Below, one piece after another: positions 1-64,000 of a stretch of DNA of 64,000 nt. The stretch is from Ochromonas danica. Taxonomy: Eukaryota > Sar > Chrysophyceae > Chromulinales > Chromulinaceae. The notes beneath the pieces were generated by a model. It was not told where the DNA came from and made no database searches. It saw nothing but the letters and a program-made list of their open reading frames with translations. Numbering within the stretch: the first letter of the stretch is position 1; each line of letters opens with the position of its first letter. The position numbers were made by a program, and so were the translations under genes. Location: NCBI GenBank assembly GCA_015146655.1, contig VKHL01000018.1, positions 154,001 to 218,000 on the forward strand. Reading direction: 5' to 3'.

Positions 1-837
1 ATATGATTGATGCCTTATGCAATGACCAGCCTTTGAATAACCAGAATTCAGATCAGCCAAAATCGACTTGCCAGACTGGTGCAGATTCCAAACGGCAGGC
101 ATTTTCATATCGATCGGCTTCTCCCTCAGTGGTACTCTCATCTTCGTTGAGCTCTGTTAATATAAAAAGCAATGATCATGCCATTCCTCTTTCTGCGAGT
201 CAGAGCAGTGGGTTATCGCAACAATCTTCTGTCAGTGATGTGACCTCTTCAGCGTCTTCGGTTTCTGAGAAAGGAGCCTTTGACTTAACGATGCCGGAGA
301 GTTTCCACTTTAAGGCTAGCCAGTCGAAATCTTACTCCCGTGCTGTCCATGTGAGTAAAGTTCCTCTTGGGAGTGGAGAGAAAAAGAAAACCCTTCTTCC
401 CAAGACAAGTGGCAAGGAATCTTTATTTAACCTGAAAAATTGGCAGCTGCAACGAACTGCCGACAATCACACAGAGACCCCTATTTCTTCTCAAGCAACA
501 TCCAGTGATAGTCTTCAGGATGATCCCCTATGTGCGAACTCAATTGAGGAAAACAGTGTTTATGCACTGAATGAGACTGGTGCAAGTCCTCCCCGTCCAC
601 TCTCCTCACCTCTTCAGCATGCAGTGAGGTAAGAATAGACCTTGTTCAATCAATAACCTACTAGCCATTCTCATTTTCGAACATTTCAGGCCTATTCGTG
701 AAGAAAGCGAGACTTCTGCCCCAATAGATCTTACAAGCAGTCCTGAAACTTCGCGAACTCCTTCGGCGAATGCAGTTCCAGGAATATTTGATTTGAAAAA
801 AGACAATCCCTTCTGGAAGTACTCATGCACACCGTAG
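1..837 (+). CDS. Ser-rich protein of unknown function, 3' part only
   Basis: The gene runs off the left edge. Exon 1 ends at 628, the intron is 629-689 (GT...TTTCAG), and exon 2 is 690-837 with TAG at 835-837. The frame is open from base 3, so the ATG there need not be the true start. About 257 residues are visible. The sequence is rich in Ser, Thr, Pro and Gln and has no domain I recognise. It has short ordered-looking islands (AFDLTMPESFHF, ESLFNLKNWQLQ, GIFDLKKDNPFWKY) that may be docking motifs in a disordered chain. The splice joins phase 2 to G and keeps one reading frame to the stop. Function is unknown. Its 3' end faces the end of the Hsp70-like gene (convergent, about 115 bases apart). 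Confidence 0.7.
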
Positions 838-952
838 CAAAGCTATAGAAGGATGGCTTGGTAAAAATGATGTTAATTGTATTAATAACTGCATGGGTAA
901 TTCGACTACATGTAGAAGTGGAGGAGTTAGACTACATAAACTGCATAGACTG

Positions 953-2572
953 CTAATCTTCCAGAGGACGCTTGTGAGGATACTCACTTGCTTGAGCAAT
1001 GGGAGCCAAGGAAGATGATAAAGTGGGGTGCTGCTCTCCAGTGACATCAATGCAGCACTCCAAACCCGTCGAGCACTCAATTGCAGTGACAAGCAAAACT
1101 GCATTTGCATCCAGATCGAATGTTACATCTATGAGGACTTGGCCCTTGGGCAACTGCGGCAAGCCCTCTAGCAGAAATTCCCCAAGAAAATGATTCTCTT
1201 CTGTTCTGCCATGCTCTCCTTGAAAAATTCGCACAGCAGCAGATGATTGATTATCTGTTGTGGTGGTGAAGGTGATCGTCTTCTTCGCAGGCAATGTACT
1301 GTTTCGACGAATCACTTTAGTCATCATTCCTTCCACTGTTTCAACCCCCAAAGAAAGAGGTACAACCTCCAGAAGCAAGAGCTCACTGATCGATGCGCTC
1401 AGAGATTGGTCGCCTGTCATGACAGCCGCTTGCAGAGCAGCACCGCAAACGATCGCCTCGTCCCTATCAATCACTCGGCTAGCAGTTCTCCCTCCTAAAT
1501 GTTCACTAAGCATCTCTTGCAACTTAGGGATGCGACTTGACCCTCCTACAAGCACCAAATCGTCAATCTTCTCTTTCGTGAGCTTGGCATCATAAAGCAG
1601 ACGATCCACAAGATGCACAGCCCTCTGAAATATAGGGAGACCCAACTCCTGGAAAAGAGCACGACTGATTACCAAGTTCAAATCCTTTCCAGGCAAAAGA
1701 GAGTCCAAATCAATGTGGCTTTGATGATACTTCGACAAGGTGCGCTTCGCCTTCTCGCAGGCAACGAAAAGTCTTCTCAAGGCACGGGGACTCTGAGAGA
1801 CTTCTTCTCCGTACAGCTTTCTGAATTCATCCATGCAGTGATCCACCAGTAATTGATCGAGATGAACTCCTCCAAGATGACTGTCTCCAGCGATAGCCTT
1901 GACCTCGCAGATGCCCTCCTCGAACACAGCCACGGCCATGTCCAGCGATCCTCCGCCAAAGTCAAAGATAAGCACAGTGTGTTCCTCCTGCACACTAGCA
2001 CGCGTAGATCCATACGCGATAGCAGCTGCTTCTACAGCACTTAGAGTGCGTAAAACCGTGAGGCCTGCCTTGGCAGCAGCTCGTGAAGTGGCGTGACGCT
2101 GGGAATAGGTGAAGGTGGCGGGCACGGCGATGACTGCGCTGCTGACACTCTGCTGCAGAGCTGTCTCAGCTATTTCCTTCACCTCTGCAATAATATAGGC
2201 TGAGATATCTTCAGCAGTGAGGCATTTGGTTTCTCCACGGAAATCAACTGTGACAGCAGGGCGGCCTTGCTCATCCTCAGTCAAGACATAGGGCCATCTC
2301 TTCATGTCACTCTGCACTCGCGGGTCGTGGAAAGGCCGTCCGATAAACTGCTTCACTTCAAAGATAGTGCTGAAAGGATTTCGATAGATCTGATTCAAAG
2401 CTTCTTCACCCACATAGACTTCATCGTCAGCAAAAGAGACCATGGAAGGAAGGCTGCGGTGGCCCTGATCATCCACCAGAACTTCAACGTGGTTTCTCTT
2501 CCAGACAGCAGCACGCGAGTAGATAGATCCTAAGTCTATTCCTATGGTGATTCCTTCCTCTGTCATCATCAT
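953..2572 (-). CDS. Hsp70-family protein lacking the C-terminal lid
   Basis: A single exon encodes 539 residues from the MMMTEEG start at 2572. The open frame extends 44 codons further upstream but is not Hsp70-like there. The N-terminal actin-like ATPase fold is clear: phosphate loop 1 IGIDLGS near residue 8, VIAVPATFTYSQR, phosphate loop 2 VLIFDFGGGSLD, and the adenosine motif VLVGGSSRIPKLQ. A substrate-binding beta domain follows (PLSLGVET, then DVTFDLDANAVLLVTAIE), and the protein stops soon after. The alpha-helical lid and EEVD-type tail of a normal cytosolic or BiP Hsp70 (about 640-660 residues) are absent. Lid-less Hsp70s such as Ssz1/HSPA14 act at the ribosome, but I cannot assign this one to that group. 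No signal peptide is seen. It lies downstream of COG4 on the same strand with a 170-base gap. Confidence 0.85.
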   Translation of the reverse strand: MMMTEEGITIGIDLGSIYSRAAVWKRNHVEVLVDDQGHRSLPSMVSFADDEVYVGEEALNQIYRNPFSTIFEVKQFIGRPFHDPRVQSDMKRWPYVLTEDEQGRPAVTVDFRGETKCLTAEDISAYIIAEVKEIAETALQQSVSSAVIAVPATFTYSQRHATSRAAAKAGLTVLRTLSAVEAAAIAYGSTRASVQEEHTVLIFDFGGGSLDMAVAVFEEGICEVKAIAGDSHLGGVHLDQLLVDHCMDEFRKLYGEEVSQSPRALRRLFVACEKAKRTLSKYHQSHIDLDSLLPGKDLNLVISRALFQELGLPIFQRAVHLVDRLLYDAKLTKEKIDDLVLVGGSSRIPKLQEMLSEHLGGRTASRVIDRDEAIVCGAALQAAVMTGDQSLSASISELLLLEVVPLSLGVETVEGMMTKVIRRNSTLPAKKTITFTTTTDNQSSAAVRIFQGEHGRTEENHFLGEFLLEGLPQLPKGQVLIDVTFDLDANAVLLVTAIECSTGLECCIDVTGEQHPTLSSSLAPIAQASEYPHKRPLED

Positions 2573-2742
2573 CTGTGGATCAGAACGCAATGCAAGAAAT
2601 GGATGACTGCTGCAACAAGCCTGTGACAGTGTTGAAGTTTGCCAGATGGCCAAACAGCCAGACGGCCAACCCTTCAGAGAGCCAGATTCTAGATATAAGA
2701 CCATTTTCCAGTCAAGTTAAATTACTAACCCCGCTTTGCATC

Positions 2743-5315
2743 TCAATGCTCTACCCGAAGAGCAAAAACTGCTTCAACCTCTTGGGCTGTGAGCATTGTA
2801 TAGTTCTCATTGAGACTATCTGACAGGGATGCGCTGCTGAGAACCTGCATCACTTCCTTGAGTCTTGTAAATCTCGTCCTGACTGACGTTGACGAATACC
2901 GAGTGAAAGTCGCCATCACCGCTCGAACAATTTCTTCCATCTTCATCGCTCCAGAAAAGCTAAAGGAAGTCTGGCGAATGAATGCTTCCAGTCGTTCACA
3001 GCAACATTCAGCTGCCAAACCCACCACAAGATCCTTCACCTTCTCACTCAGCCCACAAGTGAGAATATAAAGGAGGTTCTCCAAAGGAATGATATAAACA
3101 CGAGGCAAGAGAAACAGATTGGCTTGCTGATCAAATCGTGCATCACTCTCTCGAAAGGAGATATAGAGACCAGGTCGACTGCTGTCGGTGGGTAAGGCAA
3201 AGAGATCTTTGAGGATGGACTGCAGTCCAGACACCATCTTCTCCGCACCCTGCCGCAAAGCGTTCTGAAAAGCCTGTCGTGCTTGATCTAGGCTTTCCTT
3301 ACTCGCACGCAACTTGTCCATCTCCGAGGCAACGTGGAATGGGTTGCTACCAGCAGCAGAACTTTCTCGTAATGTCTTGCCATGGCGACTACCTGAAGGT
3401 CCCGAACCACCTGAGAAGGATCCATGTCTTCCAGCCACACCTTCGCTGGTCGTTGCGGAAGAGGAGACGGTTGTAGTGGAGGAAAAGACGTCTTCCCCAG
3501 ATATCATGAGTTCTCTTCCCAGTCTCTCTGTATAACTCATAGCCAGCTCGAGATTATTGAAGATCTCCAGAAAACTACTCACCATGGCCACATCGAGTTC
3601 TTTGCGATCCACATTGGTACCACCAGTAGGGTTGGACGAGTTCATTGCCATCAAACTAAAGAGACTTCGAGGCAAGAGATTGTTGCTATTGGAGTTATTG
3701 CTGCTGCTTGTGCTCCCACTACTATCTATCAACGACTTTTTGTAACTGTTGTAATAATAGTCGGAAAGAGAGGAGGAGATCTTGTTAACACTAGTCAGTA
3801 AGGAAGCATTGAGGGAATGCAAAAGTTCTCCAGAAATCATTGACTGTGCACCATTCATTACTGCCATGCATGCATGAATATTGTTTGTGGCAATGCCACG
3901 CAAGGAACACTTCTGCAAGACAAAGTAAAGCGTATCCAATCCGGAGGAGGAATAGCTCATCATAGCAGCACGCATGAGATAGTTCTCTCCAGCAAGGTAA
4001 TACTTCGAGATCACTTCATCGACCATTTTGTCCAAATCCAACGGATAAGTGAAAACTGTAACAGGTCCACAAGGACGAGTTCTTGCTTCTGCTCCATGAC
4101 AGACATGTTTAAGATATTTGCTATAGCGTTGGCAGTATTGCAAGAGCAAGGCAACTTCGTCCATAATACTATGAACCTCAGCGGCACTTGGTGCTTGAGG
4201 GGACGAGAAAGCATTGACAAACTCATTCAGATTGCGATATTTGATGTATTTCTTGAGAATACTGCGCGCCTCTTCCTCCACCTTGGCATGCAATCCACGC
4301 AAGAAATAAACATCACCAGCAGATTCTTCCAATCCTTGCAGAACAATAGGAAGATAGGTTTGAATAATGAGAAAAGCGGTGTTGAATATGTGTAACAGCG
4401 CTTGAAGGTAGGCTGTGGTAACATCGGTGGCTTCCATGGTCGCGAGGATCTGCTCACTCGACAGACTGATGAAGATCTTCTCTCGGAAGAAAGCCAACAG
4501 ATTGTCTCGTGCTTCATCTTGTAATTGGAGGAATTGCAACAGTGGGCAGTAGAGCATGACTTGGTCGATCTGCGAGGCCTCGATAGCAGCTTGGAAGGCC
4601 TTCTGCACGGAAACTTTGATCTCCTTCTCCTTCAACAGAATGACGGCATAGTCCTCAGAGGAATCTAGAGCTCTCTTATCAATATGATGGACTTGCTTCA
4701 AGTACTTAACAGCTGTAGGAAGGTCGTTGTTCTCGAAGGAGGAGATGATCTTGGCACGGCAGTCGCGAAGGTTGAGGATGTCTTCTGTGCAAGCCAAGGC
4801 CTTCTGTGCTCGCATTTGCTTGAGATCCAATTGTCTAGACAGGCAATGATAAGGTCATCATGGTTAGTTAGATTGTGTGGATGACAGTGCGAGTGTATGT
4901 GTAGGTGAAGAAGGAAGGGGAAGGGACAAGAGAGAAGTGTGTGGCTTATAGGGGAAGAGAAGAAGGGGAAGGGACAAGAGAGAAGTGTGTGGGTGTACTG
5001 AGAGACAATTCGCTGACGGGCTCACCTCACTAGAGAGCTCAAGCGGTCAGAGAGAGTGCGACAGTCATCCACTTGACCTGAGAGCTTCTTGGCATTTTGA
5101 TGAAGACTTTCAATCATCGGCACAGCATTTTCAACTTTCTTTAATTCACTTTGAACGGAGGAAAGCTCAAAAGAAGCCGTGGAGAGACCATTGGAAGATC
5201 CTCGTTTTAAAGTAGCAAAATGCTGTTCTAGCTCAAGATCAAGCTTTTCTTCTTCTTGTAAGAGTCTTTTTAACTCTTCCTCCACGTCTTTACGTTGTAA
5301 CGAGAGGATATCCAT
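2743..5315 (-). CDS. COG4: Conserved oligomeric Golgi complex subunit 4
   Basis: Exons are 5026-5315 and 2743-4834; the intron is 4835-5025 (191 bases). The splice joins AG to A and reads RQLDLKQMRAQKAL, which matches the conserved COG4 segment RQLDLAKNR that leads into the DILxL helix. The protein is about 793 residues; the human protein is 785. COG4 is a lobe A subunit of the COG tethering complex, which holds vesicles for retrograde traffic within the Golgi and keeps glycosyltransferases in place. The N-terminal 90 residues are a coiled coil (DVEEELKRLLQEEEKLDLELEQ), as expected for complex assembly. A Ser/Asn-rich stretch and a Gly/Ser-rich stretch (around 3,350-3,740) are lineage-specific loops. 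The start codon is 95 bases from the divergent gene at 5411, so the two must share a very compact promoter. Confidence 0.93.
4914..4992. repeat. 31-bp exact direct repeat inside the COG4 intron
   Basis: Two identical 31-base copies lie at 4914-4944 and 4962-4992, ending in AGAGAAGTGTGTGG. They are 48 bases apart start to start. The duplication explains why this intron (191 bases) is about twice the usual length in the window. Confidence 0.9.
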
Positions 5316-5410
5316 CAGACCTTTTCCTTTTCCTTTTGACAACGAAACTGGAACAAGTCGTGGAATCCACGATGACCCAAGGAATATTCCATGGAATGAA
5401 ATCTGAAACA

Positions 5411-6739
5411 ATGAAAAAGGATAACCGGAAGATGGTGAGATTGTGGTTTATATTGGCATGCTGTCTACTTTCTGGTATTTTCTCTGCTCGACCTCCTATC
5501 ATCTGTCGAGATCCAGATGTAGGAGGAACGACTCAGAACAGTGACCGCAAGTTTCTCATCTTTGGAACAGACGACAACAGCCTGGCAGGGATGGGGAACC
5601 AACTTATCTTCTTCCCCGCTGCATTTTACTTTGCTGCACTAACAGGAAGAGATCTACTTATCTCTGATCATTCTGTCCTGGGAGAGATTTGTCGCATCCT
5701 TTATTGTGGCTTCCCCTTCGTGGAAAAACTCGCCACCGCTTTTCCCAAGATCCTCACCCCGGAGGCTGTGACAAACGCTCAAGTTCTAAAATTTCAGAAT
5801 TTTATAGAATACATGGAAGGCAGGAGGGAGATTGAATCCAAAGTAGTTCGTGCGACGGGTTACTTGTCGAAGAGCGACTGGTGGGTGTGGCTCAATGAGA
5901 CCGTTCCCTGTGTGTCAAGGATCACTGGCTGTGACCCTGGGGATGTTATGTGCGCCGAAAGACATGCTTATCAGCGCCTTATACGTGGTCCTTTCCGTGC
6001 TTCATTTAGTGAAAAGGAAGAGGAACGAATTCGAGGTGTTCCTGATTATTTCAAGCATGCACTACTGACCTTGCCACACTCCTACTCACCTCGCCTTGAT
6101 ATAGCCGTCCATCTCCGCGCTCAGTTCTATCACTTTGAGCAGCAGACCAAGGTAGACGACCCTGCTTACCGCAAAGAAGTTGATGATTGGCTGGCTTCTA
6201 ACGAAAGACAGGAAGTCTTTACGGCGCTGCAGAACCATGTCATCACCCATGCTACCAACCTTCTAAAGCAGAAGGCGCTGCGCAATGATAGCGACCCTAT
6301 CTATATTTATCTTGCAGCTGATAATGAGGATGTGAAAGATGCTTTTATTGCCTCCTTGATTAACCGCACGGACTATCCCTCCTCCACTGAAATCATGCGA
6401 TTGAAAAGTCAGTCCATCTATCATGTGAAAAATCTTCCTCATTTTAAGAAGATGACCAACGGTGAAGGTATGCTAGACTTGATCTTCGATTGGTATGCTC
6501 TTAGTTTAGCAAATGAGATTTATGCTTGGCGTAAGGGTGGCACTTCCATGGTCTCCACCTTTGTGCACTCTGCCCAGAAGCTCTCGGGAACGACCGAGAG
6601 AACAGATATGTATCATCGAAAAGGTACTGGATCGGCTGGTTTTCAGCTTATGCGAGACAAAAAAGGTCGCTTGCACTTTGATTTCTTCTGGGGGTATCCA
6701 TTCCTGGAGGACTACGCCACTCCTCCTAAGCAACACTAG
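5411..6739 (+). CDS. Secreted or Golgi glycosyltransferase-like protein
   Basis: A single exon encodes 442 residues from the ATG at 5411 (MKKDNRKMVRLWFILACC); ATGs at 5372, 5396 and 5432 are also possible. A basic N-region and hydrophobic core (about residues 9-24) form a signal peptide or membrane anchor. The body contains GMGNQLIFFP near residue 60, VHLRAQFYHF, IYIYLAADNEDVKDAF, and a C-terminal DWYALSLANEIYAWRKGG followed by TFVHSAQKLSG. This order (G-NQL near the start, an H-R motif, an L-A-D-N strand, and an acidic helix with a late S-x-F-x-H-S) resembles the GT-B fucosyltransferase-like families. I judge this from motifs only. Cysteines near the start (IICRDPD, GEICRILYCGF) suit a luminal disulfide-bonded protein. 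The exact donor and acceptor are unknown. Confidence 0.55.
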   Translation: MKKDNRKMVRLWFILACCLLSGIFSARPPIICRDPDVGGTTQNSDRKFLIFGTDDNSLAGMGNQLIFFPAAFYFAALTGRDLLISDHSVLGEICRILYCGFPFVEKLATAFPKILTPEAVTNAQVLKFQNFIEYMEGRREIESKVVRATGYLSKSDWWVWLNETVPCVSRITGCDPGDVMCAERHAYQRLIRGPFRASFSEKEEERIRGVPDYFKHALLTLPHSYSPRLDIAVHLRAQFYHFEQQTKVDDPAYRKEVDDWLASNERQEVFTALQNHVITHATNLLKQKALRNDSDPIYIYLAADNEDVKDAFIASLINRTDYPSSTEIMRLKSQSIYHVKNLPHFKKMTNGEGMLDLIFDWYALSLANEIYAWRKGGTSMVSTFVHSAQKLSGTTERTDMYHRKGTGSAGFQLMRDKKGRLHFDFFWGYPFLEDYATPPKQH

Positions 6740-6823
6740 ATATCTCTCGACAGCCAACAACCAACATCCTGCACATATTTATTATGGAGTCATTTCACAT
6801 TGAGACTACCAAACAAGTCATCC

Positions 6824-7947
6824 TTAAGGATAGGACCAAGGAACATCCTCTCGCACCACAATACAAGCCGTAATTCTGTCCAGCAGAGGAAATTCCTCGC
6901 GGATATAAGACATGCCTCGGTTCATGATTTTGCCTTGGGATGGCTTCTCTCCATAGCCTGTTGTAGAAGCATTATTATTGTATAATGTGGAATCTTTGTG
7001 TGAAGGATTTGGTTACCTGTGTAAAATTGTTTCATAGTCTTGAAAGATCTCTCCCCAATTAACTGCCCAAAGGGTACTTCCCACGGAGAGCCTCCACCAA
7101 GATAGGCGCTGTCCTCGAAAGCCAAGATGAGCTGGGTACCTCGTGAATCCTTGCCTGCCCCAGCATAGCCAAGGTAGCCTTTCCTATAACGTTTGATGCC
7201 ATTGATCTGTCGCCCTGGAGGACCGAGTGGCAGCCAGGGAGGATCATCCACTAAATTGCCCATCTTGTGGTACCGTCGTTGCACTTCTGGATCTCCGGCT
7301 AGACCAAACTGCACTAGGAATCCTTTCAATGCTCGGAATAACGGCACTTCTGTCTCGAAGAAACGATCTCTAACCATGTAAAGGAATCGCTCCGCCCCGT
7401 GTGGGGCCCATGCAGGATGGACCTCAATATCCAGCAGTCCCTGCGTGGTGTTACAGCAAACAAGGGTGACATTTCCTGCGGGAGGAGGTACGATATGTCT
7501 TCGTGCAGGATCTGACGGTATTTCAGTCAAGCAGCCTTCCCAGCCCACAGGCAGAGAAACTTCTGGTTGCCTTGGAGGTGCAACCATTTGGGAGGTGTCT
7601 ATTGCCTCTTGGGAGGAGAGTGTGGCCACAGAACGACGCAAGCGGAAAATCTCCTGAAAAGGACGATGTGAGTCGAGCATAGAGTCTGACATGATGTGAA
7701 AGTCAGGGGAAATGAGGTTGGTGTGGGTGGCCATGAAGGCGGCCATAAAGAGACACAAGATGATGAGGACGATGATGAAGGGACTGGCCTGCAGAGAGAG
7801 CCAGTAGGTCATCACCATAGAGGAGAGCTGCTTGCGTGACTCACCATGGCCCTTGTCTGCCTCCTCCTCCTCCTCCAAACCACTGTTGGGCAGATCCAGC
7901 AGCAGGTCAGCATAGTCAGGAGCAATCACTTTCCTCTTCACCCCCAT
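6824..7947 (-). CDS. Membrane-anchored cyclophilin-type peptidyl-prolyl isomerase
   Basis: Exons are 7017-7947 and 6824-6957; the intron is 6958-7016. The 354-residue protein starts at MGVKRKV. The apparent earlier start is a GTG. One membrane span (SPFIIVLIILCLFMAAFMA, about residues 55-73) follows an acidic cytosolic tail, giving a type II topology with the isomerase domain in the lumen. In the domain, LFRALKGFLVQFG aligns with the cyclophilin active-site strand, keeping Arg, Phe and Gln but with Leu for Met. GTQLILAF and PFGQLIGE are also present. The usual Trp and His of CypA are replaced, so activity may be altered. Exon 2 supplies the end of the fold (GYGEKPSQGKI, then FPLLDRI), which is what fixed the intron. 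Golgi or ER location is inferred. Confidence 0.85.
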
Positions 7948-8099
7948 CCTCTCCAAGCTCAGTGTCACAGTCACAGATACTTCCTAACCCTAGCTCGATC
8001 GTTTGACCAACTGTGGACCAAGAACGCGTTTCTTTGAGAAGAACGGGCTTTTTTGTCCCCCACCAATGCATGGAATGAGAGTAAGAAGGAGACAGACAG

Positions 8100-9310
8100 A
8101 TGGCTGAAGAAAGCAGTCCCTCGCTCACTTTACCCCCTCATATTTGGCAGCTTCTGCTCCCTAAAGAGCACTGCCTTGTCTTTTTGAACAATGGTATCCG
8201 ATGGGATGGTCGCGGTCTGCTGGAGCGTCGCCCTCTCACAGTGCGACCAGACGTGCTGTCCTCCACTCAACAGCGACCACTCAAGGACCCACACATCATT
8301 GGTTCTGCTCAAGTACAGTTAGGTGGAAGTATCGTCCTTGTAGCAGTACGCGTGCTGGTGGCGAAGTTCGCCTCCTCGGAGATCTCCACTCTGGATGTCC
8401 ATCGCTCACTCAAGGCCAGCCGAAGCAGCCTTGGAGACCTCGTCTGTAACATCTCTATTGACCATATGACTTCGACCAAGTCCGAGAATAAGGAGCCTTC
8501 TGTGACAGCTGTGGACCTGCAGCACCTGCTGGAGAGCCTCTTCAACCGGTTAGATAGACCTCCCCCCCCTCCTCCTCCTTCTCCTGCTACTCCTCATATT
8601 TGGTGTCGAATCTCTGTCATATGGGTCTTCATAGCGGAGGCGTGCTGGACACGAATGAGCTGGTCATTGTGGAGGGCCTCTACTCCTATCGCCTGTCTCT
8701 GGATGTCACTGTGTTGAGTGCCGAAGGGAACCTTCGCGATGCTGCCCTACTCGCCGCTGTGAGTTGATCATCTACTATGTCTATGCTTCTTCATTGCATC
8801 TTATTCGTTTGTTGGTTCAGATTGTGGCATTGTCTTCTGCTCGTCTCCCAGAGGCAGTAGTGCAGGAAGACACTGTCTTCATCAATCCTGGTCTGTCTTC
8901 TCTCTCTTCTTTCATTGCCTTGCCTCTGTCTTGTCTGACACCGCTTGCCTTGTTTGTTGTTCTTGTAGGAGGGAAGACAAGGCGTCTCACTGTTCGCCCT
9001 TGTGTCCCCCTCACTCTGGGCAGTATCGAGGGAAAGCTCTTGCTGGACCCCACAGCCCGGGAAGAAGCACTCCTAACGAGTCAATGCACAGTCGTAGTCG
9101 ACCCTCAAGGAAGCATCATTTATCATCTCTCACTGGTGGGCCAACCTATTCAAATAGTAGTCATTTGATGTATTGCTGGCTAATGTTGCTCTGTGTTTGT
9201 CTGACCAGGATGGCTTGGAGGTCCCCATAGCAGAAGTCCTCCCCTTGGCCTGTCAGCAGCTGTTGCCTCAATATGCAGACTTCTTACAAGTGCTATCCTC
9301 TCTTTTGTAG
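8100..9310 (+). CDS. EXOSC8: Exosome RNase PH-like subunit (RRP43/EXOSC8 type)
   Basis: Five exons: 8100-8548, 8635-8758, 8821-8890, 8969-9135 and 9209-9310. They give 303 residues (human EXOSC8 is 276). The N-terminal signature DGRGLLERRPLTVRPD and GSAQVQLGGSIVLVAV are typical of RNase PH-fold exosome ring subunits. The second half reads SARLPEAVVQEDTVFINPGGKTRRL and LLLDPTAREEALLTSQCTVVVDPQG, matching the EXOSC8/RRP43 pattern LLVDPTGEEE followed by a VVMDEEG-type strand. The six-subunit ring forms the channel of the nuclear and cytoplasmic exosome for 3'-5' RNA decay; eukaryotic ring subunits are catalytically inactive. All five exons join in frame. Intron 1 holds a long C/T-rich run coding for a spurious proline tract if unspliced. 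EXOSC8 is preferred over EXOSC7/9 on the C-terminal motif, with moderate certainty. Confidence 0.85.
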
Positions 9311-9633
9311 ATATTTGATAAATAGTCATGTCATGTTAAGCTTCTTATCTTCAACCAACATTGTGGGTTGATTAGCCAGCCATTCACCTTGTGTAGCGAC
9401 TTCTACATTCTAGAGATCAAGTTACCGTGTTGCTTTACTGTACAGTACCTTGCCTGGAAGTTGTTAAGCTACTGTTGTGAGAGGTTTAGCTATTATTGCT
9501 TTGCGGTGGACGACTCACAAGATTCCCACGCAACAGTACTATCCGGCTGGTTGTCTTCTTGTTGCTCAATGCCTGCTGCTGCCTGGGCTTGAGGTGCCTG
9601 CCAAGACAATTAAATCAATAGTGATCGAGCATC
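9311..9633. other. Intergenic gap between EXOSC8 and MPDU1 genes
   Basis: This 323-base gap holds no gene I can support. A short open frame at 9,368-9,592 has no protein-like pattern. The stretch is probably the 3' UTR of the exosome gene and the promoter of MPDU1. Confidence 0.6.
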
Positions 9634-10392
9634 ATGCCTGTACAAATCCTCAAGAAAGACTTACCTGCACTCTGTGCCTTTGACCAGGTCTTCAATTTCT
9701 CTCTCTATCAACGCTGTGGTGCCTATTGGCTCTCTCAAGTGCTCAGCGCAGGCATTCTCGTGGGCTCTCTGGCAGTCAAACTGCCTCAGATATTCAACAT
9801 CATCTGGTCGAAGAACGTGCTAGGCATCTCTCCGGAATCCTTCTATAGCGAAGTCTCTCTGGCATGCAATACTGTGCTCTACAACTACCGCAAGGGCTAC
9901 CCCTTCCTGTCCTATGGGGAGGCCGCGGCAGTCTTGATTCAGAATATCATCCTGGTCCTTCTGCTATGGAAGTTCATGAAGCCTTCACCTTCTCTCTCTA
10001 CTAAGGTCTGGGTAGTGCTACTCCTCCTCTTCACTGTTGGGGTCTGCTTCGGCCTACCGGAACACTACCTCTACCTCATCCCCCTCGCTAACTTCCCTCT
10101 TATGATCTACTCGCGCACGGTACAGATTATTAGCAACTATCGCAATAGCACGACAGGGCAGTTGTCTAGCATCACCACATTCTTAACCTTTGCTGGAAAC
10201 CTCATTCGTATCTTCACTACCATCCAGCAGGTGGGATGGGACATGAGCTTGATCAGCAGTTTCTGTGTGGGAGGAGGTCTATCTGGCATCCTCTTCTTTC
10301 AGATAGTCTACTATAACTTCCTTCGATCTCCTAAAGTTAACAAGCAGGTGGAAGAGCAAGTTAAGGATGGCAAGAACAAGAAAAGTGATTAG
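9634..10392 (+). CDS. MPDU1: Mannose-P-dolichol utilization defect 1 protein (PQ-loop)
   Basis: A single exon encodes 252 residues (human MPDU1 is 247). The first PQ motif is in KLPQIFNIIWSKNVLGIS (PQ at residues 51-52), and several hydrophobic spans follow (AAAVLIQNIILVLLLW, VWVVLLLLFTVGVCFGL, and others), giving the seven-span PQ-loop layout. The second repeat has GQLSSITTFLTFAGNLIRIFTT, where typical members read GQLS-x4-F-x3-G-x2-RIFT; this stretch is diagnostic of MPDU1/Lec35. The protein sits in the ER membrane and is needed for use of dolichol-phosphate mannose and glucose in N-glycan, O-mannose and GPI assembly. The C-terminal tail is lysine-rich (KDGKNKKSD). It fits the other secretory-pathway genes here but is not in an operon. 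Confidence 0.95.
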   Translation: MPVQILKKDLPALCAFDQVFNFSLYQRCGAYWLSQVLSAGILVGSLAVKLPQIFNIIWSKNVLGISPESFYSEVSLACNTVLYNYRKGYPFLSYGEAAAVLIQNIILVLLLWKFMKPSPSLSTKVWVVLLLLFTVGVCFGLPEHYLYLIPLANFPLMIYSRTVQIISNYRNSTTGQLSSITTFLTFAGNLIRIFTTIQQVGWDMSLISSFCVGGGLSGILFFQIVYYNFLRSPKVNKQVEEQVKDGKNKKSD

Positions 10393-10687
10393 GTGTATAC
10401 CCTGCTCCGCTGGTTGGGATTTCCTCTTCTACTTCATTATTAGGACTGTTTCCACAATAGTACATTGTGTACATTTTGTGTATGATAAAGTTAACTATCC
10501 TGCAAGACTGACTGACGGCTTTCCCCACAAGTGGGTTTGGTTCGGGTTTAGTTCAGGCTTGGACTTGGACTTGGGCTTGGGCCGGTCCCACACATCCACC
10601 TCACCCTTCTTGCCGCGAATCAAGCAGTCCCAAATCAGATCAAGTTGACTTCTACCAGCCTTCCTTCTCACCACTGCCTCCTCCGTC

Positions 10688-11394
10688 ATGCAACTTCTCC
10701 TCTTCCTTCTTTCTACTTTATTACTAAGCTGTCTCCTAATCAATGGCGTGCAAGCTGCGAAGAAGTCCAAAGAGGATGACCGCTCCAATGCTGGCCTCGA
10801 AGCCTTGAAAGAAACTCTAGCTGATCCTCAGGCCTTGCGAGCAGCCTATGAGCGGCTAAAAGACCCTAAAGTGCTGAGAGAGGTGCAGGCGATGATGGAC
10901 GATCCTCGCTTTCTCTCCACTCTGAGCAAGTTGAAGGAGGATCCGTCCTTCCACCAGACCTTAGAGGCCGCCGCGGAGATGTTCGGTGACCCAGGCAAGA
11001 CTGCGCAGATCCTGAGCGAGATCAATGAAGAGCTCTCGGATGCTAACATTGGGCTGAAGGAGTTGGCTCGGACAGCACGCAATCCCAAGCTATTGGCTGA
11101 GGCCATGGAGGACCTCAAGAACCCCGAGATCGCCAAGGAGGTGGAGAAGATGATGAAAGATCCTCAGTTTATTAAGGAGATGAAGGAGCTTACTGACAAC
11201 CCTCGCTTCAAGGCTGCCATGACTCGAGTGGCTGTGAAGACTGAGGTAACCCCCCTTACCACCACCCCCGTCCTCTACCCCAGACTGACTGTCGAATGTG
11301 TTTTATGTTTTTTGATTTCTAGTCAATGCTGGAGGACCCCAAGGCAATGGCAGACTTCATGGAGAAGTTTGATATTCCAGGTGTAAATAAGTAA
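10688..11394 (+). CDS. Secreted DP-repeat (STI1-like) protein
   Basis: Exons are 10688-11245 and 11323-11394; the intron is 11246-11322 (phase 0). The product is 209 residues. A clear signal peptide (MQLLLFLLSTLLLSCLLING, cut near VQA/AKK) is followed by helical repeats each carrying a D/N-P step: LADPQAL, LKDPKVL, MDDPRFL, KEDPSFHQT, FGDPGK, ARNPKLL, LKNPEI, MKDPQF, TDNPRF, and after the intron LEDPKAM. Such DP repeats occur in STI1/Hop and Tic40 domains that contact Hsp70 or Hsp90. The protein ends with FDIPGVNK. No retention signal is seen and the residue after the predicted cut is Ala, so ER, extracellular or plastid-membrane space are all possible. A co-chaperone role is inference only. 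Confidence 0.75.
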
Positions 11395-11762
11395 TTCTAG
11401 TCAACATGTGACTTGCTGCTGTCTCTTCCTCCTTTGCAAAGTAGCCAGTCATCACCTCGTCGTTGCTTGAGCATAGAAGCCATCTCTCCAGTGATCAAGC
11501 CATCTCTCCAGAGGGTATATCTACACTATCTACCGTATATGTCTGTCAGGTCTATATTGAGAATAACGCGGGAAAGGTCTCATGGCTGCTCAAAGCCTTC
11601 GTTGACTTAGCAAACTGCCACAACTATAGGACTAGTAGATTACTACAAATAGTTCGTGCATCACCTACTGTACTGTACATGCACACAAGGCACTTGGCCA
11701 TATTGCTAACGAGAAGAACAGCTATAAGTCCTGTCGAAACCTGGCTGGATCAGCGACTGACT
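11395..11762. other. Convergent 3' region between DP-repeat and Mpv17 genes
   Basis: These 368 bases lie between two convergent stop codons. Open frames of 65 and 137 codons here look like chance: they lack any motif, and the longer one overlaps the last Mpv17 exon on the other strand. I see no RNA gene. Confidence 0.6.
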
Positions 11763-12747
11763 TTACTTGTTCGCAATATTGGAGAGAAACATGTTCCAAA
11801 AGACTGCCGCCACATTAGCGAAGAGTACCCTGTGAGTCACCATACACACATAATCACATCATTGGCATTATCATAACACTGAAGGCTGAGTCACTGGGTC
11901 ACAAACACACTCACCTGTATTGGACAGGAATCCAATGGAAGTTGATGAAATTGATGAAAGGCCAGCAATACCAGTTGGCCACAAGAGTCGCCCACAAGTT
12001 CCTTCGGTTGGCATCCGCGCCAGCATTCAAGACGGCCATGATGCTGAAGGCACTCTTGTAGGGAGGGAAGAGACGTTGTACCTGGACCAAGCAGAAGCCA
12101 CAGCAAGTTAAGAGAAGTCAGGAGGACTGGCTGCACAGCATTGGTTCACTCACCAGCTCAAAGGCGTAGAAGAAAGCGGCGGAAATGACCAACGCGCCCA
12201 CTGTCTGATCCACTGCGATCATCACTAACGACCGAGCCCACTTGCCCAATCCTCTAGTAAAGGGCATGGCATCTAGGTAGTTGAACCAGTAATGGGTGGC
12301 AGGGGCGATGTAAACACCCGCCACAGTCATGAAGACGAAGAGACGGCGCAAGTCCAAGGCGATAGTTGCTGCCCCTGCCATACGCTGAGTCCAGACCTGA
12401 ATGAGGACATCACCCAGACCAGCAACAATCGCCGAAGAGAACATCTTGGTGGGGTGTGGGTACTTCACTAGCAGGTTGTTGTACCAGCCCAGCGCAGAGC
12501 GCAACACGCCTCTCTCTTCTCTGGGGGCAGTGCTGGCCACCACTGCTGAGGCGGAGACAAGAGATCTGCTAGGACTCGATGAACTAGACTGAAATGGTTG
12601 GCGAGAAGTGAGATCTGTCGCTACAGTCTTCTTCCACACATTGCTGCCAGTCCCTCGCTGTTGTCCAGGAAGTGCGAAGCTCTCACATCGACTGAGAACT
12701 TGCAAGAGGAAAAAGGTCAAGACCAGTAGAGAGATGGAACCAAGCAT
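11763..12747 (-). CDS. Mpv17/PMP22-family membrane protein with plastid-type presequence
   Basis: Three exons, 12154-12747, 11915-12081 and 11763-11829, encode 275 residues. The C-terminal half is the Mpv17 fold: WYNNLLVKYPHPTKMFSSAIVAGLGDVLIQ, PATHYWFNYLD, AVDQTVGALV, and the signature WATLVANWYCWPFINFINFHWIPVQYRVLF, split across exons 2 and 3. The N-terminus is a signal peptide (MLGSISLLVLTFFLLQVLSRCES) followed by FALPGQQRGTG. Phe at the predicted cut site with a basic hydroxylated stretch after it is the known plastid-import signal of diatoms and other ochrophytes. So the protein likely sits in a plastid membrane rather than in mitochondria or peroxisomes, where animal members act. Mpv17 proteins form channels or affect metabolite balance; the substrate is unknown. 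Confidence 0.88.
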
Positions 12748-12992
12748 GTCTTAAATAGACAGTAAGCACCAATCAAGATCGACGGAAGGAAGTAATTTAC
12801 TGCTTGCACACCGATGGCGAGCCAATGCAAATCTCAAAGCACTGGCGCTGCTGTGCCTTGCCATGCCATCGTGACGTGCAAGTTGCTGCTGCGATTATTA
12901 CGATGCGCTGGACAGAAAGGCTGGGAAGAAACGTGTTGTTGGGCAAAAGCTGTTGTTCGGGTTGGGAGCGCAAGCTTGGCAGCAGCTTTTCG

Positions 12993-14039
12993 ATGATGAC
13001 GATCTTCAGTGTCTCGACATCCGTCCGTCATTTTCTCTCTTTACTTATAGGATGGACTTTGGTGACTTCCATCCTGATCAAGGATGATGAGGGAGAGAAT
13101 GGGATTCACCGCAGACTTGGCGCTATCCCTGAGCCTGTGGTGGACAGAGGCAACAACTCCTTCCTGCCCGACCAGCGTACTCTCTACGCCGCACTGCTCC
13201 ACCTTCCTCCTCCTCCCCCACCATCTGCTACCTCCTCCTCCATGCATCGTCTTGATGAAGACTCTCACTTTCACCATCAGCACCACCACCACCCCTCTCG
13301 AGCTACAGGCAGTGGCAGTGAGATGCAGGCGATCATACCAGCACCTCTCCGCCCCTGGCCTTTCATTGAAATGAAGCCTTGCCCTCAGTACTCCCTTCAT
13401 CCATCTTCATCCTCTTCTTCTTCCAGTGGGTCACCTGCCACGGGTCACCGCCTGTCTGACACAGGCCACGGCCTCTCCCACTTCCAGATTTGGACAGACT
13501 TTGTCTTCTTCGACCTGGACGTCCTCGAGGCACGAGTAAGGCCTACTCCTGAATATGTGGCTAGCACCACCTATAGTTCCGTTAGTGGGCACTTCCAAGC
13601 CTTCCCTAACGGAACTCTCACAAAGAATGGTGTCCCCTACCTGGAAGACGACTTACTGGTGGTATTGGAGGACAATCTCGTCTTAAATATCTCTCATGCT
13701 CACTCAGTGGAGCAGGATTTGAGGGAAGTCTTTCTCTCTCTAAAGGATGTGGACGTGGTTTGGTTGACCTCATGCCCCCCTCTGGCCCTGCAGGATGGGA
13801 TTTGCAATTATGCCTATGCAGCTACCCGCCGTGCTTATCGATCCATCATTGAACACTTCGATATTTGTGGTCGCTCTTTAGAGAGTCAATTAGTGACTAT
13901 GGAGCACAGGAAGCTGATTCGCATGAGGACTGACGGAAGTCATCTCTTCCACCCGAGGCCTGCCCCTGCCATCACCTCCTCTCGACAGGAGGAAGTAGGG
14001 GTACCATCATCCCCGCCAACGGCATCTCCAATGCAATGA
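12993..14039 (+). CDS. Type II membrane protein, possible glycosyltransferase
   Basis: A single exon encodes 348 residues from the ATG at 12993; the frame opens earlier with an ATG at 12825. I chose the later start because MMTIFSVSTSVRHFLSLLIG places a membrane anchor (about residues 13-29) directly at the N-terminus. A low-complexity stem of Pro, Ser and His follows (PPPPPPSATSSS, a HHQHHHH run, an eight-Ser run). The globular part has WTDFVFFDLDVLEARVRPTPEY, an N-glycan site (PNGT), then LEDDLLVVLEDNLVLN, VDVVWLTSCPPL, DGICNYAYAATRRAYRSI and FDICGRSLESQLV. The order of an acidic VVLEDN strand, a Cys-x-AYAATR segment and a late helix recalls GT25-like glycosyltransferases. That is a weak resemblance. 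Golgi location is inferred from the topology. Confidence 0.55.
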   Translation: MMTIFSVSTSVRHFLSLLIGWTLVTSILIKDDEGENGIHRRLGAIPEPVVDRGNNSFLPDQRTLYAALLHLPPPPPPSATSSSMHRLDEDSHFHHQHHHHPSRATGSGSEMQAIIPAPLRPWPFIEMKPCPQYSLHPSSSSSSSSGSPATGHRLSDTGHGLSHFQIWTDFVFFDLDVLEARVRPTPEYVASTTYSSVSGHFQAFPNGTLTKNGVPYLEDDLLVVLEDNLVLNISHAHSVEQDLREVFLSLKDVDVVWLTSCPPLALQDGICNYAYAATRRAYRSIIEHFDICGRSLESQLVTMEHRKLIRMRTDGSHLFHPRPAPAITSSRQEEVGVPSSPPTASPMQ

Positions 14040-14260
14040 TGTTATTAGTGGTTAGTTTGTGTTGTGGTGGAAGCTGGGTGGGAGTTTGCTTGTCGATTAT
14101 TCTTACGATGCGTGGGAGTGGAGTAGTCCCTTGGAGGGCACAAAGTGAAAGGAGAGTGAAGAAGTCGTCGTCACGTGACGCCTGCTTGAAGCTGACGGTC
14201 ACAATCAAATCCCTCGACACAATCAATCATCATAGTCTATCGTCAATAATCATCAACACC

Positions 14261-14797
14261 ATGGCGCTCCTGGTCTTGCTCTTCTTGATCAGCTTATTGG
14301 GTGGCCTGCTGGGCTCTTCTCTTTCCTCCTCCTCGATCTGCTCTGAAGAAGGTGGAGCACCTGCTGTGGAGAAGCAACATATTTCCAGCCCATCTCCTAT
14401 GACGGACTTTATCCACTTCTTCACGCATACAAACCAATTTCAACTGTATCCTAACTTCATGACCAGCATGCCCGTGGATATCTCTGAGGGTCCTGATTCA
14501 TACCTCATCCATGTGGATCTTCCTGGAGTGGAGAAGGATGATATTAAACTGGCTATCTCTCCGTCGCAGCATGAGATGCAAATCAGTGCCCGTAAACAAA
14601 GCAACAAAGAGATTTCTGGGCAATTCTACAAGCGCATTGAACGATACACTGGTCATATGACCCGCACGGTCTATCTGCCGGATAAAGCCAATTTGGATCA
14701 ATTGTCGGCAGAGTTTAATCACGGCGTACTGGTGATCAATCTTCCCAAGATCACGCCCCACCCTGATCTGGATCACAAAGAGATTCCAATCAATTAA
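14261..14797 (+). CDS. Small heat shock protein with signal peptide
   Basis: A single exon encodes 178 residues. I start it at 14261, where CACCATGG gives a strong start context and the next residues (MALLVLLFLISLLGGLLGSS) form a signal peptide; the open frame extends 75 codons upstream without meaning. The alpha-crystallin domain spans about residues 72-170: VDISEGPDSYLIHVDLPGVEKDDIKL, then FYKRIERYTGHMTRTVYLPDKANLDQ and the closing GVLVINLPK (consensus GVL). Small Hsps are ATP-independent holdases that assemble into oligomers. The signal peptide suggests ER or another endomembrane compartment; there is no KDEL-like tail (ends KEIPIN). I saw no clear heat shock element just upstream. Confidence 0.88.
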   Translation: MALLVLLFLISLLGGLLGSSLSSSSICSEEGGAPAVEKQHISSPSPMTDFIHFFTHTNQFQLYPNFMTSMPVDISEGPDSYLIHVDLPGVEKDDIKLAISPSQHEMQISARKQSNKEISGQFYKRIERYTGHMTRTVYLPDKANLDQLSAEFNHGVLVINLPKITPHPDLDHKEIPIN

Positions 14798-15101
14798 ACC
14801 TATAGCACCCTAACTTCATAGCCCTAGAGCATAGCCTTAGAGCATAGCTAATCAAAATTAAGCTAATCTTAGGAACTACTCGTTTACCAAAAGCAAAGAA
14901 TTGGGACATACAACATAGTTTAGTGAGTTACGCAATTTAGGTTCTTTCTTCCCAAACGATGACTATACATAATTTCAGCTACTAGTAATCTGATGGGCTG
15001 TATAATTGAATTTCTCTTCAATTGGTTAGCGCACCTTTCTCCTCCTTCGGTCCAGCAGACAGAGACAAACACACCTGAGGAACTGTCAACTAATAGAATG
15101 A
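14798..15101. other. Convergent intergenic gap
   Basis: These 304 bases separate the sHsp and kinase stop codons. The stretch is AT-richer than the genes and contains a short partial repeat (CTAGAGCATAGC then TTAGAGCATAGC near 14,824-14,850). No gene is seen. Confidence 0.55.
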
Positions 15102-16385
15102 TTAGAACTCCAAGAAAGGATCTTTATTATTTCCTAGAACAGGAAGGGGTGCTTCTTCAAGAGAATCGGGGTAGGGGTCGAAGTTGGAAGTATCTGCTTC
15201 TCCAGTCACGGCGGGCACTATAGGGGCAGGGAGTTGTCGTTGCAACAAAGCCTCCCAATCGAATCCTGTGAACCATTTATGCTTCTTTATATCTTCTGCA
15301 CCACCTTTTAAGCAACCATATCGTTTCGTGAGATCTGCTATGAGGAGCTTTTTGACCAAGGACTTTGCATTGCGGTCGAAATGTCGAGGAAATGTCACCT
15401 TGCCAGCGAGGATTTGCTGATAGATACCCATGGGATCGTCGTCAACAAAGGGAGGTTGTCCTGCCATCATTTCATAGAGCAAGATACCAAGAGTCCACCA
15501 ATCCACGCCTTTGCCGTGGCCTTTATTCAATAAGACTTCAGGAGCTATGTACTCTGGCGTTCCACAAAGCGTGTAGGTCTTAAAAGCGACACGCTTAGCG
15601 AAGCCAAAGTCTGTGATCTTGAGATAACCTGACTTGTCCAGCAAAAGGTTTTCAGGCTTGAGATCGCGATAGATGAAATCTGAGGAATGCATATACTCGA
15701 AGACCAAGATGATCTGTGTGGCGTAAAACTTGGACGCTACGTGATCAAAGCGACCAGCTTTACGCAAATGAGTGAAAAACTCTCCACCAACGATGTACTC
15801 CAAGACCATGTAGAGGTATTTCGGATCTGCAATGAGAAGGTATACAATGAGAAAGACGCGGAGAGATCGATAGAATGAGATAGAGCAGTATAGTATAGTA
15901 TGGTATGATATGGATATGGTAGATGAGTCACTCACCTTGGAAGGTTCCAGAGAGACGCACAATGAAAGGATGATCTAAGGCTGAGAGGATGTTCTTTTCT
16001 GATATCATATGCTCCACCTAAGATAGACAAAGACAAAGACAAAGTGAGATAAAGAGAGAGCAGATGAGGTCGAGAGAGAGTGACAGAGTGACTGTGACTG
16101 TGACTGTTATAGACAAGAGATACGCTAACTTACTTGCTGCAGTCTGATGACTTCTGCTTTTTTCAACATCTTGATAGCCCAGAAAGACCCTGTCGTCTGA
16201 AGAGAAGAGAAGAGCAGAGCAGAGCAACTTCATGAGAGGAAATTAATTAAATGGAGAAGATCGACAAGTCTCACTTTATGCGTTGCAAAACGCACTCGAC
16301 CGAAGGAACCTGTTCCTAAGGTCACCCCCACATCAAAATCTGCTAGTGATAGTGGGGTAGGAAGTGTTCGTACAACATTCGCCAT
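15102..16385 (-). CDS. AGC protein kinase, PKA catalytic-subunit-like
   Basis: Four exons, 16275-16385, 16134-16196, 15936-16017 and 15102-15826, encode 326 residues. All kinase landmarks are present in order: GTGSFGRV (Gly loop), FWAIKML (VAIK Lys), SEKNILSALDHPFIV (alpha-C Glu), YRDLKPEN (catalytic loop), DFGFAKR, TLCGTPEYIAPE (activation loop with the PDK1-type Thr), DWWTLGILLYEM. The C-tail ends in DPFLEF, a terminal F-x-x-F as in PKA, where the last residues pack into the N-lobe. cAMP-dependent regulation is therefore likely, but the regulatory subunit is not in the window. The open frame extends to an ATG at 16487, which would add 34 residues including a Gln/Glu-rich part. I prefer MANVVRT. 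It ends 300 bases from the convergent sHsp gene. Confidence 0.9.
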
Positions 16386-17108
16386 GGCCACGATGAGGAT
16401 GGACGAGCTATGGCGGACAGGGGGAGGTTTCTCTGGCTTGCCTTGCTCGAGTAGTTGTTGCTCTTGTGTCGCCTCACTCACACTCACTCACTCACTCACT
16501 CACACACTCACAGCAGGCACAGTGCCGACCGTTTCAAGATTTCAGTTACACAACTCCATAACGGTCACTCCAGGGAAATCCCCACGCAATAACATAATAT
16601 CTGCTCGGCTACTCTCTGGGTCTAAAGTTAAGGTGTAGTTCAGTGTCGTATAATTCCATAGTGGTCAAATTAGACTACCGCCTGCTATGGTTGGTTGCAC
16701 ACAGGGATATCAATAGTATGGCGTACTCCGCATTCAAGACTGGTAAGAGCAGGAAGAGGCAGTCAGTTAGTCTACAATATTACACACTGTAGCTGAAGCA
16801 GTAGTACACACTACACACTGCACAGTACAACACTACAGTAGGTGGCTTATGAGATAATGATTAGTCTCGCCAGTCGTTTGCCAATCTCTGGCCAGCAATC
16901 CTCTATTTCCTCCAATGACTACTTACCACCTAATGACTATCCGCAGCACAGCCACAGCAGGAGAAGGCCATGCAGACATCTGCCACAGCCAGCTCGGCTT
17001 GGAGGAGTCTCAAGAGGGTGGGTGAGTTTCATCGAGAGGTGCAGGAGATCATAACATAGAGCCACTACACAACATACCACGGCGTGTATGTGTGCGCGTG
17101 TGTGTTTA
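16386..17108. other. Long intergenic region with simple repeats
   Basis: About 720 bases lie upstream of the kinase and past the 3' end of the Rieske gene. They include an ACTC/CACT run (16,480-16,512) and a stretch dense in ACACTAC and CAGTA words (16,770-16,840). I found no convincing gene or RNA. The run near 16,490 probably lies in the kinase 5' UTR. Confidence 0.55.
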
Positions 17109-17685
17109 CTACCGCTGCACTGGTAGGGACACCTCAGCATAGAGAGGGAACTGCTTGCCACAGAGCGCACTACAAGCATCGTGATCACTGGCGCAGACCT
17201 CACCATCCTCAACCAGAAGAGCCTGAGACGGATGTACCCAAGTCATGTTAAGTAGTGGTAGGAGGAGAAGGAGGTGATAGATCCAGTCTTACCACATAGA
17301 GACCATCAACTCTTTCCACCACCTTGTGAGCACGCTGCACCACTTTGCCAATCTTCCACCCGCTGGGCACTGGCTTGCCAGCGACGAAGTCCACGCCCTG
17401 GTACACTTTGCGGCCCTCGTCGATGGACACCATGAACTTGTGCCACGGACACAGCACCACTGTGACGCCGAGGTCCTCCACGTCTTGCAGCGGGCCTGCG
17501 GTCAACGGGCCGCTGGCGTGGTGGCAGATGCTGTCCAAGGCACTCAGGCGACCGCGCTGGCGGAAGATTGTCAAGTAGCGCTCGTTAACGCGCACGTGTA
17601 GGCGATCGCCTTCATGTGGAAGGCCGGCATTACCCACACGATACCAGGTGAGGCTTGGATCCAAAGCAGAAGCAGAAGAAGACAT
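17109..17685 (-). CDS. Rieske [2Fe-2S] domain protein (RFESD-like)
   Basis: Exons are 17293-17685 and 17109-17222; the intron is 17223-17292. The product is 168 residues from MSSSASALDP. The Rieske ligands are present as C-H-H in ICHHASGPL and CPWHKF, i.e. CxH then CxxH, about 30 residues apart (roughly residues 47-85). The spacing and the GKPVPSGWKIGKVVQRAHKV stretch resemble the small animal protein RFESD. After the intron ALLVEDGEVCASDHDAC aligns with the RFESD end; without splicing the frame ends in a Pro/Thr run instead. Small soluble Rieske proteins pass electrons, but the partner of RFESD is not known. No organelle targeting signal is seen at the chosen start. Confidence 0.82.
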
Positions 17686-17931
17686 TTTCGCTTTGGGAAA
17701 ACCCAATCTAACCCAACCCAAGCCCGTCTGAGACCCAGACCAAGCCCATCTCGAGCCCAAGCAGCTCTCTTCTCAGCTGTACAATGCTCCACACATTACG
17801 ACACGCAGGCACTCCAGCTCTACGACACTACCGCTACCATAAGCTATCAAAAACCTGCGAGAGGCTATGGATGTTGGCTGGTGCATAAGAAAGAGCTCGA
17901 CATAGACTTATTTACAAGATGAACAAATGGA

Positions 17932-18650
17932 CTAGAAAGTTAAGGACGGAGCAGCAACAGCAGCAGCAGCAGCAGGAGGAGGAGGAGGAGGAGGAGGATT
18001 GTGGGGAGAGTGAAGGCTAGGCTGTAGTGTGTGCGTTGTGTGCAGGGGGGAGGGGTAGTGCTGCTGCTCTCTGGGCACTTTTCGCTTGGCAGGAGGCCAA
18101 GGGGTGTAGCCCTCCTGCTGCTGCTGCTGCTCCTCTTGCTGCTGTAGCTCTACCTTGCGCTTGTTCAGATCGCCGTCACTACTGCTATTACTGCCATTAC
18201 AGCCATTGTTGTTATTGCTGTGGTTGGTCTGCCTCACTCTCCTCCACAGCAGTGTCTTGCCATTGAGGCTCTTGGCCGAGAGCTCCTCCTCCTGCGCATT
18301 GCGAGCCAGCCACCACTGCACAATGTGCTTCTGTTCCTCAGCTGAGAGCTCCTGGAAGCGCTTGAGAGCTGAGCCCTCGCGAGTTTCCTCCTGCTCCAGC
18401 TTCTTCAGCAGCCTAGGAGGACATCCAAGTCAGATCAGCGGGTCCCACAGGAGGAGGAGGAGGAGGAGGAGGTTGAATGCTACCTGCGCACACAGCCTGT
18501 GGTGAGGTCAGTCTCTCGTGCCATGGCTCGGATGGAAATGGAAGGGTTCTGCTTGAGCTCTCTCAACAACTGCAGCTGCTCTTCTCTGCAAATAGGAGGA
18601 GAAGAACAAGAGGCAGGAGGAGGAGGAGGAGGAGGAGAAGAGGTATGCAT
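17932..18650 (-). CDS. Small HTH-like protein with polyQ and polyP tail
   Basis: Exons are 18484-18650 and 17932-18412; the intron is 18413-18483. The product is 215 residues. After a proline run, EEQLQLLRELKQNPSISIRA is followed by MARETDLTTGCVRRLLKKLE. The pattern of short helices with a turn suggests a helix-turn-helix of the kind used to bind DNA. Then come QELSAEEQKHIVQWWLARNA and GKTLLWRRVRQ, which could be a second small helical unit. The rest is low complexity: Asn/Ser run, Gln-rich run (VELQQQEEQQQQQEG), basic patch PPAKRKVPREQQ (possible nuclear signal), eight prolines and an Ala run. I do not recognise the family. A nuclear role is inferred. The upstream side faces alpha-tubulin with a 475-base shared promoter region. 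Confidence 0.6.
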
Positions 18651-18800
18651 GGCTCAGTCAGGGTCAGACACAACAAGCTCTCCTCCTGCTACTGCTGCTA
18701 CTGAGTGAATTCCGAATTGATTGCATTTCGAGACAACAATGAAGAGACACACCACGCACCACAACAATAGTTACACTATCTCACCTTAAGTTAACAGCCG

Positions 18801-18838
18801 GTTTCGAAGTTTCGAAGTTTCGAAGTTTCGAAGTTTCG
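18801..18838. promoter_or_regulatory. Tandem GTTTCGAA array upstream of alpha-tubulin
   Basis: The 8-base unit GTTTCGAA is repeated 4.75 times without error. It sits 288 bases before the alpha-tubulin ATG and 151 bases before the divergent HTH-like gene. Each unit contains palindromic TTCGAA, and neighbouring units create GAA-GT-TTC pairs like half heat shock elements, though the unit-to-unit spacing differs from a classic element. A regulatory role is inferred from position. Confidence 0.6.
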
Positions 18839-19125
18839 TTTCTGCTATACGTTGAGTTGAAAAGGCGACCATTTCCTCTGCATTAGGAACCATGACAAAG
18901 AGAGAGAGAGAGAGTAGAGAGAGGCTGAGTAGTCTGGGAACCTTATGAAAATCGTGTTTCCAAAGTGCATATTTATGACGCCTTCTTTTCCCACCATCAG
19001 TCACAATTGAATTGATTCTACAGAGTACCCCCTCTGTTGACTTCAACTAAAAAGCAACTCAGACTACTTCACTTTTCTCTTTCAATTCTTCACTTCTTCT
19101 CTCAACTCTTTTCACTTTTATTAAA

Positions 19126-20487
19126 ATGCGTGAATGTATTTCTATCCATATTGGTCAGGCTGGTGTTCAAACTGGTAATGCCTGTTGGGAACTCTATTGC
19201 TTGGAGCATGGCATCCAGCCTGATGGTCAGATGCCTTCCGACAAGACCGTGGGCGGTGGTGATGACTCCTTCAACACCTTCTTCTCCGAGACTGGCGCTG
19301 GCAAGCACGTTCCTCGCACTGTCTTGATAGATCTTGAGCCCAGTGTGTGTGACGAAGTGCGCACTGGCACCTACCGCCAGCTGTACCACCCCGAGCAGAT
19401 CATCTCCGGCAAGGAGGACGCTGCCAACAACTATGCTCGCGGTCACTACACCATCGGCAAGGAGATCGTGGACCTTGTCTTGGACAGAATCCGCAAGTTG
19501 GCTGACAACTGCACTGGTCTCCAGGGCTTCTTGATCTTCCACGCCACTGGCGGTGGAACTGGTTCTGGTTTCGGCTCTCTGTTGCTGGAGCGTCTGTCTG
19601 TGGACTACGGCCGCAAGTCCAAGCTGTCCTTCACTGTGACTCCTGCTCCTCAGGTGGCTACTGCTGTGGTTGAGCCTTACAACCATGTGCTCTCCTGCCA
19701 CGCTCTCCTCGAGCACACTGACTGCACCTTCTGTCTCGATAACGAGGCTTTGTACGATGTGTGCCGTCGCAACTTGGATATCGAGCGTCCTACCTACACC
19801 AACTTGAATCGTCTGATCGCCCAGGTGGTGTCTTCCCTGACCGCTTCTTTGCGCTTCGATGGTGCTTTGAACGTGGATTTGTCTGAGTTCCAGACTAACT
19901 TGGTGCCTTATCCTCGTATCCACTTCATGCTTACCTCCTACGCTCCCATCATCTCTGCGGAGAAGGCTTACCATGAGCAGCTGTCCGTGCATGAGATCAC
20001 CAACTCCGTGTTCGAGCCCTCCAACATGCTCACGAAGTGCGATCCTCGCCACGGCAAGTACATGGCTTGCTGCATGATGTACCGCGGTGATGTGGTCCCC
20101 AAGGATGTGAACTCCGCTGTGGCCACCATCAAGACCAAGCGCACTGTGCAGTTCGTGGACTGGTGCCCCACTGGCTTCAAGTGCGGCATCAACTACCAGC
20201 CTCCTACTGTGGTTCCTGGAGGTGACTTGGCTCGTGTGCAGCGCGCTGTGTGCATGGTTTCCAACACCACTGCCATCGCTGAGGCTCTGTCCCGTATCGA
20301 CCACAAGTTCGATCTCATGTACGCTAAGCGTGCCTTCGTCCACTGGTATGTGGGTGAGGGTATGGAGGAAGGCGAGTTCTCCGAGGCTCGTGAGGACTTG
20401 GCTGCTCTTGAGAAGGACTACGAGGAGGTGGGTGCTGAGACCGCCGAGGGGGAGGGCGAGGAGGAGGACTTCGGCGAGGAGTACTAG
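19126..20487 (+). CDS. TUBA: Alpha-tubulin
   Basis: A single intronless exon encodes 453 residues, the usual length. It starts with the autoregulatory MREC motif and carries K40 in the lumenal loop ([12 protein letters not shown]), the GTP-binding signature [12 protein letters not shown], the alpha-specific catalytic Glu region ([17 protein letters not shown]), and an acidic tail ending EEDFGEEY, whose terminal Tyr allows detyrosination. It polymerises with beta-tubulin in microtubules, spindle and flagella. Codon use is strongly biased to C-ending and GCT/TCC/GGC codons, unlike its neighbours, as expected of a highly expressed gene. A few unusual residues appear in a conserved stretch ([21 protein letters not shown], where most have [17 protein letters not shown]). 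Confidence 0.98.
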
Positions 20488-20904
20488 ACTATTACGAGTA
20501 GTCTAAGAGAGAAAGACATCACTTCTTATTGATGGAAGGTTTAATGTTGATAACTTATTCCTCTTTCTTCTTTTGTTTTCTCTTATGGCTAATGTAGTTA
20601 GGTAGCTACTGCACGGTACTGCATGTTAAGTTAGAGAAGACCTTTTGTACAGGACAGCTACTACAAGTTGACTACAGTGTAGGCTATACAAGTAGTGACT
20701 ATCTAGACTACCTAGATCTAGACTACAGCACTAGTAGTAGACACTATCAACAGTACGAGTAGAGCATGAGAATGAGACACAATGGTACAGTACTGTACGT
20801 AAGAAAGAGAAAGACTATGAACAGAGAGTAAAGGCTAGTATAGTGTACCATAGACTAGTATAGTATACCATAGACTAGTATAGGCTAGTATAGTATAGTA
20901 CAGG
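20488..20904. repeat. Alpha-tubulin 3' region with TAGTA-rich tandem repeats
   Basis: This 417-base convergent gap is rich in CTAGTA/TAGTATA words. At 20,841-20,880 there are two near-identical 20-base units (TAGTRTACCATAGACTAGTA), followed by degenerate copies to about 20,908. The last units touch the end of the giant gene. No gene is seen. Confidence 0.75.
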
Positions 20905-23900
20905 CTAGGGATGTGCAGGGTCGAGGCGCAGGACTGCTTCTTCCAGTCGACTGACTCTCTGCCAGGCTTGCTGCAGCTGTTGGTGGCGACAGGCCAGGCC
21001 CTCCACCCAGTAGATGCTCAGCGCGGCGCAGAAGGCGACCGTCTCCAACGCCATCTGCTCCTCGCGGCCAAAGGGACGAGGACGCACAGCGTAGAGCAAG
21101 CCGATGATTGTACCGCTCGAGCCGCGCAAAGGCACGGCCAGGTAGGCACAGGAGGAGGAGGAGGAGGGGGAGAGGCCGTCGATCTGCGGGTGTACCGCGT
21201 GGCTACCCTCTACTGCGGTGGCGGTGTAGAGGTCATCGAGCAGCAGCGCGCGTCGACTCTGCAGCACCTCCTCCACCAGACTGCGCCGCCTACCTCCTCC
21301 TGCACCTCCTCGCAGCTGAGGTAGTGCGCCGAAGGTAGCGGGGGGAATGCCTGCGTGGAGGATGGCATCGCCTGTGTAGAGCACGTGTAGCACGGAGGGC
21401 GAAGAAGAGGCAGCGGGTAGCAGTGCCCAGGGACTGTCCCTCAAGACGATCGCCTGGCCGTCAGAGCGCAACAGATGGCGAACCACTTGCAGCGCCTTGA
21501 TCGACACCTCCGAGACTGCCTGCAGGGGAGGGAGGGTAGCTAGGTGGCGCACATGATGTAGACCCTCCTCCTCCTGCTGCATCGAGGAGGAAGTGGTGGT
21601 GGAGGAGGTAGAGGGAGGGTCGAGTAGCAGGCAGCACTCCCTCAACACTACCTTGTGCACCTTGCGCAGTCGCTCCTCCTTCTCCTTCGAGGTAGTAGCA
21701 CTAGTACTAGCAGTAGTAGTAGTAGCAGTAGGAGGTGAGGGAGGCAGCCTAGCAGCGCTGACCACAGCCTGTAGCACATAGCTACCCTCCTCCCACACGA
21801 GGCGACGAGCAGTGGAGATGTGCTGGTCCTCCTCCTCCTCCTCCTCCTCCTCCTGCGCCTCCCCCTCCTCCTCTCGCTCACCTTGATCTCTCTCAGCCAG
21901 GTAGCGGCGCTTGCGGGTCAAGAGTCTCAGCACTCCCACTACCTCGCTACTACCACTACCACTACCGGTACTACCGAACAAGGGGGTGCAAAGGAGGTGC
22001 AGCTGTCCCTGTTCCGGGTGTGCTAGCGGGGAGTCGATGGCGAGGAGGTCTGTGGGCGAGATCTCCACCGCCGAGGAGAAGATCTGCTCGCAGGGTTGGC
22101 CGCTGCGGAGGCATCGATCTACTAATGAGTCTATCCCGCTACCTGTTCCCCCTCCTCCTCCTCCTGCTACCTCTAGATGGCTGGGTAGGATGAGAGAGAG
22201 GTCGCGCGGAGGGCTCTGAGGAAGGAACAGATGACCTCGCAGTACAGCATCGCTCTGGCTAGAAGGCGTTGAGGCCATCATCCAGCAGCTGAGATGCAGC
22301 AGAGCGGGTAGTCGAGGGGTGGAGGAGGAGGAGGAGGAGGAGGCCTTGGCTACCTCCTCAAAGGCTGTCTGCATGGCCAGTAGCACCGCCTGGATCCATT
22401 CCCGCTGCCTCTCTCCTCCTGCTGCACTGCTCGCCGCACTCCGCAAGGGGTGCGCCAGGGCGGAACGGAACTGTTCAACGGCTCTGCGGGTAGCCGCCGC
22501 GCGGCTCCTCCTCCTGCGGCTCTGCGTGACTACCTGCTGGGCCAGTGCTTGCAAGTGACTGCGGAAGGAAGCTTTCTGCTCACGGTACTTGCTGCGCGAG
22601 TGATCCAACTGTCTGTGTAGATCGCCTAGCATGCCCTCCTGCTCCTCCTGCAGGGTAGCGAAGAGGTGGTCGGCCTCCTTGCGAGCTAGGCTATCGCGAT
22701 GCAGACCATTCTCCTGCGTGATGCAGAGGGTAATCCAAGCTGTGACCGTCTCGAGCAGGTCGAAGGCGAAGGAGAGGTGTAGGCGTCTCTCCATCTCCTC
22801 CTGCTCCTCCACCAGCAAGTCCTCCTCCTCCTCCTGCGATGCTCTGGGTAGCTGCATAGGGAGGAGGTAGAAGACGTCTAGACTACATCCACTAGGCAGT
22901 GTGATGGTGGTTCGACTGATGATCTCCTTGCCCACTAGAGTCTCCGGGTGGGTAGGCTGGAGGTGTAGCAGCAGAGGGTAGAGGGCCACGCCGTCCTCCC
23001 CGCCGCGCTGCCTCACTACCTCTTCCACACTCTGCAGGGGATGGCGCGAGACTGCGGCAAAGAAGTCAAGCAACTGACGGTAGAGTGCTGCCTGTTGCTC
23101 ATGGAAGGAGCGGTGGAGGAGGAGGAGGCGCACCTCCTCGCGTAGTGCGAGTGTCTGCAGTAGGCGATCGTCGGCGATGCACTGCAACATCTGCTGCCAG
23201 CGACTCTGACAGACCACGCGAGCGACCATCGAGAGGATGTCATCGAGGACCACGGCGAGGTTGGGCTGGAAGACCACGGAGGAGGAGGAGGAGGAGGTGG
23301 TGGAGGAGGAGGAGGGCGGAGGGTTCGAGGCGATGGCTACAAGCGCTCCCAAGCTTTCTCCCAAGTGAATGTCAACGATAGGCAAGGTCGTCACTCGCCA
23401 CATAGTCGCGGTGGTCGAAGAAGAAGAGAGAGGTAGATCCACGATGTTCTTCGACTTCTTCTCGATAGTTCCGTTGGCCAAGGAGATGCACAGCGAGCGT
23501 GTTGTTTCCGGTAGATTGTCCCAGACTAGCGCTACCTCGCCCTCAGCAGAGACACCTCCTCCTCCTCCTCCTCCACTGGTAGCAGAGGCAGCACTGAGTG
23601 GCTCGCTGTGCACCCACAAGAGCTCTCTGGCTTGCAGTCTACCTCCTCCTCCTCCTCTGCCTCCCTCGTCCACACCTCTTGCTACCTCTTGTCCGGTGTG
23701 CACGGTGTGGTTGACGAGTGCGAGGCTCAGACTGTGCAGGCTGCTACCCGGCAGGTTGGAATAGAAGGACACGGCGCGAGTGGTAAGCTGGTGGAGGTAT
23801 TCCAACAGTCCCGGGCAGTTCTCTACGGCCCAATGCTTCCCTTGCACTCCATCTCGATAGCACCGCCACATCGAGGAGGAGGAGGAGGAGGAGTCAGCGG

Positions 23901-26900
23901 TAGGTGAAGAAGAGGTAACAGCTTGCAGCGCATCGGTGGAGAGAGCGAGGCAATGCTCCTGGTGCTCTTGGTAGAGCAAGAGGTTCGCACACTGCTCTTC
24001 TACCTCCTCGCGCTGTCTTCGGCACTGTGCTAGCTCTTGCTCTACCTCGGAGGTGCGATCGCGAAGATCCAGCCACTTACCTTGCTGGGTAGTCTGTGTC
24101 ACGAGGAGGTAAAGGAGATGGCAGAGCAACGGCAGGAAGGGTTTGATGAACACTTTCACATCATCTCGGCTAAAGGAAAGTCTTGCCAAGGGAGTGGTAG
24201 CAGTAGCAGTAGGAGGAGCAGGAGGAGCAGGTGGAGGAGGAGGAGGCAGCCAGAGCACTTCATGATAGACATAGCTTTCCCGTCGCTCGTCTTCTTCGCG
24301 TTCTTGCTGCTCGTTCTTCTCTGAAAGAAGAGACAAGGCGATGTGTACACGGCAGTGGAGATGTCTAGCCAGCACCTCCTCCACCTCCCTCACCATTAGC
24401 AGTGCGTTGACTGGGTAGGAAGCACCAGCACCAGGACTAGCACCAGGACCAGGTAGTAGAGGAAGATAGAACTTCTGCGCTACTTTGACTAGTTGATCGA
24501 TGAGGCCGCGATAGGTTGACGTGGTGTCGACATAATGCTCCACCTCCTGCCCCAGCTTGTCCAGATTGGTCTGGCAATGGGCAAGGCGTTGTCTCGTGGT
24601 AGTCGCGGAGGTGGAAAGCTCTTCCAAGGCTCGCACTGCCAAGAGAAGCGGAGCGAGCAGGTCAGCGAAATGGACGAGCAGTGCTTCTAGACGCTTCGTC
24701 GTTAAGTTAAGAGGGAGTGCCACTCGCCACACTGCCAGCAGCTGCTGACACTGACCGCCACTGTGACTGCCACTGTGACCGCTACCACTGCCACTGTGAC
24801 GCTTCAGTCGCACTGGGAACAAATAGATCGCACCTCTCCCTTCCTCGTTAGCAGCAGAAGGGTGTCGATGGATGAGGTAGAGGTCTTCCAGGTCAGTCTG
24901 TGAGGAGAACAAGTCCATCAGAGTGGCGTGCACTCGATTGCCATAGAGAAGCACACTGTTCAGCTCCACACCACTACCACTGCTACCACTACCACTGCGA
25001 CTGCTACTGTCACTGCCTTTCCAAACCATTTCCACTAGACGATATCCCTCTCCCTGCTCTGCTGCTGCTGTTGTTGTTGTGAATCGGTCGTTGTGGTCCA
25101 TCCATATGATAAGACCACAATCTGTTTCCATCACTTGCGATGGGTTGGAGGAAGACAAAGCGGTGGCGAGAATGCGTGGCAGAACTCTCTGTGCGAGTTG
25201 TTCCCACAGACCTACCACTCCTCCTCCTCCTCCACCACCACCTCCTCCTTGAAGATCTACCTCCTGCTGTACCAAGCGGTCAAAGGAGTGCGCATCTTCA
25301 AGAATCTGCTTAGCACCGACTACTTGATCATGATCACGCTGCCACCTGGCGGCTTCTTCAGAGAGGCGGACTACCTTGCGATGTAGCACGTGCACTTTCA
25401 TTCCGTTGAAGGCTAACAGAAGATTCGTGCGGCTGTTAAGGTGTTCGTAGTAGACCTTGCGGACAGTCACCATCCGATACCGACTCAGCAGACGAGCATG
25501 TTCGTCAAGTAGCACACCTCCTCGAAAGCGGTGCATGATCATCGAGAGGAAGGCTAGCAGCGCGTGGACTAAGACGAGGTAGGAGGAGGAGGAGGAGGGT
25601 AGCTCTGAGGAAGCCTCTGTGGCTGAGAGATAGAGCAGCCAGTATCGATCAGAGACAGACAGAGAAGAGGAAGAAGGAGCAGAAAGATAGCCCAGGGGGA
25701 TGCAGACTAACACTTCCCCAGCCCCAGTGGAGGAGGAGGAGGAGGAGGAGGAGGAGGAGGAGGACAAGAAGCTGTGCACGTGAATACTCTCCAAATAGCT
25801 CTTCGCTGATTGAAGTTTGAACTGCGCCACAACCTCGTGTACCTCTTGGTTGACGAGGAGATGAATAGGTGGCATGTCTCCCTTCGCCTTCGATCGTGCT
25901 TGTTGAGATAAGATCTGTTGAAGATGGACTAGCAGGGAGGGAGACAATGCTAGACTCTTCTCATTCCTAATCCACGACACTTTGCCTGCGGAGGAGGAGG
26001 AGGAGGAGGAGGAGTAATTCCCGGTGGCATATTGAAACAATGTCTTGTTGAGCAGTCGAGACAAAACATCTGCAAAGACTTCTTCTTCCTGTCGACAGCT
26101 CACCATCCTGCCAACCCATCGCGTTAGTTCAACGAACAAGTCCACAGACCAGCGAGTCTTCTGTCTCTCTTCAGCTAGTTGGTCAGCATGTAACAGTGAT
26201 TGGTGTGCTAGGCGCTGCTCGCAATCCTCCTCGAGATGACTCACTTCCTCTGCTTTCTCTGCCTTGAGGTCTTCCACATAGTCATGCAGAGCTTCCTTCT
26301 CCTCGCTCAGATGGCCGATGGTCGAGAGGTTGGAGGAGAGCATCTGGTGGTAGACAGCTGCCCATTGCAGTCCCTGAGCGATTAACTTAACTTGCAGCAC
26401 GAGATGGCTGGGCGATGGTAGCCGTCGGCCGAATTGCACTATTAAATACAAAGCAGTTGGCCTCGCTGCTCCTCTCGAGGGAATAGGAACCTTCAACACT
26501 CCTGCCATCACTTCCGAGCTGTCATCATCACCATCACTTTCATTTGATGGCTTGTGAAGAGGGTAGAGTTGGTATCGCCTGCGAGGAATGTCATCCTCAT
26601 GGCCGCCCATCTCATGCATGGAGACAAATCTCATTCGAGCTAGTTTAAGAATGACTTTACTACTTGACAGACTCTTCTCATCATAAATAGCAGAGGGTGA
26701 TGATGATGATGATGACGATGACGCAACGACTTCCACCAAATCCTTGGCATCATCACAAGCAAAGCGAGCGAAAACTTCTTCCTCACAGCTTTCAACTGTA
26801 GATTCATAATAGACTGCTTGCACAGTGGCGAGGAGATAGTCTTTGACAAGGTCAGAGCACCGTGAGAGGACAATGAGAGCGCCTTCTCTCTGCCCTGTTG

Positions 26901-29900
26901 TCGCAGAGATAATCTGATTGACTTGGTGGTGCAGGTTGGCAGCTAGCAGCGGATGCAACAGATCCAACTCATGCAAGAGATTCTTTCGCTCTTGTTCCAC
27001 TTCCGCCAGCTGTTGACTAGCAAGCTCACAGGCTTGCACTTCTTCCTGGAGACGATGAATCTTGTCGAGGTTAGCAGAATAGACTTGATGGTTATTGCGG
27101 TAGTGCAGGCAATAGGCGAGGAGGTGCTGGAAGTAGTGCACCATTTCCTTCTCCGCAGCACTCCAGCAGCTCTTGTACTTCATCAACAACAACAAAGCTT
27201 GTCTCTGCTGTGATGGAATGGAAGCCTCAGCCTTGTCTTTCTCCTCCTCCTCCACCACCACTAGAGGGGTAGTAGACAAGGTGAACGGGATGCACAGTAT
27301 ACTGTAATTAGCGGCATTCCAGCGATCTCCATCTCCATCATAGCGGCCATCCATTACTTCTGATCTTTCTTGCATGACAGATAGAAATCTTCGCACAGAG
27401 AAAACAGGTGTAGCAGCAGCAGCAGGAGCAGTAGCAGGAGGAGGAGGAGGATCATAATTGCGAGAATAGCTCTTCGAGTAGGTCAAGGCTAACGTCTCCA
27501 TATCATTGCTTTCGAAGTGAAGGTAATTGGCTTGTCGATCGGGAGGGAAAATGGCAATGTAACCTAGTTCAACAGCATGATAACAGTGAGGAGGAGGAGG
27601 AGGAGGAGGAGACAAGGTAAAGAAAGGTCTATACCTGTATGGTCTCTCAACGAGGGCAAACTCTTGAAGCTGTTGAGATCATTACATTCATCCATGATGA
27701 ACTCCTCGCTAATAGGGTGATTGCTAGGCAGGTAAACAGTACACAGACATCCTTTCGTGAGTTTGCCCAGCTGGTCTTGAAAGGTTTCCACCAAATGCGA
27801 CAGATGAGTCCTTTGGTGGTACCCAGACAGACAGACAGACAGACAGACAACAGCATGTATGAGATGATACAACATGTCACAGTTAATCTATTAAGAGGGA
27901 GGAAATACCTTTTCGAAGCAGCTAACGACAACAAATCTTGACTGAAGCGAAGGCAATCCTCGTATTGCATCTTCTCATTCATTCCTTCTACGACTTGTTC
28001 TTGAATGTTATTATATGCACTTTGTAAGACAGTGATGGTCTCAGAGGCTTCTTGCAGACTAGCAAAAGCTTCTGACAGATGATTCAACTTGGACACCAGG
28101 TAAGCGATGAACAAGGCCAAGATGGACAGCAACTCCTCGTCGAAATCTGTTATGAGAAGGTCTTGGACAGACAGCGCGTTGTAGTCGCCATGGTCTCCTT
28201 TGCTCTCCACCTCAGCGGTAATAGAGGTAGCAGAGGTCTCTCGAAGAACTCTTTCCACCACAATGTGACCAATCAAACGCTTTCGGAAGACAGAATGGAT
28301 TGGAATAATGACACTGTTTCCATTACGAATGACTTCCTTATTCGTGTATCGCGGTGGAGCAAGAGCAGGAGGAGGAGCATCTTGTTGTCCTTTCTCGTAT
28401 AAGAACACTGAGGCGTGATGGTGGACAGAGTAAAGGTAAGGGAAGTACAAGAGATCGTGAATGACTTTCTCTGCGGCTAGACAGATGTCACCCAGGGATT
28501 GATACTGTTTGCTCAATAAGAGTCGACCAATGTGGTAGATCTCTCGGTACTTGGCGATCACACGATCTTGTCCACTCTTTGATTTCATAGCGACAACATT
28601 AGCAGCAGAGGTAGCAGAGGTAGCAGTACTGCTAGTCATCATAGGCGGGGGAAGAGTTGCAGGACTGCTGAAGACCTTGTTGGAGTTGACTGGCTCCACT
28701 CCACTAGACAACATGGACGGCGGAGGACCGTAACTAGCTGTGCCGTGCTGTTCCATCTGATGCAATGCATTGGCATTGGCGAGCAGTTTGCTTGTGAGAT
28801 TAGCTGCTGCTTCGAATAGATCTCTTTCCTCATCGCTAAATCCTTCTCCACTGCCACCACTACCTTCAGATCCAATGGGCTTGGCACTCTTTTCAATTTC
28901 CTTGAGAATGACGAAGCATGTTACCCCATCTGCACCTCCTCCTCCTACCTGCTCATGCCCTCGTTTGGGTACAATGAGAACAGCTACATTATGTTGTGAG
29001 GGGACGGGATGACGATTAGCACCGCCTATTTGCTCTTTTCCCCTCAGAGAAATGTTGTAAATCCCCGCAGCGCCCAGTGGCTCACTAAAGCGTTGATTGT
29101 TGCCAAGAAGAGTTTTCTTCTGTCTTGAATAATGCGCCGTGTAGACAATCGAAATGTCATTCTTCTGGGCTTCAAGGATGGATGTATACAATCCTGCGAT
29201 ACTCTGGATGACGTCAGGGAGAGTGTTCTTCACAATAGCAAACAGCATGGCATCTCGAGACTCTACAATCTCTCGCAGCCAGAGCAACGCAGTGGCGCTG
29301 CTGTTACCACTTCCACTACTAGATAGCATGCAACGACTATCGATGGTATAGTTGTAAATAAGACTGATGAGATGGTTCTTCATGACTTCCATTTGATGAT
29401 AGTTGTTTTGTACAGCAAGATTGTCAGCTTCCAGCAATTGGATTCTCTCCGCACTGTATTGATGCTGACCGTCTAGCTTCTTGCTAAGTGTGGCTATCTC
29501 ACTCTCTAACGCATCCACAGCACTGTCCTTGCTTGCTAAGAGATTGGTTAGTTGATTCTTCTCTTTCTCCGCGGTCTTCATTGTCTCTGATTGATGCAAC
29601 TCTAAACTAGCTAGTCGTTCCAGCAGATCTTTCTTCTCTGCTGTTGTTATTAATTGCAAGTTCTCTAGCTTATGCAACTCATCACTTAATTGGTGATTGA
29701 TTTGAACGATTTGCCGATCGCTTTGCTGATCAATAACCTTCAAGATTAACAAACTCATCAATAGCGTAAACACTTCTTTGTATAGTGACCAGAAGTCAGA
29801 GTGACTCTTTAGTGTGGACTCGTCCATCATGGAGACGTCAGGAAAGACGATCAATGCGCCAAAGACAGTCTTGCTGCTGTGGTTGTCAGGTTTACACAAT

Positions 29901-32900
29901 CTGATCACATATTGCTGCTCGCTGCTTCCATCTCCAGCCGTTTGATTCAAAGGTGGGTAGTAGTCAGTGAAGTAATTGGGGAGATCGTATAGTTGGTTAA
30001 GAGATAGTGATCGAGGTGGAGATGACAAAGACGAATCCAACGAAGAACGATCAAGTTGATCATATCCTGTCGGCCAGATGATATCATAATTAATACTCAA
30101 AGCTCCACTATCCAAGTCAATCCTTGTCAGACCATTTTCATTCATCTGTGACAAATAGCTTCCATTCACCGCCAACAGAATGGAATGTGCTTGAAGAAGT
30201 GCCGTGAGATCCTGCCAGATCACATCTGCTACTTCTGCCAAGGAGGTACAATTCAAAATGCTGACAATGAGAAGAATCATCTTGTACAAGTTGCTATTCT
30301 CCACTTGGCTTTGCTTTGCTTCGAGATTACGTCTTTGAAGATTCTGCTGGAAGGAAGTCAAGGCAGAGTCGATTGTCAACTTTTCCTCTTTGGCTTGTTG
30401 TAAGATCTCATTCTTCTCATTGAGCAGACTGCGTATATTACAAGAATAAAGCAAGAGATACCAAAGGATACGATAAGCTGACAGGTGTGTCTTAGTCAAT
30501 TGATTTAATTGATCACTGGCATTAACACCGCGATAGATGATCTCTAATTCCCCCACAATACCGTTACCACCCACACCTCTCTCACTACTACTACTACCGT
30601 CCAGATGATTGATATCATGACTGGAATTGTTGATTGTTACAGAAGGATTGTAGAGCTTCACTTTCAATATTCTGTTGTCATCCTCGCTGAGAACAGAGTT
30701 GATCAACTCCATGGATGAAGTTTTGGCGATCATTTGAGCCAACCTTCGTCCAATCATTTCCACCGATGACTCCTCGTCTGTGGTGATGAAGTACTTTCTG
30801 TCATCCTCTTCTTGCAGTAAATCTGCGCTAAGAGTGCAAGAGATCCCACTAGCATGACTAGTTTTTCGGATCCACTGTAGCATCAAGGAAATGATATTGT
30901 CCACAATGACGCCGTCTTCTTCTTCCAGGTCTTTATGCTTCGAGTTTGACTTTCTACCCAGTGAGGTTGCTGTTGTTTGAAGAGACAGGAGACAGGGAAT
31001 ACACTGACTGAGCATGCCTTGGATCTGCTGGTCTTCCTCAGCCTCGATATCGACCACTCCCAGTGCCAAGCAGCTGTACACCATGCTAGCTATTTTGCAG
31101 ATATCGACAAATCGCTTCTTCTCTTCATGGATAGCGTATGATCGATGCGAGCAAAGGATACGAATGTATCCAATCGTCTTCTGTGGAAGGTAATGATTGC
31201 TATTACCCGCAGATGATACTTGCTCCTCTGGCCGCAGCAGGAAGTGTTGCATAGTGGAGGAAATAGAATTGAACTTGTGATGATAGTGGATAACTTCACC
31301 AACCATCTCATAGAGATCTTCATTGTTGGTTAGCTGTCTACTTGTGGTAACATTGGCTAGCAGCAAGTCTTCTTGGTAAGCAGCCTGCGAAGTGTAGCAA
31401 ATCACTTTGTCTCCAGGGAAAGACCGTCTTAGCAACTGTGTGAAGTGCTGCATATACAATTCTTCCGCTCTTTTCGTGTCATGGAAATGATGGTAGGAAG
31501 AAGATGATAAGCTGTCCATTGCTTCATTCGCTAGACGACCAAGTCCTTCATTAGACTGCTCGTGTTGGTCAGCAGTGTTCATATCAAACTTCAACCGAAA
31601 AGTCAATAGTTGCATCAACACTATTTGCTTCTCATGTAAATGTTTTAGACGTCTTTCGTATCTTTTAGCAACCACCACTCTATTCCAACCTCGAAACAAT
31701 CTGCCTTTCTTCATTTTAGAGACCATAGAAGCCACTTTATCGGTAATCTGATCGTTTTCGGTTTCCAACGTCTCCATAGTTTGTATAGAAGTAACAGATC
31801 TTCGAAGTAATTGTCCAACTTGATGAACCTGGACCAGCAGATTCGCTAGACCATCCAAGAATAGCGCATTAGTCAATTGAAGAGCATAATGTTGGGTGAA
31901 AGTTTGCTCGAAGCAAAGGTCAACATAAGATATCTCACTGCCAGACGTGGTAGACGTAGGCGAAGAAGAAGAAGGTCCAACTGGAACATAATCAACCAAC
32001 ACCATGACCATCATGCCCAACTTAGTGAAGATGGGAATTAAGACTGCAGAAGTGAACTGAGGAAACAAATTGGACACAAAATGGTAAAGAGACAATCTGG
32101 AAGCTTGTAATGAGGTCAGAGAGAATTCGTCTCCAATCCGCACAATATTGCCAGCACCAGAAGCAGCAGTTGCAGGTTTGAACTGTCCTGGTGTGTAAAG
32201 CACAATCTTATTGCTTAATAGATCTTGTAACCACAACATCGTGGCACCACCGCCACCACCACCACCATTGCCTCCTGCAGTCGAGGTTGAGATCTGGAAA
32301 ATCGTCCTATTCTTGATATACGTGAAATGCATGCCACCATCAGTAACCATGCCTTCTTCGCTGTCATTGACTAGATCAAAGGCTCTCGCAAGATCTTCCG
32401 TTAGCAACAATCTACACTTCTTGACATGCAATAAGCCACAAAGGTCTCTTCGCTGCAGTTCATCAAACAGATCCAAGATACTCTCAACAGTATAAATCTG
32501 CTGGCTGTCAAGCAGGCCACTAATGACTTTCCCGCTGTAAGAGTGTAGCCTTTGAGTTGCTTGTGAAAGCTCAGGTTGAAGACTGTATTGGATTTCTTGG
32601 AAGTTTGCTTCAAAGGCATTCTTCGCAATGGATGCCAGATCTTGTAGATGGAGAGTGGCGATGGTCTCATTATCCTCCACGGGGTTATCATCTGTGCCAA
32701 TGTTAGTGGCAGCTGGCACCTCTGCAAGAATGGCAACAAAAATACTACTGGCTATTGCATTGGAAGCAGTGTTGGACATATTCTGAGGATTCAACTCGAA
32801 GCAGATCCTCAGCAGATGAAGTTTGTTGAATTCTGGGCGATGCGGGTAAGGATCATCCTCTACCGCCGCGAAGAGAAAGTCAAACTCTTCTGACTGTCTG

Positions 32901-35208
32901 TCTATTGTGACTTGTTCAAGGACATCCAAGGCGTTGGGAAGAACTAAACGGCTTTGACTCGCTGTCATTTGTCCAGCAAAGTGACGATGTAGTCTCTTCT
33001 GAAGATAGACAGCACTCAGACTGTCATAGAAGATGTTGTTGTAGTTGCTGCTCTCATCATAGACGTAGTGCTTCTTGGTAACCACGACCCAGACTTTGTC
33101 GAACAGCGGACAACTCTTCAAGACAGCAGTGGTGATGTAATTGAAGCGACAGCTTACCGCTTCCTCACTACCTCTACCTCTACCTCTGCCATCATTCCCA
33201 CTGTCTGATTGCAGCAGCTGAGAAAGTGCTAGAAGAGATTGCTTCGAGAGCAATTGCACGTCCTTCACTAAGAGATGCTCTTGTTGGCGCTTGGCGCGGT
33301 GCTGGCTGTAGAGGCGGTCGAGACTGTTTTGAATGATATTTCCCAGTCTCTCAATGGAGTACTTCTGAAGGAGCAGCTGGAAGGACGAGAAATACTCCGT
33401 CACTCGATTCAAATTGCTTTCCCTCACTTCTGGCAGTAGCAGAGAGGATGACAGCATGACATCGGAGGCTGACAGAGAGGATGAAGATGAAGATGCTGAC
33501 GTGGCGGACGATTGCATTGCCATGGAAGTGACTGCAGCCATCAGCAATCCTCCCAACTGCTCCCTTCCCTCTGGATAGCGTATCACATAGACAATAATCT
33601 GACTTATCTCACGCTTCGTCGATTCTTCACTAACACCACCACCACCAGCAGCAGTAGAGGAGGAAGAGGAAGAGGGCAAATTGGTCCCAGGGTTGGCTTG
33701 CATGTTGTAGAGAAGGTCATCATAGATCTCATCCTCTTTCGAGATGAACAGCAGGTGACAATGATTGGAAGAAGTGAGAAGATCTTGATATGGTCGATAT
33801 TGCCGCAACACATTCGCGTTCATCTCTCGCTTATGATCCATGCGAAGCAGTCGATTCTGACTACCTTGTCCTCCTCCACCTCCACCTCCTCCTGCTGCTA
33901 CCGCGGGAATCATCTCCCAGTATTGTAAGGTTTGAATGTCAATCTTCTTCAGAAGGTCACCAGCCGTGCGGATGTGCTTCCCCACAGCCTCATGGAAGGC
34001 ATCAAGAGGCCGAGCTTGCAGAAGGTCCTCCATCTCTCTGACCAGAGCAGTCAGGTCGTAATAACAATCAAAATGGCGCTTCAAGCTGAACTCATAGCTT
34101 TCCAGCGAATCCTTGTTGAAGTTCATCACTGACTGCATGGCATGGAATGCATTCAAGGCTGCTTGTTGGTAGTGTAGATGGCTATCTTCAGGTTGCTTGG
34201 GCTGCTCTAGCGGAAGAGGAGGAGGAGACAGTGGCCCTGCTGCTGCTGTTGTTGTTGCTGGCATAGACTGTGTCAGCAGCAGTTGTTGGGATGACGACTG
34301 CTGCACTTCACCCGTAGACTTGGATCGATATATAGACACGTGTTCCTGCTGTGGCTGCTGCAGTTCCAAGAGGCTATAATAGGATGATGATGATTCTTCT
34401 TCTCTGTCTCGGCGTCGACGCGGGCGATGATGAGTTGGACTTTCTTCTCGCTCTGCATAAGAGCTGCGCGAGACATGATACAGTGAAGGAGAAGACGGAT
34501 CCTGGGGAGCTTTCTTACTAACTCTGGATGGGCTTTTCGTGGCGAGAGGTTGAGAAAGCAAACTGTAATGTCCTCCTCGTAAAAGGGTGGGCGAAGTTGA
34601 TCGTGAGCGAGGTTTGTTGGCGGGGTCGACCACTGGCAGGCTGTCATACGGCGTGCTAATCAATAGACGCTTGCGTGGGGTGCGAAGGGCAGGGTTATCG
34701 TCTTCCATCTCTCTGCCAGCTTTCTTCTCTCGTTCCAAGGCGTGCTGCAGCAAAACTCTTCGCGTGGGTCGACCACTGGACCGACTGCCTTTCCTGGACA
34801 GACCCTCTTCTGCTGGAGGAGGCATCGATGAGCCAGGAGTGATCTCTTGCTGCTTCGCAGGAGATTCTGCTGTGCCTAGAATTCTTCTCAATCTCTTCCT
34901 GTGGCCAGACAAGATGATAGCGTGGCAACGGAATGGTCAGTGTGAGGGAGAGGGAGAGGGAGGAGGAGGGAGAGAGGGGAGGAGACTACTTGGTGTCTTG
35001 CAGGTTCTGTGGACTGATGACCGAGACCTGCTCTGGCGTGGGCTCAGCTTTCTTCCGCAAGGCTCGATCTTGAGTGACATCCTGGCGCAGCGCCTGCTCC
35101 TTTGCCAAGAGCTTGTTCAGGCGAGTTCTAGAGAAAGACAGGGCTTTGAGATGCACTGCAACGAAGAATGGGAAGTAGAAGATGTCCTTACCTAGCATCT
35201 TCACTCAT
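20905..35208 (-). CDS. Giant multi-GAF coiled-coil protein, 4,659 residues
   Basis: Five exons, 35192-35208 (17 bases), 34990-35127, 27909-34898, 27635-27810 and 20905-27563, join in frame. The start is MSEDARTRLNKLLAKEQ. The last module (21,345-20,930, residues about 4,510-4,655) is a clear GAF domain: LQSRRALLLDDLY, CAYLAVPLRGSSGTIIGLLY, FGREEQMALETVAFC. Similar but degenerate modules recur, each with an L-x-V/I-P strand, a G-x-L strand, an F-x-x-E helix and a coiled coil after it (for example near 32,000, 31,200, 30,100, 29,000, 28,300, 27,700, 25,700, 24,800, 22,000). One module is split by the small exon (CLCTVYLP ... HTGYIAIFPPDRQ), which shows the two long frames are one gene. KKGRLFRGWNRVVVAKRYER (near residue 1,115) is an IQ- or Sfi1-like basic helix. 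Poly-Ser, poly-Pro and poly-Gly loops are common. Ligand and role are unknown; a cytoskeletal or flagellar scaffold is inference. Confidence 0.85.
27811..27908 (-). repeat. Giant-gene intron with TGTC tandem run
   Basis: This 98-base intron contains a (CAGA)n run on the plus strand (27,826-27,848), read as TGTC repeats on the gene strand. It acts as the pyrimidine-rich tract ahead of the acceptor ACCACCAAAG. Length change of the run would alter the distance to the 3' splice site but not the coding frame. Confidence 0.8.
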
Positions 35209-35463
35209 TCTATCTGGTATGTTCTCATACTAAGAGCTTTCTATTCAAATCAATTAGACGGTACATTTCACAGAAACAGCTTTTGAATGAAAAGTAGCTT
35301 CTGACTCTGGTCTGGCGGTCTGGTCTGGTGGTCTGGCTCTGAGTGAGAGGTGTGACTCGGGGGTCTTCTCGTCGACTTCTGCTGGTTGAGTTGAGGATCA
35401 CAACTTGTTGACCTTCGCCTTTGACCTGCTTGTTATTATCACACTATTGTCAACACCGCTTTC

Positions 35464-36156
35464 ATGGAATCCAATTCGGACCACAGAAGGTAAGATGGCT
35501 TGCCTTTTGAATGCCTACGAGGACAGTGATTGACGTGTTGAATAAGAAACAGCCGCACTCGCTCCCGCTCGGAGGAAGACTATGTCAAGTACTTGTCCTC
35601 CAACACTAGCCCCTGCACATTAGTTCTTCTCATGGGATTAAAGGGGTCAGGCAAGACAACCGTGGGGGAGGTCTTGGAAAAGCGTCTGGGCATCAAATAC
35701 CTGGCCATCGAGCCCATCTACAAAGACATCTCCGAGAGAGACCCTTCCTTGCAAGGATACGCCTTGGAGCAAAAGGTTTATCAGCGTGTGCTGGATGATC
35801 TAGACGGTCTCGCCCTGGCCTACCCGACGCTCTGCATCGAAACCACAGGGGTGGCCCTCACCTTCCAGAAGCTCTTAGGAGCCTTGCAAGAAGGCTACCG
35901 AGTCATCCTCGTTCGCATCCACGCACCTCCAGAGAGATGTCTAGAGCGTGCTCGATCTTGCAGCAGGTCATTCCACCTGCCAGCGGTCAATGAAGATCAT
36001 CTGCGCGAAATCAACGAAAAGGCCGCCAAGCTGACGCTTCCCTGGGAGATTGAGATAGACAATACCAACCATGAGATCGATGAAGAAGCTATTGTTGAAG
36101 CTGTTCGAAAAGTCTTAGTTGAGAATGACAATGACCGCTCCTTCTATGAGGTTTGA
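35464..36156 (+). CDS. P-loop kinase-like protein (AAA_33/shikimate-kinase type)
   Basis: Exons are 35464-35489 and 35553-36156; the intron is 35490-35552. The product is 209 residues starting MESNSDHRSRTRSRSEEDY. The Walker A motif LMGLKGSGKTTVGEVLEKRL lies at about residues 40-59. LCIETTGVAL is a candidate Walker B-like strand, and RIHAPPERCLERARSCSRSF is the lid with several Arg residues, as in small nucleotide or metabolite kinases. The substrate cannot be read from the sequence; gluconate, shikimate or an RNA end are possibilities. It is divergent from the giant gene with a 255-base intergenic region. The Arg/Ser-rich N-terminus may be disordered. Confidence 0.7.
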
Positions 36157-36336
36157 AGAGTGCAGCTTCTCCGTCCATTATTCTCTCCAACAAGTCACAG
36201 GAACAGGATCATCATAGCCACTCACCCACTCGCACTCGTCCAGCATCGTCATTGTAGCATAGCGTAGTATAGCCCAGTTTTGCGTTATTCTTCGATCTTT
36301 TCTCATTTTATGTAAAAGGTTTACATCTATTGGCTC

Positions 36337-37374
36337 TCAGGCCGTCCCTACCACACCAAAGGCTTCTTTATCAGTGGCCACGTTCTTGAAACCTGCGAGT
36401 CGCAGTCGATCTTGCACTCCACGAAATAGCCGGCCAGCCTCTCGAGAGTTGGGGTTGCCAATATAATGGAAGAGTCTCCCTCTAGGCTTAGCTAACAGTC
36501 TATATAGCTCACTGTAGAAGGCCTCGCCATAAAGATCGGATTCCTTGCACAGCGCTCTGGCAGGAGGATCGTGAATGATGACATCGAAGCTGCCGTCCGG
36601 CCAGGAACGAGCATGTTGAGAGACATCACCCATGACAATCTCAATAGGCAAGCTCCCATCAAACAAGCCACGAGACCAAGGGTTATAAGCGCACATTTCG
36701 AGAGAGGCTGGGTCTACCTCGCAGGTCGTGACTTTCCCTCCTCCCTCCCCCTTGGAGACCAGCTGCCCAGCCCCTATGGCTGTGTAGCCAAGCCCCATAC
36801 AAGTGTCCAAGACCCGACTGCCGGATGGTATGAAGATGCTTCGTAGCTTATGTTGGGTGTCAATGATGGGGTTCATCTCCTCCCCTGCAATGCGATGCAT
36901 GGTAAAGCCTGCTAGCAGCAGAGTTGGTCCTCCCGGCGCAGATAGGGGAGGGCACAATGAGGCAGCATATCCTGTCACAGGGCTCATAGTACTGATCTTC
37001 CATGGCTTCGATCCGTCATCATAGAGGGCAAAGCAGTTGTTCGTCTTCGAGGAGATGTCTTTCACTTCTGGCCAAGTGGCCAAGAGCGCCTCGTCTTCCC
37101 TCTTCAGATGCACACCTTCCTTTGTGAGCAGCAGAGGGGATTTAGAAAAAGACAAATCAATGCTGGCTTTCACTTCAACCTTGGGCTTAGCTTCGTATTG
37201 GCATTTCGAGTGCAAGGCAAGCAAAGCCTTCGCTTCATGGTGGGAAATGCAACCAGCCCAGTTCAACCATTCCGGAGAAATCAAGTCCTTAGCAATAGCC
37301 AGAGGGCTGACATTGCAAACGCAATAGCCAACAACTAGCAAAAGCTTGAGGGTGAAGGAAGCAGTGAGTCTCAT
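36337..37374 (-). CDS. SAM-dependent methyltransferase with signal-like N-terminus
   Basis: A single exon encodes 345 residues. The Rossmann core is clear: RVLDTCMGLGYTAIGAGQLV (motif I, about residues 185-205), VTTCEVDPASLEM (acidic residue for SAM ribose), IVMGDVSQHARSWPDGSFDVIIHDPP (motif IV with DPP), then RLLAKPRGRLFHYIGNPNS. The combination of GLGYTA, the NPWSRGLF segment and HDPPA resembles the archaeal-type group COG2521, related to spermidine-synthase-like folds. The N-terminus (MRLTASFTLKLLLVVGYCVCN) is a probable signal peptide, so it may enter the ER or, with extra signals, the plastid. The substrate is unknown. The DPP in place of NPPY argues against a simple N6-adenine or glutamine methylase. 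Confidence 0.72.
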   Translation of the reverse strand: MRLTASFTLKLLLVVGYCVCNVSPLAIAKDLISPEWLNWAGCISHHEAKALLALHSKCQYEAKPKVEVKASIDLSFSKSPLLLTKEGVHLKREDEALLATWPEVKDISSKTNNCFALYDDGSKPWKISTMSPVTGYAASLCPPLSAPGGPTLLLAGFTMHRIAGEEMNPIIDTQHKLRSIFIPSGSRVLDTCMGLGYTAIGAGQLVSKGEGGGKVTTCEVDPASLEMCAYNPWSRGLFDGSLPIEIVMGDVSQHARSWPDGSFDVIIHDPPARALCKESDLYGEAFYSELYRLLAKPRGRLFHYIGNPNSREAGRLFRGVQDRLRLAGFKNVATDKEAFGVVGTA

Positions 37375-37540
37375 CTGCTAGCAAGGACTCAACCATTGCC
37401 TCTCATCATCCACATGAAGAAGAACGAGTTTATTACCTCCAACAGCGCGTTTCACGGCGTTTATCAACAGCTACAGCAGTCTACACCCTGGTCTACAGTA
37501 TTCATTCCTCTAACTGATCAAACCTCTAACTATGAATAGC

Positions 37541-39562
37541 TTATGCGTCAGTGAGAGTTTGGAAAGCCTCCTCAATCTCCTTGACCAAAACGTCATAAGA
37601 AGCCTTAATCTCAGCCTTGTGGAGCTTAGGATCTAAGAACTTGGTTTCCTGGACCTTCTGGATGAGAGGAGCCAAGGTGGTCTTGATGTAAGCCCAGGTG
37701 ATGCGCTTCTCCACAGGAGAATCGGCAATAGCCTTTTGCGCTTCCTCATAGAGAGTGATGATGCACTTGAGCATACCAATGGACTTGGCCAAAGGACAGG
37801 TGAAGTCATAGGTTGAGAATGCATTCTGTGCCAAGAAATCTTCGATAATAATATCAGCCACATCGATGATGACCTTCTGATCCTCAGACAAAGATTCCTT
37901 TCCGACCAATTGCACGATTTCTTGAAGAGAGTCCTGCAAAGCGAGGATCTCCTTGGCGCGATTCTTCAGGCGAGCATAAGACTCGTCGAAGTTGTTGTTG
38001 AAATAAGGATCCAACACACGCATATACTTGGAATAAGAGATATTCCAGTTCACGGAAGGGAAATGCTTGCGTTGGGCAAGCTTCTTGTCTAAGCCCCAGA
38101 AAACCTGCACGATGGAAAGAGTGGCGGCAGTGACAGGATCGGAGAAATCTCCACCAGGAGGACTGACAGCTCCTACGATAGTGACAGTACCCTCACGGTT
38201 AGGAGAACCGATACACTTGACACGGCCAGCGCGCTCATAGAAAGCAGCCAAACGAGCACCAAGATAAGCGGGATAGCCGGAATCGGCAGGCATCTCACCA
38301 AGACGACCGGAGATCTCACGAAGAGCCTCAGCCCAACGGGAAGTAGAGTCAGCCATCATCGCCACATTCATACCCTGATCACGGAAGTACTCAGCAAGGG
38401 TAATACCGGTATAGATAGATGCCTCACGGGCAGCCACAGGCATGTTAGAAGTATTAGCAACGAGAGTGGTACGCTTCATGATACCAACTTCCTTGCCGTT
38501 GAACTCCACGGTGAGCTCGGGAAACTCAGCCAAGACTTCAGCCATCTCGTTACCTCTCTCACCACAACCGACGTAAACGACACAGTCAGAGTTAGAGAAC
38601 TTAGCCAAAGATTGGGAGATGACAGTCTTGCCACAACCGAAGGCACCAGGAACGGCACAAGTACCACCCAAGACAGAGGGGTAGATGGAGTCAATGACAC
38701 GCAAGCCAGTGGTCAAGGCCTGATTGGCAGGAAGCTTCTCCAAGCAAGGACGAGGCTTGCGCACAGGCCAGAAGTGTGAGAGATTGAGCACATAGGTGTG
38801 GTTTTGGGCCTCGTTGTAAACTTCCATCACAGGTTCATCGACATGGAAGAGATCTTTGCCATCGGTTCCACCACCATAGATCTTCACCACCTCTCCACAG
38901 ATATTGGGAGGGCACATAATCTTGTGCTGGGCGATGATCTCGTTCTCAAAGACAGTACCAAAGATATCACCACCAGAGATAATTTGGCCTTCACGGAAGT
39001 TGGCAGGAGTGAATTGCCATTGTTTGGCAGTGTTCAAGGAGGCAATATCCACACCACGAGGAATGAAGACATCACCAGAGAGTTGAGCGATATCATTGAG
39101 AGGACGCTGAATACCATCGAAAATGGTGTCCATGATGCCAGGGCCCAGCTCAACGGAGAGTGCCTGGTGCTTGCGCACGACAGGGTCACCCACAGTCAAA
39201 CCAGAGGTATCCTCGTACACCTACCCCAGGACCGAGCACAAGCCAGCGATAGCAGAAGAAGTTAATCCAGGCAGGAAAAGAGATATTTCAGAGAAGATTG
39301 GGTCTCACCTGAATGAAGGCAGTATCACCTTCAAGACGAATGATCTCACCCACTAACTTGTGGTGGCCGACACGAACCAGCTCAAACATTGCTGCGCCGG
39401 ACATGTGATCGGCAATCACAACTATGGGAAAACATTACGAAAAATTCTTAGAATTAACTAGAGTATTATCTCAACAGACGAAGCGTATGACTTACGAGGA
39501 CCGGAAACGCGGAAAATATATCCAATATCACCCTCAGGTGCGTCATCACGAATATCTGCCAT
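37541..39562 (-). CDS. ATP6V1A: V-type H+-ATPase catalytic subunit A
   Basis: Three exons, 39496-39562, 39309-39421 and 37541-39220, encode 619 residues (human is 617). The start [29 protein letters not shown] and the junction [17 protein letters not shown] match the family exactly. The Walker A motif is [16 protein letters not shown], the catalytic Glu region is [16 protein letters not shown], and [34 protein letters not shown] is the near-invariant signature. The non-homologous region (about residues 115-200) that marks subunit A is present. It hydrolyses ATP in the V1 head to acidify vacuoles and secretory organelles. Codon use is fairly biased, suggesting high expression. The two short 5' exons are easily missed. 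Confidence 0.98.
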
Positions 39563-39833
39563 GATTACTCTGCTTTAATGAAAGTTCAACACTAGTACCA
39601 AAGGTAGAAGTCGATGAGAAAGGCTGTGTTGGAAGGAGGAAACACGACCGAAAGATCTGATCGATTGATCGATGACTCGCCCAGCACGCCACCAGAGGCC
39701 CACCAGGGAGTGAAAATACGGGTTATAAACCAGAATAATTGACTTTTGGAGGCGTTGTCAATCTGGTTTGACCTCGTCGCTTTGATCTCATCCCAAGCAT
39801 CTTGTTGCAAATCATATCTCCCTGGCCCTGGTA

Positions 39834-42378
39834 ATGAATAACTCCATGGGAGACGAGGAGCAAAAGGTCCTCCCTGAGGAGCCAATAATCGAGAAACATG
39901 ATGACGATGAGTCACATGCTGAGGATAAGCCCCCTGAAAGCACTTCCCCCAAGCCATCATCCAAGTAAGTCTTTTGTTGAGGATAGTCCTGTCCGGTCTT
40001 GTTTTATTCCTCAATTATTGTCAACTAGGATACGCAAGTCATCACTCCTACTTGCTGCTATAAACAAAGAGGAGCTGATTCAAAGCGGAGAATTGACTTT
40101 AGAGCCAGCGCCTATCGAGTCGCCAAACAAACAAAAATCCAAGAGAACGCTGAAGAATTTCTTCGGTCTCTTTGGTGGCTCTAAGAAGGATAGTAAGAAG
40201 GAGAAAGCTGTCAGTCAAACAGTTGTCGCCGTTGCCGAAGAGCCTCTTCCTACTGAGACCATGACAGTCACCGCAGCTGACCCTTCCTTGTCAGACCCGC
40301 AGGCTCAGCAACAACCTGAAGAAGGTGCAGATGCCAATTCTCCTCTTGTGGTGTCTCAAACGGAGGTTGAGCCTACTGGTGAGGGAAGCACTCTTCAGCC
40401 TGTGGAAGAACCATCTGTCGAGTCCAAGATACCCGTCGTGGAAGAATTGGTGAGCACTTTGGAAGTGGATATTAAGACAGAGGATGACGTGAAAGCAGAG
40501 GATGATGTTAAAACAGAGGATGTTAAGACAGAAGATGTGAATCAGTCGAACTCTCCGATTGTCAAATCTGAGAAACCAATCACTCCGATTCGCAAGAAAT
40601 CACTACAGCGTGTATTGGCAGCCCGAGGGAGCGAGTCTTCCAATGCTCCTCCGATCAGCCCGAGTGTGTCTTTTGATGAAAATTCAACTGGAAGCCAAAG
40701 TCCCAGTTTGAAGTCTCCTCAAACGCAATTAAGGCGAAAGTCCATCAAGCGCGTCTTGTCGGTCAAGCAGCAGTCGTTTTCCCCAAATGCCACCAACTCA
40801 ACCGCCGCTGTCTCTTCTCCACGCATATCCAAGGAGTTGGAAGGACATGGGGTTGGCAGTGAGCAATCACCGACTACCTCTGAAGTTGTTGTGCAATTGT
40901 CACCACCACCTTCCAATGTTGTGCTTTGGGCATCCGTTGAAGAGACCGAGGCCTCTAAGATTGTTCTGGAGACTGAATCGAATGAAATCCCTGCTGAAGA
41001 CGTGTCGGAGGGGAGGAGTAAGTCGATTGAACCAATTCCGGCGATTAATCAAGTTTCTTCTCCTGCAGAGTTGGCGATAAGGCAAGAGGAAGACAATATT
41101 GAGAAGGTCTTTGTGGGCGTGAAAGACGAAAAGGTGGCGTCTATAGTGGAGGAAGAGCGAGTGCCTGAGCCTGTGAGTTTGATGGTGAATGGTAGACGAC
41201 TGTCAATACGAGCTGTCACCCCTGGCGCTCCTCCTCCTCCACTGCCGCCAGCGCTTCCTGCCAGGCAGGCACATGAGCCCGTTGTAGATGAAGAAGAACA
41301 AGTACATGTTCATCTTGAAGAGAAGCTTCAACCTGAGCCTTCCTCCCACAGCGTTGAGGAAGAGGAAGAGCTTGTGAAGGAGCCAGCTGTGCAATTAGTT
41401 GTGAATGGTCGGCGATTGTCCATTCGCGCAGTTACCCCTGGTGCTCCTCCTCCCCCGCTGCCCCCCGCGCTACCAGAGGTTGTGACCTCAACCATAGGAG
41501 AAGAAACAGTCGCAGTTTCGAAGGAAGCAGAGATTGAGGCTCAGTTCGATGAGCAAGAGGAAGAGGAAGCAGTCGAGGAAACAGAGACTGAGGCTGCAGA
41601 TGCTCTTGCTCCACAAGAGGTGGAACAAGAGGTAGTGTGTGCACAACAAGAGGAGAATGAGGTGATTACTGTTGTTCAAGTGCCAGGTGGACGCAGATTA
41701 TCCATTCGAGCAGTCACACCAGGAGCTCCTCCTGCCCCGCTTCCTCCAGCGCTTCCTGCCGTCATTGCTTCAGTCGAGGAAATAGCGGAGGAGATTGAGG
41801 CAGTAGCACTGGAGGAACCAGAGGTTGAGGTCCAGTTTGATGCAGAGGAAGAGAGAGAAGGTATGCTAGGGTATGTGGAGATGGATGCAGTAGAAGAAGC
41901 TGCATATGATCAACAAAAGATGGAGGAAGATCAATCATATCTTGAGAGAGAGGAGAACGAAAGAGTGTCCGTTATTCAAGCACCTGATGGACGCAGATTG
42001 TCCATCAAATCCATCACACCAGGTGCTCCTCCTCCACCGCTGCCACCCACAACCGAACATATTCGTTCCGGCGCGTGGCCTGTGGTGGAAGATTCGTCGA
42101 TGGAAGTGCTAACTGCTGTGGAATCAATTCCTGGGGACAGTGATATCTACGAAGAGGAAGTGGTAGAGGAAGGGACTGAGGAGGACCTGTTGGGAGAAGC
42201 TGTTGATGCCGTTGAAGTGCCTCCCGAACCTTTGGATCATGATGTGCTCGTCCAGACTCCTCATGGAACAAGACTTTCAGTCCATGCAGTCAGTGCCAAT
42301 GCCCCTCCCCCGCCTCCGCCCCCTACACTGCCTCAACATATTAATCACATGGTATCATCTCCTCCAACTTCTGACTAG
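39834..42378 (+). CDS. Acidic protein with proline-rich RLSIRAVTPGAPPPP repeats
   Basis: Exons are 39834-39964 and 40029-42378; the intron is 39965-40028. The product is 826 residues, mostly disordered and very rich in Glu and Val. Five copies of a unit reading GRRLSIRAVTPGAPPPPLPP occur at about 41,190, 41,405, 41,687, 41,989 and 42,265; the last is the most diverged (GTRLSVHAVSANAPPPPPPP). Earlier, KKSLQRVL and RKSIKRVL form a second short repeat. Each unit pairs a basic R-x-S site, a likely target of basophilic kinases, with a poly-Pro stretch of the profilin- or SH3/EVH1-binding type. No FH2, WH2 or other folded domain is seen. A scaffold for actin regulators is inference. Another ATG lies in frame at 39846. 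Confidence 0.75.
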
Positions 42379-42715
42379 CCACGGAGTTGGAGATGTGGAA
42401 CAAGTATCAACATGACGTTCAGTAGAAGTGGAACAATAACCGTTGTTTGAATGTCGGAATCATAACCCCTTTTCTTTGTTATCGAAGAAGTTATTATTGG
42501 TTTGTTTGCGTAAAGCGGTTATGGGCGCGCCGCTAGCTTTTCGACTTGTTGCCTAATGAGCAATGACTAATGACGACCAGTGGACTAACCCTGGAACAAG
42601 TCCTGAGCAGCAACAAATATGATCAGCTCACTCCATTTCTTTAGTAACATGTTACAAAATAACCTCTTGTTCTATTCCTTCATTCCGCCTTTCCTAATTA
42701 CTGTATATTGACAAA
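42379..42715. other. Convergent intergenic gap
   Basis: A 337-base gap between two stop codons. It contains no gene or repeat I can support. Confidence 0.55.
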
Positions 42716-43789
42716 CTATTGCCCGAGGTTGCTCAAGGTGGCTGGGCTTGACGTTCTTTGGAAGAGCATTCTATAGACCGGCAGCTGCTTAGCCAAGGTG
42801 GCAATCTCTCTCTCCGTCTTCACCGTAAATGGTGAAGGATTTTCTTCTAGTCGCTCAATATCATAACCAGGCATTGGCTGGAAAGCTTCGCTGCGGGCGA
42901 GGAAGTGACTGACCTGGTCCTGGGCCAGTTCCTGCACATCCGTTTGCACGAAGACTTGGCACTGAGGAGACAATTTGGATGCTAGGATATCTACAAACTC
43001 TGGGTTAACTACTCGTCGCTTTTGATGCCGCTTCTTGAAGTGTGGATCGGCGAACTGGATGGTGATCATCCGCACCTCCGCTTGTTGTGCAGACAGTGAG
43101 TCCAGAATACTCAACAAGTGCACATTTGCATTCGAAGACAGGAAGTGCACGTTTGGAACCTTCCAATAGGCCTTTCGTTGTATGCATAGTTCAACTACAG
43201 GGCGGCGAATCTCTAGCCCCAGGACATTGAGGTGCGGATGCAGGCGAGCCACATTCAACGCCCACGAGCCTTTGGCACAGCCTACGTCTATGATCAGTGG
43301 TTGACGAGGGGTTTGAAAGGAAGCATCTAGCCAATTGTCAGCCAGAGTCAAAGGCTGGAGATAGGAGTTGGATAAGGGATTAACATGCTGGCGCACTTTC
43401 TTCAGTCGCAGGGACTTTCTTGCTTCGTCTTCAGAGCACTCAAGGTCCTCTTCATCATCCCCCACCAAGTCATCTTCATCACTGATAAATTCAATCGGCT
43501 CTCTCACATTATTTTCTGGTGCAGCAAGCTGAGAGGATGGTAATCGGCTCTGACTATCAAAGGTGTGCAATTTCCTGCCAAATGCTGTCTGAGTGACTGG
43601 AGAGATAAGCCTCACAGCAGTCTTCAATCCACCACTTGGATAATATGATTGGACAAAGAATAACCTTGTCAAGAGCAAGATAGCTGAAGGAAAGGGTGCT
43701 GTCCTCATTTTTGAGCCTTTCCATTTCATCCAAGCGACCGCCATATTCCTTGGATGTGATGTGGCATTCCATGGAAGAATCACTTCCAT
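42716..43789 (-). CDS. trmB: tRNA (guanine-N7)-methyltransferase, organelle-type TrmB
   Basis: A single exon encodes 357 residues. Family motifs are RQHVNPLSNSYLQP, IIDVGCAKGSWALNVA (SAM motif I, residues 167-182), LGLEIRRPVVELC, ITIQFADPHFKKRHQKRRVV (the FPDPW-like block) and ENPSPFTVKTERE at the end. The enzyme forms m7G46 in tRNA. The pattern is the bacterial/plastid TrmB type, with no sign of dependence on a TRM82 partner. About 130 residues precede the domain. From the in-frame Met at 43708 the N-terminus reads MRTAPFPSAILLLTRLFFVQ and then a Ser/Arg/Lys-containing stretch, which could be a plastid or mitochondrial presequence. An acidic linker follows (SDEDDLVGDDEEDLE). The start is therefore uncertain between 43789 and 43708. 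Confidence 0.88.
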   Translation of the reverse strand: MEVILPWNATSHPRNMAVAWMKWKGSKMRTAPFPSAILLLTRLFFVQSYYPSGGLKTAVRLISPVTQTAFGRKLHTFDSQSRLPSSQLAAPENNVREPIEFISDEDDLVGDDEEDLECSEDEARKSLRLKKVRQHVNPLSNSYLQPLTLADNWLDASFQTPRQPLIIDVGCAKGSWALNVARLHPHLNVLGLEIRRPVVELCIQRKAYWKVPNVHFLSSNANVHLLSILDSLSAQQAEVRMITIQFADPHFKKRHQKRRVVNPEFVDILASKLSPQCQVFVQTDVQELAQDQVSHFLARSEAFQPMPGYDIERLEENPSPFTVKTEREIATLAKQLPVYRMLFQRTSSPATLSNLGQ

Positions 43790-44079
43790 GGAAGTGGTTT
43801 AATGTGGATACTGATCATTCAACATTCTGCACCGTATTCTTAGTCAAATAATGTTATCCTTCGCATACTGGACGAGTTTATCTAAAGAGAAGGCCCTTCA
43901 GCAGAATCTTCTCCTTCTTCGCCATTCGCAATATCCTATATAGGTGATTTATCCTATATTCCAACAACAGAGTAGTCTAGACAATGTCACATCACTACTT
44001 CATTGGTGATTTGTAAAGAGAAACGCGTTTCTTGTCTCACTGGAGGTCGAGGTTGGAGGTGAGTGAATGGAAAGGGCAA

Positions 44080-46397
44080 ATGCTGCGACTGGCTCGTTCC
44101 CTCCACTCCAACCAGGCCTTACTGCGTCATTGTCGACCAGTATGGTGCCTGGAAGGTAGATTCCTCTCTGACTTGGTCACTGCGAGTGAACAGAGTCCTA
44201 AGACTGAGAAGAGTGAGTCGAAAGAGAAGCAGCAATTCAATGCTCGCAAGCAACGTCTCGTGGCGAAGGATTCCAGAAGTCTGGCAGGTATTATGGTTCG
44301 ACTAATTGGTGATAGTGAGATAGAAGATGTTCGTCGTACACTTCAGACCCTTCGCGAATACCCGGAAACCAAGGAGGAGATCATGCGCAAATTACGCGAC
44401 GGAGATGGCACGGCTCACTCCTTCGATTGGTGGAACAAATTCTTATTACAAGCCTTGGGATCAACGCGTACCACTCTCTTTCCTTTTACTATTCCTATCG
44501 AACGCAATGCTAAGGTGCTTCAGAAGAAGATCACCTTGTCTGCCTACCTCTTCGCCATTCGCTATTCCGTGGAATCACCTTTCCGTGACTTCTTGTTGTC
44601 CGAGAGCTCTACAGCCTCTATCCCAACTCCAACTAAAGCAGAGACGGCATTCTATCGTCAAGCCTCCCTGCTGGCTAACGCCTTAGGCGACAAACTTTCT
44701 GTCCAGAAATTAGACTATCTCATCCATGCCATCAAGAAGTACATGCATGGACAGTTAGATCATGATGGACTCGTTGATGAAATCACAGAGCATTGTCATC
44801 TTCATCTGGACGTCTTAAGTGATGTCTTCAAGTTCCTGGAGATTCCTCTGACTCCCATCTACAAGAACCTCATCACCTCAAGACAAGCTTTGCGAGACAA
44901 GATGATTAGTCGTCTGGCATCCGAGATCGGCCATTTCGTTCACAGTCATGGTGGTAAAGAAGATGAAGCGATTCTGAGCGATTCTTCAAACCATATCTTT
45001 GAAGCTGTCTCGAAGACCGTTCGCCCTTACATCGCTTTCGGCTCTGTGCACAGTCTGGAGGTATCTTTCAAGTGCTATTCCAAACAGTCTTCTCGTTTCA
45101 CTCTTGATCACCCTGAGAACCTCATTTTTGAGAGGTCAATGTCCAGTTATCCTTCTGATTCGTTGAATGAGGAGGAGGAAGAAGAAGCGCCAGTAGAAGC
45201 GCCCTTGCCCGTGACACTTGATCACTCCTGGCCACCGCCTTTCCATGCTCTTGAAAATGTTCACCCCATGCCCTTGGCCGAGGAGGATGGCTTCTCAAAG
45301 CCAGGAAAGCTTGAAAGCATGAGCGAGTTGCAGAAATCTGTCTCAGCTGCCATGGGAGTGGAAGCCTCGACGGAGAACAAGTTCATGCTGGACAATCTTC
45401 CCGATACTATCACAGAAGATGACATTCGTCGAGCCTTGCGCCATTGTGGTAAAGTGAAGAAAGTATGGATCTATATTCGTAGAGATGCACAAGATAGCCA
45501 TAGTTCCAAAAATCCCGTGCCGGAAAGTAAAGTCAGCGAGTTAGGACACACCATTGTCATGCAGGGATCCTACAGTGATATCGAAGGTCCAGGGGAAGAA
45601 TCATTAGATGAACAACGAGAAAGCAATGCTCAATCTCTCAAAGACCATCTCTCAGATATGGAGATGTCGATAAAAGACGAAATTGCCAAGGCCAGAGCTC
45701 GAGCAAAAGAAGAGGCAGAAGCTCAAGAAGAGAAGGAAGCTCAAGATGCCGCCAAGAGGAAGAAGAAGAAGAAGAGCAAGTCCAAGTTCTGTGCTCGTGA
45801 ATTGAAAGATTCCATCTTGAAAGGAAATTGCACGGATAATTACGCCTTCGTTCTGATGGAAGATAGCCAAGGTTATGCTCTGGCCATGGAAGATGATGTG
45901 CGCCTCTTTGGTCTTTGCATCAAAGGAAACCCTTGTCGTACCCATGCTCTCCACGCTCACTCCAGATTGATCTTGGAGATGCATGACTTCTTCTCGATTC
46001 GTGAGATTACTCAACTGCTCAAGTAAGTGCAACACTCTTTAAGAACGGCTGTAGCGTTATTGATGTTTGGTTGGGAATGTTATTTCAGCGTATCGTTGTG
46101 CGGCAAATTCGAATGCTATGTGGCTAGCCCGATCTCACCTGGCACCAAGTAAGGTCTTTCTTCTTTCTCGAACTGTTGCAGGTTTTGATTGTTGCTCTTG
46201 TTGCATTCAGACCCTTGTTTGTCAAGCTGCGTTTCCGCGACCACGCCGATGCTTGGATTGCCTTCCATTTGCTTCTGCAGGCTGGCGAGGATCCCGCTAT
46301 GAAGAATCTCTTCAGTCCTTCTTGGATGCTATCCAGGCATTACTGGAAGATGCGCGAGCGTGAACGAGAAGTGATGATGAAGAAGGAAGATGAATAA
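44080..46397 (+). CDS. Mitochondrial-type RRM protein
   Basis: Exons are 44080-46022, 46089-46148 and 46211-46397. The product is 729 residues. I chose the ATG at 44080 because upstream codons run into a stop and because MLRLARSLHSNQALLRHCRP is a basic, amphipathic mitochondrial presequence. Residues about 430-470 hold an RRM-like start, NKFMLDNLPDTITEDDIRRA followed by LRHCGKVKKVWIYI. The fold continues only after an insert of about 110 residues rich in Lys and Glu (KRKKKKKSKSK), at DNYAFVLMEDSQGYALAMED. A further strand pair comes from exons 2 and 3 (KPLFVKLRFRDHADAWIAFH). The N-terminal 300 residues are helical and unrecognised. A role in mitochondrial RNA handling is inferred. Confidence 0.75.
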
Positions 46398-47130
46398 TAT
46401 TCTTCTTAGTTTGTATATCGTTAAAAGACTCTCCGAGCATGTAAAAGACAATCACTTAGTTGGTTAACTGTCGATTTGTTATTCCACAAGCACACATATA
46501 CAGAGTACATATAATACTTTTTACACTTTCAACTGGGCTAAGTGGACGGGACCTTTGTATGCACTATACCATCCAATACACACACTACGGTTAGGGTAAC
46601 TACGGGGTATAAGTTATAATAGGGGGAAGTTAAGTAGAATAAAGAAAAGAAAGGGGGAAAAGGGGGGTATTTCGGAACTCATACGATTGGATTGCGCTTC
46701 TCTTTCCCGAAGGAAAGAGCTGATCTTCTCTGAGGCACTTCCTCTTGTCTTTGACAACAAGAAGGAAGGCCTCCAACATCCCATTACCACGCAACCAACA
46801 TCCCGCGATCATTATTCCGAAATGGGTTGTCTAGGTTTGATAAACAAAGACATGGGAATATACTGTAAACAGATTCTGTTCAAGTATGATCATGTTTCTC
46901 TAGTAGATAAGCCAATAGGCAGTACTGGCAGGAGGGGTTTCCCTGCAAACCATACAACTCCTTTGCACATTGTGCTGTATGAAATGTTAACTTAAGTAAG
47001 AGCTTAGAGAGAGTTCCGCTGAGGTTTGCTTCACGTCATCATCATGGGTTGGCGTGGTTATGGTCATGGTGATGGATGACAGTTCTCGGTTGTTTGAGAG
47101 GCATCAACATATTGTGATCCACTGAGCCTC
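46398..47130. other. Long intergenic region, promoter of membrane protein gene
   Basis: A 733-base gap with no supported gene; an open frame of 102 codons at 46,687-46,995 has no protein-like features. It includes G/A-rich runs (46,620-46,670) and the decamer GTTAACTTAA at 46,986-46,995, 136 bases before the next start codon. A second GGTTAACTGTC word lies near 46,462. Confidence 0.6.
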
Positions 47131-49212
47131 ATGTCTGATCAAGATAAAGAAGACCCAGTCTCTCCTAGCAGCTCTTCGCTCTGCAGTCAAGAGAGAGTGC
47201 AAGAAGCCATTTCCGCTCTCCTCCCTTCAGAAGATGCCAAAGCCTACCATCCCACCTACTATTTACCACTCTCACTCTCTATCCTCCTCGGCTTGTTGGC
47301 TCTTTTCTTGGGCTTGTTCATCCCCACCATCTACAATGAGATGCAGAACCGCTACCTCTCCCCTGCTGCTGACTCAGACCCCTCGCTCTGCGAGACCGTC
47401 ACCATATCGAACACGGGGACCTTCTATGCCACGAAGGAAGGCGACTGGTCAGGCTCCTCTGGCTATACCTACACGGCGACATCCTATGCCATGCGCCTGA
47501 ACAACAAACAATACACGCCCAGCGCCTACACTAACGACATGCAGAGCATTCATGACCGGTTGAGAGCAGAAGGAGAGGCTAGTCGAAACTACTCCTTGGG
47601 AACGATCCTGACCTATTGGATGTCCTATGTCTTGATCTCGTCTGATTCGCGATCGCAAAGGTTCACATTGCACGGCAATCCGCTCTCCGTCTTCAAGCGA
47701 GAGAAGGTCTCCTCTGCGATAGGCACACGTGCTGGTGTTTGCATGCTGCCTTCTACGATCACTTCTTATTCTTCTTCCACTGGGCGGTTGACGATGATCA
47801 TGGAGAATGATGAATTGCGCAACGATTCGATCTGCTCCTGGGCTGCCACGCCGCAGAACTTCGGCTACAATGGATTTGTAGATGCTGGCAAGGTTCAAAT
47901 ATCCATCGATGTGCGTGCGTTAATCACATCCTATGCTGTAAACGAAGGTATTCTTGGCTTACATCAGCTGGAAGAGATTGTGGCGAGCAGGAAGACCTTC
48001 CCTTACCTCGCGCCAGATGGCCTGGTCTATGATATCAACATCTCGTCCTTCTACGACCCGCGCTATCCAGACATGACCTATCTAACCTGTCTGACAGATA
48101 ACTTCTTGCCCACGGCTTGTATCATTGAAATGGGTGAGATAATTGCTTTGCCAGTCTTCCATCACTCGGGCAGATCCATGGCAGAACCAATTCCATGCGA
48201 TTGCCAGGATCCTGACATTGGCGATCTCTCCGATCCACACCATCCCTGCTACATCTTCACCCTCATGTCAGGCATCTTGTACTACAATGTCGATGGACCA
48301 GACCCTCTCTTTGAGTTGGCTATGAGGTATTCGCTGCCCACAGTGGCCAAGAAGGCTTTCTTGCCTATGTTCTTGTCCAGCGCCTTCGGTCTGTCTTCTC
48401 CCAATAGAGCTAGTCTCTACTCCGACGCTTCTCTTTCCGAAGCGTTTGACTGGTGCTACCATGGCAGTTCTGGCTATTGCCACGTGGTCACCTTCACCAG
48501 CTGGGATTACTATCGTGTGGACTTCTCCGTCAACGAGTACTACCACCAACTACAGCATGGTGCCTGTCGAGACACCTTCTCGACATCTTCTGATCAATGG
48601 CAGCGGCTGGTCAGCACTCCTTTCGCACAGCTCTCACAGGAATACACGGTCTGCAAGCAGTCGCTCTATAACAGTGTGATCAATAGTGTGGGTGTGGCCT
48701 CGGCGAACGTCTCTTTGTTCTCTCCTTTGGTAATCATTCTCTTTCTTTGGCTGGCCTTGGTCGTTCAGAAGTGTTCGGGCCATGCGTGGCCTCGAGGCTA
48801 TCATCAGAGAGACAAGGACGAGCTGATTGACGACCTCGCCGTGACCTTGTTGCTTCTGCGTGACGGGAAGCTGTCCTCCAGTCCTTCTTCTTTCACTGAG
48901 AAGGCGCTGAAGAAGTTGCAACTCACTCGCATTGTGAAGGAATTGAAAGGTTTGTCCAGGCAACGAGTGAGACAGTATCAACAGGTTGCGCCTCGCCAGG
49001 GGAGAGTCTTCACGAGAAGCTTCTGCTGCAAGCAACTTAGGGGCAGAAAGAAAGGCGGGAACGAAGTCGTGCTAGATGACTTGAATATGGTGCAGGCAGT
49101 GGAAGTGATCGAGAGCGAAGAGAAGCAGGACTCAGAGGAGATTCACTATGGCCACCATAAGCTCATGCCGCTGCAGGCCTTCTCGATGGACAGCGCAGTC
49201 TCCATGGTCTGA
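47131..49212 (+). CDS. Two-span membrane protein with large Cys-containing ectodomain
   Basis: A single exon encodes 693 residues; I do not recognise the family. A cytosolic N-terminus of about 44 residues is followed by membrane span 1 (LPLSLSILLGLLALFLGLF, about 45-64). The luminal or extracellular region of about 460 residues has paired cysteines (PIPCDCQDPDIG, DWCYHGSSGYCHVV, GACRDTFS) and N-glycan sites (NYS, NDS, NIS, NVS). Span 2 (PLVIILFLWLALVVQ, about 532-548) is followed by a cytosolic tail of about 145 residues with basic clusters (RGRKKGGN). Two terminal spans around one large loop recall transporters' accessory subunits, P2X-like or ENaC-like layouts, but no sequence motif of those families is visible. 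A surface receptor or channel role would be a guess. Confidence 0.75.
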   Translation: MSDQDKEDPVSPSSSSLCSQERVQEAISALLPSEDAKAYHPTYYLPLSLSILLGLLALFLGLFIPTIYNEMQNRYLSPAADSDPSLCETVTISNTGTFYATKEGDWSGSSGYTYTATSYAMRLNNKQYTPSAYTNDMQSIHDRLRAEGEASRNYSLGTILTYWMSYVLISSDSRSQRFTLHGNPLSVFKREKVSSAIGTRAGVCMLPSTITSYSSSTGRLTMIMENDELRNDSICSWAATPQNFGYNGFVDAGKVQISIDVRALITSYAVNEGILGLHQLEEIVASRKTFPYLAPDGLVYDINISSFYDPRYPDMTYLTCLTDNFLPTACIIEMGEIIALPVFHHSGRSMAEPIPCDCQDPDIGDLSDPHHPCYIFTLMSGILYYNVDGPDPLFELAMRYSLPTVAKKAFLPMFLSSAFGLSSPNRASLYSDASLSEAFDWCYHGSSGYCHVVTFTSWDYYRVDFSVNEYYHQLQHGACRDTFSTSSDQWQRLVSTPFAQLSQEYTVCKQSLYNSVINSVGVASANVSLFSPLVIILFLWLALVVQKCSGHAWPRGYHQRDKDELIDDLAVTLLLLRDGKLSSSPSSFTEKALKKLQLTRIVKELKGLSRQRVRQYQQVAPRQGRVFTRSFCCKQLRGRKKGGNEVVLDDLNMVQAVEVIESEEKQDSEEIHYGHHKLMPLQAFSMDSAVSMV

Positions 49213-49540
49213 CGGCGCATGCTGCATGTTACTTACTGTATCCCCAGCACTGTATGTGTTAGCACTGTGTGTTAGTACATTTGTTGTGTTATTTGTTTTG
49301 TTCATCCGTGCCTTAAATGTACATGCCATATTATATATTATATTCTCCAAGCAGTAGCATTCACTGCTGATATGAGAAGCATCCTCCCATCTTATCATTT
49401 GTCATCATGCTACTACTATTGTGCTACTACAGTATTCCTAATGCTATTTAATTGTTAATGGTCTCAAATGATTCCATTGGATTCCATGGAATTATGCAAC
49501 GCCGCTGTGAAAACGAAAAGCAAAACGTTTGTAGGAATGA
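49213..49540. other. Intergenic gap
   Basis: A 328-base AT-rich gap between two plus-strand genes. No gene or repeat is supported. Confidence 0.5.
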
Positions 49541-51964
49541 ATGATGATGATGATGAGGTTGTTGCTCCTCGTCTCACTGTTACTCCTTGGACAGTACTAT
49601 CCATCCTACTGTCTCCCATCTGAAAATGCCTCGAGTCCGATGGACAAGAAGGTTCGGCGGGAAGCGAACTGGTCCTCCTTCGAGGTTTTGTCCGCAGCCG
49701 ATCCCGCCGCCAGCCGCGCTTTCCTGCAGACCTTCCCGCTCTTCCACTACTGGGACACAGTGAAGGGGTCCTATCGCCTGGGCACCATGGGACAGCTAGT
49801 GACCTCTCTCTACCCGGAGCACCCGCGCCTCACCTCCGTGGTGGTCAAGCAGGTGCAGCACGGCGGCCAGATCCACCCAGTGGCCCACCACGTGGTGGAC
49901 TACAACCAGGTCTTCATGCACATGCTCATTACTATACGCTACTTGAGTGAGTTAGTGGATGAGGTGAGAGTGTCGATCGAGGAGCACCAACGCCTGAAGA
50001 ACACGTCGACTGCTTCAACTTCTTCTTCTTCTGCTGCTGCCGCTGCCCTCATCGCCTTGCTGGACCACCAAGAGCAGGAGGAGCAGGGGGAGGAAGGAGA
50101 CTCTTTCGCTGACCTGGCAGCAAAGCGTCTTCTAGTCCAGCTCACCAGTCAGCGCATGGAGATCCTCTCCTCGCTGGACCGCTTCCGCCACGGCCACGCC
50201 CTGCAGCTGTTGGGGAAGGCCAACGCCGCCAAGTCCCGCGGACGAGAGATCCTCCACGCTAACATCTCCGCTGCCCTTCTTGCACACCATGACCGACTGC
50301 GTGATGCTCAGCAAGCACACTATCAAGCACGTCAAAGCTTGGCTGAGCGACTGGCTGTGCAGGAAGACGAAACACAAAGGGAAGTAGTCGGGGAAGAGCA
50401 TTCCTTTGCCATGCAAGACCTCGCCCAGAAGCATCACTTCCATCTACAAGTCTTGTCTTATCGTAGCCAGGAAGAGCTGGCCTATCTCTCGTCGAAGGAG
50501 AGCCAAGCGTTGGAGATGATCGACAAGCGCGTGGATTTGTTGCGTCGCGGTGCTGAGGAAGTGGTGGGGGTCGTCTTCGAGGAGGTGCTCACGCTCTTCC
50601 TTTACACCTTCGGAGATCTCAATCATATGCTGTACTTGGCCAAGATGGTCATCCTCTTCATCGTCATCACCATCACCATCACGGAGCTGTCGCAGTCTCT
50701 GCGGCTAGTCGTCAAGAAGATGATCGACCAGCCGCGACAGCTGCAGTCACATCGCACTGCCTCAGCAGCAGCTGCTGCTGCCTATCGCCTGCCTAAAGCA
50801 TCTCTTGGGACGAAGGTCTACTACTGGCTGTTCCCGGGAAGACAGCCTTCTGTGGAGGACAGGGTAGCAGAGGTAGTGAACGAGGTAGTGCGGATTCGAC
50901 ACTTGGTCTTCTCACAGGCTACACGCAGTCATCTCCACGCCCTTCTCTCCTCTTACTACACCCTCTACTCCCAGTCGACAGGGAAGGAGTTGTCCTTCAC
51001 CAACCATCTCTTCTTCGGCCAGCCAGGCTGTGGCAAGAGTGTGGCCGGGGAAGTGGTAGCAGAGGCAGTCAACTACCTGCTACCCAATGCTCGTCTCATT
51101 TTGCTGTCAGGGGCGGATATTCTCTCTTTGAATGCCGCGGCGAGTGGCTATCTGCGAGATGTCTTCGCCTACTGCGAGAAGAAGCGGTTGAAGACGTTGA
51201 TCATCATCGACGAGAGTGACATGCTCATCGCCAGTCGTCGCAGTCATCATCGTGTTGCTGGTGGTGGTGGTGGTGGTGGTGGTGGTGGTGGTGGTGGTGG
51301 AGGAGGAGGAGGAGGAGGGGAGGGGCAGGGCGTCATTGTCTCCCATGCCCTCTACGCTTTGCTCGAGGCCTTGCGTCGTCCAAGTCTCTACGTGGGGGTG
51401 ATCTTCACGACTCGCCTGGCCGCCCACGAGGTAGACAGCGCGCTGCTCGATCGCATGGACAGTCTCTTGCCCTTCACCTCGCCCTCCCTGGAAGAACGCC
51501 TGCGCTTCGCTCTGGTCTATTTGGACCGCGAGTTGAAGTCTTTCCTCCCCGGCCAGCGCGCGAAGGAAGAAGTCGAGCGAATGCTGTCTGACGAGGAGGC
51601 CACGGTGTCGACTCTTCTCGAGAGCGTCCAGGCGGTGAGAGACTTGCGCGAGGTCTTCGATGCCTTCGCCGCGGTGGATCACCAGCTGTCGTCGTCGTCC
51701 TTCCACCAGCCGGAGGAGGTGGTCCACGATCGAGAAGACCCGCTCTCCTTTGAAGCCATTCGCAGCTGTCTGGAGGAGAATCGCGAGCTGTTCTCGAGAG
51801 AAGACTTCGATGTCGAGATGTCTCTCAAAGTTTTGTTGTTGTGCTCCAGCAAGTGGTCGTGGAGGGACACGAGCAAGAAGATGATGAACATTCGCTATCA
51901 CGTCCTCTCGCTGCACAGCTGCCAGCTCACGACCTCTATCTGGATGACAGAACTCTGCCGCTAG
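49541..51964 (+). CDS. AAA ATPase, ATAD3-like, with signal peptide
   Basis: The open frame encodes 807 residues and begins with five ATG codons, then a signal peptide (MRLLLLVSLLLLGQYYPSYC). A long helical region follows (HHFHLQVLSYRSQEELAYLS and neighbours) and a membrane span (MVILFIVITITITELSQSL, near residue 370). The AAA domain has Walker A FFGQPGCGKSVAGEVV (about 490), Walker B LIIIDESDML (DESD for the usual DEAD/DEGD, about 555), a sensor-like VGVIFTTRL and SALLDRMDSLLPFTSPSLEERLRF. Coiled coil, span and then one AAA domain is the layout of ATAD3, a mitochondrial inner-membrane protein, but this one has a signal peptide instead. A poly-Gly insert encoded by GGT/GGA repeats (51,258-51,317) lies just after Walker B. 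The last 45 codons look non-native (see findings), so the true C-terminus may end at 52014. Confidence 0.75.
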   Translation: MMMMMRLLLLVSLLLLGQYYPSYCLPSENASSPMDKKVRREANWSSFEVLSAADPAASRAFLQTFPLFHYWDTVKGSYRLGTMGQLVTSLYPEHPRLTSVVVKQVQHGGQIHPVAHHVVDYNQVFMHMLITIRYLSELVDEVRVSIEEHQRLKNTSTASTSSSSAAAAALIALLDHQEQEEQGEEGDSFADLAAKRLLVQLTSQRMEILSSLDRFRHGHALQLLGKANAAKSRGREILHANISAALLAHHDRLRDAQQAHYQARQSLAERLAVQEDETQREVVGEEHSFAMQDLAQKHHFHLQVLSYRSQEELAYLSSKESQALEMIDKRVDLLRRGAEEVVGVVFEEVLTLFLYTFGDLNHMLYLAKMVILFIVITITITELSQSLRLVVKKMIDQPRQLQSHRTASAAAAAAYRLPKASLGTKVYYWLFPGRQPSVEDRVAEVVNEVVRIRHLVFSQATRSHLHALLSSYYTLYSQSTGKELSFTNHLFFGQPGCGKSVAGEVVAEAVNYLLPNARLILLSGADILSLNAAASGYLRDVFAYCEKKRLKTLIIIDESDMLIASRRSHHRVAGGGGGGGGGGGGGGGGGGGGEGQGVIVSHALYALLEALRRPSLYVGVIFTTRLAAHEVDSALLDRMDSLLPFTSPSLEERLRFALVYLDRELKSFLPGQRAKEEVERMLSDEEATVSTLLESVQAVRDLREVFDAFAAVDHQLSSSSFHQPEEVVHDREDPLSFEAIRSCLEENRELFSREDFDVEMSLKVLLLCSSKWSWRDTSKKMMNIRYHVLSLHSCQLTTSIWMTELCR
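51258..51320 (+). repeat. GGT/GGA microsatellite coding for poly-Gly in the AAA domain
   Basis: About 20 consecutive glycine codons: first a GGT run, then a GGA run. It lies between Walker B and the next helix, where the fold can take a loop. Such runs are prone to length change. Confidence 0.9.
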
Positions 51965-52321
51965 CAGGAGATGAAGTGGGTTGGAGAGGAGAGGAGAGGG
52001 TGTACTGTAGATAGGGTAGAGTGGTCGAGGTAGTGGTCGAGGTAGTGGTAGTGGTAGTTGTGTTGAATTTGTTTACTTAACTTCTTCCCAACCACGAGAA
52101 GGACAGCTAATAGATGATGACACGAGATACACTAAACTCACTGTAGTCACATTACCCAAGCAAGGTCTAGTCTAGTATAGCCATTTACTGTAGACTGTGG
52201 ACTGTTGGTTAACTGTCTAACATATTATTGTGGTGCGCGAGCCCTTCCTCTGCTTGGGAAGGGTGAAGGGTTTGTGTGATTGAAATTGCAATCAAATCAG
52301 ATCAAACGAAGAGCCTGAGGG
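51965..52321. other. Intergenic gap
   Basis: A 357-base gap. It starts with GTGGTCGAGGTA repeats (52,021-52,050) and contains GGTTAACTGTC near 52,208, the same word as near 46,462. If the AAA gene reads in the alternative frame, its stop lies at 52,012-52,014. No other gene is seen. Confidence 0.5.
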
Positions 52322-53969
52322 ATGCTTTGCACTGTGCCCAAGATTGTTCTGCTTTTCTTCCTTTTGCTTGCCACACTCTCCGAAGGTTCTCACTCACTCA
52401 CTCAACCTCTCTGTTGACACTAACGCATGGCTCATGATGCCCTGCGGTGGCTGCTTGGTCGATAGGATGGAAAGCAAGGCCTAGGCCCATCCACCACTCT
52501 TTGCGCCTCTCCATGCAGGTCAAGTTCTCGCCGATGGTGGAGAAGATGTCCTTGTCCAAGACCATCGAGATCTTCGGCAAGACGAAAGAGATGGAGAAGG
52601 CAGGGAAGCCAGTCTTCTCACTTTGTGTTGGAGAGCCAGACTATCAGCCGCCACAGGAGGTCCTCCAAGCTGTGGTGAGTGTGTCTGATCGTCTATGAGG
52701 GCCTGGCCTGTGCCTTCTCTCTTCTCACGACTTCTCTGTCCCTTCTAGTGCGAAGCAGCGGCCAAGGGAGTCACTAAATACACTTCTGTGAATGGAGACT
52801 TCTCTCTTCGTCAGGCGATTGGACAGGATTTGCTTCGACGCAAGGGTCTTCACTACAGCCCCGAGGAAATCGTCATCTCGAACGGAGCCAAGCAGGCAGT
52901 CATTCAGACGTTAATGGCCGTGGCCAGTCCTGGAGACAAGGTCATCATTCCAGCTCCCTACTGGACATCTTATCCTGGTAATGCTATTATCCATCTGTCT
53001 TGCATTGACGATGGTTCTGACTGATTCATCTGGCTGGTGTGCATGTGTCAGATATGGTGAAAATGTGTGGCGCAGTGCCCGTTACTTTGAAAACTTCTGC
53101 CAAAGATCGCTACGCTTTGCTTCCTGAACAACTCGAAGCTTGTCTGGCAAAGGAAGGAGACCAAGTCGGTGCCATTATTCTTTGCAACCCCTCCAACCCC
53201 ACAGGCTGTCTCATGACCGAAGCTCAGCAGCAGTCCATTGGGAAAGTGTTGGAGAAGTATCCGAAGGTACAGTTAATGCATTCGCTCTATACTGTAGAGT
53301 CATGGCATTGAGTCATTCTTTTCGCAGGTCGTTGTCATTTCAGATGAGATCTACGAGCGGCTCGTTTATGATAACCTAGCGCATGTTTCTTTCGCTAAAG
53401 CCAATCCCACCCTTGCCGATCGCACAGTCACTATTAACGGCTTCTCAAAGTCTCATGCCATGACTGGCTTCCGTTTGGGCTACAGCGCTTCCTCTCTTGC
53501 CGTCGCCAAGCAGATTAACAAGATCCAATCACAACTAACCTCTTGTGCCTCCTCGATCGCCCAGTATGCGATCACAAAGGTACTTGGAGATGAGCGAGTC
53601 AACAAAGAGATCGACGAAAAGTGGATGAAGAATGCCGTGCTAACATTGCAGAAGAAGCGCGACTTCGTAGCGGAAGGTCTCTTGGCGATTCCTCATGTCC
53701 ATGTGGCTCAATCACAAGGAGCTTTCTATCTCTTCCCAGAAGTGTCGGCGTATTACGGCAAGAGATACAAAGGAGTAGATGGAGAAGAGAAGGTCATCGC
53801 CAACAGTCACGACCTTTGCCTCACTCTCCTCGCCGCGGAGGGAGTGGCTCTCGTGCCTGGAGAAGCCTTTGGAGACGAAGCGTGTGTGAGGATCTCCTAC
53901 GCCACCTCGCAAGACATTCTCGAAGAGGCAGTCAAGCGCATGCAGCGCTTCTTCTCGGCGCTTTATTGA
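52322..53969 (+). CDS. Class I aminotransferase (prokaryote-type aspartate/prephenate), plastid-type
   Basis: Five exons, 52322-52385, 52466-52674, 52749-52977, 53052-53266 and 53328-53969, encode 452 residues. Exon 1 is almost exactly a signal peptide (MLCTVPKIVLLFFLLLATLS, then EG). The splice adds WKARPRPIHHSLRLSM, a basic transit-like stretch starting with Trp; aromatic residues at this site permit plastid import in ochrophytes. The enzyme part has CVGEPDYQPP, TKYTSVNGDFSLR, ISNGAKQAV, PAPYWTSYPDM, ILCNPSNPTG, VISDEIYERLVYD and the PLP-lysine block NGFSKSHAMTGFRLGY, all of the 1-beta subgroup of aspartate aminotransferases. Plant members of this group also act as prephenate aminotransferase in plastid Phe/Tyr synthesis. 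Which substrate is used here cannot be told from motifs. Confidence 0.9.
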
Positions 53970-54201
53970 TCATAATCATCATCATCAATCCTTCCTCTAA
54001 GGACTTGGGCAGCGCTGACTTGTAGTACTTTTAATAGATGGTGGATGTGCTTTGCCGGTCTCGATCTTTGTAAATTAGACTATTCGTGACTTAATTAATT
54101 AAAGCTGAGAGTAGAGGCAATCGAAAGGATTTCTGACTGTTTTCTCAGCCGCTGCTCTATTCATCAAGACCAATCGTAAATACTGTAGTTCCATCTATTC
54201 A

Positions 54202-57200
54202 TTAAAGGATATCTTGCAGACGCAGAGACTGCGCAGCTGTTCGTTCAAACTCTCGAGTTGGCTTCTCAGTCGATCCCAAAGTACGGCTCGCAACAGGAGT
54301 GTAAATATAGTCTCCCGTCTTGCTCTCAGCCATCATGCCTCGATCGTTTTTGGCCGGAGAGCCTTTCCTTTTGCTCAAGCCGAGGTACTTGCTTGGACTA
54401 GCCAAGGGACTTTGAGCTGAACGAGGATCGAGTCGTCGATGCTGCTGTTCTTGGAAATGGATGACCTGAGACATCGCATCTCGCAGGGATTTGACCGCCA
54501 CATTCGCCTTAAGGACTTCTCTCAATGGTCTCGGAGGTTTGGCAGGCCGTTCAGCGAGTACTAGAGGATTCGCAGAGCCACATTTCTCGTGAAGTGCTTG
54601 TGTAATCCGCAGATGCCTAGGCAGGGCCATGCCGGAGACTGAAGCTTGGAGCACTTGTCCTGGAACTTGCTCTGGGAAAAGCAATACTCTGCCAGCTTGA
54701 CTGTGGCCGAGTTGCTGATGTAGAAGGTATCGATTATATTCCGCTTGCTGTGCTTCATCCACTTTCTCCATGCTGCTGTAGATTTGCTTGTAAATAGTCT
54801 CGTTGTCAAGCAATCGCAGATTTGCAGGGATATCAGGGTCCACTCTGTTAATAGCTTGAATATATTGCGCAAAGGTAATATCGTGCAGTGGCTTGTATTT
54901 CCACGTATGAAATGCTATTCTGAGGTACAGCTGGAAACGACTGTTCCATTTATGAACCAATAAAGCCAACTTGTGTCGTCGCATGACTTGGAGCTGATAA
55001 GCCGCATTGTTGATCTGGAGGTACTGCTTCCATCCCAGAAATGCTCTTTGAGAGAGAAGAATCTTCCTGAAGAGATTGGCCAGGAATAGTTTTCTCCACC
55101 CTTGCCAGCGGGTTGTTACAATCCATATGCGATTGAGTGGTCCTGTGTGACGAATCTTCACCAACCAAGTGCGGAAGTAGCGCAACAATTGTCTGCGATA
55201 GACTACCATGCACACTGTAGCCACTCTTCTTCGAACTTGTTGATGTCGAAGATAGCACTCCAGCCACCAGTTATACAAACGGCTCACCACTCGACGTTGA
55301 TGAAGAAAAGCTAAGTATTTCGCATTGACAAATCTACGATAGTTTTCTCGAAGCGGTCTCCAGATAATAAGCAGCAAGTGTCTCCGTTGAAAGCCTCGTA
55401 GACGGCTCAAGAACGCCAGCTTCTTAAACTTGTAGACATGAATATAGTGCTTCCAGATACCAAAAATGCGCTTGGCCAATAAGTCAAGATGATATTGCCT
55501 GCGGTTCGCTGCCACTCTATATAACAGAGAAGAGAGTTAGAGCAAGGAATTGGGAATGAGCACAAAGGCTTTCAAACAAACCTGTGCCAATGAACGAAAC
55601 AGCGATAAGGTTGCCAAAGGCTATCATCCCGGTCATAGTTAAGTAGTCGATTATAGCGACGATACTTATGCTGCAAATGTTCATGGTAGATGCGAACATG
55701 TTTGGCGTCGCGAAACTGACTTTGTCGAGGAGGTTGAGAAGGATGATGCCGAGGAGGTTTAAATGCACGATCTCTTTCCCAATCCAAATCCAAAACGTCT
55801 AAGGCACTGCGTTGTAGAGGAGGAGGACTGGGCGTAGAACTAGAGGAATAAAATCGATGCGCTCGCGCTGGCGATGGACTGGCTGAATGGCTGCGTCTTA
55901 TAGATTCAGACGCATTAAAAGTGTTGAGATAGTTTGCTCTATTTGATGCATTAAACAGACGGTCCTGCGGTTCTCTCCGTTTCTGTTGCGATCTATTGTT
56001 ACCTCCTAACAGAGATGCATTCTTAGACTTACGGAAAGGCGAATGGTATTGTTGTTCGGCCCGAAGGGCAGCAAGATGTTGCTCTTCTCGAACTTCCTCA
56101 GCATTGCGGTTAAGAATAGGAGCCTTGTGGTGATAATACAGGACATACATAAATCGCTTCCATTTTCTGAAATAGCGTAAGAATGTCTTGCGATAATAGC
56201 GGCGATTCGAAAACCCTATCCGTTGCTTGTAATAGCGAGTATATTTATGTCTTATAAACCATTTCTTGAGGTAGATCAGAAGGAGGCGATTGTATCGGAA
56301 AGTAGTCGCCAACTGCTCAGACTTAGCCTGACGAAGATAGTTGTTGACATTATACCTCCAGTTAATCCAAACTGACTTGAGGTTGCGGAAGTTGATCAAT
56401 TCAAAGCGCAATGTAAGGGTATACCACGCCTTGAAGAGACGCTTCTTCTCCCAGTGCAAATGGCGACTTTGGGTGGTAAGATATTGTTTGTAGAGGCGGT
56501 GGTTATCAATTGTTGCCAACCACGCCAACAAAATGCGCTTTCTTTCTTGCTTCAAGTGATTAGTTGCCACCAAATTATATTGAAGCTGCAGCCTCACTTT
56601 CTTGGTAATGTAGATCTTCCAATACACCCAATAAGTGTACTTGACGCGTTTGTTGATTTTCTTCCTCATAATTTGGAAGATACGATGATATTTACTCCAT
56701 TGACGAAAAGCTATTCTCCACAGCTTAAACGACGGGACCAGATAGAATCGCCGACAAAGTCGAACCATTTTCTTCCGCATGATTGTCATCAACCTCCATT
56801 GGACAAGACCTTCCTTCTTCTTGGCGAGGATATAATTTCTGTCTACAAGAGCTACAATGTCAGTTGCACGCTTTCTGCGCAAAGCGACACCTTGCCAACG
56901 ATAGAGAAGCATCAAAAGGCGCTGTCTGAACCTTTTCGCAACAATGCGATTCGTTCTGTCATATTTTCGCATATATACAGAACGCTTCATCCGCCTCAAA
57001 AACAGCTTGCATTGTTCCTTAAGTCTGGCGATACAAATACAGCGCTTATGAAGCTGCTGATAATATCGCACTCTTCTCTTCCACTGACGAATTGAAGTAC
57101 GTGATATCTCAACATAGCGTTCCTTACGATGTTCAGACAAGATCTTTCTTCGTCTCCTGCGAAGCTTTAATCGATGCCTTAGACGAGCAAAGAAACATTC

Positions 57201-60200
57201 CACTTGTGTTGTTACATAATGTTTGTACACATTGTAGTGAATTCGTCGACTGTGGCGCCTTTTCCGCAAACGTAAGAACGCTGACCAAAAGATTCGTTGT
57301 ATCTTTCTGCGGTTATGATCCGCCAACACTTGACGCATCGCCAAAGCTCGACGTTTTCGCGACTGAATGCCCCGTTTCCATCCTTGGTAGTATATGTAAA
57401 GGTGGCTATTCTGAAAATGATCATGGTACCACAGACCTCGCAGTCGCTGCAGAGTCATTGCGCTTGGCTGATTATAATAGGCTCCTGTGGTAAATGTGGG
57501 AAGAGCTCCACGTACTTGTCCCGTAGCAGCTTTGAGCAGCCTCCGCTTTTTGTACCCAACCTTATTCACAGCTCGCTTCCAGCGAAGAAAGAGAAGTTTG
57601 AAGGCAGCGCGCACGTATCGCAGATTCATTTTGCGCAGTTGCCCTTCACGCCAACGTTTGGTGGAAGCTAATAGGCGCGTTCGAGTCAACCAGAGAGAGA
57701 AGGGAATGCGAAGGAAACTACTCACCCTTCCCCTCAAGACCATAGCTTTGGCCAGATTCTTGGTGTATGGATTGTTAGCTTCGCCTCGTTCAAACTCTTC
57801 CACTTCTGTTGAGCGAGGGGCAAAGAGTTCTCCTCTTCTATCCGCCTGAACCAGTTGGTTGAAGTAGTCAAATCGGTAATCACGAAGCTTGTGCAAGTAT
57901 CGTAATTTGGTCATACGATTGTGGAAAAGTCTTGGCAGTCTATTGATTACTCGCTTCTGAGAAATCAACCGAAACCAATGGCGAAAATAATCTCCACGAC
58001 GCATCCACAATCTACGTAGTCTCATCTTTCGGCTTTTTGATAGGCGCAAACTGTAATGATACAGGAAAAGAAAGAACGGTCGTAGGAAATGTTTGGTTGC
58101 TTGAATGAGGTCCAATGCTTGATTGGTCCGGCGTGCAGCACGTTCACCAGTAGTAATGCGGAAGAAATGGAACACTTTGAAGTTGCCCACAAAACGAGCA
58201 TAAACAGCTCTGCGATATCGGTCTCTGGCTCCTTTCAGTTTATTGACTGCATCGATCAATTTCATTCGATAAGGAACCAGAGCTTTCCTCAACTGTATCT
58301 TGTGACTTCTCGTCGAAGATAGCCAGCGCACAAACAAAATTCTTGGATAATGATTCCAGTAATGATGTCTTCCGGCTAATAAAACCTGCCGCTGCCATCT
58401 CTTTCTCCGAAAGTATTGGAAGAGTTTGTGGAAGTTATAACTGAGTCGCTTCTCAACTGCGTGGCCAAGAAACTGATGGAATGTATTCTTATGAAAAGCT
58501 CGAAACATGTTGAAGGCTCTTTTCTTCAAGGAATATCTGCGAAACGCAACAAAGCGAATTGCCTGCTTGCGATACCACTGTAAATACTTGTATACTTTGG
58601 GTAGTTTAATAAAACGAATAACATATCCTCTCCACAACTTCTTCATACAGTTAACGATCGTGGCAAGTGAGGTATGAAGACACCACTGAGTCCAAGCCAG
58701 TCGAATACTATCTTTTGCATGAATTCGATCATGGATAGCACTCAACCGTAAAGCACGTGCGCGATCCTTTACATACAGAAACCAAGATCTCAACACAGCA
58801 TGTTTTAGCCGTCTGTCATACTTATTGTGCACAAGAGTGCTGAACTGCGCGATTTCAGCCTCTTGCTGGCGCATTAATTCCAGTCTATTAGCGCGTAACA
58901 GAGCTGATCTTTCATATTGACGACGCCAAGCATAGAAGGCTAAAGCGGTTGACTTGTGCACTGCCTTTTTGCAAATACGATGTGCCAGCTGATTATAAAT
59001 CCGAAATCGCGCAGTGACAATCAGCCACGACCCAAATACTTCGATGAGTCGCGATCGGTAAACACGCGTCTGAATCGTGAGGACACATCTCCTGAAATAG
59101 CGTTGCTGTACAAGAAACTGTCTCCATCGCTTCCAAGCATAAACGCTCCGTTTTCGCAATATGTATGCTCTGCCCAACTCACGTGTCTTGAACAAAGACG
59201 ATTGCTGTTGGTTCGAAGCAGGGAGCAGTGAGTATGCCCCGCTCAGCTTCTTGGCAAAGTAACTGACTTGATTCGGACTGTCTAGTGCTCGCTGAATAAG
59301 AAACGTCATCCACTTTACCATGGCCCTATATGTAGCACGTTGTCTGTGATATTGCTTGGCCAAGAAGACTCTCGCCCGCTGCGTTGGTGATCCTTGTTGT
59401 AGAATGACCATCATTTGCTTCCACTGCTGAGCCTTTTGAGTTAACTGGGGGCTGTAGAGCGACTGCAAGGAAGAAAGTAGATGATGATAAAAAGGATGAT
59501 TTCGATACAAGCGGCTTCTCTCTTCTGCAAGCCAATATAATCCTATTTGCTGATAGAATAGCAGCTTTGTTCGAGCTAATAGAGACTCCCTTATAGCATT
59601 TGACTCAGCGAAAGCTAACGAGTCCGATACCGCAATTCGACTATTCTGTAACAGATGGAAAGCTCTGGCTAATCGCACTGTAACATAATGGCAGTGGCCG
59701 AGACGCCATTGACATCTTTGGACTCTTATTCGATGTATTCTGCGAATAAACTTCTCCAATAATCTCCATCGTCTGCGAGGGTATATGAAGTTGCGAATCA
59801 TTCTAGAGGCGTGATAGGTCCGCTTCCATTGATCGAAGAGGGTAATTAGCTCTCTTCTTTGGTGGAGAAACCTTACGGCATTTGCTTCACCTCGTATCTC
59901 TCGTCGATACCGTATCTCACTAGCCCATATTCTCAGCAATCGCCTGCAGTAATTAACCTTGAAATAGTCATCCAATCGCTTGTTTCGAAGGTAGATCGCC
60001 TTCCACGAGCGAAAGCTGTGGAGCAAGGAGAACGCATCCAGCAGGGCTATGGCATGAACGAAGAGAGGGAAGTGCTTCTCTGGCAAGTGCAACTGCTCTG
60101 CTGCATAGCGGCGAATTCGTGAGATGAAGAAATTTGAATTAATTTCTTGTCTGCCTCGGCTGCGCTTGCGGTTGTATTCGTGTATGGCATGGAAAGGGAA

Positions 60201-60410
60201 GGTGTAGACGGTCTGACCTTCGTCTTTTCTCAGTGTCAGTGCAATCCATTTGAACAGAGCGAAGACGGTCAGTCCGTTAGCCAGCGGATGGACAAGACTC
60301 AGCTGCGATTTAATGTGATAGTCTCTCCATGCGAGGAATACCCTTTTCTTCAGCTTGTAGCAAGCATAGGTTCTCGCCCAGGGAATATCTCGATAGTCAA
60401 CTATGGACAT
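54202..60410 (-). CDS. Sfi1-like giant centrin-binding repeat protein, 2,047 residues
   Basis: Exons are 55582-60410 and 54202-55516; the intron is 55517-55581 (phase 2, joining HWHR to VAANRRQYH). The protein is very basic and rich in Arg, Tyr, Trp, Phe and Leu. Nearly its whole length is made of spaced helical units ending in a W: for example LFDQWKRTYHA, VYAWKRWRQFL, LAFYAWRRQYERSALLRANR, VLRSWFLYVKDRARALRLSA, LAWTQWCLHTS, WRKLFLANLFRKILLSQRAF then LGWKQYLQ. A hydrophobic pair, then Trp and a basic run every 20-35 residues is the pattern of Sfi1, which binds one centrin per repeat and forms filaments at centrosomes, spindle poles and basal bodies. The last 130 residues lack repeats and are Lys/Ser-rich. 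A role in basal body or striated-fibre structure is inferred. Confidence 0.85.
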
Positions 60411-60752
60411 GGCCAGCCAGGCACCTGGCAGGTCAGGTCACCCTCTGGCTTCTCTTTCTTCTTCTCTTCCCTCCCAATGATCGCCTAGGAGGACGAGAAG
60501 GACTCCGTAAGGAGCGGTAGTGGCTGAGTGGTCAGGCAGAAAACTGAAAATGAAAGATCTTTCTCAATCTTTCACAAAAGTGGTCGTTGTCGAGGAGCTT
60601 TGCCGGAACGTCTTCATCGCTGAAAACGCGATTGTTGAAAAACAGTTTCTTGGACTGTAACGGTCAACAGTTCCCACCAATGTTAACAAGATAGTCTAGA
60701 CTGACAGCTGCTGTTATCTGAGTAGACTATGACTAGAGTACAATTTTCCTTC
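60411..60752. other. Intergenic region upstream of Sfi1-like gene
   Basis: A 342-base gap between the start of the Sfi1-like gene and the stop of the TrpC-like gene. It contains a tRNA A-box-like word (GTGGCTGAGTGGTCAGGC, 60,518-60,535) and a perfect 8-bp hairpin (TGAAAGAT, loop, ATCTTTCA, 60,551-60,574), but no B box or matching acceptor stem, so I do not call an RNA gene. Confidence 0.5.
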
Positions 60753-62193
60753 CTAATAATCTAACGGCAGAGACTTCATTCCCAAAGTCATGGCAAAGTC
60801 TCTTGGAGCTCCTTTGAAGGAGTGAACGTCATCTACGAACTCCTTGATATCAGGTATCTAACAATGACATTAATTAGCGATGACGACATGATTATGAGAC
60901 GAGCAGTGCAGGGCAAGAAAAGGAGACATTCTTACGTCAGCTATGTGTCTTCCCAGCACCAAGCCATCATATCCATAGAAGCCCAGCTCAGCTATCTGCT
61001 CGACAAAGAGAGCGAAATGGGATGTAACAGCTTCAACACATTCAACAGTTTCAGCACATAATCTTACCTGAGCAGGAGAATGAATATTCCCTCCAGCTAT
61101 GTTGATGGAATTCATGGGGAACATGGAGGCCATTGCACTAGCCTGTCACACAGAGAAGGGGTAGGGAAGGTCACCAATAGCAGTGCATAAATTACAACAG
61201 GAGGTGAAAGAGTCCATACCTGCTTAGAGAAGAGCTTCCCAGTCATGCGGTCCCACATGTTGACCAGGAAGTTGGTCGCTCCTCTTGACAGAGCGAAGTC
61301 CACCTCGTTGGGAGTGTGTACCTCTACTAGCGCCTCTGTGCCCATTAGTGTGCAAGAGTCTAGAAGAGTTTCGAGGTCACCACCCACCACGCCAGTCATG
61401 AGCAAGACCCCCGAGGCTCCATTCTCCAGAGCCTGTGCGATCTATTCGAACACAAGCACTGCCAGTCAGTCGGAGGCAGCGAGACAAAGCAGCGAACACC
61501 TCACTTGGATAGGGTGGAGGATGATGTCCTTGCAGATGCATGCCGGAGGGTTCCCAGGTCTGGCGGATCGCACTGCCTTGCTGGCAATCTTCAGATCCTC
61601 CACCTTGCCGCCGTATTCCATCTCGTCTGTATTGACTAACAAAGCGTCCACTCCCACCTGTTCCATATGGATAGTCAGCCTCCACCTGGGGAAGGGGCGG
61701 GGTAGGGGGTAGTTCTACCTGAGTCAGCAGCTGGCCGAAATGGCCGGCATCTTCAAATTCCACCACACTGCGAGCATCTGGTAGGGTGGGCGATCTTCGC
61801 TTCATGTCGACCGTGATGCTCATGGTGTGTAACTTCTCCTCTCCATAGCCGTCGAGGCGCAGCGCCCGCGAGAGATTCATCCTGCAGAAAACCTCTTAAG
61901 TTAACTGTCACAACTCGAGGGCTGGGGAAAGGGTTCGACTGACACACTTACTTGCACTCACTGGCAGCGTAGTTAAGCCTTAAGACGAGAGGATCGTCAG
62001 CTGCTTGGTGCCTGCGCAGGAGGTTCTCCACCTCCACCTTCTTCTTGGCAACCAGTCGCTCGAGGTAGAGGCCCCGCTCCAAGTTTGACATCTCCAACCT
62101 CAGGGAGACCTGGGGGAGGATTTGGTGGGAAGAGAAGAAGGAAGAGACAGACTGGAGAAGTGACAGAATAGCGAAAAGAAGAGCTTTATTCAT
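60753..62193 (-). CDS. TrpC-family (indole-3-glycerol-phosphate synthase-like) protein, plastid-type
   Basis: Seven exons: 61952-62193, 61719-61881, 61505-61657, 61220-61441, 61068-61142, 60936-60995 and 60753-60857. They give 339 residues, all joined in frame. The presequence MNKALLFAILSLLQSVSSFF is a signal peptide with Phe at the predicted cut, then HQILPQVSLRL, a plastid-import pattern. The barrel reads VEVENLLRRHQAADDPL, MSITVDMKRRSPTLPD, DALLVNTDEMEYGG, PPACICKDIILHPIQIAQAL, TGVVGGDLETLLDSC, TEALVEVHTPNEVDFAL, ATNFLVNMWDRMTG, MNSINIAGGNIHSPAQ, and GFYGYDGLVLGRHIAD. This follows the TrpC order, including the KD-x-I-x-HP-x-QI strand and EVHT. The ESG motif at the phosphate site and NNRDL are altered, so classic synthase activity is not assured. 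Confidence 0.85.
61896..61905. promoter_or_regulatory. TTAAGTTAAC word in TrpC-like intron
   Basis: One of four exact copies of this decamer in the window (others at 18786-18795, 62249-62258, and inverted at 46986-46995). Three lie within 56-136 bases of a start codon. Function unknown; listed because the count exceeds chance. Confidence 0.4.
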
Positions 62194-62639
62194 GTCTTGC
62201 TGTTGTTTCACAATTCTCTCTTTGTTATCCTCCACCACCTTCTACTTCTTAAGTTAACTGCAAAAACGGGTTTTCTTGGAGAAACATGTTCCAATTAACT
62301 ATTAACTGCTAAGTTAATAATAGGATACTCCTCCTAGTTAAATGTTTAACTAAAAAAAAGACAAGTGGTAGTTGGCAGCAGACAGATAGCACAGGCTCTC
62401 AACCTCCACCGCCGGCACTGTACAAACACATACATTATTTACGCCTAATACTGTAGCAACCACCACCACCACCACCACCACCGCCAAGAGCTTTGTTTGA
62501 TACTGTACCCTGTTGGATATCCTCCATAAGACTTTTTCGCCACACTCAGTCAGAACCGCGAGGACTCCGGTCTAGGCAGAGAAGAGAAAAGGAAAATGCA
62601 TTAGACGCAAAGCAAACAGCTTGGTTGGATGGATTTATT
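62194..62639. other. Promoter region of TrpC-like gene and 3' region of HSF gene
   Basis: 446 bases. The decamer TTAAGTTAAC lies at 62,249-62,258, 56 bases before the TrpC-like start. A (CAC/CCA)n run is at 62,460-62,483. A possible extra 3' exon of the HSF gene could begin near 62,575 (acceptor CTCTGCCTAG), adding PESSRF and a stop. Confidence 0.55.
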
Positions 62640-64000
62640 TCATTGTAGACTAGCACAAGAAGAAGAAGAAGAAGAAGAAGAGAGCAAGACTGACCCATAA
62701 GAGAAGGCCTTCTTCAACACACCACCTCCTTGGCTGAGAAGATATTTCCCTGAAAGACCGTCCTCGCCAAGGTCCAGCAGAGTGCCACTAGCAACTGGCC
62801 GCAAGGACTGCGAGTCTTGCGAGTCAAGCAAGCTGGCTGCAGTGGCTATGGCATCAATACCAGGCATCTCCATGCTGAAGCTCTTCTTGAGAAGGTTGTT
62901 GTTCTTTCTCCTACCGAATTTTGAGCATTGCAGGCCAAGTGAATGATTGGGCTGGTCGAGAAGGCCTTCAATCTCGTTGACGTTGGCTTTGAAGGACAGA
63001 TAGTTGATCTCCATGCTATGGTTGCCTTCCATGCGAGCCCTCAGGTCGGCACTTTTGCTCCGTTTGAGCTTTCGCTCATTTTCGCAAGAGAATAGTGCTC
63101 TTTTAGAGGGTGTTGAGCCTTTCTGTTTGCTTTCCTTCTGGTCTTTCACTGGATCATCATAGCAGCTGTTCATGGAAGGCATGCGACGAAGCAAGCATCC
63201 TCCGAAGTTGTCAATTTCAGAAGCAGTCAGGAAAGAATTGTCCAGAACTGTTTGGGGAACTGTCACTCCATTACTGGCTTCTGACTTGGAATCGGGCAGG
63301 GAGAGCGACGTGGTCTGCTCGCTATCAGTTCCCCCCACATTAGGAGACTGCTCTCCTTCTCCTTCCTCATCAACCAAGTCACCTTCTCCTTTCCCTCCCT
63401 CCTCTGTTTGATTGGCAGATCGCTTTTCTTGGAGAAGTTGGAGAGCTTCACACAAGAGATTGTGTTTGTGTGCGAGGTTGTAGTATAGATTAGACATGAG
63501 GTGGACTTTCTGTTCGAGATAGGCGACTTTGGCACGATAGCTGTCACTGCTATGATCTGATTGGTTCATATCGCCATCTTCTGGCAAGGGGTCGCTCACT
63601 TTAAACTGGTCGTAATCCGGCAGCTTGTTGGGGGAGCTGATCGCCAACAGCTGATCGCCAGTCGCCAAATCAATCATAGCATTCATATGGTTGTGGTTTT
63701 GTTGAGACTTTCTCTTAATCAAAGGGAGCAAATCTCTTCGACCACGTCGAAAGAGCTTGTGCGTGAACTCTCGATGGGTACTGTCATGTCTGGTCTTGCT
63801 GAAGCCATACATATTCAATTGTCGAATATAGGACTGTATATTGGAATGTTTGAAGTACTTGGGTAGCACAGTTTCAGAGAACTCATGGACCTTTTTGATG
63901 ATGAAGGAAGCGCCATCAGGCTGCCAAGAGATGAGGTGGCTGTAGGGACTGTTCTCGTCCAAGATGTCGAAGAGTTTCTCCAAGAAAGCTGGCGTCGCTT
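62640..64000 (-). CDS. Heat shock factor-type transcription factor, 5' end missing
   Basis: The gene runs off the right edge; the frame is open to base 64000 (ATPAFLEKLFDIL). About 452 residues are visible. The HSF DNA-binding domain follows the family closely: FDILDENSPYSHLISWQPDG, FSETVLPKYFKHSNIQSYIR (recognition helix), QLNMYGFSKTRHDSTHREFTH, FRRGRRDLLPLIKRK. A hydrophobic heptad region (AYLEQKVHLMSNLYYNLAHK) serves for oligomerisation. The rest is acidic and Ser-rich, with a basic patch (ENERKLKRSKSADL) and an eight-Ser run at the end. HSFs bind nGAAn arrays; in diatoms and other ochrophytes this family is greatly expanded beyond heat stress. The stop at 62640 may be replaced by a short spliced exon (donor in TATGGGTCAGT). 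Confidence 0.9.
   Translation of the reverse strand, partial: ATPAFLEKLFDILDENSPYSHLISWQPDGASFIIKKVHEFSETVLPKYFKHSNIQSYIRQLNMYGFSKTRHDSTHREFTHKLFRRGRRDLLPLIKRKSQQNHNHMNAMIDLATGDQLLAISSPNKLPDYDQFKVSDPLPEDGDMNQSDHSSDSYRAKVAYLEQKVHLMSNLYYNLAHKHNLLCEALQLLQEKRSANQTEEGGKGEGDLVDEEGEGEQSPNVGGTDSEQTTSLSLPDSKSEASNGVTVPQTVLDNSFLTASEIDNFGGCLLRRMPSMNSCYDDPVKDQKESKQKGSTPSKRALFSCENERKLKRSKSADLRARMEGNHSMEINYLSFKANVNEIEGLLDQPNHSLGLQCSKFGRRKNNNLLKKSFSMEMPGIDAIATAASLLDSQDSQSLRPVASGTLLDLGEDGLSGKYLLSQGGGVLKKAFSYGSVLLSSSSSSSSCASLQ

Follow-up and report, generated by a model that had tools for sequence, protein, structure and literature searches.

Most known GAF domains are regulatory modules that occur singly or in small numbers on enzymes. 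In the tandem-GAF phosphodiesterases (PDE2, PDE5, PDE6 and PDE10) and the CyaB-type cyclase these domains are joined by helices, and the PDE-type GAFs which bind cyclic nucleotides are marked by the NKFDE motif, N-K...F-x3-D-E. The giant protein described here, encoded on the minus strand of a 64,000-nucleotide stretch of an Ochromonas danica contig (the window), likewise appears to have GAF-type modules joined by helices, and PDE GAFs are among the solved chains closest to its C-terminal module, m17. It differs from the phosphodiesterases and the cyclase in having many more modules, in that no catalytic domain has been found in it, and in that the NKFDE-type motif is mostly absent. A second comparison is with phytochromes and the multi-GAF bacterial sensor kinases. 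Low-confidence models of two internal modules, m4 and m5, are similar to the GAF/PHY chains of phytochromes; however no kinase was found in the giant protein, and the m4–m5 pair gives an rmsd of 17–20 Å, the arrangement not being common to both. With the Sfi1-type centrin-binding proteins it shares an invariant FxxW helix, albeit as a single conserved FxxW site with N after the W and not as a tandem array. No comparable giant multi-GAF protein appears in the portions of the literature searched, which is consistent with the original prediction of an undescribed family. The building modules are known, but the whole architecture seems, as far as those portions extend, to be undescribed.

Two minus-strand frames, 20905-27678 and 27647-34936, are stop-free over 2,257 and 2,429 codons respectively; on the opposite strand of the same stretch the longest run without a stop is 143 codons. 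Joining five minus-strand exons of 17, 138, 6,990, 176 and 6,659 nt yields 4,659 codons followed by one terminal stop, and the four introns (64, 91, 98 and 71 nt) are each bounded by GT...AG, so that the previously claimed gene model, with four GT-AG introns and a 4,659-residue product, was reproduced exactly. Exon 3 (27909-34898) encodes residues 52-2381 and modules m1 to m8. Exon 4 (27635-27810) supplies the middle of a split module, m9, and exon 5 (20905-27563) runs to the stop codon, encoding the remainder of m9 and m10 to m17. The two upstream exons fared less well. Exon 1 (35192-35208), with the proposed start codon, and exon 2 (34990-35127) fit in their GT-AG borders and phase, yet the relatives lend them no support: when the 51 residues of exons 1 and 2 were compared with the N-termini of the relatives P0011 and P0012, 663 and 311 of 2,000 shuffles, respectively, scored as well or better. 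GC content is 46% in exon 3 and reaches 56% in exon 5. In 400-codon blocks of 20905-34936, GC3 lies between 0.41 and 0.58 up to codon 3600 and between 0.67 and 0.73 thereafter, inside one gene.

Relatives of the giant protein are uncharacterised predicted proteins from environmental DNA, several of them fragments and none with a functional name, so the family would be easily missed. A search with exon 3 matched two, P0003 (1,829 aa) and P0004 (3,989 aa), the former being 35% identical to the giant protein across residues 296-2382. A search with the C-terminus of P0004 returned P0004 itself and nine further proteins, among them two near copies of it, P0005 and P0006 (93–94%), and a pair with 57% identity, P0011 and P0012; exon 5 has relatives in P0004 to P0013. 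A search for collinear homologues had been proposed, and four were found: P0004, P0006, P0011 and P0012, of 3,985–4,234 aa, are each one predicted protein, collinear with both halves of the giant protein at 18–21% identity. A homologue search with alignment A4 gave nothing at E ≤ 0.001 among 7,999 candidates scored, probably, at a guess, owing to low-complexity words filling the candidate list, and scans of viral contigs and prokaryote genomes yielded no relative.

The joins were compared at the protein level, P0005 being left out of the alignment. At the exon 3/4 join P0004, P0006, P0011 and P0012 continue through, P0003 ends, and P0007 and P0008 begin nearby, the pattern expected if an intron occupies a site shared by descent. 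At the exon 4/5 join all nine aligned relatives which reach it (P0004 and P0006 to P0013) continue through. Since relatives pass through these joins as single proteins, the claim of a single gene is solid for exons 3 to 5. In the genome (a 31.2 Mb assembly of 337 contigs) exon 3 matches itself alone; for exon 5 there are, apart from its own match, two neighbouring pieces on contig C3 and one low-complexity sequence. The gene is single-copy. As had been claimed, it encodes one giant protein, and collinear relatives of about 4,000–4,200 aa exist. The pieces on contig C3 (L003, G000, about 416148-416482) form one 330-nt copy of window positions 26936-27247 with 89% nucleotide identity, the rest of the gene being absent; part of exon 5 was recently duplicated there.

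The only certain GAF of the protein is m17 (21016-21498, minus strand). It matches PF01590 with an E-value of 9.8e-9 (36.3 bits, cut-off 22.4) and PF13185 with 30.3 bits (cut-off 28.6), and in this stretch identity to P0004 reaches 32%, as against about 21% in the other matching stretches. A profile of the second half retrieved the PDE GAFs 5w10 (7.9e-7) and 2k31 (0.007) from the PDB, and the m17 consensus retrieved PDE6 (1e-4), 5w10, another GAF-family protein and PDE10A. In the relatives m17 carries DPRY in six of nine and F-x3-D in all nine, whereas the giant protein has HPQ where relatives have DPR, and F-x3-E for F-x3-D. Of the NKFDE motif it retains the F alone; the nine relatives keep F-x3-D but not the N. 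Judging from these residues, nucleotide binding has likely been lost in this lineage.

How many of the internal modules are GAFs is a matter of accumulated lines of support, each weak taken alone. The 17 modules were delimited by eye with GAFs expected beforehand, and the array m1 to m16 with its heptad helices occupies 21700-33901 (minus strand; residues 385-4395, limits likewise by eye). No internal module scored above the Pfam GAF cut-off in the window exons, relatives and module consensuses scanned, and none of nine modules of P0003 and P0007, nor the whole of P0011, returned a GAF from Pfam. Module m7 (28739-29401, minus; residues 1885-2105) is a probable GAF whose family consensus, one of 14 internal consensuses scanned (m1 and m2 left out), matches positions 9-133 of the 133 in PF01590 at 13.3 bits, against a cut-off of 22.4. 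The E-value of 0.12 is for the whole library of 24,736 models, which corresponds to about 5e-6 for PF01590 alone, although unrelated families reach similar scores with other consensuses (CD59 0.12, Herpes_UL49_2 0.028 and, for the m10 consensus, ACT_5 0.075). Against PDB sequences the m7 consensus found no GAF.

The hhalign comparisons and the hairpin test all used the same by-eye boundaries. In a first hhalign run none of 136 module pairs exceeded 20% probability; at P < 0.1, 21 of 136 pairs were found, as against 3 of 136 for column-shuffled and 13 of 272 for reversed controls (rank-sum p 0.0047). HMM-to-sequence repeat detection did no better than reversed sequence (18 versus 15 at E < 0.1; 0 versus 3 at E < 0.01). 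Nine of the 16 internal modules (m2, m3, m5, m8, m9, m10, m11, m12 and m14) aligned best to one and the same m17 hairpin, compared with one of 16 for each of the reversed and shuffled controls, this hairpin having been picked post hoc from earlier hhalign alignments and the scores of m10, m11 and m14 failing to beat both controls. Counting these nine with m4 and m7, at least one line of support exists for 11 of the 16 internal modules, or 12 of 17 with m17, and none for m1, m6, m13, m15 and m16. The module said to be split over exons 3 to 5, m9 (27055-27931, minus; residues 2375-2610), is upheld as to its joins, through which the relatives continue, and its GAF-like nature leans on its alignment to the core hairpin of m17.

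Structure models add a further, limited line. Two models with mean pLDDT of 45 and 36 were obtained, m4 and m5 being of low and m14 of very low confidence; alignments A2 and A3 conflicted at their ends with the E-INS-i alignment and were left unfolded. Among the Foldseek matches listed for model 2, 38 of 50 are GAF-containing, as judged in part by title, with PDE2A and PDE5A first and a cyanobacterial cyclase GAF pair included. Model 1 has PAS rows at the top of its structure matches, and is unreliable over its first 300 residues because alignment A5 mostly disagrees there with the E-INS-i alignment. The models are poor; unrelated folds (LasR, Rag GTPase and a radial-spoke chain) tie in Z with GAF-like matches, and a fold missing from the VIA lists excludes nothing. 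From these models m4 (31019-31531, minus; residues 1175-1345) is called GAF-like, as is m5 (30449-31021, minus; residues 1345-1535), for which a profile alignment agrees, and m14 (23200-23967, minus; residues 3640-3895) is called PAS/GAF-like.

A simple heptad count gave 532 residues in the giant protein, whereas 30 local shuffles averaged 303 and never exceeded 496, and the excess is similar in P0004 (740; shuffle maximum 451) and P0012 (561; shuffle maximum 416). Six of the 13 heptad segments fall largely in the stretches between modules and others overlap the modules, a pattern short of strict alternation of by-eye modules and helices. The forecast of up to about a dozen GAF modules alternating with coiled coils thus has moderate support as to number, 12 of 17 having at least one line but one alone passing Pfam, and falls short as to strict alternation. 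The FxxW helix lies at 31664-31708 (minus; residues 1116-1130), and each of the five sequences counted has the same F1120 and W1123, the near copy P0006 having been dropped. It is a possible centrin or calmodulin site, and that it might bind either protein is a guess.

Together these observations support, rather than prove, a serial array of roughly 12–17 GAF-type modules and heptad helices that ends, at the C-terminus, in a genuine GAF of PDE-like type. No catalytic Pfam family was detected in the window exons or in the seven relatives scanned, and a scaffold is the best reading of a giant protein with serial GAFs and coiled coils in which no catalytic domain was detected. The reading we favour, to which we accord somewhat less than an even chance, is of an elongated, probably dimeric GAF/coiled-coil scaffold whose head is a PDE-like GAF that has lost most of its nucleotide motif in this protein. 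By analogy with the tandem-GAF phosphodiesterases and cyclases, the helices would pair two chains, and such pairing would make the array a scaffold that is long and probably dimeric. The task of most modules would be to hold the dimer together and to offer surfaces to binding partners, not to sense. The C-terminal GAF would be the functional head; in the relatives it may still bind a ligand, and in the giant protein it would mainly bind proteins. Through its invariant FxxW helix the scaffold may bind centrin or calmodulin and so be anchored to the cytoskeleton or to the flagellar apparatus. We infer, rather than observe, the rod shape, the dimerisation, the docking of centrin and the place of the protein in the flagellum.

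Other readings differ in what they ask of the modules. The array may instead be an allosteric sensor relay: small ligands would bind to several modules, with cyclic nucleotides as the ligand of the C-terminal one, and the resulting change would pass along the coiled coils to bound partners. This is a possible though rather unlikely account, to which the cyclic-nucleotide PDE GAFs among the solved chains nearest m17, the DPRY (6/9) and F-x3-D (9/9) of the relatives' m17, and the cyclase and PDE matches in the genome all lend weight; however the giant protein itself lacks DPRY and has F-x3-E for F-x3-D, its other modules are too degenerate for Pfam detection, and no output domain was found. That the internal modules adopt another alpha/beta fold (PAS, roadblock/longin or ACT-like), or are unrelated, with a GAF at the C-terminus alone, is judged unlikely. 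Pfam detects just the last GAF, PAS rows head the matches of model 1, the m10 consensus matches ACT with an E-value of 0.075, and no hhalign pair exceeds 20%, as such an account would have it, but the position test on the hairpin favours GAF, m7 matches PF01590, and the rows for model 2 are GAF-rich.

The GC shift between exons 3 and 5 and the unsupported exons 1 and 2 could suggest two or more separate genes or transcripts. This is highly improbable, as P0004, P0006, P0011 and P0012 each span both joins as one predicted protein, and P0003, P0007 and P0008 end or begin at one site, as they would with an intron shared by descent; being single proteins over both joins, the relatives led to its rejection. 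A bolder extension of the scaffold reading, distinctly speculative, is that of an undescribed family of giant GAF polymers, in which a chain of up to 17 GAF modules would act, as a dimer, either as a ruler or as an allosteric cable in the flagellar apparatus or the cytoskeleton of protists. Its length is estimated at some 100–200 nm, with a centrin-type site to hold it and a head derived from a cyclic-nucleotide sensor. A conserved eukaryotic protein consisting almost wholly of GAF-type modules and helices would be an example of the fold in use as a building brick, and the full-length relatives make the family testable.

Pfam matches in the genome number 20 for PF01590 (one of them the giant gene), five for PDEase_I, 13 for Guanylate_cyc and two for IFT46, some matches in these counts being exon pieces of one gene. 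They indicate that the organism has a gene for intraflagellar transport as well as cyclic-nucleotide machinery. PF00233 and PF00211 gave no match in exons 3 and 5, and the genome's matches lie on other contigs. On contigs C45, C17, C28, C16, C38, C62, C77 and C73 of the same genome (G000) there are many open frames of about 500–770 codons whose match to the GAF profile lies chiefly in its second half; they may be an expanded family of GAF proteins. Within the window, an alpha-tubulin gene with an intronless reading frame (19051-20487, plus strand) is convergent with the giant gene. Farther along, a tryptophan-rich open frame of 1,621 codons (55575-60437, minus) has no Pfam match; presumably it resembles an Sfi1-type centrin-binding repeat protein, and it contains 16 [FLIVMY]xxW[KRHL] motifs, compared with a mean of 6.4 and a maximum of 13 in 500 shuffles.
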